Origin: Desulfurobacterium sp. TC5-1 | GTDB taxonomy: Bacteria; Aquificota; Aquificia; Desulfurobacteriales; Desulfurobacteriaceae | Direction: 5' to 3' | Assembly: GCF_000421485.1 (NCBI RefSeq) | Contig: NZ_ATXC01000001.1 | Span: 806,001-870,000 of the forward strand | DNA: 64,000 bases | Notes under the pieces: model-generated | The model's input: the letters and a program-made list of their open reading frames with translations, nothing else | Told to the model about the DNA's origin: nothing | Database searches by the model: none | Program-made: the position numbers and the translations under genes | Part shown: positions 1 through 64,000 of the stretch, one piece after another | Layout of the letters: the number at the start of each line of letters is the position of its first letter | Numbering within the stretch: position 1 is the first letter of the stretch

Positions 1-243
1 ATGATAGGGAATGTCACATTAAAAAGTGAACAGGGGAATGGAAAATGTGACCGTTTAGAATACTTCCCCGCCCAGGAAAAGATAGTTCTTATAGGAAATG
101 CAACATTAAAGAAAGGGAAAAACGTTATTATAGGTGACAGAATCGTCGCATTTAAGGACGGAAACGTCACAGTGGAAGGTATAAAGCAAAAAGTAAAAAC
201 GATTATATTCCCCGGAGAGACAGTAAATGCCACAGTTAAATAA
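1..243 (+). CDS. lptA: LptA/OstA-like periplasmic LPS transport protein, C-terminal part
   Basis: This is the last 80 codons of a gene that probably begins left of the window; the ATG at position 1 is unlikely to be the real start because no signal peptide follows. The peptide shows the repeating beta-strand pattern of the LptA/OstA fold, with GNVTL, GNATL and GNVTV turns about 30 residues apart. LptA bridges the periplasm and carries lipopolysaccharide from the LptBFG transporter to the outer membrane. The assignment rests on this pattern plus the directly following lptB, which overlaps by 17 bases. The fragment is too short to exclude an LptC-LptA fusion. Confidence 0.75.
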
Positions 244-973
244 AATTGACCTCAACGTTCTCTCAGCAGTTAACATAAAAAAAGTGTACGGAAAGCGAAC
301 CGTTGTAGAAGATGTATCGCTAAAGGTTGAAGAGGGCGAAGTTGTAGGCCTATTAGGGCCAAATGGCGCCGGCAAAACTACAACCTTTTACTGCATTATA
401 GGTCTGGTGAAACCGGAAGGCGGAAGAGTCTTCATCGGCGAAGAAGAGATAACAAACGACCCAACATATATAAGGGCGAGAAAAGGGCTTTCCTACCTTC
501 CCCAGGATGCCTCAATATTCAGGAAACTAACCGTTGAAGAGAACCTGATAGCCGTTATGGAAATGCATAACTATCCTAAGAGAGAGATAGAAAAAAAGAC
601 AACCTCTCTACTTCAGGAGTTTGGAATAGAACACCTTCGAAAAAATCGAGCAGATACTCTTTCAGGCGGAGAACGTAGAAGACTTGAAATAGCAAGAGCT
701 TTAACGATAAATCCCCGTTTCTTGCTTCTTGACGAACCGTTTGCAGGCGTTGACCCCATCGCAGTCGCCGACATTCAGGAGCTGATAAAAAGCCTGAAAC
801 ATAGAGGTATTGGAATACTGATAACAGACCACAACGTTAGAGAAACACTTAAAATCATAGACAGAGCTTACATAATAAGTCACGGGAAAGTTTTAGCCGA
901 AGGAACACCTGAAGAGATAGCTGCATCAGAAATTGTTAGAAAAGTCTATTTAGGTGAAGAATTCTCCCTGTGA
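227..973 (+). CDS. lptB: LPS export ABC transporter ATP-binding protein LptB
   Basis: Cytoplasmic ATPase that powers LPS extraction from the inner membrane with LptF and LptG. Its 248 residues match the usual family length. Visible motifs are Walker [10 protein letters not shown] (about 44-52), ABC signature LSGGE (145-149), Walker B LLLDE (166-170) and the H-loop His near 202. The [14 protein letters not shown] stretch is typical of LptB. The ATG at 227 has a GGAG ribosome-binding site 8 bases upstream, inside lptA, so translation is probably coupled. The TGA stop appears to come from the right end of an inserted IS605-type element; the uninterrupted gene would have ended at the same codon with TAA. 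The protein is therefore intact. Confidence 0.95.
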
Positions 974-1110
974 CATCCTCCTAACTAAAGTGGCAGGCTT
1001 CCTGCTTCACCGTGGGTTATTGCCCACTCCACAGACGTTACTTCCCCGCAGTCCACGGGTAGGGTTTTAAGGAGTTTTCCTTCTCCTTTGAGTTTCTCTA
1101 CCGCTATCTT
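970..1110 (-). ncRNA. Candidate omega (right-end) RNA of the tnpB element
   Basis: In characterised IS605 elements the guide RNA covers the 3' end of tnpB and the right end, and its guide is the flanking host DNA. Here the 3' end of tnpB carries a GCAGG-AAG-CCTGC hairpin (993-1005) and a conserved-looking tail ending GGATGTCAC at 970-971. The guide would then be the bottom strand of the lptB 3' end (about 950-969). The TTAC beside the left end would be the TAM. The 5' boundary is a guess and no promoter is evident. Confidence 0.4.
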
Positions 1111-2250
1111 GAGTATGTTCTTTGCAGAGTTAACGTCCCTGTCTATCTCTTTTCCGCAGAGAGGACATTTGTATGTCCTTTCTGATAGGGGGATTTTCTG
1201 CCTGTGTCCGCAGAAAGAACAAACTTGTGTGGTAGGTTCGTATCTATCAACAAAGAACACGGGAATAAGAGTCGCAAGGCGTTTCAGCCTTGCAGTTATT
1301 CCTCCTATCCCCGTGTTTTGAACCTGTTTACCAAAGTATCCTTCGTGCCAGCCTTTTATTGAGTCGTTTTGAATTGCTATCAGGAAGAATTTCTTCAGGT
1401 GGCTTATGGCTTTGTTGAGGGTGTCTTTCCTCTTGTTCTGAATATATTCCCACTCTTTTTGAATTTTCAGCTTGGTTTTAAAGTAGTTCTTGCTTCCTTT
1501 TTGTTTTCTTGAGAGTGTTTTTTGTAGTTTTTTGAGTCTTTTGGTTTCTTCTACATACCAGCTTATTTTTTCTCCGTTTGATAGGGTTATCTGGTGTTTT
1601 ATTCCAAGGTCTATTCCAATAGGTTGTCTGGTTTGTTTCTTTTTGATTTCTTCTAATGCTTTTTCTTTTTGCAGGTAGCAAGTGACGTAGAGGTAGTAGC
1701 CACTCGGTTTCTTTACAAGCAGTCCGTTTGCTATTTCACAGTCCTCTATTAACTGGTGGAGTCCTAAAACTCTGAACTTTTTCTTTATTCCCTGTATCTT
1801 TATTCTGTTTCTGTCTCCTGAAATTTTGTAGGTTATTCCATACTGTTTTAGGGGTATGCTTCTTATTTCGCTTTTGAATGAGAGTTTGCCTGCTTTGATT
1901 CCTTTTTCTTTTGCTTTTTTGAGGGATTTAAGGGAGTGTTTTATCCTTTCGATTATTCCCTGTCTCATTTGAGATGAGAGAGTATTGATGTCTCTCTTTT
2001 CAAAGCCTTCGGGTGTTTTGATTTTTACCTGCTTGAGCTTCCAGGAGTCTTTGGTTAGACGGTTTTCTATGTCTGCAATTATGTAGTTGTAGAGCCACTT
2101 GGCTTCAAGGAATAGTCTGTCAAGTTTTTTTCTATCTTTCTTTGATAGGTTCTGAAGTTTAAGTTGATAGACGCGGGGAATTTGACGTTTTCTCCGTTTT
2201 CTGGTTGCATTAAGAGTTTCTTTAATTTTCTCTTGCTTTAATCCGTTCAT
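985..2250 (-). CDS. tnpB: TnpB, IS605-type RNA-guided nuclease homologue with altered RuvC-II site
   Basis: 421 residues, the usual TnpB size. An N-terminal helix-turn-helix-like and WED-type region (about 1-200) is followed by a RuvC domain: RuvC-I GIDLGIK (Asp214), a zinc ribbon with Cys344/347 and Cys362/365, and RuvC-III EIDRDVNSAKNI (Asp370/372). TnpB proteins use an omega RNA from the element's right end to cut DNA next to a TAM. Where family members read VVEDLNVKGM, this protein reads IAIQNDSIKGW, so the canonical glutamate is Gln294. A Glu at 338 (DRYEPTTQ) could replace it, as reported for families with rearranged sites, or the protein may be nuclease-dead. No clear ribosome-binding site precedes the ATG. 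Confidence 0.9.
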   Translation of the reverse strand: MNGLKQEKIKETLNATRKRRKRQIPRVYQLKLQNLSKKDRKKLDRLFLEAKWLYNYIIADIENRLTKDSWKLKQVKIKTPEGFEKRDINTLSSQMRQGIIERIKHSLKSLKKAKEKGIKAGKLSFKSEIRSIPLKQYGITYKISGDRNRIKIQGIKKKFRVLGLHQLIEDCEIANGLLVKKPSGYYLYVTCYLQKEKALEEIKKKQTRQPIGIDLGIKHQITLSNGEKISWYVEETKRLKKLQKTLSRKQKGSKNYFKTKLKIQKEWEYIQNKRKDTLNKAISHLKKFFLIAIQNDSIKGWHEGYFGKQVQNTGIGGITARLKRLATLIPVFFVDRYEPTTQVCSFCGHRQKIPLSERTYKCPLCGKEIDRDVNSAKNILKIAVEKLKGEGKLLKTLPVDCGEVTSVEWAITHGEAGSLPL

Positions 2251-2359
2251 AGCTTAAAATTAATCTTTGAATCATCCTGTTTCAACGGCTTACGCTGTGC
2301 GGTTCATCTCTGCTTTGAAAAGCAGGGCTTTCTCGCAAAGGCTTTTTGTAAGGTGAAAT

Positions 2360-3250
2360 ATGTGGTACGTTCTGATAAATGTTATTTTTCCCGTTTACAT
2401 TCTAATAGCTGCCGGCTTTCTATCGGGAAAATTCAAGAAAGACTTAGAGACAGACACTATAACGTTTATTGTCCTTTACTTTTTGGCACCTGCACTGGTG
2501 CTTTCTTCATTTAAAAACGTTGATCTCTCAATAGAGAATATAAAGTTCATAATCACTAACGGAACAGTAACAATCGCAGCAGTATGGATAGCAGCCGGAT
2601 TTGTAAGTAAAAAGCTTTACGGAAGGCGAATTCCCGCACTCGAACTGTCGGCAGCTATAATGAACATAGGCTATTTAGGGCTTCCACTTATATACGTCCT
2701 CTTTGGCGATAAAGCTTTGGGTTACGCTATAACCTACATGGTCTTTGTAACTATCATCCACTTTACGGTAGCAATAGTGGCATTAAATCCGGAAAGTATA
2801 AAGAAAGGAGTCATCGAAACGCTAAAAATACCTCTCATATACGCAGTAATTGGTGCCTTCTTCTTGAGAAACTTTCAACTTGCGGAAGGTATTGAAAAGA
2901 TGCTTAAACTTACAGGCGACTCAACAATGCCTCTTATGCTTCTTGCAATCGGAATAAAGCTTTCCCGCATAAAACCTGATAGAGTATCTCCGGCAATTAC
3001 AGGCACCTTTTTAAGACTTGTTCTCGGTACACTCATCTCCTTCATTGTAGTAAAAGGTTTACAGGCACCACCACTTCTAAAAAAAACGGTGTTTATCCAG
3101 TCAAGCCTTCCATCGGCAATCCTTAACTTTGTACTGTGCGACAGATTCAATCAAGACCCGGAAATCAGCGCTTCAATAATATTTTTAAGCACACTTCTCT
3201 CTCCCCTGTGGCTTATCTTTGTAATTAAAGTGTTACTTCCGGCAATCTAA
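2360..3250 (+). CDS. AEC-family (auxin efflux carrier-like) permease
   Basis: 296-residue integral membrane protein with about ten predicted hydrophobic segments. Length and pattern match the AEC family: an N-terminal FPVYILIAAGFLSGK segment, a central NIGYLGLPL motif, and the late MPLMLLAIG and SSLPSAILNFVL segments. Family members export organic anions or malonate-like compounds, but the substrate cannot be read from sequence. The ATG has an AAGGTG ribosome-binding site at 2350-2355, which lies just outside the tnpB element. Before the insertion this gene probably followed lptB directly. The next gene starts 11 bases downstream, so the two are likely cotranscribed. Confidence 0.85.
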   Translation: MWYVLINVIFPVYILIAAGFLSGKFKKDLETDTITFIVLYFLAPALVLSSFKNVDLSIENIKFIITNGTVTIAAVWIAAGFVSKKLYGRRIPALELSAAIMNIGYLGLPLIYVLFGDKALGYAITYMVFVTIIHFTVAIVALNPESIKKGVIETLKIPLIYAVIGAFFLRNFQLAEGIEKMLKLTGDSTMPLMLLAIGIKLSRIKPDRVSPAITGTFLRLVLGTLISFIVVKGLQAPPLLKKTVFIQSSLPSAILNFVLCDRFNQDPEISASIIFLSTLLSPLWLIFVIKVLLPAI

Positions 3251-3261
3251 AGGAGAAATCT

Positions 3262-3480
3262 ATGAGAGAACTTTTCGGATGGGCAGGATGCATTCTGCTA
3301 CTTTTAGCCTATATCTTTCTGTATTTTAAAAAGTTTAGACTCTTCCTTTACTTTAACCTTATAGCCTCTATATCCCTAACCATATACAGCCTGCTCCTAA
3401 AAAGCATTCCCTTTGCGATAGTGAATGGATTCATAACCCTCGTCGTTGCAAAGAAAATCATAAGAGGAGAACGCTCATAA
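3262..3480 (+). CDS. Small membrane protein, CBU_0592-like
   Basis: 72 residues with three hydrophobic segments (about 5-22, 28-46 and 50-66) and a basic C-terminus. The start FGWAGCILLLLAYIFLYF and the ISLTIYSLLL region resemble small CBU_0592-type membrane proteins of unknown function. A GGAGAAA ribosome-binding site lies 6 bases before the ATG. Its last codons overlap by 6 bases the end of the large convergent activase-like gene. It sits directly behind the AEC permease, but no functional link can be claimed. Confidence 0.65.
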   Translation: MRELFGWAGCILLLLAYIFLYFKKFRLFLYFNLIASISLTIYSLLLKSIPFAIVNGFITLVVAKKIIRGERS

Positions 3481-6400
3481 AACCTTCTCCCTGTACTCTT
3501 TGAGAAAATAATCTATCGTTTCTACCCTTATCTTTATTGCTCCAGCAGGGCGATTCTCGTCTATTTCGTGAAAGGTAAAGTAAGGAGTTCCGCTACTTTC
3601 CATTATACCTTCAATAACTCCGTAAACAGGAGCGTCAGGACCGCATCTAAAACTTGAAAAGTCAAGCACTGCGATGTTTGGATGACCTGCAGCATAAAGA
3701 GCACCCCAGACTTTTCGGTTGGTATTTTCACTGTACGATTTCTTATAAACATGAGAAATAGAGAAAGGATCCTTTTCCCTGAAAACTCTCGCAAGTATGT
3801 CTCTATCAACAGGAAGAGAATCTATTGTAAGAATTGGATAACCCCTTTTCTGAATCTCCGTGGTTATACCGTGATTTATCCCCGGATCATTATGGTAAGG
3901 CCTCCCAAGAACGAGGACGGCAATTTCACCGCTTTTCTCCACCCGCTCAAGGATTTCTCTACCATAAGCTCTCATAGTAGAAAGATATTTTTTATAAACC
4001 TCAAGTCCAATGTCAATAGCTTCCTTGTTTTCTTTTCTTGTTACACCAAAACGTTTTCCAAACGTCTCAAAAAGTTCAAACTCAAGGAAGTCCCTATCGT
4101 GGAAGTGCAGGATAGGAGAGATAAAATCAATACCTTTACGTTTAAAGACGTTTTCTTCTTTCGTAAGAACCGCATTCACAACCATTGGCGTTCCCGAAAC
4201 TGTAGGACAAGCTTTAGAATCTTCACAATCCTTTAAAAAACGCATTAAAGTTAAGATTTTCGGGAAAAAGATAACATCAGGTTTTTTCCTTAAAAGGTTA
4301 ATAACGTGGGCCAACGCCACTTTACTGGGGAAACAAGGGTCTATGGCACCACCAACCATATCCCTTTTCACCATACTCTCACTTGTAAAAGGCGAAAAGA
4401 GAACTTTAGCACCTAAAGACTTAAAATAACCTGTAAAGAAAGGTGCAATAGCGTAAAAGTTAAGAACTCTTGGAATACCTACAACAACACCTTTCAATCT
4501 ATTTGAAATTACATCAACATCAAAATCTTGAAAAACAGTTTTGGCAGAGATCTCCGACATGTCAGGAAATCTTTCCTTAATCTCTTGCAGAAAGTTAAGC
4601 TGTCTCTTTAGAGACTGCACATCAACAGCCATTCCCTTTTCACACGGAGCAATAATGTAAAGGCTATCTCTTCCCTTTATAAAGGTTCTTAAACACCTGT
4701 TTGTACAGAAATGACATCTTGTGGTCTCATCACTTATAACCTCAAACTGCATATTTTCAACAGTTTCAAACCCGGGGAACACCGTTTCTTTTGTCTTCAT
4801 AGCTTCAACAGCAGCTCCGAAAGCCCCGGCCTCACCGGTTATAGGATGGACAAAAATTTCCGCATCGGGAACCTTCTCTTTTATGAAGTCGTACTGAGCC
4901 TTAACTGCGGCGAGGTTTCTCTGTGTTCCCCCTTGCAGGAGAAAATACTTACCGAACTTTTTAAGGTTCGGTTCCTTAACAACGTACAGCCAAATATTTT
5001 TTGGAAGAACCTTTGCAAGACCTGCCATTATTTCTTGAGGTTCCCATCCAAGACGCTGAAAATCAACAATATCCTGTTCAAGAAAGACTGCACAACCAAA
5101 ATTAAACTCAGGAACATACACTGCCCTAAAAGCAACGTCTGCATACTCTTCTACTCTGTAACCAAACCTTTCTGCAGTCGTTTGAAGAAAATATCCATTT
5201 CCTGCGGAACATTGAGTATTCAATTTAAAATCTTTCACCTGATTGTTGGACATAAACATCACCTTTATATCCTGCCCTCCAACATCAACAATAACATCAA
5301 CCTTATCAAAGAAAGAGAGAGCCGAAATTGTGTGGGCAACCGTCTCAACAACTGCAACATCGGCACCTATTATTTCTTTTATCATATCCTTAGCATAGCC
5401 TGTAACGCCGACTCCTTTAACATCAAGAACAGCCCCTTTAGACTCAACAGACTTCTGCACCTGCTTTAAGAGATTTTTAACATCCTCAAGAGGATTTCCG
5501 CAGGAAAGAGTGTAAGCTTTTTCCACTATCTGCTTTTTATCATCTATAACAACCACTTTGGTAGATGTTGAACCACCATCAATTCCTATATAACAGGGAA
5601 TTCTTTCACCTGGCACAATCTGTCTCACCGGAACAATAACTTTGCCGTACCTTTTCAAAAACTCTTCAAGCTCTTCCTCATCCTTTACTAACCCGGGTAC
5701 CCCTATTTCTTTCTTCAAACCATCCCTGCCTATACTCAAGAATTCCTGTAGTTTATCGCAACCTTTATAAGGACTCTCCTCTTTTATACCAGTAAGAGCA
5801 GCCCCTATTGAGGCAAAGAATTGAGCGTTTTCCGGGACAATCACGCTGTTTTCATCAAAATCAATACCCTTCTCTTTCCAAACTCTCCCAAGATGAAACC
5901 TCCAGGCTTGACGAAGTGCCGGGAAAAATGTATGAGGCCCACCAAGGAGTAGAACTTTAGGTACAAGAGTATAACCTCTTGTAAGGACGGTAAGGTTCTG
6001 AAGAACTATTGCATCAAAAAGAGATATAAGAAGCTCTTCGGCAGGAACACCACTCTTTTGAAGACCTGTTATATCTGTCTCAGCAAAAACACCACACTTA
6101 GCAGCAACCGGATAAACCTTTGAAGAATCGTAAGACACAGAAGCTGCAACATCCGGTGATATTTTAAGTTTACTTAAAATTCTATCTATCGTTGCACCTG
6201 TTCCACCAGCACACTTATCGTTCATCGTCGTTAACTTTCTTTTTCTGCCGTTAACATCAAACCAGAAAATCATCTTTGCATCTTGACCACCAAGCTCAAC
6301 GACACTTCCTACATCTGGAATAGTGCTTTCAACCGCTTGAGTTACAGCGTTTACCTCCTGGATAAATTGAACTCCAAGAACTTTGGAAAAAGATGTAGCA

Positions 6401-6588
6401 CCACTTCCCGTCATAAAGAGGTTAAACTCTCTGCCAGCAATCGCTTCAATATCTTTTAAGAACTTTAAAAGCTTTTCACCCTGCCTCGCCTCGTGCCTCT
6501 CGTAACGTTTATAGATAACATTTCCTATTTCATCAAGCAAAACACATTTTATGGTAGTTGAACCTATATCTATTCCCGCACTTTTCAT
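3475..6588 (-). CDS. Acyl-CoA dehydratase activase-like protein with tandem BcrA/BadF ATPase domains
   Basis: 1037 residues from the chosen ATG at 6588, which has an AGGGA ribosome-binding site and is followed at once by the first ATP-binding motif; an in-frame start at 6651 only adds 21 unrelated residues. Domains: a first ASKHA ATPase (GIDIGSTT; cluster-ligand cysteines about 126 and 165), a second (GIDGGSTSTK from about 335; cysteines about 460 and 499), a CHFCTNRC cysteine cluster (625-632), and a C-terminal DUF2229/HgdB-like half. Such proteins use ATP hydrolysis to drive low-potential electrons from a [4Fe-4S] cluster to a partner. No dehydratase or double-cubane partner is in the window, so its target is unknown. 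Confidence 0.85.
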   Translation of the reverse strand: MKSAGIDIGSTTIKCVLLDEIGNVIYKRYERHEARQGEKLLKFLKDIEAIAGREFNLFMTGSGATSFSKVLGVQFIQEVNAVTQAVESTIPDVGSVVELGGQDAKMIFWFDVNGRKRKLTTMNDKCAGGTGATIDRILSKLKISPDVAASVSYDSSKVYPVAAKCGVFAETDITGLQKSGVPAEELLISLFDAIVLQNLTVLTRGYTLVPKVLLLGGPHTFFPALRQAWRFHLGRVWKEKGIDFDENSVIVPENAQFFASIGAALTGIKEESPYKGCDKLQEFLSIGRDGLKKEIGVPGLVKDEEELEEFLKRYGKVIVPVRQIVPGERIPCYIGIDGGSTSTKVVVIDDKKQIVEKAYTLSCGNPLEDVKNLLKQVQKSVESKGAVLDVKGVGVTGYAKDMIKEIIGADVAVVETVAHTISALSFFDKVDVIVDVGGQDIKVMFMSNNQVKDFKLNTQCSAGNGYFLQTTAERFGYRVEEYADVAFRAVYVPEFNFGCAVFLEQDIVDFQRLGWEPQEIMAGLAKVLPKNIWLYVVKEPNLKKFGKYFLLQGGTQRNLAAVKAQYDFIKEKVPDAEIFVHPITGEAGAFGAAVEAMKTKETVFPGFETVENMQFEVISDETTRCHFCTNRCLRTFIKGRDSLYIIAPCEKGMAVDVQSLKRQLNFLQEIKERFPDMSEISAKTVFQDFDVDVISNRLKGVVVGIPRVLNFYAIAPFFTGYFKSLGAKVLFSPFTSESMVKRDMVGGAIDPCFPSKVALAHVINLLRKKPDVIFFPKILTLMRFLKDCEDSKACPTVSGTPMVVNAVLTKEENVFKRKGIDFISPILHFHDRDFLEFELFETFGKRFGVTRKENKEAIDIGLEVYKKYLSTMRAYGREILERVEKSGEIAVLVLGRPYHNDPGINHGITTEIQKRGYPILTIDSLPVDRDILARVFREKDPFSISHVYKKSYSENTNRKVWGALYAAGHPNIAVLDFSSFRCGPDAPVYGVIEGIMESSGTPYFTFHEIDENRPAGAIKIRVETIDYFLKEYREKVL

Positions 6589-6696
6589 TCTGTCTTCCCT
6601 GAACCCAAAAGTATATAGAAGAAAATTAAGAACATTGTTGAATACTGGCAATAAACGGCTATCTTTATTCTATAACTATTATAGACAGAGGAAAAC

Positions 6697-7896
6697 ATGG
6701 AACTTTTATCACCGGCTGGAACTTTAGAAAAACTAAAAGTTGCCGTAGATTTTGGCGCTGATGCGGTATATGCAGGCGTAAAACAGTTCAGCTTAAGAGA
6801 GAGAGCAGGAAATTTCACGATAGAAGAACTATATGAAGGAATTAGATACGCCCACTCAAAAGATAAAAAAGTCTATATAACGCTCAACGCATTTTTACGA
6901 AACAACGAATTAGAAACCTTTAAAAAAACTGTTGACGCTGTGGCTAAACTTAACCCAGATGGATTTATTGTGGCAGATATCGGTGCACTTTCCATAATAA
7001 GAAGCAGAACAGACATTCCTATCCATATCAGCACACAGGCAAATGTAACAAATATAGAAACAGTAAAAGCATACCGGAAGCTTGGTGCCAGCAGAATAGT
7101 TCTCGCCCGAGAGCTATCACTCAAGGAAATAGAAGAAATTAAAAAAGCTGTACCGGAAATGGAAATAGAAGTATTTATCCACGGCGCAATGTGTATGGCA
7201 TACTCAGGAAGATGTCTGCTTTCAAGTTATCTGACAGGAAGGGATCCCAACCGGGGAAGCTGCGTCCAGAGTTGCAGGTGGAAATATTATGTCGTTGAAG
7301 AAAATAGAGAAGGCGAACTATACCAAATTGAGGAAGACAGGCACGGCACGTACATTTTCAACTCTAAAGACCTGTGTGCACTTCCACTCCTTGACAAACT
7401 TTACGAAATAGGTGTTGACTCTGTAAAAATTGAAGGAAGGGTAAAAAGCGCATACTACATTGCTGTTACAACAGCAGTATATAGAAGGGCTATTGACCTT
7501 ATAAAAAATGATCCATCAACATTTAAAAAAGAGATTCCTAAACTGCTAAAAGAATTAGATAAAGTGAGTCACAGACCTTATACAACGGGATTTTTGGGTC
7601 AGGAGAAAGAGCTCCAACACTACCCCACAAGTTCTTACATAAGAAAGTATAAGTTTTTAGCGCTCTTTAAAAATGGCATATGGGAAGTTAGAAACCAATT
7701 TAAAGAGGGTGATGAGGTCGAAATTTTTTACAGCAGTGGAAAATCTGTAAATGTGCGCATAGAAAAGATTAAAAAACTAAAAGGAAACCAAGAAATAACT
7801 ATAGATACCGCTCATCCTAACTTCAAGATAAAGATAGATTTTAATATTAAAATACCTCTCGAAAATCTTATGCTGCTAAGAAAAAAAACAGAATAA
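6697..7896 (+). CDS. trhP: U32 peptidase-family protein, TrhP-like tRNA hydroxylation factor
   Basis: 399 residues, closely following the E. coli TrhP (YegQ) pattern: ELLSPAGT at the start, GADAVYAG, HISTQAN, VLARELSLKEI, the U32 signature EVFIHGAMCMAYSGRCLLS, NRGSCVQSCRW, and GTYIFNSKDLC. The conserved cysteines in the last three motifs are ligands of an Fe-S cluster in U32 proteins. TrhP takes part in 5-hydroxylation of uridine 34 in tRNAs using prephenate. Despite the family name it is not expected to be a protease. It diverges from the activase-like gene (108-base gap) and converges on pilC. Other U32 members (RlhA, UbiU/V) are less likely because of the YegQ-type GTYIMNSKDL motif. Confidence 0.85.
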   Translation: MELLSPAGTLEKLKVAVDFGADAVYAGVKQFSLRERAGNFTIEELYEGIRYAHSKDKKVYITLNAFLRNNELETFKKTVDAVAKLNPDGFIVADIGALSIIRSRTDIPIHISTQANVTNIETVKAYRKLGASRIVLARELSLKEIEEIKKAVPEMEIEVFIHGAMCMAYSGRCLLSSYLTGRDPNRGSCVQSCRWKYYVVEENREGELYQIEEDRHGTYIFNSKDLCALPLLDKLYEIGVDSVKIEGRVKSAYYIAVTTAVYRRAIDLIKNDPSTFKKEIPKLLKELDKVSHRPYTTGFLGQEKELQHYPTSSYIRKYKFLALFKNGIWEVRNQFKEGDEVEIFYSSGKSVNVRIEKIKKLKGNQEITIDTAHPNFKIKIDFNIKIPLENLMLLRKKTE

Positions 7897-7903
7897 ATTT
7901 AAA

Positions 7904-9121
7904 TTACTTAATAAGATTCCCAATATTGAATATTGGTAGATACATCGCAATAATAATAAAGCCAATTACTCCGCCTATAAATACCATCATAAGAGGTTCT
8001 ATGAGAGACGTTAAACCATCAACCATCGTATCTACTTCTTCCTCATAAAAGTCAGCTACTTTGCCAAGCATTTCGTCAAGGTTACCTGCATCTTCACCGA
8101 TAGCCACCATGTTTATAAGCATCGGTGGAAAGATCTTGCTACGGGAAAGAGCCACAGCAAGACTTATACCCCTTTCCACCTGATCTTTCACTTTTTTTAT
8201 TTCCTCCTGGATAATCTTGTTGTTAGATGTTTCCGCAGCAATATCCAGAGCTTTAAGAATATTTATACCACTTGAAACCATCGAAGAAAGCGTCCTGGCA
8301 AAGTTAGCAATTGAACTTTTTAAAATAAGCTTACCAAAAATTGGTATTTTCAACATAAACATATCAAAATAATATCTAACTTTATCTATCTTTAAAAGTT
8401 GCTTAAAAGCAATTATAAAGATAACTAACAGTCCAATCATCCAACCTATATAATCCCTCAAAAAATTACTAATATTTATAACGATTTGCGTTAAAGTTGG
8501 AAGCTGACCACCAAGGTCTTTATATATGTTTGCAAAAGTAGGAATAACAAAAATCAAAATACCGGAAACAATTATTGTAGCTATAATTAAAACAAACGTA
8601 GGATAGAACATCGCGCTTTTCACTTTAGAACGAAGATGCTCTATTTTTTCAAGATATTCTGCGAGCCTTTTTAAAGTTGTATCCAGAGTACCCGCCTCTT
8701 CTGCCGCCTTTATCATACTTATGTAAAGATCACCAAAGACATCTTTATGCTTTGCAAGAGCTGCAGAAAATCTACCTCCTTCCTCCACCTGTTTTGCAAC
8801 ATCTTTTATAATCTCTCTCAACCTTCTATTAGAAACTTGCTGTTCAAGCGCTCTTAAAGCACTGACAAGTGGAATACCAGCATTTATCATAGAGTAAAGC
8901 TGGCGTGTGAACAATACTATATCTTTCAGCTTAACTCTATCCATAAAAGATAGATTAATTTCCATATTTAGACCAGAAGATTTTTCTTCCTTGACAGACT
9001 CTATATAAACTATTCCTTTGTTTCTTATAAGATTTTTAGCCATATCAATATTATCAGCGGTAACTTTACCTCTCTTAACCTTCCCAAAAATTGTCTTACC
9101 TTTATAACTGTAAACAGGCAT
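7904..9121 (-). CDS. pilC: Type IV pilus inner-membrane platform protein PilC/GspF
   Basis: 405 residues with the two repeated GspF domains (about 60-190 and 265-395) and three membrane helices at about 170-190, 220-245 and 375-395. Motifs include FTRQLYSMINAGIPL and the ARTLSSMVSSGI repeat, plus the GEDAGNLDEML stretch. It forms the inner-membrane platform that couples the pilus ATPases to pilin assembly. It starts 7 bases after pilT on the same strand, so the two are cotranscribed. No pilB or pilin gene lies in the window; those must be elsewhere. Confidence 0.93.
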   Translation of the reverse strand: MPVYSYKGKTIFGKVKRGKVTADNIDMAKNLIRNKGIVYIESVKEEKSSGLNMEINLSFMDRVKLKDIVLFTRQLYSMINAGIPLVSALRALEQQVSNRRLREIIKDVAKQVEEGGRFSAALAKHKDVFGDLYISMIKAAEEAGTLDTTLKRLAEYLEKIEHLRSKVKSAMFYPTFVLIIATIIVSGILIFVIPTFANIYKDLGGQLPTLTQIVINISNFLRDYIGWMIGLLVIFIIAFKQLLKIDKVRYYFDMFMLKIPIFGKLILKSSIANFARTLSSMVSSGINILKALDIAAETSNNKIIQEEIKKVKDQVERGISLAVALSRSKIFPPMLINMVAIGEDAGNLDEMLGKVADFYEEEVDTMVDGLTSLIEPLMMVFIGGVIGFIIIAMYLPIFNIGNLIK

Positions 9122-9128
9122 ATCTCAC

Positions 9129-10202
9129 CTATCCCGAATAAGTTTTTATCAATGCTTCAAGTTCTTTAACATCAGGGGAAACTGTTTTTGCTGTTTCAAG
9201 AGTAATCTCTCCTGAAAGGTACAATTTAGCCAAACTTTGATTCATCGTTACCATCCCTGTCTCTGCTTGGCCAGTCTGCATTAACGAATAGATTTGATGA
9301 AGTTTGTTTTCTCTTATAAGATTTCTGATAGCCGCCGTCGGTATAAAGACTTCCGCCGCAGCAACTCTACCTTTTCCATCTTTTCTCTTAAGGAGTTTTT
9401 GAGCCACTATACCCTGGAGAGAAAACGAAAGCTGAGTCCTTATCTGAGACTGCTTATCTGCTGGAAAAACATCAACTATACGGTTTATCGTCTCTATCGC
9501 GGAATTGGTATGCAAAGTACCAAAAACAAGGTGTCCGGTTTCCGCAGCAGTTAGAGCAGCTGCAATAGTTTCTGTATCCCTCATCTCACCTACAAGGATG
9601 ACATCCGGATCTTCACGAAGTGCTGATCTAAGTGCATTGGCAAAACTCTTCGTATCACTTCCGAGTTCTCTCTGATTCACAAGAGACATCTTATGCTCAT
9701 AAACAAATTCAATAGGATCCTCAATCGTAATTATGTGATAGGGATAAGTTTCATTAATGATATTAATAAGAGAAGCAAGCGTTGTAGATTTACCGGAACC
9801 GGTGGGACCTGTAACGAGCACCAATCCTTGATCAAGATGTGCAAAACTTTTTACAACCTCTGGTAAACCAAGTTTCTCAAATTCAGGAATTTCAAAAGGA
9901 ATTAAGCGAAATACTCCAGCCAATGCAGAGCGTTGATAAAAGGCATTTCCTCTAAATCGTGCCAGATTTTCTATTCCAAAAGAAAAATCAAGCTCTAACT
10001 CCTCTTCAAGACGCTTCTTCTGCATATCGGTAAGAACACTGTATATCAACTTTTTTGTGTCATTAGGTAAAAGGATTTCATACTCTTCCATTGGAATAAG
10101 GTCACCACTAACTCTCACTCTTGGCGGACTTCCGGGCGAAAGATGAAGATCCGACCCACCTCTCTCAACAAGCTCCCTAAGAAAATCAACTATTGAAGCC
10201 AT
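9129..10202 (-). CDS. pilT: Type IV pilus retraction ATPase PilT
   Basis: 357 residues, normal for PilT. Visible motifs are GGSDLHLSPGSPP near the start (PAS-like N-terminal domain), Walker A GPTGSGKST (about 133-141), the Asp box, LVGEMRDTET (Walker B region), the His box GHLVFGTLHTNS, and the AIRNLIRENK motif specific to PilT retraction ATPases. It depolymerises type IV pili to power twitching and DNA uptake. It is followed directly by pilC. An 89-base AT-rich gap separates it from the upstream TSUP gene, so pilT may have its own promoter. Confidence 0.95.
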   Translation of the reverse strand: MASIVDFLRELVERGGSDLHLSPGSPPRVRVSGDLIPMEEYEILLPNDTKKLIYSVLTDMQKKRLEEELELDFSFGIENLARFRGNAFYQRSALAGVFRLIPFEIPEFEKLGLPEVVKSFAHLDQGLVLVTGPTGSGKSTTLASLINIINETYPYHIITIEDPIEFVYEHKMSLVNQRELGSDTKSFANALRSALREDPDVILVGEMRDTETIAAALTAAETGHLVFGTLHTNSAIETINRIVDVFPADKQSQIRTQLSFSLQGIVAQKLLKRKDGKGRVAAAEVFIPTAAIRNLIRENKLHQIYSLMQTGQAETGMVTMNQSLAKLYLSGEITLETAKTVSPDVKELEALIKTYSG

Positions 10203-10291
10203 TATTCTTCCTCGCTTCTTCTAATAACAAAAATTTTTCAATTTGTTAAACTCAATTATAACACACTCAACATGGCAGCTAATAACGAAAA

Positions 10292-11116
10292 TTAAAAAAC
10301 AGAATTAAAAACCTTTACAACAACTTCTACAGCAACTGCCAGTAAAAATAAGGCAAACCACTTCCTAAGCTTATCTGGATGTACTCTATGCATAATCTTT
10401 ACACCAAAGCGGGTTCCGACATAAAGGCCTGGAATCATAAAAAGAAGTGCAGGAACGTAGATATAACCAATAAAAAAAGGATTACTAACGCGATGCCATC
10501 CATAGTAAATATAATTGAGAGACGAAAAGAGGGCATTAAAGAAAACAACACCTGTGGAAGTCGCCATAGCATTTTTTATAGGTATATCTCCAAACGAATA
10601 AAGCATCGGAGTAACAACAGCCCCACCTCCCACGCCAAGAAGCCCTGCAAGAAACCCAGAAGCAATACCCGTTAAAAATACCGTCCTATAATTTACTTTT
10701 TCCTTTTTTTTCTTGCTATCTGAACCCTTCAAAAGCTTGATAGACATAAAAATAAGAAAGATGGCAAAAAGCACCTTTGTCATCTGAGGTGACAGAAACT
10801 TAGCCGTTAACGCACTTCCCAAAAATACACCCGGTAATGCCCCAGAAACAAGAAAAAGGAAAAGTTTTCCCTTTAAAAAGCCTTTTCTTATATGCTGCCA
10901 GGCAGATGTTCCAGAAGTTACTGTCATACAGGCGAGAGAAGTTGCAACGGCAGATTTAGGAACTATACTTTCAGAAATACCCAAGAACGGGAAGACAACC
11001 CAAAATGTAGGTATAAATAACATTCCCCCACCCTTTCCTAAAAGACCCGAAAGAAAACCAATTAAAAAACCTGCAACAGACAGTACAATTCCAGCCTCTA
11101 CAATATGTGAAAGCAT
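10292..11116 (-). CDS. TSUP (TauE/SafE) family membrane permease
   Basis: 274 residues with about eight hydrophobic helices in two repeats. Each repeat carries the family's glycine-rich motif: GFLSGLLGKGGGMLFIP near residue 20 and GFLAGLLGVGGGAVVTP near 155. TSUP proteins move sulfite, sulfonates, thiosulfate or other small anions. Its ATG directly follows the stop codon of the upstream glycosyltransferase, so it belongs to the glycan operon. The sulfotransferase three genes upstream makes a sulfur-related substrate attractive, but that is inference. Confidence 0.88.
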   Translation of the reverse strand: MLSHIVEAGIVLSVAGFLIGFLSGLLGKGGGMLFIPTFWVVFPFLGISESIVPKSAVATSLACMTVTSGTSAWQHIRKGFLKGKLFLFLVSGALPGVFLGSALTAKFLSPQMTKVLFAIFLIFMSIKLLKGSDSKKKKEKVNYRTVFLTGIASGFLAGLLGVGGGAVVTPMLYSFGDIPIKNAMATSTGVVFFNALFSSLNYIYYGWHRVSNPFFIGYIYVPALLFMIPGLYVGTRFGVKIMHRVHPDKLRKWFALFLLAVAVEVVVKVFNSVF

Positions 11117-12043
11117 CTACTGTTTCTCCTTACATTTATTCCAAAAATGTTTATTCATAGAAAAAGCTTTCCTTATATTTACAGGTAGCTTATCAAAATT
11201 ATATCCCATTTTATATCCAAGATACTTTGCAAAATTCCTAAAAAAAAAGTTGGGTAAAAGATGAAAAGCTCCATTATCTAAAAGAAATTTCAGTTCTGAC
11301 TTAACATATCTAATACCCTCTTTTTCCGGTTTTCCAAATGTTTCCAACATCCAAAATTGCGTTTTATGAAATACACCAACATCAAAATATCTTCTAAATT
11401 CCTGAATTACAGAATAAGAATGTGAGTGATAAACCTTTGCCTCCGCAACATATTTGATTTTGTACCCCTTCATCAGTAAACGAGCCGCAACAACAGAATC
11501 TTCTCCAAATATAATATTTTCTGGAAACCATCCTATAGATTCAAGGCATTCCCTCCTATAGGCAGCAAAAGAATTTGAAAGAAAAGCCACTTTAAATCCC
11601 ATGGTTTTACTGTCTTCAATATTTTTTTCAAAAGATTTTTCAGGATAGTTAAATAACCTCAAATGCTTCCCAAATAAATCGGTATTTTCATAAGGAATCT
11701 GTCTCCCATAAGTAGCGGCTATCTTTTTATCTTCACGAAAAGGCAGCGTTAAAAATTCAATCGCTTTTTCATCAACAGGAATAGCATCTTGTGTAAAGTA
11801 AATCAGAATCTTTCCTTTAGCTTTTTTCCCTGCTAATGTTCGCGTGCTTCCGTGGTCAAATTCTTCTTTCGGAATAGATATAACATGTACCCCCTTTGAA
11901 ACAGCAATATTTACTGTCCTATCCAAAGACGAAGAATCTACAACAATAATCTCATCTGGTTTTATAGTTTGATTACCAAGAGCATCAAGAAGCCTTCCTA
12001 TGTATTTTTCTGCATTATATGTTGGAATTATTACAGATATCAT
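11117..12043 (-). CDS. Family 2 glycosyltransferase (rhamnosyltransferase-like)
   Basis: 308 residues with a GT-A fold start, ISVIIPTYNAEKYIGRLLDAL, then IIVVDSSSLDRT and a D-x-D-like QDAIP element near residue 90. The FGEDSVVAARLLMKGYKIKYV region holds the usual acceptor-side ED pair. The pattern (DHGSTRTL, TQDAIP) is that of bacterial rhamnosyltransferase-like GT2 enzymes. It would add a sugar to a lipid-linked glycan on the cytoplasmic face. It starts 29 bases inside the upstream GT2 gene with its own GAGAGG ribosome-binding site, so translation is coupled. Donor and acceptor are not predictable. Confidence 0.88.
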   Translation of the reverse strand: MISVIIPTYNAEKYIGRLLDALGNQTIKPDEIIVVDSSSLDRTVNIAVSKGVHVISIPKEEFDHGSTRTLAGKKAKGKILIYFTQDAIPVDEKAIEFLTLPFREDKKIAATYGRQIPYENTDLFGKHLRLFNYPEKSFEKNIEDSKTMGFKVAFLSNSFAAYRRECLESIGWFPENIIFGEDSVVAARLLMKGYKIKYVAEAKVYHSHSYSVIQEFRRYFDVGVFHKTQFWMLETFGKPEKEGIRYVKSELKFLLDNGAFHLLPNFFFRNFAKYLGYKMGYNFDKLPVNIRKAFSMNKHFWNKCKEKQ

Positions 12044-13010
12044 AGAGATCCTCTCTTACATATCTTAAATACCACAAAAACCCAAGGTTTCTCAGAAAAT
12101 TCTGCTTGAAAAGTTTAAAACGAAAAATGGTAAGCAACTTACCAATGTAAGATACATAAGGAATTTGTACATAAGCTCTAAGCATGTCTCTTTGTTCCGG
12201 TTTCAAACAGTCCTCATAAGTTGATAAAAAATTCTGAGCCTGCAAAATTGTTTTAGTAATAGATTTAACTAAGTCATCCTTTCGTGTACATTTCTTAACA
12301 GCATATTTTACATCAACATTTTTAGCACCCGTATCATTTTTTCCATGCTGCCGATACAACACTGTTGGTTTTGAAATAAAATCCACCACTCCAAACGCGG
12401 ACGCAACAAGGGCAAGCCACCAATCGTGCATAATAGCTTTTCCACCTATAGGATAGGCCTTTTTTAACAAAGCCCTATTAACAGCACATGCACATCCAGT
12501 TACATTATTTTGAACAAGTAGATAATTAAGTGTTTTACATTCCGGATTAAGCTTCTGATAACGCCACATAGAATCGCTTATCACATCTAAATTAGAATCC
12601 ACCACCCTCAAATCAGAATGCAAAAGAATCGGCAAATCTTCACGTAAATTCTCAATTTGTTTAAATTTTTGAAGAAAAATCTCTATTTTATTCTCAATCC
12701 AGATATCATCTTGATCACAAAAAAAGAAATATTCAAAATCCTTTTCTAAAGCGATACCAATAAGATGACTAAAATTGTCTTTAGCATTACCCAATTTTAA
12801 TCCATCATTAATAAAAATAACCTTTTCAGGATATTTAATGCTGTACTCTTCCAAAATATCAACTGTTCCATCTTCCGACCCATCGTCATGAACCAAAAGA
12901 ACCCAATTTTTGTAAGTTTGAGTCAAAATGGAATTAAGCTGCTGAGCCAGAAACTGCTCACCATTATAAGTAGCCATTAAAATTGCCACTGTCCTTTCTT
13001 CCACATTCAC
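12015..13010 (-). CDS. Family 2 glycosyltransferase
   Basis: 331 residues. GT-A motifs: VAILMATYNGEQFLAQQLNSIL, LLVHDDGSEDGTVDIL, and FFCDQDDIWIENKIE, in which DQDD is the metal-binding DxD. The MHDWWLALVASAFG motif is typical of the RfbF/rhamnan-type GT2 group. Probably adds a sugar to the lipid-linked oligosaccharide. The upstream sulfotransferase ends one base before this gene's ATG, and the downstream GT2 overlaps its end by 29 bases. Sugar specificity is unknown. Confidence 0.9.
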   Translation of the reverse strand: MNVEERTVAILMATYNGEQFLAQQLNSILTQTYKNWVLLVHDDGSEDGTVDILEEYSIKYPEKVIFINDGLKLGNAKDNFSHLIGIALEKDFEYFFFCDQDDIWIENKIEIFLQKFKQIENLREDLPILLHSDLRVVDSNLDVISDSMWRYQKLNPECKTLNYLLVQNNVTGCACAVNRALLKKAYPIGGKAIMHDWWLALVASAFGVVDFISKPTVLYRQHGKNDTGAKNVDVKYAVKKCTRKDDLVKSITKTILQAQNFLSTYEDCLKPEQRDMLRAYVQIPYVSYIGKLLTIFRFKLFKQNFLRNLGFLWYLRYVREDLYDICNNSNI

Positions 13011-13011
13011 C

Positions 13012-13872
13012 TCAACACAGGTTATGATAACCCAACTTTCTAACTAATGGTTTCCCCTTCAGGTTTCTATAAAATTCTACAAGACGCTCATTCGATAAAA
13101 AAGCATAACTTCTTGAAGCATTTACAAGAGAAGTCGCTTTCTTTATTCTATCCCCATCTATGGAAACATTAAGCCAGTTCAAAACACTTTCAATGGTTGG
13201 AATAGGATTTTCCAAAAATTCCTCGTACTTTAGATGCAAGATTCCTTTGCCTGAGCGTTTTTCAAAATCATATATCGATTTTAAATATTCCTCCCATAAC
13301 TTAACACCTTCTTCAAGAAACTGCAAACGAACTGAATCAACAAAATTCAATTTACCTATAGCAAATATAGCTTTTATAGTCTGTTTGTAATTCCACCTAA
13401 AATTATTTTTATTCTTCAATACTCTCCTTCTCAAACTTTCAGCTACATCTACAGGATTACGATATATATGAATTATTTTTGCTTGAGGGAAAATCTCTGA
13501 CCATATATTTAAAGTAATACTATTCCTTGGATCTTTCCATCCCCAGAGAAAAGGAAGATTGTCTAATTTTCTATACTTTAGAAACCTGCGAACACCAAGA
13601 AATTTCAATATTTTAAAACTGGAAATATTAACTTTAACTGCTTTTACTAAAATTTCTTTGAATGTATCATCTATGAATCTAAAATTGTATGGATTATCCC
13701 ATGTAGCATTTGCTTGAGCCAACAACCAGTCATTGAGTTCAAGAAAAAAGAAAGGTTCATTATTTGGATCTCGACTCGCTCCCATAAAAATTCCACATTT
13801 TTGAAGAACTCTTGAAAGTAAAGATGTCCCCGAACGATGCATCCCAACAATAATAACTGGCGGACATTTCAT
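13012..13872 (-). CDS. PAPS-dependent sulfotransferase family protein
   Basis: 286 residues. The PAPS 5'-phosphosulfate loop reads VGMHRSGTSLLSR (about 9-21) and the 3'-phosphate loop reads IHIYRNPVDVAESLRRR (about 134-150); both are hallmarks of sulfotransferases. The enzyme should transfer sulfate from PAPS to a hydroxyl, probably on the glycan made by the flanking glycosyltransferases. It lies between the flippase and the GT2 pair, with small gaps. No PAPS synthesis genes (cysD/N/C) are in the window. A role on a non-glycan acceptor cannot be excluded. Confidence 0.85.
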   Translation of the reverse strand: MKCPPVIIVGMHRSGTSLLSRVLQKCGIFMGASRDPNNEPFFFLELNDWLLAQANATWDNPYNFRFIDDTFKEILVKAVKVNISSFKILKFLGVRRFLKYRKLDNLPFLWGWKDPRNSITLNIWSEIFPQAKIIHIYRNPVDVAESLRRRVLKNKNNFRWNYKQTIKAIFAIGKLNFVDSVRLQFLEEGVKLWEEYLKSIYDFEKRSGKGILHLKYEEFLENPIPTIESVLNWLNVSIDGDRIKKATSLVNASRSYAFLSNERLVEFYRNLKGKPLVRKLGYHNLC

Positions 13873-13884
13873 TTGACAGCTCCA

Positions 13885-15231
13885 CTAAATTATATTTATG
13901 GTATAAAAACCATAATATTTCTTAACAAGGAAAAGCGGTACAATATTGATAAAGGCAAGGCTTATCGCACTGGCAATGGCAGCTCCGTTTATCCCGTAAT
14001 GAGGAATTAAACAAGCATTAAGAACAACATTTATAAAAGCACCACCAAATATAATATTTTGCATAGTTCTCTCTTTCCCTGTCATCATCAAAATGTAGCC
14101 AACACTTCCAACAATTGCATTAACAAATTGCCCCAAAGAAAGAATAACAAGTGCAGAAGAAGCAACAATAAAATCTTTACCAAAAATTAACAATATTTGC
14201 TTGGAGAAAAAAACAAAAACAACCAATATCGGGAGTGACGTCCAAAAGATTAGTCGAGCAGACTGTCTTGCAACTCTCGCAAGACCCTTCAAATCTTTAC
14301 GCCCCCAAAACTCTGCAAACTTCGGAGCAGCAATTGAATTTATAGAAAAAAGAACAATACTAATTACCGTAGAAAGTTTCAGAACTACATTATATATTCC
14401 TACATCTCTGGTGGTTTTAAAAATTCCTATCATAAAAGTATCCGTCCATCCCATAATGAAAACCAATACGCTCGAAAAAAGAAGAGGTAGAGAAACCGAT
14501 AAGATATATTTATAAGAAATCTGATTTGATGCTGGTTTAACATAGAGCGAAAATGTTTTCAAATACTTTCTCCACAAAAAAAGTGCTAAGAAAGTAAAAA
14601 CAACAACAGATATACCATAAGATAAAATTGGAATCAAATAAGGATGCTTTGTTTTCAAAAACATCAAAGAGAAAACTAAAATAAGAGAGGCCAGACCGAA
14701 AACTCCAAGCTGTTGAAGTAACATATAAATAGTTATTTTTTTCAATCCCCTAATAGCCTCTCTTGTAATCCATAAAACTACAAAAGGAATAACAAAGGCG
14801 GAGACCAATTTCAAAGGTACAATCAAAGTAAAATCATGGAATACTTCGACTGCTATATATTTAGCAAACAAAAACAAAATAAAAGATAATGCACTTGATA
14901 CACTCAAAGTCAACAACAAAATCTTTCTAAAAACCTGAGGTATTAAATATTTATTTTCTGAAACCATAAACTCAGAAGTAAATCTCAAAAGTGCTATGTC
15001 TGTTCCCAAACGACCAAACATTCCCGATATTTGAAGAAACATAAGACATATAGAGAAAACACCCCATGCTTCAGCACCGTAATGGCGAGTAACAATAACT
15101 GTAAAAGAATAACCAACAATTATGCCAGCAACTTTCAGGAAAAAAGCAATCCCTGAATTTTTCAAAAGTTCCCTTAAATCCTGATCTTCAGAAAATCTAT
15201 GCTTTAAATTAACAATTCTATCGATAATCAT
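13885..15231 (-). CDS. Wzx/MATE-type lipid-linked glycan flippase
   Basis: 448 residues with about 12-14 membrane segments. The N-terminal GIAFFLKVAGIIVGYSF, then the WGVFSICLMFL and RLGTDIALLRF elements, and the GWTDTFMIGIFKT stretch near residue 255 are typical of polysaccharide-transporter (Wzx/RfbX) flippases. It would turn the lipid-linked oligosaccharide to the periplasmic side for the oligosaccharyltransferase. The ATG overlaps the end of the STT3 gene by 4 bases. Many positions are Lys/Phe/Ile rich, in line with the AT-rich composition of this cluster. Confidence 0.9.
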   Translation of the reverse strand: MIIDRIVNLKHRFSEDQDLRELLKNSGIAFFLKVAGIIVGYSFTVIVTRHYGAEAWGVFSICLMFLQISGMFGRLGTDIALLRFTSEFMVSENKYLIPQVFRKILLLTLSVSSALSFILFLFAKYIAVEVFHDFTLIVPLKLVSAFVIPFVVLWITREAIRGLKKITIYMLLQQLGVFGLASLILVFSLMFLKTKHPYLIPILSYGISVVVFTFLALFLWRKYLKTFSLYVKPASNQISYKYILSVSLPLLFSSVLVFIMGWTDTFMIGIFKTTRDVGIYNVVLKLSTVISIVLFSINSIAAPKFAEFWGRKDLKGLARVARQSARLIFWTSLPILVVFVFFSKQILLIFGKDFIVASSALVILSLGQFVNAIVGSVGYILMMTGKERTMQNIIFGGAFINVVLNACLIPHYGINGAAIASAISLAFINIVPLFLVKKYYGFYTINII

Positions 15232-17309
15232 TTAGACACCAGTCTGTATGCCACCATAACCGGAAAATCATCATAAACAAGCTTAAAATACCTACTATCA
15301 TAATGCCTAAGAATAAACATCTGATTAAACATAGAATAAAAAGGTTGCTGTCCCATTATGAATCCCAATAATCTTCCCTGAACATTTACAAGGTCAAGAT
15401 AAAACCGGCCGGCAGGATTAAAAGTTAATTCTTTATACTTACCATTAACATTCAAAGCTATTTTATTTAGCATAACAGCACCTTTCGCCCGAACAACACC
15501 TGTTCTTAAATTTATGCGAATGCCGCCACAAGCAACATTTTCCTTATCCACAGCAACACAAACACCCAAAGGTGTAATGCTGTTTTTCACACCTTTTTTG
15601 AGCTCAAAATTCCACGTACCAAAATAGTTAATCCAGGCAAATTTACCTATTTCATCTTCTGTAAAAATCCAGTAAACAGGATGTTTTAATCTACCACTGA
15701 ATCTTCCACTTAAAATTTCCGCCTTTATTTCTTCTGGTTTTTTACCCTCTTTAAGCCACTTATTAACATAAGTTATGCCCACATTTGAAATACCGGCTAT
15801 CGTATTATAAGCCTCCTTTGATGAAGGAGTTGAAAACGTCGTTGCCACAAAGTATGTTTTTGGTGAAAGCTGAGACTGACCATCATGATAAACTGCACGG
15901 CGAGAAAGGTACTGAATGGCAGTCCCATAATCCCACCATGTCCATATCCAGGAATCTTCAGGTGTAATCTCTTTTAATTTTAAAAAAGCTTCTTCAAGTG
16001 CAGGAGTTATCTTAGGAACAGCTACAAACTTCACTGCCTCAGACTGAACGGAAAAAGCCAAAACAGATATAACAACTGCTAAACCCAAAAGTACTATTTC
16101 TTTAAGTCTACTCCAACTATTATTTAATAAGGAATTATTATCACGAACATATTCGTTAAAGTAATCAAACAGAAAATCAAAGAAGTAACCAAAACCAATA
16201 CCTATAAAGGGTGCAAGATACATAACAAATCGATTACCACTTTTAAAAGACATTAATCCAAGAAGAAAAGTGGGAATAAGAAAAAGCATTTCCCGCCATT
16301 TTCTAAAGAACAATACGAAAACAAATAATAATCCAACAAAGAACACAATACTATTTCCTGTACTCGTAGCAATTATTGTCCTTAATGGAGCTCTCTGAGC
16401 TTCACTGATAGATTGCATAACGTTTGGGAATCCACTCTGAACAGCAGATTTGCCAAAATTAAGAATATAAGTATTTACCCTATCGGCAAGAATCATAATA
16501 CCTTTATAAATTATTAAAGGATTGGCCGCTAAAAATAAAAAACCAAAAAGTTTAACATCATCTTTTGAAAATTGCCTCTTTAGCACAATAAAACCCACTA
16601 TAAATACTATAAACATAATAAGTACAAGATCTGGATGGGCATACCACCAGTAGAATAATTGACAAGATACTCCGGCCAAAATTGCAAAAAGATACTTTTT
16701 CCATCCTTCAGTATGGAGAATTTTATGGAAAAAATAGGCTATCAAAAAGGGGAAAAAGAGATTCAGAGAATCGGTATCAAACCTTGCAACTGTTGTCCTC
16801 GCCAAGTACATAAGAGAAATAACGCCAAAAACCGCACCTGAAAAACCCGCAAGAGGCGCACCTATCTCATCCATATATATAACAAGAGGAATCACAAATA
16901 AAACGGCAAGAATGGGCGTAAGATAAAAAGCTACATTTTCTATGTGAGTATGGAAAAGTTTTGCAAAAACGGCTCCCATAAAACTCTCAAGAGGTATCGG
17001 CTCAGGATAAACTGCTTTATAAGCTTTCAATTTTTTTATCTCTGAATCTGAAAGCTTCGAAACTATATAGTTATCAGGGACAAACCTGAGAGGATCTACT
17101 TTCCCCGCTTTATACTTACCCTCAAGATAATCTTCACTCCATCTTGCAAAATAGAAAGCATCATAACTTGTAAACAGGGGACGATCTTTATAATAAAAGC
17201 TCGATTTTCTTGCTTGCCATACAGAAAGATCATCAAAGCGAACATACAAACCAACTACTATTGGAATAAGGAGAAACAACAGCAGTCTTACAAATCTTAA
17301 ATTTCTCAT
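15228..17309 (-). CDS. STT3/PglB-type oligosaccharyltransferase
   Basis: 693 residues from the ATG at 17309, chosen because a GGTGG ribosome-binding site precedes it and the first membrane helix follows; an in-frame start exists at 17372. About 12 N-terminal helices precede a soluble periplasmic C-terminal domain. Catalytic features of STT3 enzymes are visible: the first acidic residue in SYDAFYFAR, ARFDTDSLN (second DxD), a SISEAQ external-loop glutamate, and the WWDYG sequon-recognition motif. It should transfer the flipped glycan en bloc to Asn in N-X-S/T sequons in the periplasm. It heads the leftward glycan operon. An O-linked enzyme (PglL) is ruled out by WWDYG. Confidence 0.92.
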   Translation of the reverse strand: MRNLRFVRLLLFLLIPIVVGLYVRFDDLSVWQARKSSFYYKDRPLFTSYDAFYFARWSEDYLEGKYKAGKVDPLRFVPDNYIVSKLSDSEIKKLKAYKAVYPEPIPLESFMGAVFAKLFHTHIENVAFYLTPILAVLFVIPLVIYMDEIGAPLAGFSGAVFGVISLMYLARTTVARFDTDSLNLFFPFLIAYFFHKILHTEGWKKYLFAILAGVSCQLFYWWYAHPDLVLIMFIVFIVGFIVLKRQFSKDDVKLFGFLFLAANPLIIYKGIMILADRVNTYILNFGKSAVQSGFPNVMQSISEAQRAPLRTIIATSTGNSIVFFVGLLFVFVLFFRKWREMLFLIPTFLLGLMSFKSGNRFVMYLAPFIGIGFGYFFDFLFDYFNEYVRDNNSLLNNSWSRLKEIVLLGLAVVISVLAFSVQSEAVKFVAVPKITPALEEAFLKLKEITPEDSWIWTWWDYGTAIQYLSRRAVYHDGQSQLSPKTYFVATTFSTPSSKEAYNTIAGISNVGITYVNKWLKEGKKPEEIKAEILSGRFSGRLKHPVYWIFTEDEIGKFAWINYFGTWNFELKKGVKNSITPLGVCVAVDKENVACGGIRINLRTGVVRAKGAVMLNKIALNVNGKYKELTFNPAGRFYLDLVNVQGRLLGFIMGQQPFYSMFNQMFILRHYDSRYFKLVYDDFPVMVAYRLVSK

Positions 17310-17378
17310 CTTTTCCACCACAATCTCCGGACAAAATGGTATAAAAAGCATGCTAATTATATCAAAGCGCAAACGGTA

Positions 17379-17406
17379 TTGACATTTCTTTTAATGCCTT
17401 TAAAAT
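17379..17406 (+). promoter_or_regulatory. Sigma70-type promoter of tRNA-Pro
   Basis: A perfect -35 TTGACA (17379-17384), a 16-base spacer and a near-perfect -10 TAAAAT (17401-17406) end 15 bases before the tRNA. Placement and strength fit a tRNA promoter. Confidence 0.7.
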
Positions 17407-17421
17407 ATCCTTACGCAGGCT

Positions 17422-17498
17422 CGGAGCATGGCGCAGCCTGGTAGCGCGCTTGGTTCGGGACCAAGAGGTCGGGGGTTCAAATCCCCCTGCTCCGACCA
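17422..17498 (+). tRNA. tRNA-Pro (anticodon CGG)
   Basis: 77-nt cloverleaf with encoded CCA. The acceptor stem CGGAGCA pairs with TGCTCCG, followed by discriminator A and CCA. The anticodon arm is CTTGG-TTCGGGA-CCAAG, which places CGG at positions 34-36. The T-arm is GGGGG-TTCAAAT-CCCCC, and the D-arm contains AGCCTGGTAGC. The C1-G72 start is typical of bacterial tRNA-Pro. The last 22 bases overlap the 3' end of the convergent coaE gene. Confidence 0.97.
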
Positions 17499-18064
17499 CT
17501 CAAAATATCTTCAACAAGTAAATCTACCTGCGTCTTTAACTCAAGAAATGTTCCTGTGTTACACACAAGAAAATCGGCAAACTTTAACTTTTCATTATAC
17601 GGAAGTTGTAATCTATCTCTTCTAATAACATCCCTGAGGGTAAATCTCTTAGATGCTCTCAAGTACCTCTGACCACGATAGGCAAAAACAACAACAACTT
17701 TATCAACAACTTTATACCATCCAGACTCAATTAAAACAGCTGCCTCAACAAAGATAGGCTCTTTACTTTTAGCTGAAGATATAATCTTTTGTTTCACCAT
17801 AGGGTGCGTGATAGATGTAAGTTTTTTTAGAGCTTCTTTGTCAGAAAACACTATATCTGCCAACTTTCTTTTATCGATTTCTCCATCCTCAGCAAGAATC
17901 TCCTTTCCGAAAACGGAAACGACAGGTTCATAGGCAAGCTCTCCTTTTCTTAAAACTTCCTTCGCTAAATCATCAGCATTCAAAACTTTAAAACCCTTAA
18001 CCCTCAAAAATTGAGAGAAAGTACTTTTCCCTGCTCCTATATTCCCTGTTATTCCTATAATCAC
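17477..18064 (-). CDS. coaE: Dephospho-CoA kinase
   Basis: 195 residues, the normal size. It phosphorylates dephospho-CoA, the last step of coenzyme A synthesis. The P-loop is GITGNIGAGKST (about 4-15), followed by the conserved NADDLAKEVL substrate motif and VEAAVLIESGWYKVVDKVVVV. The C-terminus SGRSRGI is encoded antisense to the T-arm and acceptor stem of tRNA-Pro, and the TGA stop is the complement of the tRNA's TTC T-loop. The ATG overlaps the end of the upstream AI-2E family gene by 4 bases, so pgsA, this transporter gene and coaE form one leftward operon. Confidence 0.93.
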   Translation of the reverse strand: MIIGITGNIGAGKSTFSQFLRVKGFKVLNADDLAKEVLRKGELAYEPVVSVFGKEILAEDGEIDKRKLADIVFSDKEALKKLTSITHPMVKQKIISSAKSKEPIFVEAAVLIESGWYKVVDKVVVVFAYRGQRYLRASKRFTLRDVIRRDRLQLPYNEKLKFADFLVCNTGTFLELKTQVDLLVEDILSGRSRGI

Positions 18065-19122
18065 GATTCACTTTCCCTCTTCATCATAAAACTATCAAAA
18101 ACCGGTAGTATCATCGCAACAACTGGAACGGCAACAATTATTCCGAGGAAATTCCCATAAGTTGCTCCAAAAAAGATTGCAAAAAATATTAAAAGCGGAT
18201 TAATCCCCGTAGTTCTGCTCATAACCATGGGATAGATAACATTCTCAAGAGCAGCTTCTGAAAGAAAAACAATAATAACCGCAACTATATGGAAAAGGTC
18301 ACCATTGTCAAAAACAGCTAATAAAATTGAAGGAACAAAACCAGTGAAAAAACCAACGTAAGGAATCATATTCATAATCCCCGCAACAACAGCTATAAGG
18401 AAACTATACCTGATACCCACAGCGGTTAATGTAATAGAAAAATAGACAGCCACTAAAAATGCCATTAAAAGTTGTCCTCTAATATAGCCAGACAAAGAGT
18501 CATTGACCCTATCCAGCAAAACAGCTGTTTCAGTTCTGTAAGTACGAGGAATTAATTTTAGATATAAATCCCGCAAATTTTCCCAATCAACCAGGATATA
18601 ATAAGAAAGTAAAGGAATAACAACGATATTTATAAGCACTGAAGCAATTGAAAAAACACCGGAAAATATCTTTTGAACCAATGCAGCTACAGTTAAAGAA
18701 TTATTAACAGAAAATTTTTGATACAACAAAGAAAAAACAGACTTGGCATTTTCCGGATTAAAGCTACCGGCAAAAAGTCTTTTTCCTATATATTTTGACA
18801 GATAAAAATCTATTTTAGAAGTTAAAACGGGAAGATAATCAATAAATCCTTCAATTTGCTTTATAAGAGCTGGCAAGATAACAAGCATCAAACCCAAAAT
18901 TGCCAATAATATTAAAACCACGGTTAGTACTGCTGCAATCTGACGTTTTTTAAAAATTTTTAAAAAAAACTCGAAAATAGGAAAAGTTATATAAGCACTC
19001 GCCACGGCTGCAAAAAATGGAAAAACAACTGGCTTCATCATAAAAAGTACAATAATAAAAAGTGTTATAGTAAGCGTAACAACCATCTCCGGAAAGTATC
19101 TCTCCACAACTGAATTATTCAC
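18061..19122 (-). CDS. AI-2E transporter (PerM/YdiK) family membrane protein
   Basis: 353 residues with an N-terminal helix pair, a central amphipathic region, and C-terminal helices. The IPYVGFFTGFVPSILLA and GINPLLIFFAIFFGATYGNFLGIIVA-type segments are the conserved core of this family. Members are proposed exporters of autoinducer-2 or Na+/H+ antiporters; the substrate here is unknown. It overlaps pgsA by a few bases upstream and coaE by 4 bases downstream. Confidence 0.88.
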   Translation of the reverse strand: MNNSVVERYFPEMVVTLTITLFIIVLFMMKPVVFPFFAAVASAYITFPIFEFFLKIFKKRQIAAVLTVVLILLAILGLMLVILPALIKQIEGFIDYLPVLTSKIDFYLSKYIGKRLFAGSFNPENAKSVFSLLYQKFSVNNSLTVAALVQKIFSGVFSIASVLINIVVIPLLSYYILVDWENLRDLYLKLIPRTYRTETAVLLDRVNDSLSGYIRGQLLMAFLVAVYFSITLTAVGIRYSFLIAVVAGIMNMIPYVGFFTGFVPSILLAVFDNGDLFHIVAVIIVFLSEAALENVIYPMVMSRTTGINPLLIFFAIFFGATYGNFLGIIVAVPVVAMILPVFDSFMMKRESES

Positions 19123-19657
19123 TTCCCAACTCCCTTATCCCTATTATCACATAACTTATACCAGATATAACAGTCATACCACCGGTAAAGGAATACAAGA
19201 ATTTCAAGAATATATCAAGATAAAAATTATTGAAATTCAAGCGAAGTAAAGTGAAAAATATTGTTAAAAATTGTGAAAAAGCGGTAAATTTACCAATTAA
19301 AATGGGCTTAATTCTATCAACTTTATTAAAAACTGTAAGCAACCAGCCACCAACTATTATCAAAATATCTCTTGAAATAACCAGTATAGTCAACCATGGA
19401 GGAATAATCTTGTGTATATAACTCAAAACCACAAATGCAGAATCAATAAGAGCTTTATCCGCAAGTGGATCCATTATTATTCCAACTATGGTAATTTGCT
19501 GTAAACGTCGCGCCAAAAAGCCATCAAAAGCGTCACTTAAAGCTGCTATAATGAATAGAATTAAGGCAACTTTAAAGTTACTATAATGAACAGCCATTAT
19601 AAAAAGAGGAACAATAAGAGCCCTAACAACTGTTATGAGATTTGGTATATTTACCAT
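19115..19657 (-). CDS. pgsA: CDP-diacylglycerol--glycerol-3-phosphate 3-phosphatidyltransferase
   Basis: 180 residues from the ATG at 19657, preceded by GGAG with a 9-base spacer; a TTG five codons upstream overlaps that ribosome-binding site and is less likely. It makes phosphatidylglycerol phosphate at the inner membrane. The CDP-alcohol phosphatidyltransferase signature D-x2-DG-x2-AR-x8-G-x3-D-x3-D is seen as SDAFDGFLARR...GIIMDPLADKA. The N-terminus NIPNLITVVRAL is typical of PgsA. It is the first gene of a leftward operon and diverges from nadC. Confidence 0.92.
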   Translation of the reverse strand: MVNIPNLITVVRALIVPLFIMAVHYSNFKVALILFIIAALSDAFDGFLARRLQQITIVGIIMDPLADKALIDSAFVVLSYIHKIIPPWLTILVISRDILIIVGGWLLTVFNKVDRIKPILIGKFTAFSQFLTIFFTLLRLNFNNFYLDIFLKFLYSFTGGMTVISGISYVIIGIRELGSE

Positions 19658-19690
19658 TAGTATCAACTCCAAAATAACAGAGGTTAAAGT

Positions 19691-20539
19691 ATGAATTTTT
19701 CAAAAATAGCAATTGAGGATTATATACTATCTTTCTTAAAAGAGGATATAGGTTTTACCGGTGATATAACCTCCGCGGCATTACCAGGAAGAAAAATAAG
19801 AGCAAGGCTCGAGGCAAAAGATGACTTTATTTTGGCTGGAACACCTTTCTTCCAGAAAGTATTTGAAGTTTTAGATAGCAATTTCAAGTTTTCATGGAAA
19901 AAGAAAGAAGGGGAACAAGTGAAAGCTGGTGAAATAATAGGCTACATAGAGGGCGGAGAAAAATCTCTGCTAATAGGCGAACGAACAGCTCTTAATTTAC
20001 TTCAACATCTTTCAGGAATAGCTACCAACACCTATAAGTATGCAAAAGTTTTACAAGGGACAAAAATAAAACTATTAGACACCAGAAAGACCTCTCCAGG
20101 ACTTAGATATTTTGAAAAATATGCAACAAGAATTGGCGGTGCCTTCAACCACAGAATGGGACTCTACGACGCAGTCATGATTAAAGACAATCACATTAAA
20201 GCTTACGGAAATGTAACAAATGCAGTAAATACAATCTATAAAAATATTCCTGTAACAACAATAATAGAGGTTGAAATAGAAAACTGGGATCAACTCAAAG
20301 AAACTCTTAATGTTAAAGACATGATAAACATCATCATGTTAGATAACTGGGAAATATCAGAATTGGACAAAGCTATAAAATTTATCAGAAATGAATTAAA
20401 TCATGCTAAAATAGAAATATCTGGGGGAATAACTCTGGAAAAGTTAAAGGAATTAAGAACCAAAGATATAGATTTTGTGTCAACAAGTAAGCTTATAACC
20501 AATGCAAAATGGGTTGATATAAGTATGGAGGTAGAATGA
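19691..20539 (+). CDS. nadC: Nicotinate-nucleotide pyrophosphorylase (carboxylating)
   Basis: 282 residues, family-typical. Converts quinolinate and PRPP to nicotinate mononucleotide in de novo NAD synthesis. Visible motifs are EDIGFTGDITS, the ERTALNLLQHLSGIAT helix, DTRKTSPGLR, GGAFNHRMGLYDAVMIKDNH and the C-terminal EISGGITLEKLKEL. An AGAGG ribosome-binding site precedes the ATG. The cvpA-like gene starts 4 bases before its stop. nadD lies about 23 kb away in this window, so the NAD pathway genes are not clustered. Confidence 0.96.
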   Translation: MNFSKIAIEDYILSFLKEDIGFTGDITSAALPGRKIRARLEAKDDFILAGTPFFQKVFEVLDSNFKFSWKKKEGEQVKAGEIIGYIEGGEKSLLIGERTALNLLQHLSGIATNTYKYAKVLQGTKIKLLDTRKTSPGLRYFEKYATRIGGAFNHRMGLYDAVMIKDNHIKAYGNVTNAVNTIYKNIPVTTIIEVEIENWDQLKETLNVKDMINIIMLDNWEISELDKAIKFIRNELNHAKIEISGGITLEKLKELRTKDIDFVSTSKLITNAKWVDISMEVE

Positions 20540-21084
20540 ACATTCATCCGTTGAATCTCTTAGATGCCGTTCTTGTGATAATACTGGGGTGGAACTTTTT
20601 TAGAGGCTTTAATAAGGGTGCTATCGAAGAAATTTTATCCATCGCAGGCATCGGTATAAGTATTTTTATAGCTGTCAAAAGCGCCCATGTTGTTGCAGCA
20701 AAATTCGTTTCCGACCCTGACGCACCAATAATCATTATGACAGGATTCGTCATCTATGGCATCCTATTTCTTATATCTAAATATATCGCTTTCACTTTAA
20801 ACTCTCTATATTCAAAAGGTTTTTTAGGACTGTTAAACAACCTTTTAGGATTTTTGTTTGGAATCTTCAGAGGTATTCTCCTCACCTCAATATTTTTACT
20901 CTTTATAGGTGCAACAATGCCGGACAGTTACCTTATAAAAACAAGTTATCTTGGAGGATTTTTTGCACCTGTGACAGACATAGTGGTTTCTCTACTACCC
21001 GAAAAGGCAAAGAAAAAGGTTGAAAAAAACTGGAAAACCGCTGAAGCCATTCTTCTCAAAAACAGAAAAGCGTGGAAGGAATAA
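20536..21084 (+). CDS. cvpA: CvpA-family membrane protein
   Basis: 182 residues with four or five hydrophobic segments; the N-terminal LNLLDAVLVIILGWNFFRGF and the GFLGLLNNLLGFLFGIFRGIL stretch match the CvpA/colicin V production domain. The biochemical role is not settled; members affect envelope integrity. Its ATG overlaps the nadC stop (ATGA). A strong hairpin terminator follows directly. Confidence 0.85.
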   Translation: MNIHPLNLLDAVLVIILGWNFFRGFNKGAIEEILSIAGIGISIFIAVKSAHVVAAKFVSDPDAPIIIMTGFVIYGILFLISKYIAFTLNSLYSKGFLGLLNNLLGFLFGIFRGILLTSIFLLFIGATMPDSYLIKTSYLGGFFAPVTDIVVSLLPEKAKKKVEKNWKTAEAILLKNRKAWKE

Positions 21085-21109
21085 AAAAGCCCGCTCAAAG
21101 CGGGCTTTT
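21085..21109. terminator. Bidirectional rho-independent terminator
   Basis: Perfect hairpin AAAAGCCCGCT-CAA-AGCGGGCTTTT, with A-runs before and T-runs after so that it works from both sides. It sits between the end of the cvpA-like gene and the end of the convergent gap gene. Confidence 0.9.
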
Positions 21110-21132
21110 AAAAATACTTCAATCACCTTACA

Positions 21133-22152
<1,020 letters not shown>

Positions 22153-22178
22153 TTAAGCGGTTTATTTCTAACACTTAA

Positions 22179-22207
22179 ATGATAAACTTTATTCAGTACA
22201 TTTACAA
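22179..22207 (-). promoter_or_regulatory. Promoter of gap
   Basis: On the minus strand, -35 TTGTAA (22207-22202), 17-base spacer and -10 TATCAT (22184-22179). This is 39 bases before the gap ATG and just upstream of its GGGAGG ribosome-binding site. Confidence 0.55.
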
Positions 22208-22224
22208 CAAAATGAGGTTTTAAA

Positions 22225-23412
22225 ATGCTTGCTCTTGCCACCATTGGACTATGTGCAGCAGGAATAGCAACAGGAATACTAACGGTTCAGCTAAGAAGAA
22301 CAGCTCAAATAAAGAAAAAACTTACCGGTCTGTTTTCACTTCCCGATAAAGTAAACTGGAACGAACTTATCTACTGTATCGAAAAAGAGATTAGCGAGAG
22401 AAAAAGCCGGGATAACATTCATTTATTGTCTCAAGCTCTAAACCTCCTTAACGAAGGTCTCGTTATTATGTCACCCTCCGGGAAACTTATATACACTAAC
22501 AGATTTGCCAGAGAACTTCTCGATATAGATAAAGAAAACTACAAAGGTAGATACTTCTACCAGGTAATAAGTGACTTGGATGTAATAACATTTATTAATG
22601 AAAATTTTGATAAAAAGTACAACGTCTGGGAAAGTAAAAAGATAAAAAACCGTTATATACAACTTGTATTCGCTGCAGATGTAGAAGAAAAAGTTTTGCT
22701 GCTCAGAGATCTCACACAAATCAAAAAGTACGAAAATCTCAAGAGAGATTTCATTGCAAATGTATCCCACGAACTTAAAACACCTGTTGCAACACTTAAA
22801 CTATTAATGGAAACCCTTGAAGATGAGTGCGAAGAGAACAAAACCGCAACAGAATTTATCAAAAAAGCACAGGGAAGAATAGAATATATGGAACAACTCA
22901 TCCAAGACTTAATAACATTAACGATGTTAGAAACCAGTAAAGGCATCCCGTTTGAAAAGAAAAAAATTAAATTGAAGCCTATAATCGATAAAATAATAGA
23001 GGAAACGAGTGTAATAGCCAAAAAGAAAAATGTAGAAGTAAAATCTCACCTTCCTGAAGATCTTGAGGTAACAGGTGATGAAAGGCTTTTCTACTTCGTG
23101 TTCAGAAATCTTATAGACAATGCCATAAAGTACAACCACGAAGGTGGAAAAGTGGACATAAAATACTCAACGCTTCCTAAAGAACAAGAAATTTCTGTCT
23201 GTGATACAGGTCCTGGTATTCCAAAATCCCACCTTCCATTTATATTTGAGAGATTTTACAGAGTTGACAAGTCAAGATCCAGAAAGTTAGGTGGTACAGG
23301 GCTTGGATTGTCCATCGTCAAACTTGCCGTTGAAAAGTTAGATGGAAAAGTTGACGTTGAAAGCGAAGTTGGTAAAGGAACATGTTTTAAAGTATATTTC
23401 CCGTACCCGTAA
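22225..23412 (+). CDS. PhoR-like sensor histidine kinase (orphan)
   Basis: 395 residues. One N-terminal membrane helix (about 2-22), a PAS-like region (about 70-165), then HisKA with FIANVSHELKTPVATLK (phosphoacceptor His182) and a HATPase domain showing N box NLIDNAIKYN, G1 DTGPGIP, F box FERFYRVDKSRS and G2 GGTGLGLSIVK. This is the architecture of PhoR/WalK-type kinases. The start has a GAGG ribosome-binding site 8 bases upstream. No response regulator is adjacent. bamA follows after 43 bases, so the kinase could be cotranscribed with outer-membrane genes. The signal is unknown. Confidence 0.93.
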   Translation: MLALATIGLCAAGIATGILTVQLRRTAQIKKKLTGLFSLPDKVNWNELIYCIEKEISERKSRDNIHLLSQALNLLNEGLVIMSPSGKLIYTNRFARELLDIDKENYKGRYFYQVISDLDVITFINENFDKKYNVWESKKIKNRYIQLVFAADVEEKVLLLRDLTQIKKYENLKRDFIANVSHELKTPVATLKLLMETLEDECEENKTATEFIKKAQGRIEYMEQLIQDLITLTMLETSKGIPFEKKKIKLKPIIDKIIEETSVIAKKKNVEVKSHLPEDLEVTGDERLFYFVFRNLIDNAIKYNHEGGKVDIKYSTLPKEQEISVCDTGPGIPKSHLPFIFERFYRVDKSRSRKLGGTGLGLSIVKLAVEKLDGKVDVESEVGKGTCFKVYFPYP

Positions 23413-23455
23413 CTGTGTTATCATTGTAACCACCAATTATCTGGAGGTTTCTCCC

Positions 23456-25771
23456 TTGAGGAAAATAGCTATTGTAGTGGCATTACTACTTTTAACTATT
23501 CCATCAGTATCAAGTGCCCAAACGTTAATCTCGGAAAACAAAACTGTACCCACAGAAAACACAACCTTACAACCGGTAATAAAAGAGATAAAAATTGAAG
23601 GAAACACCTATTTGCCAAAAGAAAGCATAATTTACAGGATATCTCTAAAGCCCGGAGAACCTTTAAACACCGAGAAAGTAGCAGAAGATATAAAAAACAT
23701 CTTTTCCCTGGGATACTACAAAACCATAGAAGTCATTGAAGAAAAAGCAGGAAACCAGGTGATTCTAAAATATATACTAAAAGAAAAGCCAATAGTCGAA
23801 GCCGTGAATTTTGAAGGGAATAAACACATATCAACCAGAGAACTAAAGAAAAAAATAGAATTTGACGAAGGCAATTTTACAGGACACGTAATATCCTACG
23901 AAAAACTCGAAAAAATAAAGAACAGAATAATTAGCGTTTATCACGAAAAAGGCTACATAAATGTTAAAGTTAACTATAATGTATCCCAAATTGAACCCCA
24001 AAAAGTCAAAGTGACATTTAAAATAGATGAAGGACAGAAAGCTTACGTCTGCAAAATCATAATAAAAGGAAATAAAGCCATAGACACAGATGAAATAAAA
24101 GGCGTTCTCCTTACAAAGGAACGCTGTATATGGAAATTAAGATTTCATCCATCTCTCGTTAAGGAAAACCTTAAAAAAGATGTGGAAAGAATTAAAAAAC
24201 TCTATGAAAGCAAAGGATATATTGATATAAAAGTTGGAAATCCCATAATAAAGAAACTTGACGGTTGCTACGAAGTCATATACCCCATTTTAGAAGAAGG
24301 GCCACAATATTTCTTTGGAAAAATTGCGATTAGAGGAAATACCCTTTTCACATCAAAAGAACTTCTAAAGTTAGTAGATGAACTCAAACCTAAAAATCCC
24401 TATAATCCAGAATTATTAACCATATTCTCAATAAAAGTAGCAAGACTCTACGGTAAGTATGGATACATCTTTGCATCAACTACTCCCGAAACAAAAATTG
24501 ACAGGAAAAACCACACGATAAATGTCACTTTTATCATTCATGAGGGAGAAAGAGCAAAAGTAAGATACATAAACATTAAAGGAAACTACGACAGCCGCGA
24601 CAGAACGGTAAGAAGAGAACTTGACATATACGAAACAGGCATATTTAACACTGAAAAGCTGGAACGCTCCATCAGAAGACTATACAACACGGGCTACTAC
24701 GAAGCTGTCAACGTAGAACCTAAAGTTGTGGACAAAAATCTTTTAGACATTGACGTAAATCTTAAAGAGCGTCTAACAGGCATCTTCTCCATCGGTATCG
24801 GATACAGCTCCATGACAAAATTGACTGCAATGCTATCTTTGAGAAAAGGTAACCTTTTCGGAACCGGTGATTCAATATTCATATCAGGTCAATTCGGTTC
24901 ATCCATCACCTACTTCGACATTGGATACAACCACAAGTGGTGGCTCAATCAACCGCAAACACTTGGATTGAGAGTTTACAACCACAAAAATGAATACACA
25001 ACATACACCAGCTACAAGAAAGGCTTTTCCTTCAATGTTTATAGAAGAGTCAAAAAAGATTGGAACGTTGGGATAGGCTACACTCTTGAAAAGAACACAA
25101 TAAGCGACATAGATCCCAACGCAACAAGCATTGTCAAGGAAGAAGAAGGAACTTCAATTATAGGGCTCCTTTCCTCAAGAGTTACCCTCGATTTGAGAGA
25201 CAACCGATTCCTTCCACACAGAGGATTTATGTTTAGTTTAAGTACAAAAGTAGCTGGTCAAGCCCTTGGTGGTGATAGCAATTTCTACGAAGCGGTTGCA
25301 GATGTATCAAAATATATCTATCTCGATGACCTATCTGAAAATTACAAAATACCCATTGTTCTATCAGCACATCTAAAAGCAGGTTTTGCAGACACCTACG
25401 GCAAAACGGAAGAGGTTCCCATAGATTACAGATTCTTCGTTGGCGGAGATACAACTGTCAGAGGATTCCGCTGGGGTGAGGCAGGTCCTGTAGATATTAA
25501 TGGCGACCCTGAAGGAGCAAACAGAGAACTTGTTATGAACTTTGAAATAGGCTACGATATATCAAATAACCTTCGTTTCATCGGATTCTTCGACATAGGC
25601 GCAGGATGGTGGAACGAAGTTGACTTTGGAACACTTAGAAAAGCAGCAGGTGGCGGCATAAGAGTGATGACACCGGTTGGACCAATAAGATTAGACATAG
25701 GTTACAAACTTGACAAAAAGCCCGGAGAAAGTGCTTCAGAATGGCATTTTGGACTTGGAACTTACTTCTAA
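23456..25771 (+). CDS. bamA: Outer membrane protein assembly factor BamA
   Basis: 771 residues from a TTG start at 23456, chosen because GGAGG lies 8 bases upstream and the next residues form a signal peptide (RKIAIVVALLLLTIPSVSSA). Five POTRA domains (about 30-400) show repeated IKIEGNTYLPKE-like strands, followed by the C-terminal Omp85 barrel with VRGFRWGEAGP (the conserved VRGF/Y loop-6 motif) and a terminal aromatic residue (GLGTYF). It inserts beta-barrel proteins into the outer membrane. It leads the bamA-skp-lpxD operon. Confidence 0.95.
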   Translation: MRKIAIVVALLLLTIPSVSSAQTLISENKTVPTENTTLQPVIKEIKIEGNTYLPKESIIYRISLKPGEPLNTEKVAEDIKNIFSLGYYKTIEVIEEKAGNQVILKYILKEKPIVEAVNFEGNKHISTRELKKKIEFDEGNFTGHVISYEKLEKIKNRIISVYHEKGYINVKVNYNVSQIEPQKVKVTFKIDEGQKAYVCKIIIKGNKAIDTDEIKGVLLTKERCIWKLRFHPSLVKENLKKDVERIKKLYESKGYIDIKVGNPIIKKLDGCYEVIYPILEEGPQYFFGKIAIRGNTLFTSKELLKLVDELKPKNPYNPELLTIFSIKVARLYGKYGYIFASTTPETKIDRKNHTINVTFIIHEGERAKVRYINIKGNYDSRDRTVRRELDIYETGIFNTEKLERSIRRLYNTGYYEAVNVEPKVVDKNLLDIDVNLKERLTGIFSIGIGYSSMTKLTAMLSLRKGNLFGTGDSIFISGQFGSSITYFDIGYNHKWWLNQPQTLGLRVYNHKNEYTTYTSYKKGFSFNVYRRVKKDWNVGIGYTLEKNTISDIDPNATSIVKEEEGTSIIGLLSSRVTLDLRDNRFLPHRGFMFSLSTKVAGQALGGDSNFYEAVADVSKYIYLDDLSENYKIPIVLSAHLKAGFADTYGKTEEVPIDYRFFVGGDTTVRGFRWGEAGPVDINGDPEGANRELVMNFEIGYDISNNLRFIGFFDIGAGWWNEVDFGTLRKAAGGGIRVMTPVGPIRLDIGYKLDKKPGESASEWHFGLGTYF

Positions 25772-25791
25772 AACAAAGGGAGGAAATTAAA

Positions 25792-26319
25792 ATGGAGAAA
25801 TTTAGAAAGTTGATGTTAACCTTAATAGGAACTTTCATTATCATTGGAGTGGGAACCGTTAAGGCAAAAGCGGATAGCTTTGCAGTTTACTACATAGACA
25901 TGCAAAAATTAATAAATGAGTCACCTCAGGGCAAAAAGGCAAAAACTGAATTAGAAGCAGAGATTAAAAAGGCTGAATCACAGCTCAAAAAGTTAGCAAA
26001 AGAGATTGAACAGTTAAAAAAAGAACTTTCATCACCCCTCATCAGTCAGAAAACGAAGCAACAGAAAGAGACTGAAATACAAACAAAGATTCTCCAGTAC
26101 AGACAACTACAACAAAAAAGCCAAAAATTGCTTTCAAAATTTGAGAGGGAGCTTACAGCCAAAATCCTTAAGGACGTATTTAAAATCGTTGAAAAGTACA
26201 GAATAGAACACAATATTCCAATGATTGTTGAAAAGAATGAGGCAGGAATAATATCTGCAGATCCAAAGTATGACCTAACAGATAAAATCCTTAAACTTTA
26301 TAGCAGGGCAGGCAAATAA
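25792..26319 (+). CDS. skp: Skp/OmpH-family periplasmic chaperone
   Basis: 175 residues from the ATG at 25792, which has a GGGAGG ribosome-binding site and is followed by a signal peptide ending near KAKA. The mature part begins with the family's [19 protein letters not shown] and then forms a long Lys/Glu/Gln coiled coil (about 50-140). Skp holds unfolded outer-membrane proteins for the Bam complex. It lies between bamA and lpxD, the conserved order. Its stop overlaps the lpxD start (TAATG). Confidence 0.9.
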
Positions 26320-27338
26320 TGGAAGTTAGCATCGGTGAAATAGCAAAGTCAATTGGATGCAGAGTAAAAGGCAACCCGGATATTAAGATAAAGGGTGTAA
26401 ATGAGATACAGAAAGCTAAGGAAGGTGAACTCACCTTCCTTACAAATCCAAAGTATGAAAAATTTCTCAGAACAACAGGCGCTTCTGCCGTTATCGTCGG
26501 AAAAGAGTACAACGTTCCTATAACACAATTAATCTGCGAAGAACCTTACGTAGCATTTGCAAAAATCCTATCAATGCTGATAAAAGAACCCCACCCGGAG
26601 CCAGGAATTTCAAAGACAGCTACTATTGACGAAACAGCAACTATAGGGAACAACGTCTATATAGGAGACCACGTATTCATAGGAAAAGAATGTAAAATCG
26701 GCAACAATGTTAAAATATATCCAGGCGTTGTAATAGGTAACCGTTGTGAAATAGGTGATAACAGTGTAATTTTTGCTAATGTCACCATCTACCACGACGT
26801 TAAAATTGGCAAAAACGTAAGAATACACAGTGGAACAGTAATAGGTTCAGACGGCTTCGGATACGCATTCAGCAAAAAAGAGATGAAAATTTACAAAGTT
26901 CCCCAGATTGGAAGAGTAATCATAGGAAACGACGTTGAAATAGGCGCAAACACAACAATAGACAGAGGAACCATAGGTGATACTGTCATAGGAGATGGCA
27001 CAAAGATAGACAATCTTGTCCAGATAGCACACAACGATAAAATCGGAAAAAACTGTTTCATTGTCTCTCAGGTGGGAATCTCCGGTTCTACAGAAATTGG
27101 CGACAATGTCACACTTGCAGGGCAGGTAGGCGTTGCCGGACACATTAAAATAGGAAGTAACATAACAGTCGGTGCTAAATCTGGTGTGACCAAATCCATT
27201 ACAAAGCCCGGCATCTACGCCGGTTTCCCGATAAAAGATTTTAGAACGTGGAGAAAAACGGAAGCCCTGATTAATCGTCTGCCTGAAATTTACGAGAAAA
27301 TTAAATCCTTTCTCTCTACGAAGGAGCAAAAAAGTTGA
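26319..27338 (+). CDS. lpxD: UDP-3-O-acylglucosamine N-acyltransferase
   Basis: 339 residues. An N-terminal uridine-binding domain ([15 protein letters not shown]) is followed by a long left-handed beta helix of hexapeptide repeats ([14 protein letters not shown] and many more, about 105-300). The catalytic His lies in the [13 protein letters not shown] motif. It adds the N-linked acyl chain in lipid A synthesis. Translation is coupled to skp by a one-base overlap, and the SbcD-like gene starts 4 bases before its stop. lpxA and fabZ, often next, are absent here. Confidence 0.96.
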
Positions 27339-28453
27339 AAATTGCACACATATCCGACAGCCACCTTGGATATGCACAGTACAACCTAATTGAACGGAAG
27401 GCAGACTTCTTTAAAGCTTTTGAACAGGCAATAGATAGAATCATAGAATCCAATGTTGACCTTGTAATACACACGGGAGACCTTTTTGAATCTCCACAAC
27501 CTGACATGACTTCTCTTTCAAAAGCGATAAAACAGTTTAAGAAGCTAAAAGAAAAAAGAATCCCCGTAGTTGCAATTACAGGGAATCACGACAGAACACT
27601 CAGAAAAGGGAAAATCCCACCGCAGAAAATCTTAGAAGATCTCGGACTGCTACAACTTATCTCACCTTACGGTGAAAAGGTTTTCGGCGACCTTTACATA
27701 GCAGGTATCCAGTTCATGCCTGGAAGCCATCTGAAAGAGTTATCTAAAAAAATCTTCCCTGAATTTTCTGAAAATGCAGTAAAACACAGATTCTCAATCT
27801 TTATGTTCCACCAGGGCATAGATACCTACCTTCCGTACGAAGGCGCAGCTGAAATGAGCATGTCTGACCTACCTGAAGGATTCACATACTATGCTGGTGG
27901 GCATATCCACAACTTTATTCACGAAACTAAAAGCTATTTCTTCAGCTACGCAGGTGTAACAGAATTTAGAACAGTAAAAGAGGCAGAAAGCACCAGCAGA
28001 GGATTTAACATAATAGATCTTGAAAAGAAGTCATTAGAGAGAATCAAACTTGAAAATTTAAGGGATTTCTTATCATTTACGATAGAGGAAGGAAAAGACG
28101 AGAACGTGAAACTGGAAGAAATAACAGAAAAGGCATCTGAATGTCCGATTCCTCCAATTGTAGTGATAAAGTACCTCTACACCGAAAAACCATTTTCAGA
28201 AACAACTGCCATCAAACGATTAAAAGAAAAAGCTCTAATAGTAAGAGTTCTTCAAAAAAACATTTCAGAAAAAGAGACAGAAAAACTTAAAAAGACAACA
28301 TCTATAGAAGAAATTGTAAGAAATTACTTTAAAGACCAGAGAAAATTTGTCCAGGATTTAAGCGTGGAATTGGCAACGTCTTCAACCGAACACACAGCAG
28401 AAATCCTCTTAAAGTTTTTAGAGGAGAAGACAGGATTAAAGATAACATTCTAA
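27335..28453 (+). CDS. SbcD/Mre11-like DNA repair exonuclease
   Basis: 372 residues from a TTG start with AAGGAG upstream. Metallophosphoesterase motifs of the Mre11/SbcD family are in order: [21 protein letters not shown] and, later, GGHIHNF with the metal-binding histidines. The C-terminal capping domain is poorly conserved. Such nucleases open DNA ends and hairpins, normally with an SbcC/Rad50 ATPase; none is in the window. It overlaps lpxD by 4 bases, so it is expressed with the outer-membrane operon. Exact orthology (SbcD versus YhaO-type) is not decided. Confidence 0.87.
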
Positions 28454-29184
28454 CTTTCATAGAAGAAACACTTTTAGACATCCTTTCACCTGAATACTGT
28501 GCCGTATGTGGAAAGTTTCTCATTGGCAAGCACAGAAAAATCACCTGTGAAGAGTGCTGGAACATCCACATAAGACCGTTTTCAGGAAAAAAATGCGCGG
28601 TATGCGGATATCCCTTAAAACTTTCGCCAGGAAGCGAACCTCTTTGCAGAGATTGTTTCGAAAAAAGCAGAAAATTTGCTTTCTCTGGCGTATCGTATTT
28701 TGGACTCTACAAAGGTCTCCTTGAAATAGCTATCAAAACCTTCAAAATCGCAAAACGCCGGGAAATCGGAAAAGAGATCGGCCAAACGATATCCAACCAC
28801 CTAAAAAAATTTCTATCTGGAAATAAAATAGACATCATCATCCCTGTTCCCCTTCATCCTGAAGAACTAAAGGCAAGAGGTTTCAACCAGTGTCACTTAA
28901 TCCTGTCCGCTGCAAATGTTCCATTCATAGATGGCGTTGAAAAGAGATTCCATGGAAGAAAACAAGCTTTACTCTCAAAACAGGAAAGGAAAGAAAACGT
29001 TAAAGGACTATTTGCTGTAAAAGAAAATGTAATACCTCAAATAAAGGGAAAAAGGATATGCCTGTTTGACGATATATTTACCACAGGAAGCACCGTCAAC
29101 GAAATAGCACAAGAACTCATTAAAGCCGGTGCCGATGCCGTCTACGTTTACACAGTCGCACGCTCCATCAAAAAATCAAAATAG
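28435..29184 (+). CDS. comF: ComF-family phosphoribosyltransferase-like protein, probable ATT start
   Basis: Intact open frame of about 249 residues with the ComF layout: N-terminal zinc-finger cysteine pairs (about 22/25, 38/41, 54/57 and 72/75), the IIPVPLHPEELKARGFNQ motif, and a PRPP-binding ICLFDDIFTTGST near the end. ComF proteins help bring transforming DNA into the cytoplasm. No ATG, GTG, TTG or CTG occurs in frame between the upstream stop at 28330 and the first zinc-finger motifs. The best start is ATT at 28435, with GAGGAG 8 bases upstream inside the SbcD-like gene. ATT at 28447 is an alternative. With pilT/pilC and comM also present, natural competence is plausible. Confidence 0.85.
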   Translation: MKDNILTFIEETLLDILSPEYCAVCGKFLIGKHRKITCEECWNIHIRPFSGKKCAVCGYPLKLSPGSEPLCRDCFEKSRKFAFSGVSYFGLYKGLLEIAIKTFKIAKRREIGKEIGQTISNHLKKFLSGNKIDIIIPVPLHPEELKARGFNQCHLILSAANVPFIDGVEKRFHGRKQALLSKQERKENVKGLFAVKENVIPQIKGKRICLFDDIFTTGSTVNEIAQELIKAGADAVYVYTVARSIKKSK

Positions 29185-29219
29185 TATAATTTCTATAAAA
29201 CCTTTTAAGGGAGACAAAG

Positions 29220-29900
29220 ATGAAAAAAATAGGATACATTATAAGTGCTTTCTTATTCTTAGTTTTTGGAACAAAAGCAATAGCTTCCGCATATACAGGT
29301 TTTAAACCTCTAAAAAAAGGTGATTGGTCAAAATACACGATAATAAGTGAAGATGGAAAGAAAACAACACTAACCTACATATACGGCGGAAAAGAGAAAG
29401 TTAATGGAAAAACTATCAACATAGTGGAGTTTTCAGGAAGGTATGGAAAAAACATGGCAGGAATAATACAGCTGTGGCTTGATGAAAAAGACCAACCGGT
29501 CAAGACTATAATGAAAACACCAGACGGACAACTTATATGTTTTGCAGGTGGCTCAACGATGGGACCTCAGGTGCAGGAAAATCCACATACAAAGACACCG
29601 GAAAAGTTCAAACCGACAAGACCAAAAATTCACTTTGGAACATATAAAACACCAACAGGTAAAAAAGTTCCTGTAGCAATTTTCAAAACAGAAACCGGTG
29701 AAACATGGGTGAGTAGCAATGTTCCTTTTGGCATAGTTAAACAGGTAGAAAACGGCAGAGTGACAATGTACCTAAAAGATTTTGGAACAGGCAGAAAAAC
29801 AAAAATTCCTCTCGATGAAGCAAAAAGCTGCCAACCTTTCAACTTTCCAGGATTTCCAGGAATGGTGCCTCAAAACATACCAACCATTCCTCAATACTAA
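29220..29900 (+). CDS. Secreted protein of unknown function
   Basis: 226 residues with a clear signal peptide (about 1-23, ending KAIASA), no lipobox and no further membrane helix. The mature part is rich in Thr, Lys and Gly with short beta-strand-like stretches (GDWSKYTIISEDGKKTTLTY; VNGKTINIVEFSG), and the last 20 residues are Pro/Phe-rich. I do not recognise the family; the strand pattern suggests a small periplasmic beta-barrel or lipid-binding fold, but this is a guess. A GGGAG ribosome-binding site precedes the ATG. It sits between comF and the heptose adenylyltransferase gene, both on the same strand. Confidence 0.75.
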   Translation: MKKIGYIISAFLFLVFGTKAIASAYTGFKPLKKGDWSKYTIISEDGKKTTLTYIYGGKEKVNGKTINIVEFSGRYGKNMAGIIQLWLDEKDQPVKTIMKTPDGQLICFAGGSTMGPQVQENPHTKTPEKFKPTRPKIHFGTYKTPTGKKVPVAIFKTETGETWVSSNVPFGIVKQVENGRVTMYLKDFGTGRKTKIPLDEAKSCQPFNFPGFPGMVPQNIPTIPQY

Positions 29901-29933
29901 GGTATAATGGCCGTAAAAGATTGCGAGGAAACA

Positions 29934-30407
29934 ATGGCTCTACTATTCTCCAGCATTGAAGAATTGAAAGCGTTTGCCGAGAGAAAAAGAAAAGAAGGCA
30001 AAAAGATAGTATTTACAAATGGCTGCTTTGACATTATCCATGCAGGTCACATTGATTACCTTGAGAAGGCAAAATCCCTTGGCGATATTTTGATAATAGG
30101 TGTTAACAGTGACAGCTCAATTAAAAAAATAAAAGGCGACAAAAGACCAATAGTGCACCAGCAGTATAGAATACGGGTTCTTCAGGGTTTAAAAGCGGTT
30201 GATGGAATAATTGTTTTCAACGAAGAGACACCCTTAAACGTTATAAAAGCTCTAAAGCCTGACATCTTAGTTAAAGGTGCCGATTGGCCCCTTGAAAAGA
30301 TAGTAGGAAGGGAATACGCAAAAAAAGTTGAAAGGATAGAATTCGCCTACGATATATCTACATCAAAAATTATAGAAAAGGTTCTAAAAATTCACGGGTG
30401 CAAGTAA
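29934..30407 (+). CDS. rfaE2: D-glycero-beta-D-manno-heptose 1-phosphate adenylyltransferase (RfaE2/HldE C-domain type)
   Basis: 157 residues from the ATG at 29934, which has a GCGAGG ribosome-binding site; an in-frame ATG at 29907 would add nine residues. Nucleotidyltransferase motifs: [17 protein letters not shown] (the HxGH site) and a C-terminal [28 protein letters not shown] is characteristic of the stand-alone adenylyltransferase half of HldE. It makes ADP-heptose for the LPS inner core. The separate kinase (RfaE1) is not in the window. The downstream rplM has its own promoter. Confidence 0.92.
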
Positions 30408-30417
30408 GAACAAAACC

Positions 30418-30446
30418 TTGACAAAACAGCAGCAGTATAGTAAATT
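30418..30446 (+). promoter_or_regulatory. Promoter of the rplM-rpsI operon
   Basis: Perfect -35 TTGACA (30418-30423), 17-base spacer and -10 TAAATT (30441-30446). It starts 10 bases after the previous gene and drives a roughly 55-base leader before rplM. Confidence 0.65.
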
Positions 30447-30467
30447 CCACCTGCCCGCTACATTTTC

Positions 30468-30488
30468 GGCGTTTTTGTTAAAAACGCC
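30468..30488 (+). promoter_or_regulatory. Perfect hairpin in the rplM leader
   Basis: GGCGTTTTT-GTT-AAAAACGCC, a 9-bp perfect stem with a 3-base loop, ends 8 bases before the GGAGG of rplM. No T-run follows, so it is not a classical terminator. It could be a binding or attenuation site for ribosomal-protein control. Confidence 0.5.
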
Positions 30489-30507
30489 AACTACCGGAGG
30501 ATTCAGA

Positions 30508-30936
30508 ATGAAAACCTTCATGCAGAAGAAGGAAGAGGTTAAAAGAGACTGGTACGTTGTTGATGCTACCGGAAAAACTCTTGGAAGACTTGCCTCTGAA
30601 ATTGCAAAGATACTCATAGGCAAGCACAAGCCCACTTACACACCCCACGTTGACGGTGGAGACTTCGTAGTTGTAGTAAACGCTGAGAAAATCTACGCCA
30701 GCGGTAAGAAGCTCAACCAGAAAATCTACTACAAGCACACCGGTTACTTTGGACATTTGAAAGAAAGAACTCTTAAAGACATGCTCAAAGAAAAGCCGGA
30801 AGAGGTAATCAAGATTGCCGTAAGGGGAATGCTCCCAAAGAATAAGCTTAGAGATAGGAGGATGAAGAGACTTAAAGTGTACGCAGGTCCAAACCATCCT
30901 CATGCTGCACAAAATCCTAAACCTCTTGAATTTTAA
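30508..30936 (+). CDS. rplM: Large ribosomal subunit protein uL13
   Basis: 142 residues from the ATG at 30508, which follows GGAGG by 7 bases. Conserved L13 motifs: [37 protein letters not shown], the [24 protein letters not shown] signature region, and a C-terminal HPHAAQNP. A structural protein of the 50S subunit and an early assembly factor. It pairs with rpsI, the usual bacterial order. Confidence 0.97.
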
Positions 30937-30947
30937 TGGAGGATTCA

Positions 30948-31343
30948 ATGGCTGAAATGAGATATTACGGAACTGGAAAGAGAAAAACGGCAATTGCAAG
31001 AGTCTGGATAATTCCTAACGGCTCTGGCAAGATCACCGTAAACAGACAAGATGCAAAAGACTACTTTGGAAGACTTGCTCTTCTTAAAATAATGGAACAA
31101 CCCTTTGACGTTACAGGAACAAACGGAAGATTTGATGTATGGTGCACGGTAAAAGGTGGAGGAAAGTCTGCTCAGGCAGATGCTGTTAAGTTTGGTATTG
31201 CCAAAGCACTATTGGCCTTCAACCCTGAATTAAGGCCAGTTCTTAAAAAAGCAGGATTCCTCACAAGAGACGCACGTATCAAAGAAAGGAAGAAGTACGG
31301 ACAGAGAGGCGCACGTGCAAGGTACCAGTGGTCAAAACGTTAA
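30948..31343 (+). CDS. rpsI: Small ribosomal subunit protein uS9
   Basis: 131 residues from the ATG at 30948 with GGAGG upstream. Motifs are [43 protein letters not shown] and the strongly basic C-terminus ending YQWSKR, whose terminal Lys-Arg reaches the ribosomal P site. It is 11 bases behind rplM. The argC frame begins 29 bases before its stop, an unusual coupling of a ribosomal gene to arginine synthesis. Confidence 0.97.
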
Positions 31344-32364
31344 GATATCTATTATCGGTGCTTCAGGATATACAGGGGCGGAGCTTCTCCGCCTTCTTTC
31401 TTTTCACCCGTTCGCAAACGTAGTCTCAGTAACATCCCGCCAGTTTGAAGGAAAAAGGATAAAGGATGTCTTTCCGCACCTTTCAAGAATGAAATTTGAA
31501 AATCTAAAATTTGAAAGCTACGAAAAAGAAAAAATTGCCGAAAAATCCGACGTTGTATTTTTATGTCTTCCTCACAAAACTGCATATCCAATAGTAAAAG
31601 AACTCTACGAAACAAAAAAGACACTTAAAATCATAGATTTCAGTGCCGATTTTAGATTTAAAAATCCGGAAATCTACGAAAAAACCTACGGCGTAAACCA
31701 CACGGCAAAAGAACTTTTTCAAAAAAGTGCATACGGACTTCCAGAAATCAACAGGGAAGAGATAAAGATAAAAAATGTCATTGCAAACCCGGGTTGCTAC
31801 CCTACAAGTGTAATATTGGGACTTTACCCTGCTAAGAAAGCAGGACTTGTAGAAACCTCTTTTCCTGTAATTGCTGACAGCAAATCCGGCTTAACCGGTG
31901 CAGGCAGAAAATCAACGTTAGACTTCACATTCTGCGAAGTAAATGAGTCTTTCAAAGCCTACGCCGTAGAAGGCCACAGACATGCACCTGAAATAGCGGA
32001 AAAGCTTGAAATTGAAAGTGTAAGATTTACACCTCATTTAATTCCTATGAACAGAGGAATTCTCTCTACCATATATTTCAAGACCCAAAGCTCAAAAGAG
32101 GAATTAAGAAGAGTCTATGAAGAGTTTTACAGTAACGAATACTTCATAAGACTTAGAGAAAAACCACCTAAAACCTCAGACGTTGCAGGAACAAACTTCT
32201 GCGACATTTACGTAACAAAAGATGAAAGTACAGGTCTGGGAATTGTGGTATCTGTAATAGACAATATTGGAAAAGGTGCTTCTGGACAGGCCGTTCAAAA
32301 CATGAACATTATCTGTGGCTTTCCTGAAACAACGGGTCTTGAGTTTCCAGGGAACTGGATATAA
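31315..32364 (+). CDS. argC: N-acetyl-gamma-glutamyl-phosphate reductase
   Basis: 349 residues from a GTG at 31315, which lies inside rpsI and has a GAGAGG ribosome-binding site 5 bases upstream. Motifs are the Rossmann [40 protein letters not shown] with the catalytic Cys, [10 protein letters not shown], and GHRHAPEI. Third step of arginine synthesis (NADPH reduction of acetylglutamyl phosphate). No in-frame start exists between the GTG and the Rossmann motif, which supports the overlapping start. Other arg genes are not in the window. Confidence 0.94.
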
Positions 32365-32431
32365 GACTTCCTTTAACTCCCTCCACCGCATATCTTAATT
32401 ACAGAACAAAAATCCGTTCAAAGAGGTAACC

Positions 32432-33448
32432 ATGACTAAATTTATTGATAGAGCGAAAATTTACGTTAAAGGTGGCGACGGCGGAAACGGTTGTGTCGCT
32501 TTCAGAAGGGAGAAATTTGTTCCTAAAGGTGGTCCTGCAGGCGGTGACGGTGGAAGAGGCGGAAGTGTTATTCTGGTTGCAGATAGTGGTATGCACACAC
32601 TCCTCGACTTTAAATACAAGCGCCACTTTAAAGCAGAAAGGGGGAGACACGGCGAAGGAAACAAAAGAACGGGAAAAAGTGGTAAAGATTTAATAATAAA
32701 AGTCCCTGTCGGGACAGTAGTAAAAGACGCAGAGACCGGTGAGATAATAGGTGATCTGACAAAGGTCGGCGAAAAATTAGTCGTAGCAAGAGGTGGAAAA
32801 GGCGGTAGAGGTAACGCTGCTTTTGCAACACCGACACGTCAGGCCCCCGACTTTGCAGAGCCGGGAGAACCCGGAGAAGAAAGGTGGATAGAACTTGAAC
32901 TAAAACTCATTGCAGATGTCGGACTCATAGGATTCCCGAATGCCGGTAAATCAACATTCCTATCACGGATCACAGCTGCAAAACCAGAAATAGCCGATTA
33001 CCCATTTACCACTCTAAGGCCTATACTTGGCGTTGCAAAAGTTGACAACTTTTCTTTTGTTGTTGCTGACATTCCCGGACTCATAGAAGGGGCCCACGCC
33101 GGAAAAGGTCTTGGTCATGAATTCTTAAGACACGTTGAAAGGACAAAACTACTGCTACACCTGATAGATCTTTCAGATTTGACCAGGGAACCGGAAGAAG
33201 CCTTTGAAAAGATTAACAAAGAACTTAAACTTTACTCTCCAAAGCTTTCCGAAAAACCACAGATAGTTGTAGGAACAAAGATAGATGCAGTAACAGATAA
33301 ATCAAAAATAGAAAAGGCAAAAAGATACTTTGAAAGTAAAGGTTATCCCTTCTTTGCCATATCTTCAGTAACAGGTGAAGGCGTAACCGAACTTTTAAGG
33401 TTTGTCTCAGAAAAGGTTAAAGAACAGAAGAAGGAGAAGGAAATTTAA
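32432..33448 (+). CDS. obg: Obg/CgtA GTPase
   Basis: 338 residues. The glycine-rich Obg fold (about 1-158, with [20 protein letters not shown]) is followed by the G domain: G1 [10 protein letters not shown]3 [16 protein letters not shown], and a G4-like GTKID. It lacks the optional C-terminal OCT domain. Obg acts in 50S maturation and stress control. An AGAGG ribosome-binding site precedes the ATG. Its TAA stop overlaps the TAA stop of the convergent mscS-type gene on the other strand. Confidence 0.96.
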
Positions 33449-33464
33449 CTGTCTTCTCCTTTTT
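33431..33464. terminator. Terminator hairpin spanning the obg and mscS-type gene ends
   Basis: AAGGAGAAG (33431-33439) pairs with CTTCTCCTT (33453-33461), loop of 13 bases, followed on the plus strand by a short T-run. The structure lies within the last codons of both convergent genes. Confidence 0.5.
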
Positions 33465-35121
33465 CAAACTTCTCAATCTCAACCTTGAGAGAGTTTTTAA
33501 ACCAGATATCGTTCTGCGGAAACGGTATTTCAACGCCGGCCTTTTTAAGTTCTCTCCACACGTTGTAGTAAAAACGGCTCCGTATCTCCTCTATTTTTAT
33601 ATCTCGCCGTATATCAATCCAGAAAGAGGCTATAAAGATAAGTGCACTATCTCCCAGCTCCCAGAACCAAACTGAAGGTCTTGGCGCCTTCAAAACACCA
33701 GGCATCTTCTCAAGAACAGAAAGAATAACCTTCCTAACCGTCTCAGGAGCAGAAGAGTAAGCAACACCAATGGGAATTCTCAACCTCACCAAAGGATCAT
33801 GATGGGAAAAGTTAACTATTGGAGAAGAGATAAAATTAGAATTAGGAATGGCTATCTCCACGCCGTCGTTTGTCCTTATTAAAGTTGAGAGAATACCTAT
33901 ATCCTCTATTTTACCGAAAACGTTCCTATCCCTATTACCAAGAGTTGGAACAGAAATTGGCAACTCTACAATGTCTCCAATCTTCAATTTCTTACTGAAA
34001 AGGAGAATAAAACCGCTCAAATAGTTATTCATGATCGTCTGAAGACCGAAACCGATACCAACACCTAAAGTACCTGCAACAGGTAGCAAAACCTTCCATG
34101 TAATACCGAGAGAGGACAAAACAACGATAAAAACAAACAAAATACCTATGTTAAAAATAAGTGCCTCTGCAGAACCACCCTCTATGCTTCTCCTCTCCTT
34201 AGGGAAATAAAGTTTTACAAGCTTTTTAAAAATGTTAAGGAGAGAGATAAGCAAGAACGCATAATAAACGGAAAGGACAATGTTATAAAGACTTATCCTC
34301 AAAAGGTCCGTCTCTATAAAATAGACATTCTTTAAAATTTTAAAAAATTTATCAATCCCAAAAAACTGTTCAAGAATGGCTTTCAAAACAACAATAAAAA
34401 GCAGAGTGACAAACAGTCTAAGATTTTTAATCAAAATAAGAGCATCTCTTTTCCTGAAAAAATGTTTTTCAAAGTAAGTAAAAGCATACTCCATACCCCT
34501 CGTTTCCAGAAAGCTGTAAAAAAGACTAACAATTGCAACCAGGCCTATACCTATCAAAGCCTTCATATCAAAAGCGATAAATCCTGAAAGCCAAAGGGCT
34601 GAAACGGTAATATAAAAAACAAGAAGGGCCGTAAAGGCTATGCTACGAAGCGTCCCTTTTAAGAGGGAAGATAGCGTCCCTATCAGCGGTAGAAAGGAAA
34701 GAACAACAAAAAACTTCTTTATAAAATAAAGAACATTCTCATCAAGCCTCAAAATGTTTAAATGGCTCAAAGTTGAAGTCAAAAATGCACAGACTAGGAA
34801 GAAAAATGTCATTATTCTGGGAAAGGAGGAAGCTTGTTCAGCTATAAAAACAGCTCTGGTGAGGTAAACAGAACCTATCAGGATTGAAAAATCTTCAAAT
34901 ATTAACTTTAAAATGTGGCTGGAAACTACTTTTGACAGCGAAAATCCCGCAACAAAAAAGAGAATGCCGCTTAAACTTTCAACAAGCGCTTTCAAAAACC
35001 TGTTTTCTATACGTTTTTGAACTAAAACCTTAATAAGCTGAATAAAGGCAAGCAGAGAAAGAGTAAAAGCAATAAGATAAATATCACCACCTGTAATCTC
35101 ATTCCTGTGAAAAAATAGCAT
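33445..35121 (-). CDS. MscS-family mechanosensitive ion channel with N-terminal membrane extension
   Basis: 558 residues. About nine hydrophobic segments in the first 350 residues precede the MscS core: the pore helix [24 protein letters not shown] (Gly/Ala-rich, about 345-370), then the beta domain with [25 protein letters not shown] and [13 protein letters not shown]. The C-terminal cage domain ends near residue 535. It would release solutes on hypo-osmotic shock. It is the third gene of the prmC-murA-mscS run, 8 bases after murA. Confidence 0.9.
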
Positions 35122-35129
35122 TCAGTACC

Positions 35130-36398
35130 TCAATAAGGTCTATCACTTTTTACTCTCTCTATATCAGCACCAAGTGCTGACAACTTCTTTTCAAGATTCT
35201 CATAGCCTCTCTCAAGGTGGTATATCCTGTAAATTTCTGTCGTATTTTCGGCAGCAAGTCCGGCAACCACAAGGGAAGCACTTGCCCTGAGATCAGTAGC
35301 CATAACCTTTGCACCTATAAGTTTCTCCACTCCCCTAACAACAGCGGCATTTCCCTCTATTTTTATATCTGCTCCAAGTCGCTGAAGCTCAAGAACGTGC
35401 TGAAATCTATTTTCAAATATAGTCTCTTTTATGATAGAAACACCGTCTGCAAGGCACATGGCAGCCATAAACTGAGCCTGCATGTCAGTTGGAAATCCCG
35501 GATAAACCTCCGTAGTGATGTCAGTTCCAACCAGCCTGCCATTGCTTTTAACAAAAACGGTCATCTCATCAACCTTTTCAATAGTGACACCTGCATCCTT
35601 AAATTTATCAATCACAGCTCCTAAAACATCATAAGGGAACTCTTCTATTACAAGTTCACCACCGGCAGCCGCAACGCAGGCAACAAATGTTCCTGCTTCA
35701 ATCCTATCAGGCATAACCGTATAGTCTATAGTCCCTATAGATTCAACACCTTCAACTTCTATCGTGTCGGTTCCCTCTCCCTCTATAACCGCACCTGCTT
35801 TTCTCAAAGCACAAGCAAGGTCAACAATTTCAGGTTCCTTTGCAGCATTCCTTATCACGGTCTTTCCCTTGGCTAAAACTGCTGCCATCAAAAGATTTTC
35901 CGTACCCCCAACAGTGGGAAAGTCAAAAACAACTTCAGCACCTTTAAGTCCACCCGGTGCAACAGCATTTATGTAACCGTGTTCTATCCTTATATCAGCT
36001 CCAAGCTTTGAAAGGGCTTTAAGATGAAGGTCAACCGGCCTGGCACCTATTGCACAACCACCTGGCAGAGAAACCCTTGCCTTTCCAAATCTTGCAAGAA
36101 GAGGACCAAGTGTAAGGACGGAAGCCCTCATAGTTCTAACAAGCTCATAGTCTGCTTCCGTCTTTATGTTAGTTCCCTTAGCAACCTTCAACCTATTTCC
36201 TTCAAACTCTGCTTCAAATCCCATATCTGTCAGCAGTGAAATAGCTGTTCTGGTATCTCTTAAGTCAGGAACGTTCGAAATAACAGCATCTTCTGTTAAA
36301 ATAGCAGCAAAAATAATGGGAAGACTTGCATTTTTTGAACCTGAAACCCTAACCTTCCCCTTTAACGGTTTTCCACCTTTTATAACAAATTTATACAT
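35130..36398 (-). CDS. murA: UDP-N-acetylglucosamine 1-carboxyvinyltransferase
   Basis: 422 residues, exactly family size. First committed step of peptidoglycan synthesis: transfer of enolpyruvate from PEP to UDP-GlcNAc. Catalytic Cys115 is in LPGGCAIGARPVDLHL, and the N-terminal GGKPLKGKVRVSGSKNASLP and the FPTDMQAQFMA motif are typical. Cys at the active site (not Asp) predicts fosfomycin sensitivity (inference). Starts 3 bases after the prmC stop. Confidence 0.97.
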   Translation of the reverse strand: MYKFVIKGGKPLKGKVRVSGSKNASLPIIFAAILTEDAVISNVPDLRDTRTAISLLTDMGFEAEFEGNRLKVAKGTNIKTEADYELVRTMRASVLTLGPLLARFGKARVSLPGGCAIGARPVDLHLKALSKLGADIRIEHGYINAVAPGGLKGAEVVFDFPTVGGTENLLMAAVLAKGKTVIRNAAKEPEIVDLACALRKAGAVIEGEGTDTIEVEGVESIGTIDYTVMPDRIEAGTFVACVAAAGGELVIEEFPYDVLGAVIDKFKDAGVTIEKVDEMTVFVKSNGRLVGTDITTEVYPGFPTDMQAQFMAAMCLADGVSIIKETIFENRFQHVLELQRLGADIKIEGNAAVVRGVEKLIGAKVMATDLRASASLVVAGLAAENTTEIYRIYHLERGYENLEKKLSALGADIERVKSDRPY

Positions 36399-36401
36399 TT
36401 T

Positions 36402-37256
36402 TCACTCCTTTTTAAAACCTACGATAATCCTGTCTTTCCCTGAAAGATCTTTAAAAATCTTAATAGTGCTAAAACCTGCTCTTTCAAATATATCTCTAAC
36501 CTTTTCTGACTGCCCTTCCCCAAATTCAACCGCCAAAAATCCTTCCGGTTCAAGTTTGTCAAACGACTGAAAAGCAAGACGTTCTATAACTTCTGTTCCC
36601 TTTTTACCTGCGTAGAGGGCAACTGACGGTTCAAACATTTTAACGCTGCTCTCAACCCGCCTATCAGAATAAGCTATGTAGGGTGGATTAGAGACAACTG
36701 CAGAAAATTTTCCTTCTACTCCTTCCAGCAAATCCGCCTTTAAAAACTTAACCTTGCAACCGTGTAATTCTGCATTTTCAACGGCAACATCAAGAGCTTT
36801 TCTGGAAATATCCGTAGCAAAAAACTCCGCATCTTTTTTAAGCAGCTTTGCAATTGAGATGATTATGCAACCACTTCCCGTTCCGACATCAACAATTTTA
36901 AGCGTTTCTTTCGACATTGATTTAAGCAGTTCAACACTCTTTTCAACTAAAAGCTCCGTTTCTGGACGGGGAATCAAAACGGCAGGTGTCACTTTAAACC
37001 TAAATCCAAAAAACTCTTTTTCTCCAGTGATATAGGCAACCGGTTCACCTTTAACCCGCCGCTTTATAAGCTGACGGTAAGCCTCCACCTCTTCCGCCGA
37101 AAGGGGTCTATCGTAGGCAGTATAAATTTTAACCCTATTATCCCATCCCAATAAACAACACATAAGAAGTTCTGCATCAAGGCGAGGTGACGGAATTCCT
37201 CTCTCAGACAGAATTTCAGAAGCTCTTTTAACAAGTGTCATAACTGTCCATTTCAT
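36402..37256 (-). CDS. prmC: Release factor N5-glutamine methyltransferase
   Basis: 284 residues. SAM-binding motif IVDVGTGSGCIIISIA and the catalytic NPPYIAYSD motif define PrmC/HemK, which methylates the GGQ glutamine of release factors. The N-terminal helical domain includes RLDAELLMCCLLG and EPVAYITGEKEFFGFRF. The ATG at 37256 has no clear ribosome-binding site and a TATAAT lies only 8 bases upstream, so a nearly leaderless message is possible; an ATG at 37241 is an alternative. First gene of the prmC-murA-mscS run; prfA, its usual neighbour, is absent. Confidence 0.92.
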   Translation of the reverse strand: MKWTVMTLVKRASEILSERGIPSPRLDAELLMCCLLGWDNRVKIYTAYDRPLSAEEVEAYRQLIKRRVKGEPVAYITGEKEFFGFRFKVTPAVLIPRPETELLVEKSVELLKSMSKETLKIVDVGTGSGCIIISIAKLLKKDAEFFATDISRKALDVAVENAELHGCKVKFLKADLLEGVEGKFSAVVSNPPYIAYSDRRVESSVKMFEPSVALYAGKKGTEVIERLAFQSFDKLEPEGFLAVEFGEGQSEKVRDIFERAGFSTIKIFKDLSGKDRIIVGFKKE

Positions 37257-37357
37257 GGTGAAATTATACCCTACTTATAGAAGTTAAAACATCTTATAAT
37301 TGATGTGGTTTTTTAAAACAACGAACGGATGACAGAAGGTGCTAAATATGATTTTCC

Positions 37358-37386
37358 TTGACTTTCAGAGAAAAAGTTAATATATT
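37358..37386 (+). promoter_or_regulatory. Promoter of feoAB
   Basis: -35 TTGACT (37358-37363), exact 17-base spacer, -10 TATATT (37381-37386), 28 bases before the feoA ATG. The region is AT-rich and could hold a Fur or similar operator, but no clear Fur box was recognised. Confidence 0.65.
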
Positions 37387-37414
37387 CTAACAATCAAAGG
37401 TTGAGGGTAGAAAA

Positions 37415-37630
37415 ATGAGAACGCTTCTTGATATAGAAGAGGGACAAACCGTTGAGATAAAAGAGATAAAAGGCGGACCCTGTTTCAAAAGGCGTTTAGC
37501 CGCAGTGGGCATATTTCCCGGCAGCAACGTACGAGTTGTAAAAAATGCTCCAGGACCTATTATTGTGGAAGTGGAAAAGAGCCGTTTTGCCCTCGGAAGG
37601 GGAATGGCACGAAGAATAGTTGTGAGGTAA
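37415..37630 (+). CDS. feoA: FeoA, ferrous iron transport accessory protein
   Basis: 71 residues with an SH3-like fold pattern: VEIKEIKGGPCFKRRLAAVGIFPGS near the start and the ALGRGMARRIVV ending. FeoA is a small cytoplasmic partner of FeoB. It is 3 bases upstream of feoB, the standard pairing, and has a GAGGG ribosome-binding site. Confidence 0.93.
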   Translation: MRTLLDIEEGQTVEIKEIKGGPCFKRRLAAVGIFPGSNVRVVKNAPGPIIVEVEKSRFALGRGMARRIVVR

Positions 37631-37633
37631 CCG

Positions 37634-39640
37634 GTGAAAAAAGAACTCATTGCCGCTCTCGTTGGAAACCCAAACGTTGGTAAAACAGCAATAATGAACA
37701 TGCTCGCGGGAACAAAAGCCAAGGTTGGAAACTGGCCCGGTGTAACTGTTGAAAGGAAAGAGGGAAAATATTCTTTTAGGGGATTTGAAATAAAACTGAT
37801 AGATTTACCGGGAATTTACAGCCTCACTTCCTACACGATTGAAGAACGTGTAACAAGAAACTTCCTGCTTAGTGGAAAGTACGATGTCGTAGTAAATGTT
37901 ATAGATGCCACCCTCCTTGGCAGAAACCTATATCTCACCCTTGAACTTCTTGAGATGGGCGTTAAACCAATACTCGCACTTAACAAAATTGATGACATAA
38001 AGAGGTTCTCCATAAATTTCGAAAAACTATCCGCAATATTCAACTTGCCGGTTGTATCCGTAAGTGCCTATAGAAACACAGGATTTTCAGAACTTTCTGA
38101 AAAAATAATTGAAGTAGGACTGAACGGAATCAGTAAAGAAGTTTTTAGGCCAACATATTCTGACCTTTTAGAAGCAGCCATATTGGAAGTTTCTATGATA
38201 ATAAAAGAAGATGAGCGGTTCAAAAAAAATACGCGCTGGTTTGCTATAAAACTTCTTGAAGGTGACCCAGAAATCACTGAAATGGCAGAAAACTCAAGAA
38301 TATACAACTCTTTATCAAAATCTCTTCAAAAGATAAAAAAGGAATTTTATGAACGCGCGGGAGAAGAAATATCATCGGCAATACCAAAAGAACGATTCTT
38401 AATGGCTTCCCGCATTGCAAGAACTGTAATTGAGACAGACTACATAGCAGAGGAAGAGGAAGACTTCAGGGATAAAGTTGACAGATTTATAACCACACCG
38501 ATTACAGGAATACCAATATTTTTTGCCATAATGGCAGCAGTTTTCAAGTTAACCTTTACATTCAGCACACCGTTTGTTGAGTGGATAGGCCACCTATTTG
38601 GCGAAACTCTGCCCGCAATGGTAGAAGCATTCTCCTTTCCTCAAACAATAGAATCACTTTTAAACAACGGTGTATTGGCAGGTGTAGGTTCTGTTTTATC
38701 TTTCCTTCCCATTCTTTTTGTCCTATACATACTCCTTTCAATTTTAGAAGATACAGGTTACATGGCAAGAGCAGCAGCACTCTGGGATAACTTTATGAGG
38801 CACTTTGGATTGTCAGGTTCTTCCGTTATCCCCCTTATCTTGGGATTCGGCTGTAACGTTCCTGCAATTTATGCAACAAGGGCAATGCGCTCGCCGGTTC
38901 ACAAGCTTATAACAATGACGATAATTCCGTGGATGTCATGTAGTGCAAGACTCGCCGTTTACAGCGTTTTCATAGCAGCCTTTTTCAGGGACGAACGAAC
39001 ACTTATTGTATTAAGCCTATACACAATAGGCATTATAATGGGACTTATATTTGCAAAGGCTATGTCTATATTTTTGATTGATGAAGGGGAAGGTGAATTT
39101 TTCATAGAGCTACCTTCATATAAATTCCCTTCACTAAAAGTGGTTTTTAACCAGACTGTCATTGAGGTAAAGGACTTCCTCTCAAAAGCTGGAACAATTA
39201 TCCTTTTTGCCTCTCTAATAATATGGGTCCTTGCAAGCTTTCCAGCCGGCGTTAAATACGCCGGCGAACACTCCGTAGCCGGAATGGCAGGAAAATGGCT
39301 TTTACCCCTGTTTAAACCGTTAGGGATAAATGACTGGAAACCTGTTGTTGCTCTGATTTTTGGCGCCGTTGCAAAAGAAGTAGTTGTAGGTACAATGGGA
39401 ACGCTATACGGAAACGCAGAGATGCTGTCAGCGGTGCTTAAAACAACGTTTACTCCTGCATCTGCCTTTGCCTACATAGTTTTTGTTCTTCTCTATATCC
39501 CATGTATAGCTACAATTTCAGCAATATACCAGGAAAGCGGTTCTAAAAAGTGGGTGGGTTTTATACTAACGGTAGAGCTTGTTGTAGCATGGATTACTGC
39601 TTTTGTCTTCTATCACGGAATCAGGCTCTTCGGCGTATAA
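37634..39640 (+). CDS. feoB: FeoB ferrous iron transporter
   Basis: 668 residues from a GTG start with GAGG upstream. N-terminal G domain: G1 GNPNVGKTA, G3 DLPGIYSL, G4 NKID (about 1-160); then the GDI-like region and two Gate repeats of membrane helices with the conserved cysteine-containing GFGCNVPAI (about 415). Imports Fe2+ across the inner membrane. Slightly shorter than E. coli FeoB. It converges on the small thiamine-binding-like gene 2 bases away. Confidence 0.96.
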   Translation: MKKELIAALVGNPNVGKTAIMNMLAGTKAKVGNWPGVTVERKEGKYSFRGFEIKLIDLPGIYSLTSYTIEERVTRNFLLSGKYDVVVNVIDATLLGRNLYLTLELLEMGVKPILALNKIDDIKRFSINFEKLSAIFNLPVVSVSAYRNTGFSELSEKIIEVGLNGISKEVFRPTYSDLLEAAILEVSMIIKEDERFKKNTRWFAIKLLEGDPEITEMAENSRIYNSLSKSLQKIKKEFYERAGEEISSAIPKERFLMASRIARTVIETDYIAEEEEDFRDKVDRFITTPITGIPIFFAIMAAVFKLTFTFSTPFVEWIGHLFGETLPAMVEAFSFPQTIESLLNNGVLAGVGSVLSFLPILFVLYILLSILEDTGYMARAAALWDNFMRHFGLSGSSVIPLILGFGCNVPAIYATRAMRSPVHKLITMTIIPWMSCSARLAVYSVFIAAFFRDERTLIVLSLYTIGIIMGLIFAKAMSIFLIDEGEGEFFIELPSYKFPSLKVVFNQTVIEVKDFLSKAGTIILFASLIIWVLASFPAGVKYAGEHSVAGMAGKWLLPLFKPLGINDWKPVVALIFGAVAKEVVVGTMGTLYGNAEMLSAVLKTTFTPASAFAYIVFVLLYIPCIATISAIYQESGSKKWVGFILTVELVVAWITAFVFYHGIRLFGV

Positions 39641-39642
39641 AA

Positions 39643-39942
39643 TTACTGTAGGGATTTTTTCAGCTTATTAACCTTACCCTCAACCGTTAACTTCGTATCT
39701 TTCCTCTCGTCTATTTTTATCGCTGTCACGACCCTTAAAGCGCCTTTCTCAAAAGGCCTTCTATGAATCTCAAGAGCCAATTGAAGCAGCTCCTCAACTT
39801 CACCTTGAACGATAACGCCCATCGCAGTAAGCTGAAAATGATAGCCTTTTTCTTTCAAAAACTTATAAGCATAGGAAACGTATTCACTAACACACGGATC
39901 TCCCGTACCTACAGGAACAACAGAAATCTCCATAACTGCCAT
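39643..39942 (-). CDS. MTH1187-family thiamine-binding protein (DUF77)
   Basis: 99 residues with the DUF77 pattern: ISVVPVGTGDPCVSEYVSYAYKFL at the start and YHFQLTAMGVIVQGEVEELL in the middle, giving a ferredoxin-like fold. Family members bind thiamine or hydroxymethylpyrimidine-like molecules and often sit near transporters. It shares one base with the upstream bifunctional nuclease gene, so the two are cotranscribed. Its role here is unproven. Confidence 0.83.
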   Translation of the reverse strand: MAVMEISVVPVGTGDPCVSEYVSYAYKFLKEKGYHFQLTAMGVIVQGEVEELLQLALEIHRRPFEKGALRVVTAIKIDERKDTKLTVEGKVNKLKKSLQ

Positions 39943-40430
39943 TACTCTTCTTCTCCCTCTTCAAAAAGATACTTTAAAAGTTCTTCAAACTCTGCCTTTT
40001 GCTCACTCGTGTAGTGAGGGTTACCGTCAAGGGATATAATAGAAACTCTCTGAATAACATCTTTCGTCACATATATGGGGGCACCCAGCCTTACAGCAAC
40101 ATTAATTGAATCACTCGGCCTTGCATCTATGTTTATAACTTCACCATCGTAACGTCTAACTACAATGGTGGCAAAGTAGATTCCATTGTCAAAGTCATTA
40201 ATAATTACCTTCTCCACCTCTCCTCCAAGAGCCTGAATCATGTCACATATAAGGTCGTATGGAAAAGGTCTCGGTGCAACAGCTCCCAAAAGGTGCGTTT
40301 CAAGAAGCTCCGCTTCGTATTCACCTATCCAGATAGGTATTGCAAAGTTCTCCTCGACGTTCCCCAAAATAATGATAGGAAGACCGCTCAACCTATCGTG
40401 TGTTATTCCTATAACAGACACCTCTACCAT
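39942..40430 (-). CDS. Bifunctional nuclease family protein (DUF151)
   Basis: 162 residues. The GLPIIILGNVEENFAIPIWIGEYEAELLE and RPSDSINVAVRLGAPIYV motifs define the DUF151 family (bifunctional DNase/RNase in plants, common in thermophile genomes). The acidic C-terminus (EEGEEE) is typical. It starts 7 bases before the end of miaB and is part of the leftward ompA-miaB-DUF151-DUF77 run. Function in bacteria is not established. Confidence 0.87.
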   Translation of the reverse strand: MVEVSVIGITHDRLSGLPIIILGNVEENFAIPIWIGEYEAELLETHLLGAVAPRPFPYDLICDMIQALGGEVEKVIINDFDNGIYFATIVVRRYDGEVINIDARPSDSINVAVRLGAPIYVTKDVIQRVSIISLDGNPHYTSEQKAEFEELLKYLFEEGEEE

Positions 40431-41764
40431 CTCTCCACTCCTGCCAGCTGTTTTATTACTTTACCCCTCATGTAAAACGGTGTTGCCTCCTCTATCTCAA
40501 CGTTTATAAGATTACCAATGAGAGAATCGTTCCTATCCACTATAACTATCTTATTATTCCGCGTCCGTCCTATCATCTTCTCACTGGTTGAAGGACTCAG
40601 GCCCTCAACTAAAATTTCCTGAACAGATCCAAGAAGGGCAAGGTTTCTCTCTTCCGCCTGCCTCTTCAGAAGGTTATTTAACTCAGTAAGCCTTCTGTTC
40701 TTTTCCTTTTTAGGAACATCATCTTCAAAAGAGAACGCCCGCGTTAAAGGTCTTGGAGAATATTCAAAGACAAAAGCCTGATCAAAAACACAGGTTTCTA
40801 CAAGAGAAAGCGTTTGTTCAAAGTCTTCAACTGTCTCACCGGGAAATCCAACAATAAAGTCACCTGAAAGTGCTACGTTCGGCACCTCCTCTTTCAGCAT
40901 CAAAACCTTCTCTATGTACTCTTCCCGGGTGTATCCCCTATTCATCTTCTCAAGAATTTTATTGGAACCACTCTGAGGCGGTAGGTGAACATACTCACAA
41001 ACCTTCGGAATCTCTTTTATTGCTTTTATAATGGAAATATCAAAACCGGCAGGATGAGAAGTTGTAAACCTCACCCTTTCAATACCTTCAACCTGAGAGA
41101 CCATGTAGAGTAAATCTGGCAGCCTGACACCGTTGTAATCGTAAAAGTCAACATTCTGACCAAGTAAGTGCACCTCTTTAACACCCTTTTCCGCAAGTCT
41201 TTTCACCTCATCTACAACATTTTCAGGCGGTACGCTCCTCTCTCTCCCTCTAACGTATGGAACGATACAGTAGGTACAGAACCTGTTGCAACCACGCTGA
41301 ACCGTTACGTAAGCAACAAAAGGATTGGTTAAAAGCGGCTCTATTGAAGGAACAACTTCGCCCTCATTTTCAAGGAACGTATCAAGTATTTCTACAGATG
41401 GCCTTTCCAGGGCCTCAATGAAATCAAGAATCTTGTGAAAGTTGAATGTGCCCAAAATAATGTCAACATGAGGATATCTATCGAGAATAAATTTCCAGTC
41501 CCTTTGAGGAACACAGCCCGTAACAGCTATGACAAGCTCAGGCTTTTCTTTTTTTAATTTTTTAAGTTCACCAATAAAACTGTAAGCCTTGTTATCAGGC
41601 TTTGCTCTAACACTACAGGTGTTGACAATGACGATGTCAGCCTCTTTTAAATTTTCCGTCTTCTCGTATCCGGCAGAGGTAAGTATTCCTGCCATCTTTT
41701 CCGAATCGTTAACATTCATCTGACAGCCGAAAGTCTTTACAAAAAACCGCTTTCCTTTCATCAT
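40424..41764 (-). CDS. miaB: tRNA-2-methylthio-N6-dimethylallyladenosine synthase
   Basis: 446 residues from the ATG at 41764, chosen because it overlaps the ompA-like gene's stop as ATGA and follows a GTGGACAGAG ribosome-binding region; GTG at 41776 is an alternative. UPF0004 domain (FVKTFGCQMNVNDSE), radical-SAM CNRFCTYCIVPYVRGRERS with the CxxxCxxC cysteines, and a C-terminal TRAM domain (about 385-446). It thiomethylates A37 in tRNAs. Both cluster-binding regions are intact. The MiaB signature (FGCQMN) favours this over RimO or MtaB. Confidence 0.95.
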   Translation of the reverse strand: MMKGKRFFVKTFGCQMNVNDSEKMAGILTSAGYEKTENLKEADIVIVNTCSVRAKPDNKAYSFIGELKKLKKEKPELVIAVTGCVPQRDWKFILDRYPHVDIILGTFNFHKILDFIEALERPSVEILDTFLENEGEVVPSIEPLLTNPFVAYVTVQRGCNRFCTYCIVPYVRGRERSVPPENVVDEVKRLAEKGVKEVHLLGQNVDFYDYNGVRLPDLLYMVSQVEGIERVRFTTSHPAGFDISIIKAIKEIPKVCEYVHLPPQSGSNKILEKMNRGYTREEYIEKVLMLKEEVPNVALSGDFIVGFPGETVEDFEQTLSLVETCVFDQAFVFEYSPRPLTRAFSFEDDVPKKEKNRRLTELNNLLKRQAEERNLALLGSVQEILVEGLSPSTSEKMIGRTRNNKIVIVDRNDSLIGNLINVEIEEATPFYMRGKVIKQLAGVERW

Positions 41765-42477
41765 CTCTGTCCACACACATTATCAACGTACATATTTTCA
41801 GGATAGACGTAAACTTCAACACGCCTGTTGGCTGCCCTTCCATCAACCGTACTATTGGGCGCTATTGGCTTAGAAGATCCACAACCAAAGGCTAAAATTC
41901 TATAAGATGGAATACCTAAGCTTTCAAGTTCTTTTTTAACAGCTTCCGCTCTTCTTTCAGTAATAAGATTGTTAAAATCATCAGTCCCCGTGCTATCAGA
42001 AAAACCAGCAATAACTAAAAGAGAGTTCTTACCGTTAAAGGACTGTGCAATCGCCTTTATAACAGAATCGTTGACAATCCTATCCCTGTTAAGTTCAAAA
42101 ATAAGTGAATCCTTAATGATTATTCTCACTCTTTGAGGCTCTTCAACCACCAAAAGGTCACCTTTAATAGACGGTAAATGACCAAACAGCGGTACAGAAG
42201 CAATAACCTTTGCTCCGGTTAAATCTCTAAACGCCTTTACTTCGTTTTCAAATATATACTTTGAAACCTCAATCTGAGGCTCCTTTCCTTCAGCTTCTTT
42301 CAAAGCTTCCTCTTCACGATTGACAGAAGGAACACTAACCTTAACCTCTGGAACTGCCTTTTTCGGTGGAATTGTAATCGTTACACCCGTGTTAACGACC
42401 GTCTGACCACATCCAGAAAGAACAACAATCGTTGAGATAGTGGCCAATAATGGTAAAATTTTTATCCTCACAGACAA
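41761..42477 (-). CDS. OmpA-family lipoprotein
   Basis: 238 residues with a lipoprotein signal (LLATISTIVVLSGCG, lipid-attachment Cys about 23). A Lys/Glu/Val-rich linker (about 30-130) precedes an OmpA-like peptidoglycan-binding domain with GFSDSTGTDDFNNLITERRAE and GRAANRRVEVYV. It probably anchors the outer membrane to peptidoglycan, like Pal. It leads the leftward miaB operon and diverges from proA (54-base gap). No tol genes are nearby, so equivalence to Pal is not claimed. Confidence 0.87.
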   Translation of the reverse strand: MSVRIKILPLLATISTIVVLSGCGQTVVNTGVTITIPPKKAVPEVKVSVPSVNREEEALKEAEGKEPQIEVSKYIFENEVKAFRDLTGAKVIASVPLFGHLPSIKGDLLVVEEPQRVRIIIKDSLIFELNRDRIVNDSVIKAIAQSFNGKNSLLVIAGFSDSTGTDDFNNLITERRAEAVKKELESLGIPSYRILAFGCGSSKPIAPNSTVDGRAANRRVEVYVYPENMYVDNVCGQR

Positions 42478-42531
42478 CCTCCGGTGAGCAAATGCCTGTA
42501 ATTAATTTAAAACTGTTGGAGGAGGATATCA

Positions 42532-43779
42532 ATGGAAATAAGAAAAATTGCTGAAGAAGCAAAAAAGGTCAGCTATAAACTGACAGGTATATCAACGAAC
42601 GTGAAAAACAGAACACTGCTCAAAGCAGCGGAACTGATCGATGCAAAGAGAGACCTTATAAAAGCCGAAAATGAAAAAGATCTAAAAGCTGCAGAAGAAA
42701 AAGGCCTGTCAAAAGCCATGATTGACAGGCTCCTTTTAAACGAAAAAAGGATAAAAGGGATGATCGACGTCCTCCATGATGTTGCGAAAATGGAAGACCC
42801 TGTCGGTTCTGTGATAAAGATGTGGAAGCGCCCAAACGGTATAAAAATAGGGAAAATGAGAGTTCCGTTAGGTGTTGTGGGAATAATATACGAATCAAGG
42901 CCAAACGTCACAGTAGAGGCAGCTTCCCTCTGTATAAAAAGTTCAAACGCAATAATCCTGAAGGGCGGTAAAGAGGCGATAAACTCAAACAGGGTACTTG
43001 TAAACATCTTAAAGGAAGCTGCTGAATCTGAAGGATTCCCACCTGAGGCAATCCAGTTTGTTGATACAACCGACAGAAGCATCGTTAAAGAGATGGTTCA
43101 GTTAGACCAGTTTATAGATGTGATAATCCCGAGAGGCGGTGAAGGATTGATAAGATTTGTTGCAGAAAACTCAAGAATCCCTGTAATAAAACACTACAAG
43201 GGTGTCTGCCACGTGTTCGTTGACAAGTTTGCAGACCTTGAGAAAGCGTGGAACATCTGTTTCAATGCAAAGGTTCAAAGACCGGGTGTGTGCAACGCAA
43301 TGGAAACTATGCTCGTTCACAGCGAAATAGCAGACGGATTTATGCCGGAAATGATAGAAAGGTTTAAAAAGGCCGGCGTTGAACTTAGAGGATGCGAAAG
43401 GGCAAGAGCTTACGACCCGGAATACATAAAAGAAGCGACAGAAGAAGACTGGTACGCCGAATACCTTGACCTGATACTTGCCGTCAAAATCGTTGATTCT
43501 CTTGAAGAGGCGATAGAACACATAAACACCTACGGCTCTCACCACAGCGACGCCATAGTAACAGAAAACTATACAAACGGCATGAAATTTCTCAACGACA
43601 TCGATTCTGCTGCCGTTTACATAAACGCCTCAACCCGCTTCACAGATGGAAACGTTTTCGGCCTCGGTGCAGAGATGGGAATCTCTACCGACAAGATACA
43701 CGTGAGAGGACCTATGGGACTTGAAGACCTTACAATTCCAAAATACATAATCTTTGGCAACGGACAGATAAGGGAGTAA
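42532..43779 (+). CDS. proA: Glutamate-5-semialdehyde dehydrogenase (gamma-glutamyl phosphate reductase)
   Basis: 415 residues. Conserved ProA features are GVVGIIYESRPNVTVEAASLCIKSSNA, ILKGGKEAINSNR, the catalytic-Cys motif VQRPGVCNAMETML, and the C-terminal GLGAEMGISTDKIHVRGPMGLEDLT. Second step of proline synthesis. A strong GGAGGAGG ribosome-binding site precedes the ATG. proB is not adjacent; instead a small membrane protein gene and nadD follow. Confidence 0.97.
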   Translation: MEIRKIAEEAKKVSYKLTGISTNVKNRTLLKAAELIDAKRDLIKAENEKDLKAAEEKGLSKAMIDRLLLNEKRIKGMIDVLHDVAKMEDPVGSVIKMWKRPNGIKIGKMRVPLGVVGIIYESRPNVTVEAASLCIKSSNAIILKGGKEAINSNRVLVNILKEAAESEGFPPEAIQFVDTTDRSIVKEMVQLDQFIDVIIPRGGEGLIRFVAENSRIPVIKHYKGVCHVFVDKFADLEKAWNICFNAKVQRPGVCNAMETMLVHSEIADGFMPEMIERFKKAGVELRGCERARAYDPEYIKEATEEDWYAEYLDLILAVKIVDSLEEAIEHINTYGSHHSDAIVTENYTNGMKFLNDIDSAAVYINASTRFTDGNVFGLGAEMGISTDKIHVRGPMGLEDLTIPKYIIFGNGQIRE

Positions 43780-43780
43780 T

Positions 43781-43897
43781 ATGAGAGAACAGATTTTCAA
43801 TTACATATTTCTGTTTTTACTGGTAGTGTTTCTGGTAAACATATTTGTCTGGATTCCGGTAACTTTAATAAAGAAGTTTAAAAGTGAGAAAAGATGA
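43781..43897 (+). CDS. 38-residue single-span membrane protein
   Basis: Short frame with GGGAG 6 bases before the ATG. The peptide is a single hydrophobic helix (IFLFLLVVFLVNIFVWIPV, about 9-27) with a Lys/Arg-rich tail, so an N-out or membrane-anchored topology with a positive cytoplasmic tail is likely. It starts one base after the proA stop and its own stop overlaps the nadD start (ATGA), which supports real translation as a coupler or small protein. No family recognised. Confidence 0.6.
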   Translation: MREQIFNYIFLFLLVVFLVNIFVWIPVTLIKKFKSEKR

Positions 43898-44547
43898 AAG
43901 CCCTGTTTGGCGGAAGCTTTAACCCGGTTCACATAGGGCATCTCGTCATAGCGCGGGATGTCCTTGAATCCTTTAGCTTCTCGGAAATCGTCTTTGTTCC
44001 TGCAAAAATCCAGCCTTTAAAAGGGAAACTGTCAATTCCACCGGAGGTTAGATTAGAACTTTTAGAGTTAGCAGTCAGAGAAATACCCTACTTTAAGGTA
44101 TGGGATTACGAAATAAAAAAGGAAGGTGTTTCTTACACGATAGATACGCTTAAAGCCTTTAAGCAGAATGAAAAACAACCTCCCGTATTTATAATGGGCG
44201 CCGACTCTTTCCTAACATTTCCAAAATGGAAGGAACCAAAAAAAATCCTTGAAACAGCTAAAATAATCGTGGTCAAAAGGCCTGAATACAACCTTAAAGC
44301 AGAAGAAATCCTGAAGCAGTTAAACGTAAAGAAAAAAATACAAGAGGGAACGTTAAAAAAACCTAACGACATCAACTCGGCAGATATCTTCATAATGAAC
44401 GGAAGACTTATAGAGATAAGCTCAACGGAAGTAAGAAACCGCCTAAAGCAGGGGAGGGACGTCCGCTTTCTCGTTCCGGATACCTGTGCTAAAAAACTGA
44501 ACGAATTAATAAAAACCGGAAAACTTTTCAATATCTCTCTTAGTTAG
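43894..44547 (+). CDS. nadD: Nicotinate-nucleotide adenylyltransferase
   Basis: 217 residues. The nucleotidyltransferase start LFGGSFNPVHIGHLVIAR holds the GGSFNP and HxGH motifs; SYTIDTL and the C-terminal ISSTEVRNRLKQGRDV are also conserved. It makes deamido-NAD from nicotinate mononucleotide. The ATG overlaps the stop of the small membrane protein by 4 bases. rsfS, a common neighbour, is absent. Confidence 0.95.
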   Translation: MKALFGGSFNPVHIGHLVIARDVLESFSFSEIVFVPAKIQPLKGKLSIPPEVRLELLELAVREIPYFKVWDYEIKKEGVSYTIDTLKAFKQNEKQPPVFIMGADSFLTFPKWKEPKKILETAKIIVVKRPEYNLKAEEILKQLNVKKKIQEGTLKKPNDINSADIFIMNGRLIEISSTEVRNRLKQGRDVRFLVPDTCAKKLNELIKTGKLFNISLS

Positions 44548-44607
44548 CATATCCTCACTTTTCCTCTGAAACACCACTAAAAACGCCATTTTCTTTCATC
44601 AAAGAGG

Positions 44608-44637
44608 TTGACATTTATTGTAAAATTGCAATATTTA
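44608..44637 (+). promoter_or_regulatory. Promoter with inverted repeat before the SBF-family transporter
   Basis: Perfect TTGACA (44608-44613) with a weak -10 (TATTTA, 44632-44637, spacer 18). The inverted repeat TATTG-N8-CAATA (44616-44633) covers the spacer and -10, where a repressor would block it. Confidence 0.45.
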
Positions 44638-44667
44638 TATGAACAGATAGAAACAGGAGGTGAGGTG

Positions 44668-45705
44668 ATGAAAACACCACTTAAAGCGATGCAGTTTATA
44701 AAGAAAAATGTTCACTATCTTATAGTAACTGCAATCGTTGCAGGCCTTTTAAACGTTTACTTTACAGGTGGATGGAAAGTGCCAAAAACGGTGATTCTCT
44801 CGGTAATGATGTTTCTGGTAATTCTGCCTGTAATGATAAATCTGAAGATAGATGAAGTTTTCAAGCACCTAAAAGAACCAAAGGTGCTCTTTTTAAGCCT
44901 TGTAGTAAACTTTACAGTATCTCCGCTTATAGCATACGTTCTGGGAAAAATCTTCTTTGCCAACCACCCTGAACTTTTCGTTGCACTGACAATTCTATCT
45001 TTTATCCCGACAAGTGCCATGACGGCAGCATGGACCAGCATTTCAGGTGGCAAAGTCGAAACGGCAATGTTTCTGATTCCTGCCAACCTGCTCTTTGCAG
45101 CGTTCGTAGCTGTTCCTTTTATACTTCCAAAGGTAATCGGAAGCCAGATGACAATAAGTTCCTTTACGTTCATCAAAAGCATTCTCATAGTGTTCTTTAT
45201 ACCGCTCCTTGTGGGTCTTGTAATAAGAACACTCCTCATAAGGAAGTTTGGAATTGAAACATTCAACAGAGAAATCAAACCCGAATTGTCTGGAATAAGC
45301 AGTATCGGTATTGTTATTCTCTCATTTTTAGTCCTTTCAATGAGCAGAACGAAGCTTCTCTTTTCTCATCCGGACATCGTGCCTGTAATCGTTATTCCGC
45401 TTATCATCTACTACATCTCAATGCTGATATTCAGCACCATATATGCAAAGTTCTTAGTCGCAAGGAAGATATTAAAGCCTGAAGAGGCAATCGTTGTTGC
45501 TTTTGCATCAGCAGTAAGGCACCTTAACATAACACTTGCAATAATTCTCATAACATTCCCTGTGGACAAGGCAGCTTTGATGGTGCTATTCGTCGTGTTA
45601 GGGTTTATCATCCAGATTCCTCTCCTTGGATTCTACGTCCAGCACTACGCAAAAGATTTCGTGGCAAACCACCAGGAAAGAGAACTGCAAAAGGCCACAG
45701 CTTAA
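44668..45705 (+). CDS. Bile acid:Na+ symporter/ACR3 superfamily (SBF-like) transporter
   Basis: 345 residues from the ATG at 44668, which follows an excellent AGGAGGTGAGGTG ribosome-binding region. About ten membrane helices; the FIPTSAMTAAWTSISGG and AVRHLNITLAIILI segments correspond to the two unwound crossover motifs of SBF/ACR3-type transporters. Arsenite exporters (ACR3) and organic-anion symporters share this fold; the key ACR3 cysteine region is not clearly present, so the substrate is left open. It has its own promoter and ends at a strong terminator. Confidence 0.83.
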   Translation: MKTPLKAMQFIKKNVHYLIVTAIVAGLLNVYFTGGWKVPKTVILSVMMFLVILPVMINLKIDEVFKHLKEPKVLFLSLVVNFTVSPLIAYVLGKIFFANHPELFVALTILSFIPTSAMTAAWTSISGGKVETAMFLIPANLLFAAFVAVPFILPKVIGSQMTISSFTFIKSILIVFFIPLLVGLVIRTLLIRKFGIETFNREIKPELSGISSIGIVILSFLVLSMSRTKLLFSHPDIVPVIVIPLIIYYISMLIFSTIYAKFLVARKILKPEEAIVVAFASAVRHLNITLAIILITFPVDKAALMVLFVVLGFIIQIPLLGFYVQHYAKDFVANHQERELQKATA

Positions 45706-45709
45706 ACCA

Positions 45710-45731
45710 GGCGGGGAAATCCCCGCCTTTT
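45710..45731. terminator. Rho-independent terminator between convergent genes
   Basis: Perfect GGCGGGG-AAAT-CCCCGCC hairpin followed by TTTTA. Ends the SBF-family gene on the plus strand; the reverse direction reads into the end of the A-adding-type gene, where the downstream tract is less T-rich. Confidence 0.88.
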
Positions 45732-45732
45732 A

Positions 45733-48375
45733 TTAAACAAGCTCAAGCTTTTTCTCTCTTAAAATTTTCTTCACTTCTTCTTCCAAAGCGTCATATTCAT
45801 TCTCAACCTTTCCATCCAAAATTCTGTGCTTTAATTCCGTCAGCACCTCCTTAAAAACAGGGCCTGGTTTTAACCCCATCTCTTTAAGGTCATTTCCTGT
45901 TATGGCAAGTTTTAAATCTCTCCACTCTTTAAGATACTGCAACAACCTGTGCTTTAATTCCTCTTTCGTAGTTCTTGCAGCGACATAGAGAATCATTTCC
46001 TCTTTTTCTCTTTTCAATGTCTCGAAAAGCTCACTGTTGGTAAAACTACCTTTCTCAAGTTTTGTCGTAAGCTGCTTTCCGCGATATATGAGATTTTTAA
46101 TGAGATTTGCCTCATCTTCCGGAACAGAAAAATCCTTCAAAAGCCTGTCTATCTCCTCTGCAGGAAGACTTTCAAAGAAAGCGGCAAAGTAAAGAATCGG
46201 ATAATCGACCCTGCTTCTGCTGAAAGTCAACCTGTGCCAATTAATTATCTTCCTTATCCTATCGAAAAAGTCCCTCTTTTTTTTGTTCCATATAAACCGC
46301 GGGCTAAAAGCCTTAAGTATTCCATATTCTTCCATTCGGTTTACAATCCTCAGCGGATTATCCTCTTCAAAAATATGTTTAAGCTCAAGGTAAACCCTTT
46401 TCCCTTCAACCGTTCTAAAGAGATTTTTCTGAACAGCAATCTTTAAAAGCTTCTCGGTATGTTTTCCTATATCAAAGCGATAACGAACGGCAAACCGCAA
46501 AGCCCTCAAAATCCTTGTAGGATCCTCAACAAAACTTAAAGCGTGAAGAACCCTTATCTTCTTTTCCTTTATGTCCTTCAAACCATTAAAGAAATCTACC
46601 AGCTTCCCGAATTCCCTGCCGTTAAGCTTAACGGCAAGTGTATTAATGGTGAAATCCCTCCGGAAAAGATCCTTTTTCAAAGGTGCCGTATCCACCTCTG
46701 GAAGAGCACCGGGTGCACGATAAATCTCCGTCCTTGCAGAGGCAAAATCCACCTTAAAGCCATCTAAAAGCGTAACCGTAGCCGTTTTGAACTTATCAAA
46801 AACGTGAACTTTTCCTCCCACCTCCTTAGCAAATGCCTTTGCCAGCTTTGTTGCATCGCCCTCAACGACAATATCAACATCAAGGTTTTTTCTTCCTATA
46901 ATTAAATCTCTGACAAAGCCACCTATAACGTAAGCACTTATACCTTTTTCCGTCGCAACTTCACCAACCTTCTTCAAAAGTTCATAAACCTTTCCCGGAA
47001 GCCTTTCCTTTAACATCTGTTTCACATTTTTAAAGTGAGGCGAAGATGAACGCCTCATATAAAACTTTTCCGACTCATCTATCTCATCACGATAAAGATT
47101 CGTTAGAACATCCGTTCTCGTTATGACACCGACCACTTTACCCCTGTCTATGACAGGAACAAGCGTCTGCTGGTTTGAAACTATAATCTCCTCAATTTCA
47201 CTTACAGGTGTATCCGGAAAAACGCAAGAAAACTCTCTCTCCATTACCGTTGAAACAGGTTCATCGTCCATTCCCATGTAATATGCTTTATCGGTTAAGC
47301 TCCTGTTTATGATACCTACAAGCATCCCCCTATCATCAAGGACAGGCGCAGCGTTTATTCCCTGCTTCATAAGAAACGAAAGACACTCTTTTACGGTCAT
47401 ATCCTTTCTAACAGTTTGTGCCGGTGAAGACATAATGTCTCCCGCCACCTTTGCCGGATAAACAATATCTTTAAGCACTTCTATCACTTTCTCTTTCACT
47501 TCGTAAACCGTCTTATCCCGAATTACTGCCGAAGCTGCCTCCGAATGCCCTCCACCGCCAAGTTTCTCTGCAAGTCTTGACACATCCACAAGGGGCGTTT
47601 TTGACCGACCTATTACAAATACTGTCCCTTCAACACCTGCCACGGCTATCAAGGCAGGATAGTTGTTGATGTCAAGCAGTTTACTGACGAGGTGGGCAAT
47701 ATCTCCCACGTATTTATCAAACTGCACAGTGGTAAGAGCTATCCTGTTACCGTTAATCTCAAGAATTTCAACGTTATCCTTTAAAACCTTCAAAATATCA
47801 ATCTCTTCCGGTGAAAACTCCCTTGGAAGATAGTGTTTTATTATTTCCGGATTGGCGCCGATTGAAAAGAGATAACCGGCCGCTATGTGATCAAGGGAGG
47901 ACGTGCCTGGAAAAAGAAAACTTCCCGTATCAGAATAGATTCCTAAAGCCATTATTGAAGCTTCAAGTGGCGAAGGGATTATTCCCTTACCCTTTAGAAT
48001 CATAGTAAGAAGGGAAGTTACCGCTCCAGTTTCCTTAAAGTAAAGCCTTACGTTTTTAAACCCTGAAGTTTCCCGTGTGTGGTGGTCATAAATAATCACG
48101 GGAACATCTTTCCCCGCTATTTTATCCTTAACCACTTCAGGTATTCTCTCTATGTCCGACGTGTCAACGACAATCAGCTTTTCTATTTCACCGTTAAAAC
48201 CTGTCTCATCAACGTAATCAAGCAGTTTCGGATTCTCTTCAAGAACCTTAATAACATCTTTACCTTTCGTCCCCGGAAGGACGACAACCGCATCAGGATA
48301 AAGTTTCCTAACTGCAATGACAGCTCCAAGAGCATCAAGATCCATATTCTTATGAGCAGTTATAACGATAGCCAT
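45733..48375 (-). CDS. A-adding-type tRNA nucleotidyltransferase fused to DHH and CBS domains
   Basis: 880 residues. Order: DHH phosphoesterase domain (HKNMDLDALGA, DTSD, YDHHT at about 97-99), DHHA1-like GGGGHSEAAS, two CBS domains (about 315-430), then a polyA-polymerase head (YVIGGFVRD, LDVDIVVEGDA with catalytic Asp pair, RRDFTINTLAVKL) and its RNA-binding tail. This domain order is known from the A-adding enzyme of Aquifex, which adds the terminal A76 while a separate CC-adding enzyme adds C74 and C75. Specificity is inferred from architecture. No CC-adding gene is in the window. It diverges from folP. Confidence 0.88.
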   Translation of the reverse strand: MAIVITAHKNMDLDALGAVIAVRKLYPDAVVVLPGTKGKDVIKVLEENPKLLDYVDETGFNGEIEKLIVVDTSDIERIPEVVKDKIAGKDVPVIIYDHHTRETSGFKNVRLYFKETGAVTSLLTMILKGKGIIPSPLEASIMALGIYSDTGSFLFPGTSSLDHIAAGYLFSIGANPEIIKHYLPREFSPEEIDILKVLKDNVEILEINGNRIALTTVQFDKYVGDIAHLVSKLLDINNYPALIAVAGVEGTVFVIGRSKTPLVDVSRLAEKLGGGGHSEAASAVIRDKTVYEVKEKVIEVLKDIVYPAKVAGDIMSSPAQTVRKDMTVKECLSFLMKQGINAAPVLDDRGMLVGIINRSLTDKAYYMGMDDEPVSTVMEREFSCVFPDTPVSEIEEIIVSNQQTLVPVIDRGKVVGVITRTDVLTNLYRDEIDESEKFYMRRSSSPHFKNVKQMLKERLPGKVYELLKKVGEVATEKGISAYVIGGFVRDLIIGRKNLDVDIVVEGDATKLAKAFAKEVGGKVHVFDKFKTATVTLLDGFKVDFASARTEIYRAPGALPEVDTAPLKKDLFRRDFTINTLAVKLNGREFGKLVDFFNGLKDIKEKKIRVLHALSFVEDPTRILRALRFAVRYRFDIGKHTEKLLKIAVQKNLFRTVEGKRVYLELKHIFEEDNPLRIVNRMEEYGILKAFSPRFIWNKKKRDFFDRIRKIINWHRLTFSRSRVDYPILYFAAFFESLPAEEIDRLLKDFSVPEDEANLIKNLIYRGKQLTTKLEKGSFTNSELFETLKREKEEMILYVAARTTKEELKHRLLQYLKEWRDLKLAITGNDLKEMGLKPGPVFKEVLTELKHRILDGKVENEYDALEEEVKKILREKKLELV

Positions 48376-48452
48376 ATTTCCCCTTTATTCACACGCTGTT
48401 TTATAGGTATAATTTAACTCATCATCTTCTATTTTAAACTACGGGGCAAACT

Positions 48453-49649
48453 ATGTTCGTAACAATAAGAAAATTTACAAAAAGTAAACTTAAAGAGTTC
48501 TTGCTTACCATCGGAAACACACCTGAAGGTGCCGACATTCTCTCAAAAAAGGGCATTCTATATACGTTTGTAATAGAAGGAATAGACACAAGGGCAGCCA
48601 ACATTCTAAAGCAGGACGCAATAGCTTCAGGAGGCGACTGCGCCCTACCAAGAGAAGCTTCTTCTTTCACATGTAAAACGTGCACAGCTGTCCTTATCGG
48701 TTCTCTCAGAACTATTGAAAAACTCCTTGAAAGAATGAAAAAGCAACCTTTCGGACTTAAAAAACTTGCTGACGAAATAAAGAGGCTGATAGAGGCCGAT
48801 TCCAACACAAGGTTTGAGCTTAAAGCAAACGGAAAAACGCTTTCTCTTGAAAAGCCTACAATCATGGGCATTTTGAACACGACCCCCGATTCCTTTTCTG
48901 ACGGCGGGAAGTGGACAACCGTCGATAGAGCCCTGAAGCACGCGGAGGAAATGATAGAAGACGGAGCGTCAATAATTGACGTTGGCGGTGAATCTACAAG
49001 ACCTGGCGCCGAACCTGTCCCACTTGAAGAAGAGATGAGAAGAGTTGTTCCAGTGATAGAAGCAATAAGAAAAGAGTTTCCGGGCGTTTTTATATCCGTT
49101 GACACTTACAAATCAAAAGTAGCGGAGGAAGCCTTAAACGCAGGTGCCGACATAATAAACGACATAAGCGGTTTCCACTTTGACAACAGAATGGCAGAAC
49201 TGGTAGCTGAAAGAAACGTCCCGGCCGTTCTCATGCATATAAAAGGAACACCGAGAGACATGCAGAAAAACCCCTACTACGAAGACGTAATAAAAGAGTT
49301 ATGCCAATACTTTGAAGAGACCATAAAAGAAGCTAAAGAGAAAGGGGTTAAAAAGGAACAGATAATCATAGACCCGGGAATAGGTTTTGGGAAGCGGCTT
49401 GAAGATAACCTTACAATTCTTAAAAGGATTAACGAATTCAAAAGGTTTGGCGTTCCAATTCTGCTTGGCACTTCAAGAAAAAGTTTCATAAAAATGGTAA
49501 CAGGCGAAGAAAATCCGGAAAAAAGAGTCGCCGGCTCTTTAGCCTCAATAGTTAAAGGCGTTTTAAACGGTGTGAAAATTGTAAGAGTTCACGATGTAAA
49601 AGAGACGAAGCAGTTTTTAGACATACTACTTGCCATAGAGGACGCTTAA
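48453..49649 (+). CDS. folP: Dihydropteroate synthase with N-terminal extension
   Basis: 398 residues, about 120 more than E. coli FolP. The catalytic barrel starts near residue 137 with PTIMGILNTTPDSFSDGGKW, then VGGESTRPGAEPV, SVDTYKSKVAEEALNAGADIINDISG, and DPGIGFGK. It joins p-aminobenzoate to the pterin in folate synthesis. The N-terminal extension (about 1-130, with a CKTCTAVLIG element) occurs in DHPS of several thermophiles and Gram-positives and has no known role. cdaA starts directly at the next base, so this is the first gene of a seven-gene run. Confidence 0.93.
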   Translation: MFVTIRKFTKSKLKEFLLTIGNTPEGADILSKKGILYTFVIEGIDTRAANILKQDAIASGGDCALPREASSFTCKTCTAVLIGSLRTIEKLLERMKKQPFGLKKLADEIKRLIEADSNTRFELKANGKTLSLEKPTIMGILNTTPDSFSDGGKWTTVDRALKHAEEMIEDGASIIDVGGESTRPGAEPVPLEEEMRRVVPVIEAIRKEFPGVFISVDTYKSKVAEEALNAGADIINDISGFHFDNRMAELVAERNVPAVLMHIKGTPRDMQKNPYYEDVIKELCQYFEETIKEAKEKGVKKEQIIIDPGIGFGKRLEDNLTILKRINEFKRFGVPILLGTSRKSFIKMVTGEENPEKRVAGSLASIVKGVLNGVKIVRVHDVKETKQFLDILLAIEDA

Positions 49650-50477
49650 ATGCTAAACATTCTACCTCAAATAACAATCAGGGACCTGATAGATATAGGA
49701 CTTGTCTCTTTCCTTATATACAGAGTTTTAATCTATCTATCCAAAACGCGGGCGATACAGATCCTCTTTGGAATAATGACAATCGTTATGTTAAGCGTCC
49801 TGGCAAGAATCCTCGACCTCTACACTCTTTCTTTCCTCTTGAACAATGTTCTAACCATCGGAATATTTGCCCTCATCGTGATATTCCAGCCTGAAATAAG
49901 AAAACTGCTTGCAAGACTTGGCGAAGGGCAGATGGGACTGTTTGCCCAGAGATACGAAGCAGAAAAGGTCATTGACGAAATTGTCAGGGCTTCTGCCACC
50001 ATGTCAGAGGACAAAATAGGAGCGCTAATAGTCATTGAAAGAGACGTAAAGACGGACAGCTACGCAGAAGCCGGAACAGAAATTGACGGTGAGGTATCAA
50101 AAGAACTGCTAATAACGATATTCTGGCCGGGAACGCCGCTACATGACGGCGCAGTCATTGTAAGGGAAGACAGGATAAAAAAGGCCGGCGTCTTTTTACC
50201 ATTAACGTTAAACACCAAACTTCCACAGGTGGTGGGAACAAGGCACAGAGCAGCTATGGGAATAACGGAAGAGACCGATGCAATAGCCGTTATCGTTTCT
50301 GAAGAAACGGGAAACATATCAATAGCTTACCATGGAAAACTGATTAAAAACCTTGAACCCCAGAGGTTGAAAAGAATCTTGAAGTCACTTCTTGTAAAAG
50401 AGATAGAAACGAAAAATGCGCTGAAAGAACTACTTACCACTTTTTTGAAGGGCGAAAATGCTGAAAAAGATAGTTGA
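49650..50477 (+). CDS. cdaA: Diadenylate cyclase CdaA
   Basis: 275 residues: three N-terminal membrane helices (about 10-85) and the DisA_N domain with the catalytic DGA motif in LHDGAVIV and RHR in GTRHRAAMGI. It makes the second messenger c-di-AMP from ATP, which controls osmolyte and K+ transport. ybbR/cdaR and glmM follow in the order known from Firmicutes, where CdaA activity is tuned by both. It overlaps the YbbR gene by 20 bases. Presence in a Gram-negative thermophile is notable but not unprecedented. Confidence 0.95.
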   Translation: MLNILPQITIRDLIDIGLVSFLIYRVLIYLSKTRAIQILFGIMTIVMLSVLARILDLYTLSFLLNNVLTIGIFALIVIFQPEIRKLLARLGEGQMGLFAQRYEAEKVIDEIVRASATMSEDKIGALIVIERDVKTDSYAEAGTEIDGEVSKELLITIFWPGTPLHDGAVIVREDRIKKAGVFLPLTLNTKLPQVVGTRHRAAMGITEETDAIAVIVSEETGNISIAYHGKLIKNLEPQRLKRILKSLLVKEIETKNALKELLTTFLKGENAEKDS

Positions 50478-51102
50478 TACAATATTTAAAAACTTTCACT
50501 ACAAACTGCTGGCAGTGATATTCTCTTTTCTGCTGTGGTTCTTAGCTGCCAAGCAGGAATTCATCGTTTTAACTGTAAAACTGCCCGTAAAAATAATAAC
50601 ACCGGCAACCGTAAATGTGGCAAGCTACAAACCGGAAAAATTAACAGTCGAAGTTGAGGGAACAAAAAAATCCATAGAATTTATTAAAAAAGAGGGAGAA
50701 CTCTACATAAACCTACCCGCTCACTTCACTAAAGATAACGGAACGATAACCTTACCCGTTAACCTTTCAATGTTAACACTTAAACCGCAACTTCCGGACA
50801 TTTCTATCAGAAGTGTTAAAACAAAAACCATTACATTAAAACTTGAAAAAGTCATAGAAAAACTCACTCCGGTAAAAGTTGTCCTAACTGGCAAAAACAG
50901 ACACAAATTCAAAGCCAAAATAGTAACACCCAACTACGTAACCGTTTACGTGCCTCAATCAAAAGCGGCAGAAGTAAAATTGGTAAAAACAGAACCCATA
51001 AACACGGACAACCTGAAAACAAGCGCAACTATTTACGCTAAAATAGAATCCCCTTACAGAACTTTCCCGGAAAGCGTGAAAGTGAAGCTGATCAGGAGGT
51101 AA
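50458..51102 (+). CDS. cdaR: YbbR-domain protein, CdaR-like
   Basis: 214 residues with one N-terminal membrane helix (LLAVIFSFLLWFLAA, about 18-34) and an extracytoplasmic part with about two YbbR-like repeats (PVKIITPATVNVASYKPEKLTVEVEG; PVKVVLTGKNRHKFKAKIVTPNYVTVYVP). CdaR regulates the diadenylate cyclase from outside the membrane. Shorter than Bacillus CdaR, which has four repeats. Starts within cdaA and ends 2 bases before glmM. Confidence 0.85.
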   Translation: MLKKIVDTIFKNFHYKLLAVIFSFLLWFLAAKQEFIVLTVKLPVKIITPATVNVASYKPEKLTVEVEGTKKSIEFIKKEGELYINLPAHFTKDNGTITLPVNLSMLTLKPQLPDISIRSVKTKTITLKLEKVIEKLTPVKVVLTGKNRHKFKAKIVTPNYVTVYVPQSKAAEVKLVKTEPINTDNLKTSATIYAKIESPYRTFPESVKVKLIRR

Positions 51103-51104
51103 TA

Positions 51105-52448
51105 ATGCCGAAGAAGAAACTTTTTGGAACTGATGGTATCCGCGGCGTGGCAAACGAATTTCCTTTAACCTGTGAAATGACGCAAAAAATCGGCGTGGCA
51201 GCAGGATGCTACCTTAAAGCCAAGTATCCCGACAAAAAACATACAGTTGTGATTGGAAAAGACACCCGCGCCTCTTCTGATATGATAATTTCAGCCCTCA
51301 TATCAGGACTGACCGCTACAGGCATTGACGTTACGTATCTTGGAACGACAACAACACCTTCTATTTCATACATGGTGAAAAACTTTTCCCTATCAATGGG
51401 CATTATGGTCTCTGCATCCCACAACCCCGCAGAGTACAACGGTATAAAGTTCTTTAATCGGGAAGGAAAAAAGTTTTCAGAGATGGAAGAGGCCTCCCTC
51501 GAGCTTGTAATATTCAACAAGTACGAACTTCCAAAAGCATCAGCTCTTGAAATAGGCAGAATCTTTGATGGAAGAGGACTTCTTGAAAGCTACGCAAAAT
51601 TCCTTGAAGAAGCCGGAACATACCTTGCAGGACTTAGAATAGCCCTTGACTGTGCCAACGGTGCAGCCTACATGATAGCACCGGAAGTTTTTAAAGCTTT
51701 AGGCGCAAAAGTGTTCATTTACAACGCAGAACCTGACGGCCTCAATATAAACAGAAACTGCGGCGCTACACATCCTGAATTTCTCGCAGAAAAGGTAAAA
51801 GAGATAAAAGCAGATGTCGGATTTGCCTTTGACGGCGACGCTGACAGGTGTGTTGCAGTTGACGAAAAAGGAAACATTATAGACGGCGATGAAATAATAG
51901 CCCTTCTATCTGATTACTTTGGTGAATCAGAACCTGTTGTTGCAACGGTTATGAGCAATCTTGGACTTGAAAAATATATAAGGTCGAAAGGCATAGAGTT
52001 TTACAGAACACCTGTTGGCGACAGACACGTATCGGAAAAGATGGAAGAAGTAGGCGCTATCATAGGTGGTGAACAGTCCGGCCACATAATAATAAGAAGG
52101 TTCATGGAAACGGGCGACGGCGTTCTGACAGCAATCCTTCTTGCCTCAATTCTTAAAAAGAGCGGCAAAACGTTCAGTGAACTTACAAACGTGTTTAAAA
52201 AGTATCCCCAAAAGCTTGTAAACCTTAAAGTTAAAGAGAAAAAACCTATAGACAGGTTAGAAGAGGTCAAAAAGGCAATCGCCGATGCAGAACTTACACT
52301 TGAAGACAGGGGAAGGATCCTTGTAAGGTATTCGGGAACAGAACCTCTGGTCAGAATAATGGTGGAAGCCGAAAGTGAAGACCTGATAGAAAAAACCATT
52401 TCAACAATTGAAGAAGCATTTAAAAGAGAGGGCATTGTTGAAGAATAA
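51105..52448 (+). CDS. glmM: Phosphoglucosamine mutase
   Basis: 447 residues, typical. Active-site phosphoserine in VSASHNPAEYNGIK, metal-binding DGDADR (about 243-248), GEQSGH sugar-binding loop, and C-terminal RYSGTEPLVRIMVE phosphate-binding loop. Converts glucosamine-6-phosphate to glucosamine-1-phosphate for UDP-GlcNAc, which feeds MurA and LpxD encoded elsewhere in this window. Its co-location with cdaA is the conserved module. rsmA starts just before its stop. Confidence 0.97.
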   Translation: MPKKKLFGTDGIRGVANEFPLTCEMTQKIGVAAGCYLKAKYPDKKHTVVIGKDTRASSDMIISALISGLTATGIDVTYLGTTTTPSISYMVKNFSLSMGIMVSASHNPAEYNGIKFFNREGKKFSEMEEASLELVIFNKYELPKASALEIGRIFDGRGLLESYAKFLEEAGTYLAGLRIALDCANGAAYMIAPEVFKALGAKVFIYNAEPDGLNINRNCGATHPEFLAEKVKEIKADVGFAFDGDADRCVAVDEKGNIIDGDEIIALLSDYFGESEPVVATVMSNLGLEKYIRSKGIEFYRTPVGDRHVSEKMEEVGAIIGGEQSGHIIIRRFMETGDGVLTAILLASILKKSGKTFSELTNVFKKYPQKLVNLKVKEKKPIDRLEEVKKAIADAELTLEDRGRILVRYSGTEPLVRIMVEAESEDLIEKTISTIEEAFKREGIVEE

Positions 52449-53223
52449 ACCTCCAAGACTTAAAAAATCCCTCGGACAGCACTTTTTAAAAGATAGAAAC
52501 ATCATAAAAAAGATAGTTGATGCCGCCGGGATAGAAACAGACGATACGGTCGTTGAAATAGGTCCCGGCGGCGGTGCCTTAACGGAAGAGATTTTAGAAA
52601 GAAACCCCCAATCCCTCGTATGCGTTGAAATAGACCCTGAAATGGTGGAATTTTTAAAAGAGAAGTTCAAAACCCGTAAAAACTTCACAATTTTAAACGA
52701 AGATGCAAAAAAATTTGACCTGTCACAGGTGGGAAGCAACCTGAAAGTTTTAGGCAACCTTCCCTACAATGTTTCCACCGCAATAATAAGAAACCTTTTA
52801 AACTACATTGACAGCGTTCAGACAGCCATCTTTATGACTCAAAAAGAGGTGGCACAAAGGCTAACCAGCACCGTGGGAAAAGATTACGGCTACCTGCCGG
52901 CGCTGCTTCAAAACTTTTTCAAAATAGAGAAACTTTTTGACGTCCCGCCTGGTGCCTTTGTTCCGCCGCCTAAAGTCTGGTCAACCGTTTTTAAGATGAC
53001 CCCTTTAGGTTTTAGAATGGAAGAAAAAGAACTTAAAAAATTTGAAAGCTTTTTGAAAAAAGCCTTCTCAAACAGGCGGAAAAAGCTGAAAAACAACATA
53101 GGAAAACCGCCTTCAGCAGAATTGGAAGAGATGTTCCAAAAGAGAGCCGAAGAGATACCGCCAACTGAAATGCTGTCTCTTTTCAGAAAAATCCGGCAAA
53201 TAGCACCGAAACAAAATTTTTAG
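52438..53223 (+). CDS. rsmA: 16S rRNA dimethyladenosine transferase
   Basis: 261 residues from a TTG at 52438 with GAGAGGG upstream; a TTG at 52408 would add ten residues but lacks a good site. KSLGQHFLKD, the SAM motif VVEIGPGGGALTEEIL, NLPYNVSTAIIRNLL (NLPY active site) and VPPPKVWS are all typical. It dimethylates A1518 and A1519 of 16S rRNA (E. coli numbers). Overlaps the end of glmM by 11 bases. Confidence 0.95.
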   Translation: MKNKPPRLKKSLGQHFLKDRNIIKKIVDAAGIETDDTVVEIGPGGGALTEEILERNPQSLVCVEIDPEMVEFLKEKFKTRKNFTILNEDAKKFDLSQVGSNLKVLGNLPYNVSTAIIRNLLNYIDSVQTAIFMTQKEVAQRLTSTVGKDYGYLPALLQNFFKIEKLFDVPPGAFVPPPKVWSTVFKMTPLGFRMEEKELKKFESFLKKAFSNRRKKLKNNIGKPPSAELEEMFQKRAEEIPPTEMLSLFRKIRQIAPKQNF

Positions 53224-53235
53224 TAAAATCAATTT

Positions 53236-54750
53236 ATGGTTTCCAACGTTAAAAGCTACACGCTAATAGGTGTTAATGCAGTTGAGGTTCTGGTTCAGGT
53301 TGATGCCGGCAGAGGTATGCCGGGCACCATCGTTGTTGGACTTCCGGATTCTGCCGTAAAAGAAAGCAGAGAAAGGGTAAAAGCGGCAATCGTAAATTCG
53401 GGCTATCCCTTTCCTGCAAAGAAAATAGTGATAAATCTTGCGCCGGCAGATGTCAAAAAAGAGGGAACGATATACGACCTTCCGATATCAATCGGCATAT
53501 TGGTGGCACAGAACATCGTTTCAGGCAAAAGGCTAAACGAATATCTGATAGCCGGCGAACTTGGTCTCAAAGGTGAGATAAGAAAAGTAAAAGGTGCCCT
53601 TGCTGCAGCTATACTTGCAAAAAAGAAAGGTTACAGAGGGATAATTTTACCTTCAGAAAACGCTGAAGAGTCTTCTTTAATAAGCGGCATTGAAATAATC
53701 CCGATTAAGCACCTTTCAGAAGCAGTTGCCTTTTTAAACGACGACATCAAAATAGAACCTGTTAAAAAAAACTTAACAGAAAATAACTTCAGCTTTGCCG
53801 TTGACATGTCAGACATTGCCGGCCAGTATCACGCCAAAAGAGCCGTTGAAATAGCGGCAGCCGGCGGGCACAACATACTTTTCGTAGGACCGCCGGGCTC
53901 AGGAAAAACAATGCTTTCAAGGAGAATCCCGACAATACTGCCGCCAATGACAGAAAAGGAAATCATAGAAACGACACAGATATACAGTGCCGCAGGAATG
54001 TTAAGCGGCATAATAACGAAAAGACCCTACCGTGCGCCGCATCATACCGTATCAGATGTAGCACTGATAGGTGGGGGAAGCAGTATCAGACCCGGCGAGG
54101 TGAGCCTTGCCCACAACGGCGTTCTCTTTCTTGATGAATTTCCAGAGTTTAAACGTTCTGCCCTTGAAGCCTTGAGACAACCGATAGAAGACGGAGAAGT
54201 TACAATCTCAAGAATTTCAGGAAGCATAACCTTCCCGGCAAAATTCATGCTTGTAGCAGCCATGAATCCCTGTCCCTGCGGTTTTTACGGATTTGAAGAC
54301 GGTGTTCACTACTGTACATGTTCACCTGCCCAGGTTAAACGCTACCGTTCAAAGGTTTCAGGACCGATACTTGACAGGATAGACATTCACGTATCTTTAC
54401 CTGCCGTAAAGCCCGAAGAGCTTGCAAAGATGGAAAAGGGCGAATCCTCTGAAAAAATCAGAGAAAGAGTCACAAAAGCCCACGAAAGGCAAAAAGAGAG
54501 ATTTAAAGGACTGCCGTTTTCGTTCAACGGAAAGATGGACTCAAAAGCCATAAAAAAATTCTGTAAACTTACAGATAAGGCAGAAGAGATACTAAACCGC
54601 GCCGTTAAAACCTATGCACTATCTGCGAGAGCTTACAATAGAATCCTAAAACTCTCGTTAACAATAGCAGACCTTGATGAATCAGATATAATCCAGCCAA
54701 AACACATCATTGAAGCTCTGGGATTTAGAGAAAACATCTCGGCAAACTAA
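53236..54750 (+). CDS. comM: ComM/YifB-type Mg-chelatase-like AAA+ ATPase
   Basis: 504 residues. N-terminal Lon-protease-like domain (VEVDAGRGMPGTIVVGLPDSAVKESRERV region), AAA+ Walker A VGPPGSGKTML (about 214), Walker B LFLDEFPEF, and a C-terminal Mg-chelatase domain with CPCGF and CTCSPAQVKRYRSKVSGPILDRIDIHV. ComM is a branch-migration helicase for natural transformation. Together with comF, pilT and pilC in this window it points to competence. Starts 12 bases after rsmA; the ribosome-binding site is weak. Confidence 0.93.
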   Translation: MVSNVKSYTLIGVNAVEVLVQVDAGRGMPGTIVVGLPDSAVKESRERVKAAIVNSGYPFPAKKIVINLAPADVKKEGTIYDLPISIGILVAQNIVSGKRLNEYLIAGELGLKGEIRKVKGALAAAILAKKKGYRGIILPSENAEESSLISGIEIIPIKHLSEAVAFLNDDIKIEPVKKNLTENNFSFAVDMSDIAGQYHAKRAVEIAAAGGHNILFVGPPGSGKTMLSRRIPTILPPMTEKEIIETTQIYSAAGMLSGIITKRPYRAPHHTVSDVALIGGGSSIRPGEVSLAHNGVLFLDEFPEFKRSALEALRQPIEDGEVTISRISGSITFPAKFMLVAAMNPCPCGFYGFEDGVHYCTCSPAQVKRYRSKVSGPILDRIDIHVSLPAVKPEELAKMEKGESSEKIRERVTKAHERQKERFKGLPFSFNGKMDSKAIKKFCKLTDKAEEILNRAVKTYALSARAYNRILKLSLTIADLDESDIIQPKHIIEALGFRENISAN

Positions 54751-54752
54751 AA

Positions 54753-55616
54753 ATGATAGAGATAAAAAAGAGACCCAAAGATTTTATAGTCATTGAAGAA
54801 GCTTCTTTTGAAATAGATGAAAACGGAACACACTTTTTATACCTTTTAACAAAGAAGAACCTCACAACGAGAGAGCTTGCATCCCTTTTAGGCTTTTCCT
54901 ACGCAGGACTCAAAGACAAAACAGCCGTGACAGTTCAGCACGTTTCATTCCCGGAATTTAAAGGCAACTATGTAAGAGAAAATTTAAAAGACGGTGCTTA
55001 TTTTCTGAAATTTATCGGAAAAATTCCAAAGAAAATAAAAATCGGACACCTGAAGGGAAACCGATTTTACATAAAATTGCACGGGCAAAAGGTTAAACCT
55101 GCCAATTACTTCATAAACTTTTACGGAATCCAGAGATTAAAGGGAAACGTTTATAAAGGGGAAAAACTTTTTAAAAAGCTTATGGAAAAACCAGGAAAGC
55201 TAAAGTGGCGGGAAAATTTTTTAATAGATGCCTTTCTCTCATTCTTGTGGAATGAAACGCTAAAACTTTACTTATCCGAAACGGTGGAAGGAAAATTTAA
55301 AAACTGTGAAGGTTTCCACTTTTTTATACCTTCAGAATCTCTTGAAAAAATCAGAGAAAAAGTCCCAAAATTCTGGACAATTGCAGGTTATAAAAAAGAC
55401 TACAGGGAAAGTCTGCCCTTCTACAAAAAAGTGCTGTCAGAGAAAGATATCTCAATGGACGATTTCATCAGAACTTTAAAGAATTTGAGAATCAAAGGTG
55501 ATTTCAGGAAAACTTACCTTCCGGTTAAAGCAGAAATTAAAAACGACTTTATATCTTTTTCCCTTCCGAAAGGCGCCTACGCAACAGTTTATCTAATTTT
55601 TTGTGATTTTAGATAA
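54753..55616 (+). CDS. truD: TruD-family tRNA pseudouridine synthase
   Basis: 287 residues. TruD motifs are FIVIEE near the start, SYAGLKDKTAVTVQ with the catalytic Asp of the GxKDxxA motif, and NFYGIQRL. TruD modifies U13 of tRNA-Glu in E. coli. This copy is about 60 residues shorter than E. coli TruD, most of the loss being in the insertion (TRUD) domain; the active-site half is intact. It is the last gene of the folP-to-truD run, with a 2-base gap to comM, and converges on the zinc-ribbon gene. Confidence 0.83.
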   Translation: MIEIKKRPKDFIVIEEASFEIDENGTHFLYLLTKKNLTTRELASLLGFSYAGLKDKTAVTVQHVSFPEFKGNYVRENLKDGAYFLKFIGKIPKKIKIGHLKGNRFYIKLHGQKVKPANYFINFYGIQRLKGNVYKGEKLFKKLMEKPGKLKWRENFLIDAFLSFLWNETLKLYLSETVEGKFKNCEGFHFFIPSESLEKIREKVPKFWTIAGYKKDYRESLPFYKKVLSEKDISMDDFIRTLKNLRIKGDFRKTYLPVKAEIKNDFISFSLPKGAYATVYLIFCDFR

Positions 55617-55632
55617 GGGGAAACCTTCCCCT
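55616..55632. terminator. Hairpin at the convergent truD/zinc-ribbon gene ends
   Basis: AGGGGAA-ACC-TTCCCCT (7-bp perfect stem) starts at the last base of truD. No strong T-run follows on either side, so rho-independent termination is uncertain. Confidence 0.35.
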
Positions 55633-55643
55633 GTAAATCAGCC

Positions 55644-55799
55644 TCAGCCAAACGGTGAACAGATATTGATGATGTTTATCACCTCAACATCATCAGAACC
55701 GCATTCGGGACACTTAACATCAAGAACCTGAAGCGGTGCAAAGATTTCAACTTCAAACTCTTTCCCGCACTCATTACACTTAAAAACGTAAATCTGCAT
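55644..55799 (-). CDS. FmdB-like zinc-ribbon protein
   Basis: 51 residues from the ATG at 55799, which follows AGGAGGAAGA; a longer frame from 55832 lacks a ribosome-binding site. Two CxxC knuckles (CNECG near residue 8 and CPECG near 30) form a zinc ribbon like the FmdB regulatory-protein family. Possibly a transcriptional or iron-sulfur related regulator; no function is assigned. Stand-alone gene. Confidence 0.75.
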   Translation of the reverse strand: MQIYVFKCNECGKEFEVEIFAPLQVLDVKCPECGSDDVEVINIINICSPFG

Positions 55800-55886
55800 T
55801 CTTCCTCCTGCAAAACAGAGAAACAAAAACATATTCTTTCAATTGTATCTGTAAATATATGACAAATACAATGTTAATGGAAGCAT

Positions 55887-56750
55887 CTACGCCGTTTTTC
55901 TCTTCCTGACTTCAACATTTACTTCTTTCAGAGAAATCAAAACGCCTGCTGACACAATCAGAACAGCGCCCAAAATCTGACGCTCCGTCGGAACTTGAGA
56001 GAGGAAAATATAGGCAAGAATAACGGCAAAAACGATATCAAGATACTGCAGGATAGAAGCAAACGAAACCTTAATGTAATTAAGAGAATCATACCAGAGG
56101 AACAGGGCAAGTGCCGTGTGAACAACACCTGCAAAAAGAGTAACCAAAAAACCGTTCACGGTAAAATGCCAGTCTGCTAAAAACAGAAAAGGAAGGGTAA
56201 TAAAAATTGATATAAGTACCTGCCAGGCAGTAACTGTAACTGCTTTATGGTGAATTGTGGAAACCTTTGAGAAAAACCCGAGAAGCCCGTAACTGACAGC
56301 GGCAAGCAGTGCAATAAGTGCACCTTTATCTATATTAAATCCGCCGCTGCTGACAGCGACACCGGCAAAGGCTAAAAAGATAGAAAGCACTGTAAAAACA
56401 TTCATCTTCTCTTTCAAAAAGAGAGCCGCTAAAAGAATGGAAATAACAGGACCTGCATAGTAGATGGTTACAACGGTTGCAACATCTGTAACCTTAACTG
56501 CCCAGAAAAAGAAAATCCAGTTAACGCCGAGCATAACACCGCTTAAAAGCAGAGGCCAGAACGGTTTAAGACTGAAAAAACTTTTCAGAGAATCCTTTTT
56601 AACTGCAAAGTAAAAGACAAACGGAAAGGCAAAGAGAACTCTAAAAAACACGAAAACCCCGCTCGGCAGTCCTGACCATATACCCATCAGAGGAACGCTA
56701 CCCCATATAGAAGTAGCACCTAACATTTCAAGCAAACCCTTAACTTTCAT
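55887..56750 (-). CDS. EamA-family (DMT superfamily) permease
   Basis: 287 residues with ten membrane helices in two EamA repeats (about 8-138 and 150-277). The VMLGVNWIFFFWAVKVTDVATVV and YYAGPVISILLAALFLKEK segments are typical. Members export amino acids or metabolites; the substrate is unknown. The start is 50 bases from the distal end of the CRISPR array, with no other gene between them. Confidence 0.88.
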   Translation of the reverse strand: MKVKGLLEMLGATSIWGSVPLMGIWSGLPSGVFVFFRVLFAFPFVFYFAVKKDSLKSFFSLKPFWPLLLSGVMLGVNWIFFFWAVKVTDVATVVTIYYAGPVISILLAALFLKEKMNVFTVLSIFLAFAGVAVSSGGFNIDKGALIALLAAVSYGLLGFFSKVSTIHHKAVTVTAWQVLISIFITLPFLFLADWHFTVNGFLVTLFAGVVHTALALFLWYDSLNYIKVSFASILQYLDIVFAVILAYIFLSQVPTERQILGAVLIVSAGVLISLKEVNVEVRKRKTA

Positions 56751-56799
56751 TTAATCACCAGTGAGAATTTTCAAATTATTTAAACACTTCTTACAAAAC

Positions 56800-57591
56800 A
56801 CATCAACCCCTCACACTTATCAGGGCATTTCAATACATAAGCCAAACGGAAGGAAAACCCCTTCCTCCTGATAAGTCGCAATCCCTCTCATTTATCAGGG
56901 CATTTCAACAGACAATAAGAGTCAAATCCGACCTCAATTCCCTTTCTAGTCGCAATCCCTCACATTTATCAGGGCATTTCAACTTAATGAAATAACACAT
57001 TACTTCAATAATGATTTTCAATTGTCGCAATCCCTCTCTTTTATCAGGGCATTTCAACGACGGCGTAGAGATTGGCTATGAAAGTATCATCGAAGATTGG
57101 CTTGTCGCAATCCCTCTCTTTTATCAGGGCATTTCAACAAAAAAATAGACAATTTTTCTTTCCAACATCCAGAAGGTCGCAATCCCTCACATTTATCAGG
57201 GCATTTCAACAAATCGTATCCCTTATAAAAGAGGCTAAAAAGGAAAAACTCGTCGCAATCCCTCACATTTATCAGGGCATTTCAACCCTCAGGAGGTCCG
57301 GCCTCTTGGGGATACTGTGGATAGTCGCAATCCCTCTCATTTATCAGGGCATTTCAACAGGACGATGGAAAGGATTGCGAAAAGGCTTCTTCCTTTGGAG
57401 TCGCAATCCCTCTCTTTTATCAGGGCATTTCAACATTAATTTATCTGCAATAAAAGAAGAGACTAAATGGGTTGAGGAGGTCGCAATCCCTCTCTTTTAT
57501 CAGGGCATTTCAACGGGAAGTATGTTTCTCTCTGTGTGTCAGGACAGGATGTAGTAGTCGCAATCCCTCTCTTTTATCAGGGCATTTCAAC
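56800..57591 (-). CRISPR. CRISPR array: 11 repeats of 35 nt, 10 spacers, no cas genes in window
   Basis: Repeats start at 56800 (degenerate), 56875, 56949, 57024, 57104, 57176, 57252, 57324, 57400, 57480 and 57557. On the plus strand each begins GTCGCAATCCCTC and ends TTATCAGGGCATTTCAAC. Spacers are 37-45 nt. Transcription is assigned to the minus strand: read that way the repeat ends in ATTGCGAC, like the 8-nt 5' handle of type I/III crRNAs, and the degenerate repeat (28 of 35 matches) falls at the leader-distal end. Three repeat variants differ inside the predicted loop. Type cannot be assigned without cas genes, but the repeat style suggests type I-B or III. Confidence 0.97.
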
Positions 57592-57747
57592 AGCACCGAA
57601 TTTCAACCGTTGACTCTCTATCTCTTCAGAACTTAAGTTCTTTACAATAAACTAATAAGCCTTGCAACGCAACCACTCTGAACATACAATTTTTTTAAGA
57701 GGTTTTCGCCTATTCAGATGTAAAAGACCTTACCGGGAATTATTATA
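57592..57747 (-). promoter_or_regulatory. Probable CRISPR leader
   Basis: 156-base AT-rich gap between the first repeat and mutS2, with no gene. It contains a perfect 14-bp palindrome AGAACTTAAGTTCT (57628-57641), a repeat-like ATTTCAAC (57600-57607) next to the array, and on the minus strand a weak promoter candidate (TTGCGT-17-TATTGT). It also has to hold the end of the mutS2 transcript; no terminator hairpin was seen. Confidence 0.6.
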
Positions 57748-60027
57748 CTATTTCAGCTCCACAATCGTAACACCGTCACCGCCTTCTTCTATTCTTCCAC
57801 CGCGGAAAGATTTAACATAAGGTGAATCTTTTAGATATGTCCTGACAAGCCGCTTTAAAATGCCTGTTCCGTGACCGTGAACGATTTTTACCCTGTGAAA
57901 TCCCGCAAGTCTTGCATCATCAAGGAATTTTTCAACAGCATCAAGTGCCTCATCGCCTCTCATTCCAAGCAGTTTAATTTCAGGGAAAAAGTTTTGAGGC
58001 ACCTTTGCGTCTATCCTTATTTTTTTCTTTTCGGCAACGGTTTCAATAACAGGCTCAAGCTGATTTAACTTCATATCTATTTTTAAAGCACCTATCGCAA
58101 CCTTTGCTATACCTCTTTCTGTATCAACAGTTATAACTGTTCCTTTCCTTCCTGTTTTCTTGATCTTTACAATCATGCCGGGCTTTATTTCCGCGGCAGC
58201 TCTTTTTATCTCTTTTTCTTCCGCCGCTTCCACTTTCTTTTTAGCTTCCTGTATCAGCGCCCTTACCTTTTTCCTGAGCCTTTCGTCCTGAATTTCAGAA
58301 AGAAGCTTTTCACTCTTTTCTCTAAATTCCCTTATGTAAGCCTGAAGGTTCTCAACACCTCTCTCTTTTAAAAGTTCTTTTTCTTTTTCAAGCTTTTCTC
58401 TTTCTCTTTCAAGCTCTTCTTTTAATTTTGCAACCTCTTCCCTTTCATTTTGAAGGGCTCTATATTCAGACTCGAGGGCTGCAACAATCTCAGATGCAAT
58501 CCTATCCTCTGAAGATAGAAGCTTCTGCGCCTTTTCTATAACAGCATCAGGCATTCCGTAACGTTTCGCTATGATAAATGCGTAGCTTCTGCCTATGACA
58601 CCGTAAGCAAGGCGGTATAGAGGTTTCAAACTCTTTTCATCAAAGAGAACAGATGCAACCTCATAATAGTCGTCCTTATAAGCGTAAAGTTTTATCGGCG
58701 TAAAGTGGGTCGTTATGATTGAAACGGCGCCTTTTTCTTTTAAGTATTCAAGTATCGCAACACCAAGGCTTGAACCTTCTACCGGATCTGTTCCGGCACC
58801 GAGCTCATCAAGAAGAACGAGGGTATCTTTATCAGCCTCGCTAAGAATCTCAGAAATGTTCTTAACATGGGCACTGAAAGTGCTCAAACTCTGTTCAATG
58901 CTCTGTTCGTCGCCTATGTCTGCCCTTACTTTTTTAAAAATACGGATTTTACTGCCTTCCGCAGCAGGTATGAGAAATCCCGATTGAAACATCAAAACGG
59001 AAAGCCCCAGAGTCTTGAGTATTACCGTTTTACCGCCGGTATTGGGACCTGTAATGACAAGGCCTTTTTCAACCTTTACATCAACAGGAATAACTTCTTT
59101 CTGTGAAAGGACGAGAAGCGGATGTCTTGCATCTTTAAGTTCTATCCTGTCCGAAATCTCAGGAAGCGTGCCTTTCAATCTGCGGCTCATCTCAGCAGTT
59201 GCGTACCGTCTATCAAGTTCAACAAGTGTGGAAAAAGCCGCAGAAATGCGGAATCTGTTTTCCCTTATCTTCTTGCTTATGTAGGCAAGAATCCTCTTTA
59301 TCTCTTTTTCCTCTTCCGCTGCAAGCTCCCTCAACCTGTTGTTATCGTCAACAACAAAGGCAGGTTCAACATAGACAGTCTGTCCCGATATCGAACGGTC
59401 GTGAACGATGCCTGAAAACCGCTTTTTGTAACTGTTTTTGGCAAGGACAACGTATCTACCGTTCCTTATCGTTATAATCTGGTCGGGACATATATCTTCG
59501 TTCCTTCTAACAAGGGATTCAAGACGTTTCTTTATGCTGTCGGCTATCTGTCTCTTTTTCTCCCTTATCATTCTAAGGTTAGAAGAAGCAGTATCAAGAA
59601 TCTCACCGCTTTCGTCAATGGAAGTGTCAATAAGTTCTCTCAATTCAAGAAAACTTGAGAGAGAACCGGAAAAAGCTGAAAGCCTCGGAAACCTTTCTCT
59701 TATGTCGTTAAGAAACTTCTTTACAATCTTTGACTGGCAGCAGACAGTGTAAACAGACAGGATTTCCGGAATTGAAAATACTGCACCTTCAACCTTTGCC
59801 TTTTTTATAACCGATGAAATATCGGGAAAAGCTTCAAGGGGAAAAGACCTTTCTGTTAAAAGCCTTACAAATTCAAATGTAATAAGTGTCTCTTCCGTTA
59901 TCTCCGAAACATCGGTGGAAGGTGTAATAGAGAGAACAGCCCTTCTGCCCGGTTCACTTCGGGCAAGGGAGGCAGTTTTCTCAAGAAGAGTATCAAAATC
60001 AAGGTGGCGCCACACTCCTTTGAACAT
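57748..60027 (-). CDS. mutS2: MutS2, endonuclease/ribosome-rescue factor
   Basis: 759 residues from the ATG at 60027; a TTG at 60048 overlaps the GGAGGGGG ribosome-binding site and is rejected. MutS core and lever domains lead to the ATPase with Walker A ITGPNTGGKTVILKT (about 323), LLDELGAGTDP, a long coiled coil (about 500-590), the KOW-like region and a C-terminal Smr domain (MRGDEALDAVEKFLDD, VKIVHGHGTGILK). Bacterial MutS2 acts on branched DNA and on collided ribosomes. The start codon lies inside an inverted repeat (see separate entry). Its end borders the CRISPR leader. Confidence 0.96.
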   Translation of the reverse strand: MFKGVWRHLDFDTLLEKTASLARSEPGRRAVLSITPSTDVSEITEETLITFEFVRLLTERSFPLEAFPDISSVIKKAKVEGAVFSIPEILSVYTVCCQSKIVKKFLNDIRERFPRLSAFSGSLSSFLELRELIDTSIDESGEILDTASSNLRMIREKKRQIADSIKKRLESLVRRNEDICPDQIITIRNGRYVVLAKNSYKKRFSGIVHDRSISGQTVYVEPAFVVDDNNRLRELAAEEEKEIKRILAYISKKIRENRFRISAAFSTLVELDRRYATAEMSRRLKGTLPEISDRIELKDARHPLLVLSQKEVIPVDVKVEKGLVITGPNTGGKTVILKTLGLSVLMFQSGFLIPAAEGSKIRIFKKVRADIGDEQSIEQSLSTFSAHVKNISEILSEADKDTLVLLDELGAGTDPVEGSSLGVAILEYLKEKGAVSIITTHFTPIKLYAYKDDYYEVASVLFDEKSLKPLYRLAYGVIGRSYAFIIAKRYGMPDAVIEKAQKLLSSEDRIASEIVAALESEYRALQNEREEVAKLKEELEREREKLEKEKELLKERGVENLQAYIREFREKSEKLLSEIQDERLRKKVRALIQEAKKKVEAAEEKEIKRAAAEIKPGMIVKIKKTGRKGTVITVDTERGIAKVAIGALKIDMKLNQLEPVIETVAEKKKIRIDAKVPQNFFPEIKLLGMRGDEALDAVEKFLDDARLAGFHRVKIVHGHGTGILKRLVRTYLKDSPYVKSFRGGRIEEGGDGVTIVELK

Positions 60028-60073
60028 TATTATGAATACCCCCTCCAATAGACCAAAGGAGTGCCAGCGCCAC
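60004..60073 (-). promoter_or_regulatory. Long hairpin enclosing the mutS2 ribosome-binding site and start codon
   Basis: Plus-strand arms 60004-60022 and 60054-60073 are complementary over 7 bp (GTGGCGC) and 10 bp (CACTCCTTTG), with a 2-by-3 internal loop. The 31-base loop holds GGAGGGGG and the ATG at 60025-60027. In mRNA the ribosome-binding site would be displayed in the loop of a strong stem. A TATAAT at 60080-60075 (minus strand) would start transcripts within the 5' arm and lose part of the outer stem. Regulatory function is inferred. Confidence 0.6.
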
Positions 60074-60091
60074 GATTATAAGCCATGGTAA

Positions 60092-60544
60092 TTAACCTTC
60101 TCCTGAGAGAAGTTCTCTTGCAATCCTGTTAACAACAGAACCGTCAGCCTTTCCTTTTACCTTTGGCATTACAACCTTCATAACCTTACCTAAATCCTTC
60201 GGTGAAGAAGCTCCCGTTCCAGCTATGGCTTCCTCAACTATCCTGCGAATCTCATCTTCACTCATCTGCTCTGGAAGGTAAGACTCAACAATGGCAAGCT
60301 CTGCCTTTTCCTTCTCTACGAGATCCTGCCTGCCACCTTTTTCGTAGAGTTCTATGGACTCACGTCTCTGCTTTGCGTACTTTTGAAGCAGAGAAACAAT
60401 CTCTTCGTCTGTAAGTTCGCCGCGCTTGTCTATCTCAGCGTTTTTTATAAGAGAGTTTATCATTCTTATGGTGCTGAGTTTAACCTTATCCCTGGCCTTC
60501 ATGGCCTCTTTCATGTCTTTAATGAGTCTCTCTTTTAATCCCAT
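60092..60544 (-). CDS. yqeY: GatB/YqeY domain-containing protein
   Basis: 150 residues matching the full-length YqeY family: MGLKERLIKDMKEAMKARDKVKLSTIRMI at the start (conserved RxxTLRxL-like element) and SPKDLGKVMKVVMPKVKGKADGSVVNRI near the end. The C-terminal domain resembles the tRNA-binding tail of GatB. Role unclear, possibly tRNA-related. It sits 20 bases after rpsU, a common pairing. Confidence 0.93.
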   Translation of the reverse strand: MGLKERLIKDMKEAMKARDKVKLSTIRMINSLIKNAEIDKRGELTDEEIVSLLQKYAKQRRESIELYEKGGRQDLVEKEKAELAIVESYLPEQMSEDEIRRIVEEAIAGTGASSPKDLGKVMKVVMPKVKGKADGSVVNRIARELLSGEG

Positions 60545-60564
60545 CAGTAATGCCTCTTAAACAA

Positions 60565-60792
60565 TTACTTTTTCTTCTTCTTACCTCTTGGCGGAAGAAG
60601 ACCGCGCTTCTTGAGAGCCTTGATAAGACGCTTTCTTGCAGCCATAGCCTTTCTCTTTCTCTTTTCACTTGGCTTCTCGTAGTATTCTCTCCTCTTAATC
60701 TCAGTAAGAATACCCTCCTTTTCGCACAGCTTCTTGAATCTCTTTAGCGCCTTCTCGAATGGCTCTCCGTCACGGACGTAAATTGTTGCCAT
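60565..60792 (-). CDS. rpsU: Small ribosomal subunit protein bS21
   Basis: 75 residues. [43 protein letters not shown] is the hallmark, with a highly basic C-terminus. Protein S21 sits by the anti-Shine-Dalgarno region of 16S rRNA. A GGAGGCGATG ribosome-binding region and a strong promoter precede it. Confidence 0.96.
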
Positions 60793-60830
60793 TAAGCATC
60801 GCCTCCTTTGGTGGTAATTTTGCTACTGCC

Positions 60831-60859
60831 ATTATATTACCACGATTACCGATTTGCAA
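60831..60859 (-). promoter_or_regulatory. Promoter of rpsU-yqeY
   Basis: On the minus strand, -35 TTGCAA (60859-60854), exact 17-base spacer and consensus -10 TATAAT (60836-60831), 38 bases before the rpsU ATG. Confidence 0.72.
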
Positions 60860-60912
60860 CTGTTTTCAAAAGCTTCAGAGTGAAGATTAGAAAATTTTCA
60901 AAAGGAAAATGG

Positions 60913-62781
60913 TCACTTGTGCAACTTTCTCTTCCCATTCGAATCTCTAACAGTTACACCTTCAGCGTCAAGGAGTTCAAGGAATGGAATGGCGTGTTTC
61001 CTTGAAAGGTTAAAGAGATTTTTAAAATCGCCAACTGTTATTTCACCTTTCTCCTTCAAAAGATTAACTGTCTTCTCTTTAATCTCTTTAAACATCTCCG
61101 GTAAAAGCAGAAAATCTCCTGCCGTCCTGTAACCTTCCCTCTTTAAAAATGATAAAAGCATGTAAAACTCATCGGATGGTACGTTTAACTTTTCCTTTAA
61201 AGTGCTCAGAGTAGGCACTGACAGGCCGCTCTTTTCAAGTTCTGCATCTATGTCCTCTTTTAGTTTTGAAAATTTTTCATCAAGGTGAGGGCTGAAATCT
61301 TCTAACTTTATAACTTTTCCGTTCTCTTCAAGTCCTGCTGAGGAAATAATATTTAAAAAGAGTTCATCTCCCACGTTCAAAAGGCTCTTCAGTGTCTCTC
61401 TATTTATTCCGTCTGCAACGGGATACTCTTCGTGATAGTCAGCAACAAGTTCTAAAGCCCTGTTTACCAGCAATTTAAAAGTTTCAACCGTGTAGATAAG
61501 CCCATCTGCAACGATAACTTTTCCTTCTTTTTTAAACTTTTCAACAAGTGTTTTCGCTTCATCTAAAGAAAGATTTAACAGCTGAGGTAAAAGCTTAATT
61601 TCAAGAGGTTCAAACTCCCCAACAAATTCCATGAACGCCGATTCCTTCCCTTTATAAAGGGCATTCAGCTTCTCTATAAACTTGTCTGCAAACTTTTTAC
61701 GATAACGTCTCGTTTCAAGAGGATGAAGAATCGTACCGCCACCTATAACCCTGCCCGGTGAAATCGTCCTGACAACAAAGTTATCGCCGTAAACCGGATA
61801 AATATCCCTGTCAAAAATCACCTGTGCAAAGCAGGTTTCACCGGGATTTAAAATGTCCCTATCTACAAGGACAATTTCCGCCTCAGCCATAAGGGTAAGG
61901 TAGTGGAAGTGAACCTTCTGCCTCTTTTTAACCGCAGGTGCAGATTTTGAAAGTGTAAAAGTTACATCAACAATCCTTGAAGACCTTAAAGTTCCAGGTA
62001 CCGTTAAGATATCACCTCTGTGAACCTTTTCTTTCGGCACTGTTAAATTTGCAGCTGTCCGCTGCCCTGGAAAAGCTTTATCTACGTCTTTACCTGCCGT
62101 CTGAAGATTCTTTATTTTCGTCTCTATTTTAGAAGGCAGAATCTCAACCGTATCGCCCTTTGAAAGTTCACCATCCGAAAGCGTGCCTGTAACGACAGTG
62201 CCAAAACCCTTTACAGTAAAAACTCTATCAACAGGCAGGCGGGGAAAGCTTCTTCCTTTCCGTACATCAAGAGATTCAACTAACTTTTTCAGTTCATCCT
62301 TTAAAACATCAAAACCTGCACCGGTTTTTGAAGAAACCTTTACAAAAGGTGCCTTTTCAAGGAAAGTCTCTTTCAGAAAATCCCTGACATCTTCTTCAAC
62401 AAGCTCAAGCCACTCTTCATCAACAGTGTCAACCTTCGTAAGAACGACAATACCCTTTTCTATTCCAAGCATCTGACAGACAGTAAGGTGTTCCTCTGTC
62501 TGCGGCATTACTCCCTCATCAGCTGCAATCACAAAAAGAACACCGTCTATGCCGTGAGCACCGGCAACCATGTTTTTTATAAATTTTTCATGCCCGGGAA
62601 CATCAACAATGCTTATCAGGCAGTCATCAAGGAAGAAATGGGCAAAACCGGGTTCTATGGTCATGCCTCTCTCTTTTTCTTCTTTCAAACGGTCCGTATC
62701 AACACCCGTAAGCCTTTTTACCAGAGAGGTTTTGCCGTGGTCTATATGTCCAGCAGTTCCTATTGTTACTACCTTTTTCAT
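60913..62781 (-). CDS. selB: Selenocysteine-specific elongation factor SelB
   Basis: 622 residues. GTPase domain: [18 protein letters not shown] (G1), VDVPGHEKF (G3), TKVD (G4); domains 2-3; then several winged-helix domains (about 370-622) that bind the SECIS hairpin. The [19 protein letters not shown] switch region is SelB-specific. It delivers Sec-tRNA to recoded UGA codons, so the organism should make selenoproteins. selA, selC and selD are not in the window, and I saw no in-frame UGA selenoprotein here. It overlaps gpsA by 4 bases. Confidence 0.95.
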
Positions 62782-63749
62782 TCTTCCTTCACCGGCCTTG
62801 ATAGCAGATTAAGCATTATTTCGGAAGGATTTTTTCTTTCATACACAACATCATAAACCGCCCGCGTTATAGGCATCTCAACATTCAATTTCTCCGAAAG
62901 TTCAACGGCCGCTTTCACCGTATGAACACCTTCAACCACGTACTTTTTATCAACCTCTCCCTCACCTCTTCCAATGGTCAGGCCAAACTGCCTGTTTCTT
63001 GAAAGGTTACCCGTGCATGTAAGAATTAAATCTCCCATTCCTGAAAGGCCGTAAAAGGTCTTTTCTTTACCACCAAGCTTTAATCCAAGCTTCTTAATCT
63101 CATGAAGTCCCCTTGTTATCAAGGCTGCTCTGGCATTGCTCCCGAGTTCCATACCGTCGGATATACCTGCTGCAATGGCTATGACGTTTTTCATTGCACC
63201 GCCTGTTTCAACACCGATAACATCGTCAGAAGCATACAGACGGAAAAGTTTCGTGTTTAAAAGATTAACCATTTCAAAAGTCTTATCTATGTCTTTGCCG
63301 GCGAGAACCGCTGCAGTGGGCCTTCCAAGGGCAACTTCCCTTGCAAATGTGGGACCTGAAAGAACAAAGTAGTCACCTCCAACGGCTTCAGCGTAAACCT
63401 GAGAAAGCAACTTTAGAGAAGAAATCTCAATCCCTTTACTCGCACATATAACCTTTCTCTTTGAAAGAAACTCTCTGTGCCTCCTCCAGAAATCACCTGT
63501 GAACTGTGCAGGAATAACTGAAAAGACAACATCCTTAACCTTCTTAAAGAAAACTTCTATGTCAGAAACCGCCTCTACAGAATCGGGATAAGAAACACCA
63601 TTAAGATACTTTTTGTTTTCCCTTTCCCTGTTTATAGAGTTAGCAACATCCCCCTCACGGCACCACTGAACTACGTTAAACCCGCTTCTCCCAAAATGTA
63701 TTGAGAGAGCAGAACCCCAGCTCCCGGAACCAAGAATACCTATAACCAT
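62778..63749 (-). CDS. gpsA: Glycerol-3-phosphate dehydrogenase [NAD(P)+]
   Basis: 323 residues. N-terminal [20 protein letters not shown] dinucleotide fold, [56 protein letters not shown] (catalytic Lys-Asn), and [19 protein letters not shown]. Makes sn-glycerol-3-phosphate for phospholipids, linking to PgsA. It begins 3 bases after the PHP-domain gene ends and overlaps selB at its own end. Confidence 0.97.
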
Positions 63750-63752
63750 AGC

Positions 63753-64000
63753 TTACACTCCAGCAAAAACGCCAAAATTGAGATCCTTCATTTTAATTTT
63801 AAGCATTCCAATGTCTATGTCAGGCTTATTATACCCGTGATAATCACTGCCACCTGTGGTGTAAAGGCCGAGTTCTTTTGCCATCTCTTTAAAATTAACA
63901 ACCATAGAGGGGGTGTGTTCTGAATGAATAACCTCAATACCTTCAAGCCCTTCTCTCTTAAGCTGTGAAACGAACTTGTAAAGTCTGGAGCATCCCAACT
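63753..64000 (-). CDS. PHP-domain phosphoesterase, C-terminal fragment
   Basis: Last 81 or more codons of a gene that enters from the right edge. The motifs IEVIHSEHTPSM and GGSDYHGYNKPDIDIG (GSDxHG) are the final metal-binding pieces of a YciV/RNase AM-type PHP domain, which trims RNA 5' ends and removes nucleotides from pAp. The TTG visible at 63998 need not be the start. It is the first visible gene of the gpsA-selB run. Confidence 0.82.
   Translation of the reverse strand, partial: LGCSRLYKFVSQLKREGLEGIEVIHSEHTPSMVVNFKEMAKELGLYTTGGSDYHGYNKPDIDIGMLKIKMKDLNFGVFAGV

What the first reader, a model, noticed from the sequence alone, without database searches (positions are those of the whole stretch)
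60004..60080. mutS2 start codon and ribosome-binding site held in the loop of a 17-bp hairpin
Arms of 7 and 10 perfect pairs flank a 31-base loop with GGAGGGGG and ATG. The 3' arm lies in codons 3-8 and itself contains AAAGGAG. A TATAAT just upstream would start messages inside the 5' arm, so readthrough and local transcripts would differ in structure. MutS2 acts on stalled ribosomes, so a translation-linked or temperature-linked switch is an appealing idea.
Basis: partly seen in the sequence, partly recalled or inferred. Interest (0 to 1): 0.58.

Follow-up and report, generated by a model that had tools for sequence, protein, structure and literature searches.

The report
Conserved hairpin RNA heading mutS2
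A hairpin around the start of the ribosome-rescue gene mutS2 is a real RNA structure that evolution has kept, with an almost unchanging loop, in one family of hot-vent bacteria, even in species where the gene starts elsewhere, so it is probably an undescribed regulatory RNA rather than a simple lid on a start codon.

Summary
The hairpin is real, on the minus strand. One copy per genome occurs in 18 of 22 held genomes of the family Desulfurobacteriaceae; the 4 others also lack yqeY in their assemblies. None of 114 other phylum genomes has it. The helix covaries: 22 double-change cells against 6.7 in shuffles; 27 G-U and no A-C pairs fix the strand. Where the 3' arm is coding, same-residue codons are 93% identical against 43% elsewhere in mutS2. 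The RNA is conserved, not the trapped start codon: in 6 of 18 genomes the loop has no ATG; in G011 mutS2 starts well beyond the hairpin; in G009 mutS2 lies elsewhere while the element stands alone with a -10 box before it and a T-run after it. A promoter-like site precedes 17 of 18 copies. The helix is predicted not to melt at growth temperature. Best reading: an undescribed, family-specific structured RNA, mostly a mutS2 leader, read by an unknown partner through its loop; function unproven.

The parts
59998..60071 (-). conserved structured RNA element (covariance-model match, 74 nt)
   Evidence: 87.9 bits, E 2.6e-16 with model R1, which was built from this and 15 other sequences
60067..60073 (-). 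outer helix, 5' arm (GTGGCGC)
   Evidence: the outer pairs covary CG/UA and GC/AU in relatives
60004..60010 (-). outer helix, 3' arm (GCGCCAC), mutS2 codons 6-8
   Evidence: codon 7 is CGC, CGT, TAC or CAC among relatives, in step with the 5' arm
60054..60063 (-). inner helix, 5' arm (CACTCCTTTG)
60013..60022 (-). inner helix, 3' arm (CAAAGGAGTG), contains AAAGGAG
60023..60053 (-). loop with the nearly invariant GGAGGGGGTnTTyATA stretch; holds the ATG in this genome
   Evidence: 17 of 32 loop columns invariant in 18 genomes
60025..60027 (-). mutS2 start codon in the loop (present in 12 of 18 genomes)
   Evidence: N-terminus MFKGVWRHLDFD is about as long as the usual one in relatives
57748..60027 (-). 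mutS2 coding sequence
   Evidence: Pfam MutS_V, Smr, MSSS
60075..60080 (-). TATAAT, -10-like; no convincing -35
60092..60544 (-). yqeY, upstream gene; the element follows yqeY also in G009
   Evidence: Pfam YqeY
60030..60086 (-). possible 18-codon upstream reading frame through the 5' arm and loop, ending just before the mutS2 ATG
   Evidence: read by eye; frame listed

Best explanation
A family-specific structured RNA of about 75 nt: an 18-20 bp helix closed by a 27-31 nt loop of nearly invariant sequence. It is made on the mutS2 strand, probably from a sigma-70-type promoter in the end of yqeY, and in 17 of 18 genomes forms the head of the mutS2 message. Because loop sequence and helix are both kept, and are kept where the start codon has left the loop, the element most likely works by being recognised through its loop by a trans partner (a protein, or the ribosome), mainly to set mutS2 expression or message fate in cis. 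In G009 it appears as a free-standing small RNA, so it can probably act without mutS2 attached. Shown by comparison: the RNA structure, its strand, its conservation, its independence from the start codon. Inferred: transcription start, partner, regulatory effect.
For: One strong match per genome in 18 of 22 family genomes; the 4 misses give no match for yqeY, and mutS2 is cut at a contig end in three of them and lacks a convincing match in the fourth. Helix: 99.0% of cells paired, 8 pairs with double changes, 22 double-change cells versus 6.7 in shuffles, 0/500. Strand: 276 Watson-Crick, 27 G-U, 0 A-C, 3 other. Codons 2-8: 265 of 286 same-residue codon pairs identical versus 10,895 of 25,118 in the rest (11 of the 12 loop-ATG genomes, G012 left out because its mutS2 is split between contigs). 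Loop ATG missing in 6 of 18 with helix and loop kept. Promoter-like site in 17 of 18 upstream stretches versus mean 4.1, maximum 8 in shuffles. G009: the element follows yqeY and ends in TTTCTATTTTTTT; convergent sigma factor next; mutS2 on another contig. Between G009 and G017 the element is identical at 53 of 65 columns while yqeY four-fold sites are identical at 16 of 46.
Against: No transcript or protein data were available and no partner is known. The two genomes whose mutS2 start is fully uncoupled (G011, G009) have the lowest scores, 68.9 and 66.0 bits against 82-96, as partial relaxation after uncoupling would give. The date of the G009 separation is unknown, so its element could be a young relic. 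In 17 of 18 no T-run follows the hairpin, which speaks against a small RNA there. In genus g1 the -10 box would start transcripts inside the outer arm. The tool's own promoter and terminator scan of the G009 locus listed nothing: it demands 9 of 12 with at least 4 of 6 in each hexamer, and loops of 3-8. The upper helix hardly varies, so mainly its lower half is proven by covariation.
Confidence: 0.5

Rival explanations
1. Trans-acting small RNA: the element is an RNA gene of its own between yqeY and mutS2, released by termination (G009) or by cleavage of the leader, and the mutS2 start has simply grown into it in most species.
For: G009 looks like a compact RNA gene: TATAAT 9 bases before the stem, hairpin, T-run, no mutS2. 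Helix and loop kept where the ATG is lost.
Against: No terminator or obvious processing site in the other 17. The complement of the loop core (CCCCCTCCAA) shows no family-wide target: some genomes hold only the element itself. mutS2 linkage in 17 of 18.
Confidence: 0.3
2. Translational coupling through an upstream reading frame: ribosomes entering from the 5' arm frame open the hairpin and stop on or just before the mutS2 start.
For: The frame through the inner 5' arm stops in TAATG or TGATG at the mutS2 start in 13 of 17 mutS2-linked genomes, including the moved start of g7, and 2 bases before it in two more (counts read by eye from it). In g1 an ATG follows a GGAG at the yqeY end.
Against: The peptide is not conserved: single-base indels around the G-run shift the frame (g4, g7). 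G004 has no stop and reads into mutS2; G011 stops in the loop. In g7 the upstream ATG overlaps the -10 box. Loop length is 28 in 15 of 18, which RNA structure explains as well.
Confidence: 0.12
3. Temperature switch or simple lid hiding the mutS2 start.
For: AAAGGAG is buried in the helix; GGAGGGGG and ATG lie in the loop in 12 of 18 genomes.
Against: Predicted helix closed from 37 to 85 C, arm SD 15% free at 90 C; loop SD and ATG about 60-80% free throughout. Element kept without the ATG in 6 of 18.
Confidence: 0.05
4. DNA-level inverted repeat (protein site or cruciform) or chance.
For: The arms are an inverted repeat in DNA too.
Against: 27 G-U and no A-C pairs in the helix: a DNA palindrome would not favour G-U; covariation far above slid and shuffled controls.
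Confidence: 0.03

Closest known systems
RNA thermometers (ROSE, fourU; recalled)
   Same: Helix that buries an SD-like stretch at a start codon
   Different: Predicted not to melt in the growth range; loop sequence largely invariant; kept without a start codon
Riboswitch or protein-binding 5' leaders (e.g. autoregulatory leaders of ribosomal protein genes; recalled)
   Same: Conserved structure at the head of one gene's message behind a promoter-like site, invariant loop
   Different: No ligand or protein known, no Rfam match above a gathering score, no alternative fold seen
Bacterial small RNAs ending in an intrinsic terminator (recalled)
   Same: G009 copy: -10 box, hairpin, T-run
   Different: T-run only in 1 of 18; the others run on towards mutS2
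ncRNAs described in Aquificales (Lechner et al. 2014, PMC4227106)
   Same: Same order; D. thermolithotrophum and T. ammonificans were among the genomes
   Different: The main text has no occurrence of mutS or yqeY; the novel candidates it predicts are for Aquifex aeolicus; its supplement was not seen

Membership tests
RNA thermometer | Helix opens in the physiological range and frees the SD | tested here: not met
   Predicted closed at 70-85 C; arm SD 1-8% free. Prediction only.
Riboswitch | Match to a known aptamer family | tested here: not met
   No hit over a gathering score
Riboswitch | Ligand binding and expression platform | not testable with these tools
   Needs in-line probing
Intrinsic terminator | G+C-rich stem followed at once by a U-run | tested here: not met
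   U-run in 1 of 18 (G009)
6S RNA | Rfam RF00013 match | tested here: not met
   0 of 22 family genomes have a match over the cut-off; two weak matches lie on other contigs
CsrA-binding leader or sponge | CsrA present in the genome | tested here: not met
   No PF02599 match in the window's genome; 3 of 14 control genomes ring
Conserved structured RNA motif | Covarying helix above shuffled and slid controls | tested here: met
Conserved structured RNA motif | Transcribed in the cell | not testable with these tools
   Only promoter-like sequence, 17 of 18
mutS2 5' leader | Lies upstream of or over the mutS2 start | tested here: met
   17 of 18; not in G009

The most novel reading that the evidence does not exclude
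A free, loop-acting RNA gene of the Desulfurobacteriaceae, made from its own promoter, whose 3' half has been captured as the first codons of a ribosome-rescue gene, so that base pairing dictates the protein's N-terminus (codon 7 changes between R, Y and H to keep pairs), and which still acts in trans, perhaps on ribosomes, in all members.
Probability: 0.22. Interest if true: 0.72.

Novelty: new member of a known kind. Interest (0 to 1): 0.5.

Why it matters
It would be the first structured RNA tied to mutS2 that I could find, in a thermophile family with few described RNAs. It is a clean natural case of an RNA structure overlapping a coding start, where RNA pairing overrides codon and even amino-acid choice, and where absence of the loop start codon (g7 plus G009, and G011) separates the RNA's role from translation initiation. 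It gives a testable entry to how a ribosome-collision factor is controlled.

Tried and rejected
Known families: Rfam on the window and on the G009 copy gave only sub-threshold hairpin look-alikes such as miRNA models. 6S and CsrA were checked and rejected. tRNA or tmRNA: none at 59000-61000.

Mobile or viral element: no plasmid or phage match. Five viral contigs matched a loose pattern, but the covariance model gives at most 14.1 bits there. In the window's genome a loop pattern with 3 mismatches found the element at 0 mismatches and 5 others at 3; the control pattern gave 4.

Antisense targets of the loop core: no family-wide site. The orthology of single sites was not examined.

Conserved leader peptide: the frame is broken by indels across genera; kept as a minor rival because its stop often overlaps the mutS2 start.

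Wider spread: model R1 found no match in the 114 other genomes of the phylum (136 searched, 22 of them in the family, strict filters). R2 with permissive filters, given 23 genomes (19 of other families and the 4 family misses), gave one 19.1-bit match, E 0.78, taken as chance. An exact pattern over 84,980 species genomes hit 9 records, all titled Desulfurobacteriaceae, Thermovibrio or Desulfurobacterium. One 25.3-bit second match in G016 (E 0.036) was taken as chance and not followed.

Literature: searches. Read: PMC4227106 outline, passages, section 22 part 1 and section 29. PMC11109978, PMC8632094, PMC6429828 and PMC12724263: term look-ups only. MutS2 ribosome papers such as PMC10897456: search listing with the start of the abstract only. 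No paper was found that describes this element; that claim rests on these searches and on Rfam.

The first alignment A1 was misaligned by single-base indels and was replaced by A2 and A4; a fold of A1 was run. A3 was made but no model was built from it.

Full report
Observation. On the minus strand the gene order is selB, rpsU, yqeY, then mutS2. The fold is strong: z -3.5 on a 116-base stretch, and 4 of 12,786 window stretches fold as well, counting itself. Ten-base perfect arms alone are not rare (8 places in the window), so the case rests on comparison.

Comparison. mutS2 was searched in 41 genomes and the region upstream of its start read in the retrieved loci (mis-oriented the minus-strand loci and was replaced). 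A regular expression found the element in 16 loci among the 30 brought in. A covariance model built on these found one strong copy in 18 of 22 family genomes, 15 of 16 among the most complete; the copies of G009 and G012 were new. Weaker matches at 25-31 bits are the reverse strand of the same site, but for one in G016. The four genomes without it give no yqeY match in their assemblies; in G010, G015 and G020 mutS2 is cut at a contig end, and G013 is 62% complete with no convincing mutS2 match. None of the other 114 phylum genomes has it.

Structure. On 18 sequences (17 distinct) aligned to the model, the 18-pair helix has 99.0% of cells paired. For the whole 22-pair structure, 8 pairs change on both sides, and there are 22 double-change cells against 6.7 (sd 1.9) in shuffles, 0 of 500; sliding the partner by 1-3 columns gives 0 to 3 such cells. 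This alignment was fitted to the model; the MAFFT alignment of 16 gave 18 cells against 5.7. The small upper helix in the loop is weak (92.2% paired, no double change). Seven of 18 pairs of the main helix never vary, so its upper half is conserved in sequence rather than proven by covariation. In the main helix without its closing G-U pair there are 276 Watson-Crick, 27 G-U, 0 A-C and 3 other cells: the RNA is read on the mutS2 strand. Seventeen of 32 loop columns are invariant, and the loop between TTTGG and TTCAA is 28 nt in 15 of 18 genomes despite single-base indels (lengths counted by eye).

Coding overlap. In 12 of 18 genomes the loop has the ATG and the 3' arm is coding. In the 11 of those with an unsplit mutS2, codon pairs for the same residue are identical in 265 of 286 cases in codons 2-8, and in 10,895 of 25,118 in the rest; fully conserved residues use one codon in 3 of 3 columns against 3 of 224. 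Codon 7 reads CGC, CGT, TAC or CAC, and the residue R, Y or H, in step with the partner arm.

The start codon is not the conserved feature. In four g7 genomes the loop reads ACG and mutS2 begins just past the stem; in G011 it begins about 65 bases past it; in G009 the element follows yqeY, is followed by TTTCTATTTTTTT and a convergent sigma-70 factor gene, and mutS2 lies on another contig behind a transposase end. The mutS2 tree places g7 with G009, and G011 with g4, among loop-ATG genera, so loss of the loop ATG in two lineages is the simplest history, though several forks are weakly supported (82-94% bootstrap) or open. The ancestral state is not proven. Element identity between G009 and G017 is 53 of 65 columns, while yqeY four-fold sites are identical at 16 of 46. 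Against this, G009 and G011 have the lowest model scores, 66.0 and 68.9, and when G009 lost the linkage is unknown.

Transcription. With a loose rule (-10 at least 5 of 6, total at least 8 of 12, spacer 15-19), 17 of 18 stretches of 75 bases upstream hold a promoter-like site, shuffles mean 4.1 and maximum 8; related sequences are not independent, so this overstates the number of events. The -10 box lies 9-33 bases upstream of the modelled stem in 13 genomes, 3 bases in the 4 genomes of the window's genus, and none was found in G004. The stricter tool scan found no promoter and no terminator in the G009 locus.

Mechanism. The model predicts a closed helix through the growth range (growth optima of 70-75 C for two relatives are given in abstracts listed), which argues against a thermometer. 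Loop invariance calls for a partner that reads the loop. I consider a trans-read leader of mutS2 most likely, a small RNA next, coupling through the upstream frame third. No antisense target, CsrA or known RNA family explains it.

Novelty. No Rfam family and no paper found by the searches named in Tried and rejected describes it; the survey of Aquificales RNAs (PMC4227106) included two species of this family, and its main text has no occurrence of mutS or yqeY, but its supplement was not seen. I class it as a new member of a known kind, a bacterial structured RNA motif, of unproven function.

Noticed in passing
window 56804-57597: CRISPR-like array: 11 copies of a repeat (GTCGCAATCCCTCnCnTTTATCAGGGCATTTCAAC) spaced 72-80 bases just downstream of mutS2, with variable bases in the middle of the repeat; mechanical ORF 57072-57554 is this array.
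   Followed up: no
window 60030-60086: In the window's genus (4 of 4) a short reading frame starting ATGGCTTATAAT runs through the 5' arm and loop and ends on or just before the mutS2 ATG.
   Followed up: partly
L064 5937-6924 and L065 1-2497 (G009): rpsU-yqeY-element and mutS2 lie on separate contigs, each next to a similar rve_3 transposase end, suggesting an insertion-sequence-mediated split of the operon.
   Followed up: partly
G010, G012, G013, G015, G020: Five of 22 family assemblies break or lack sequence in or near the yqeY-mutS2 region, perhaps because it assembles poorly.
   Followed up: no
whole genomes of the family: Rfam's 6S model finds nothing over its cut-off in any of 22 Desulfurobacteriaceae genomes; PMC4227106 also calls the 6S of two members only candidates. 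The family's 6S RNA remains open.
   Followed up: no
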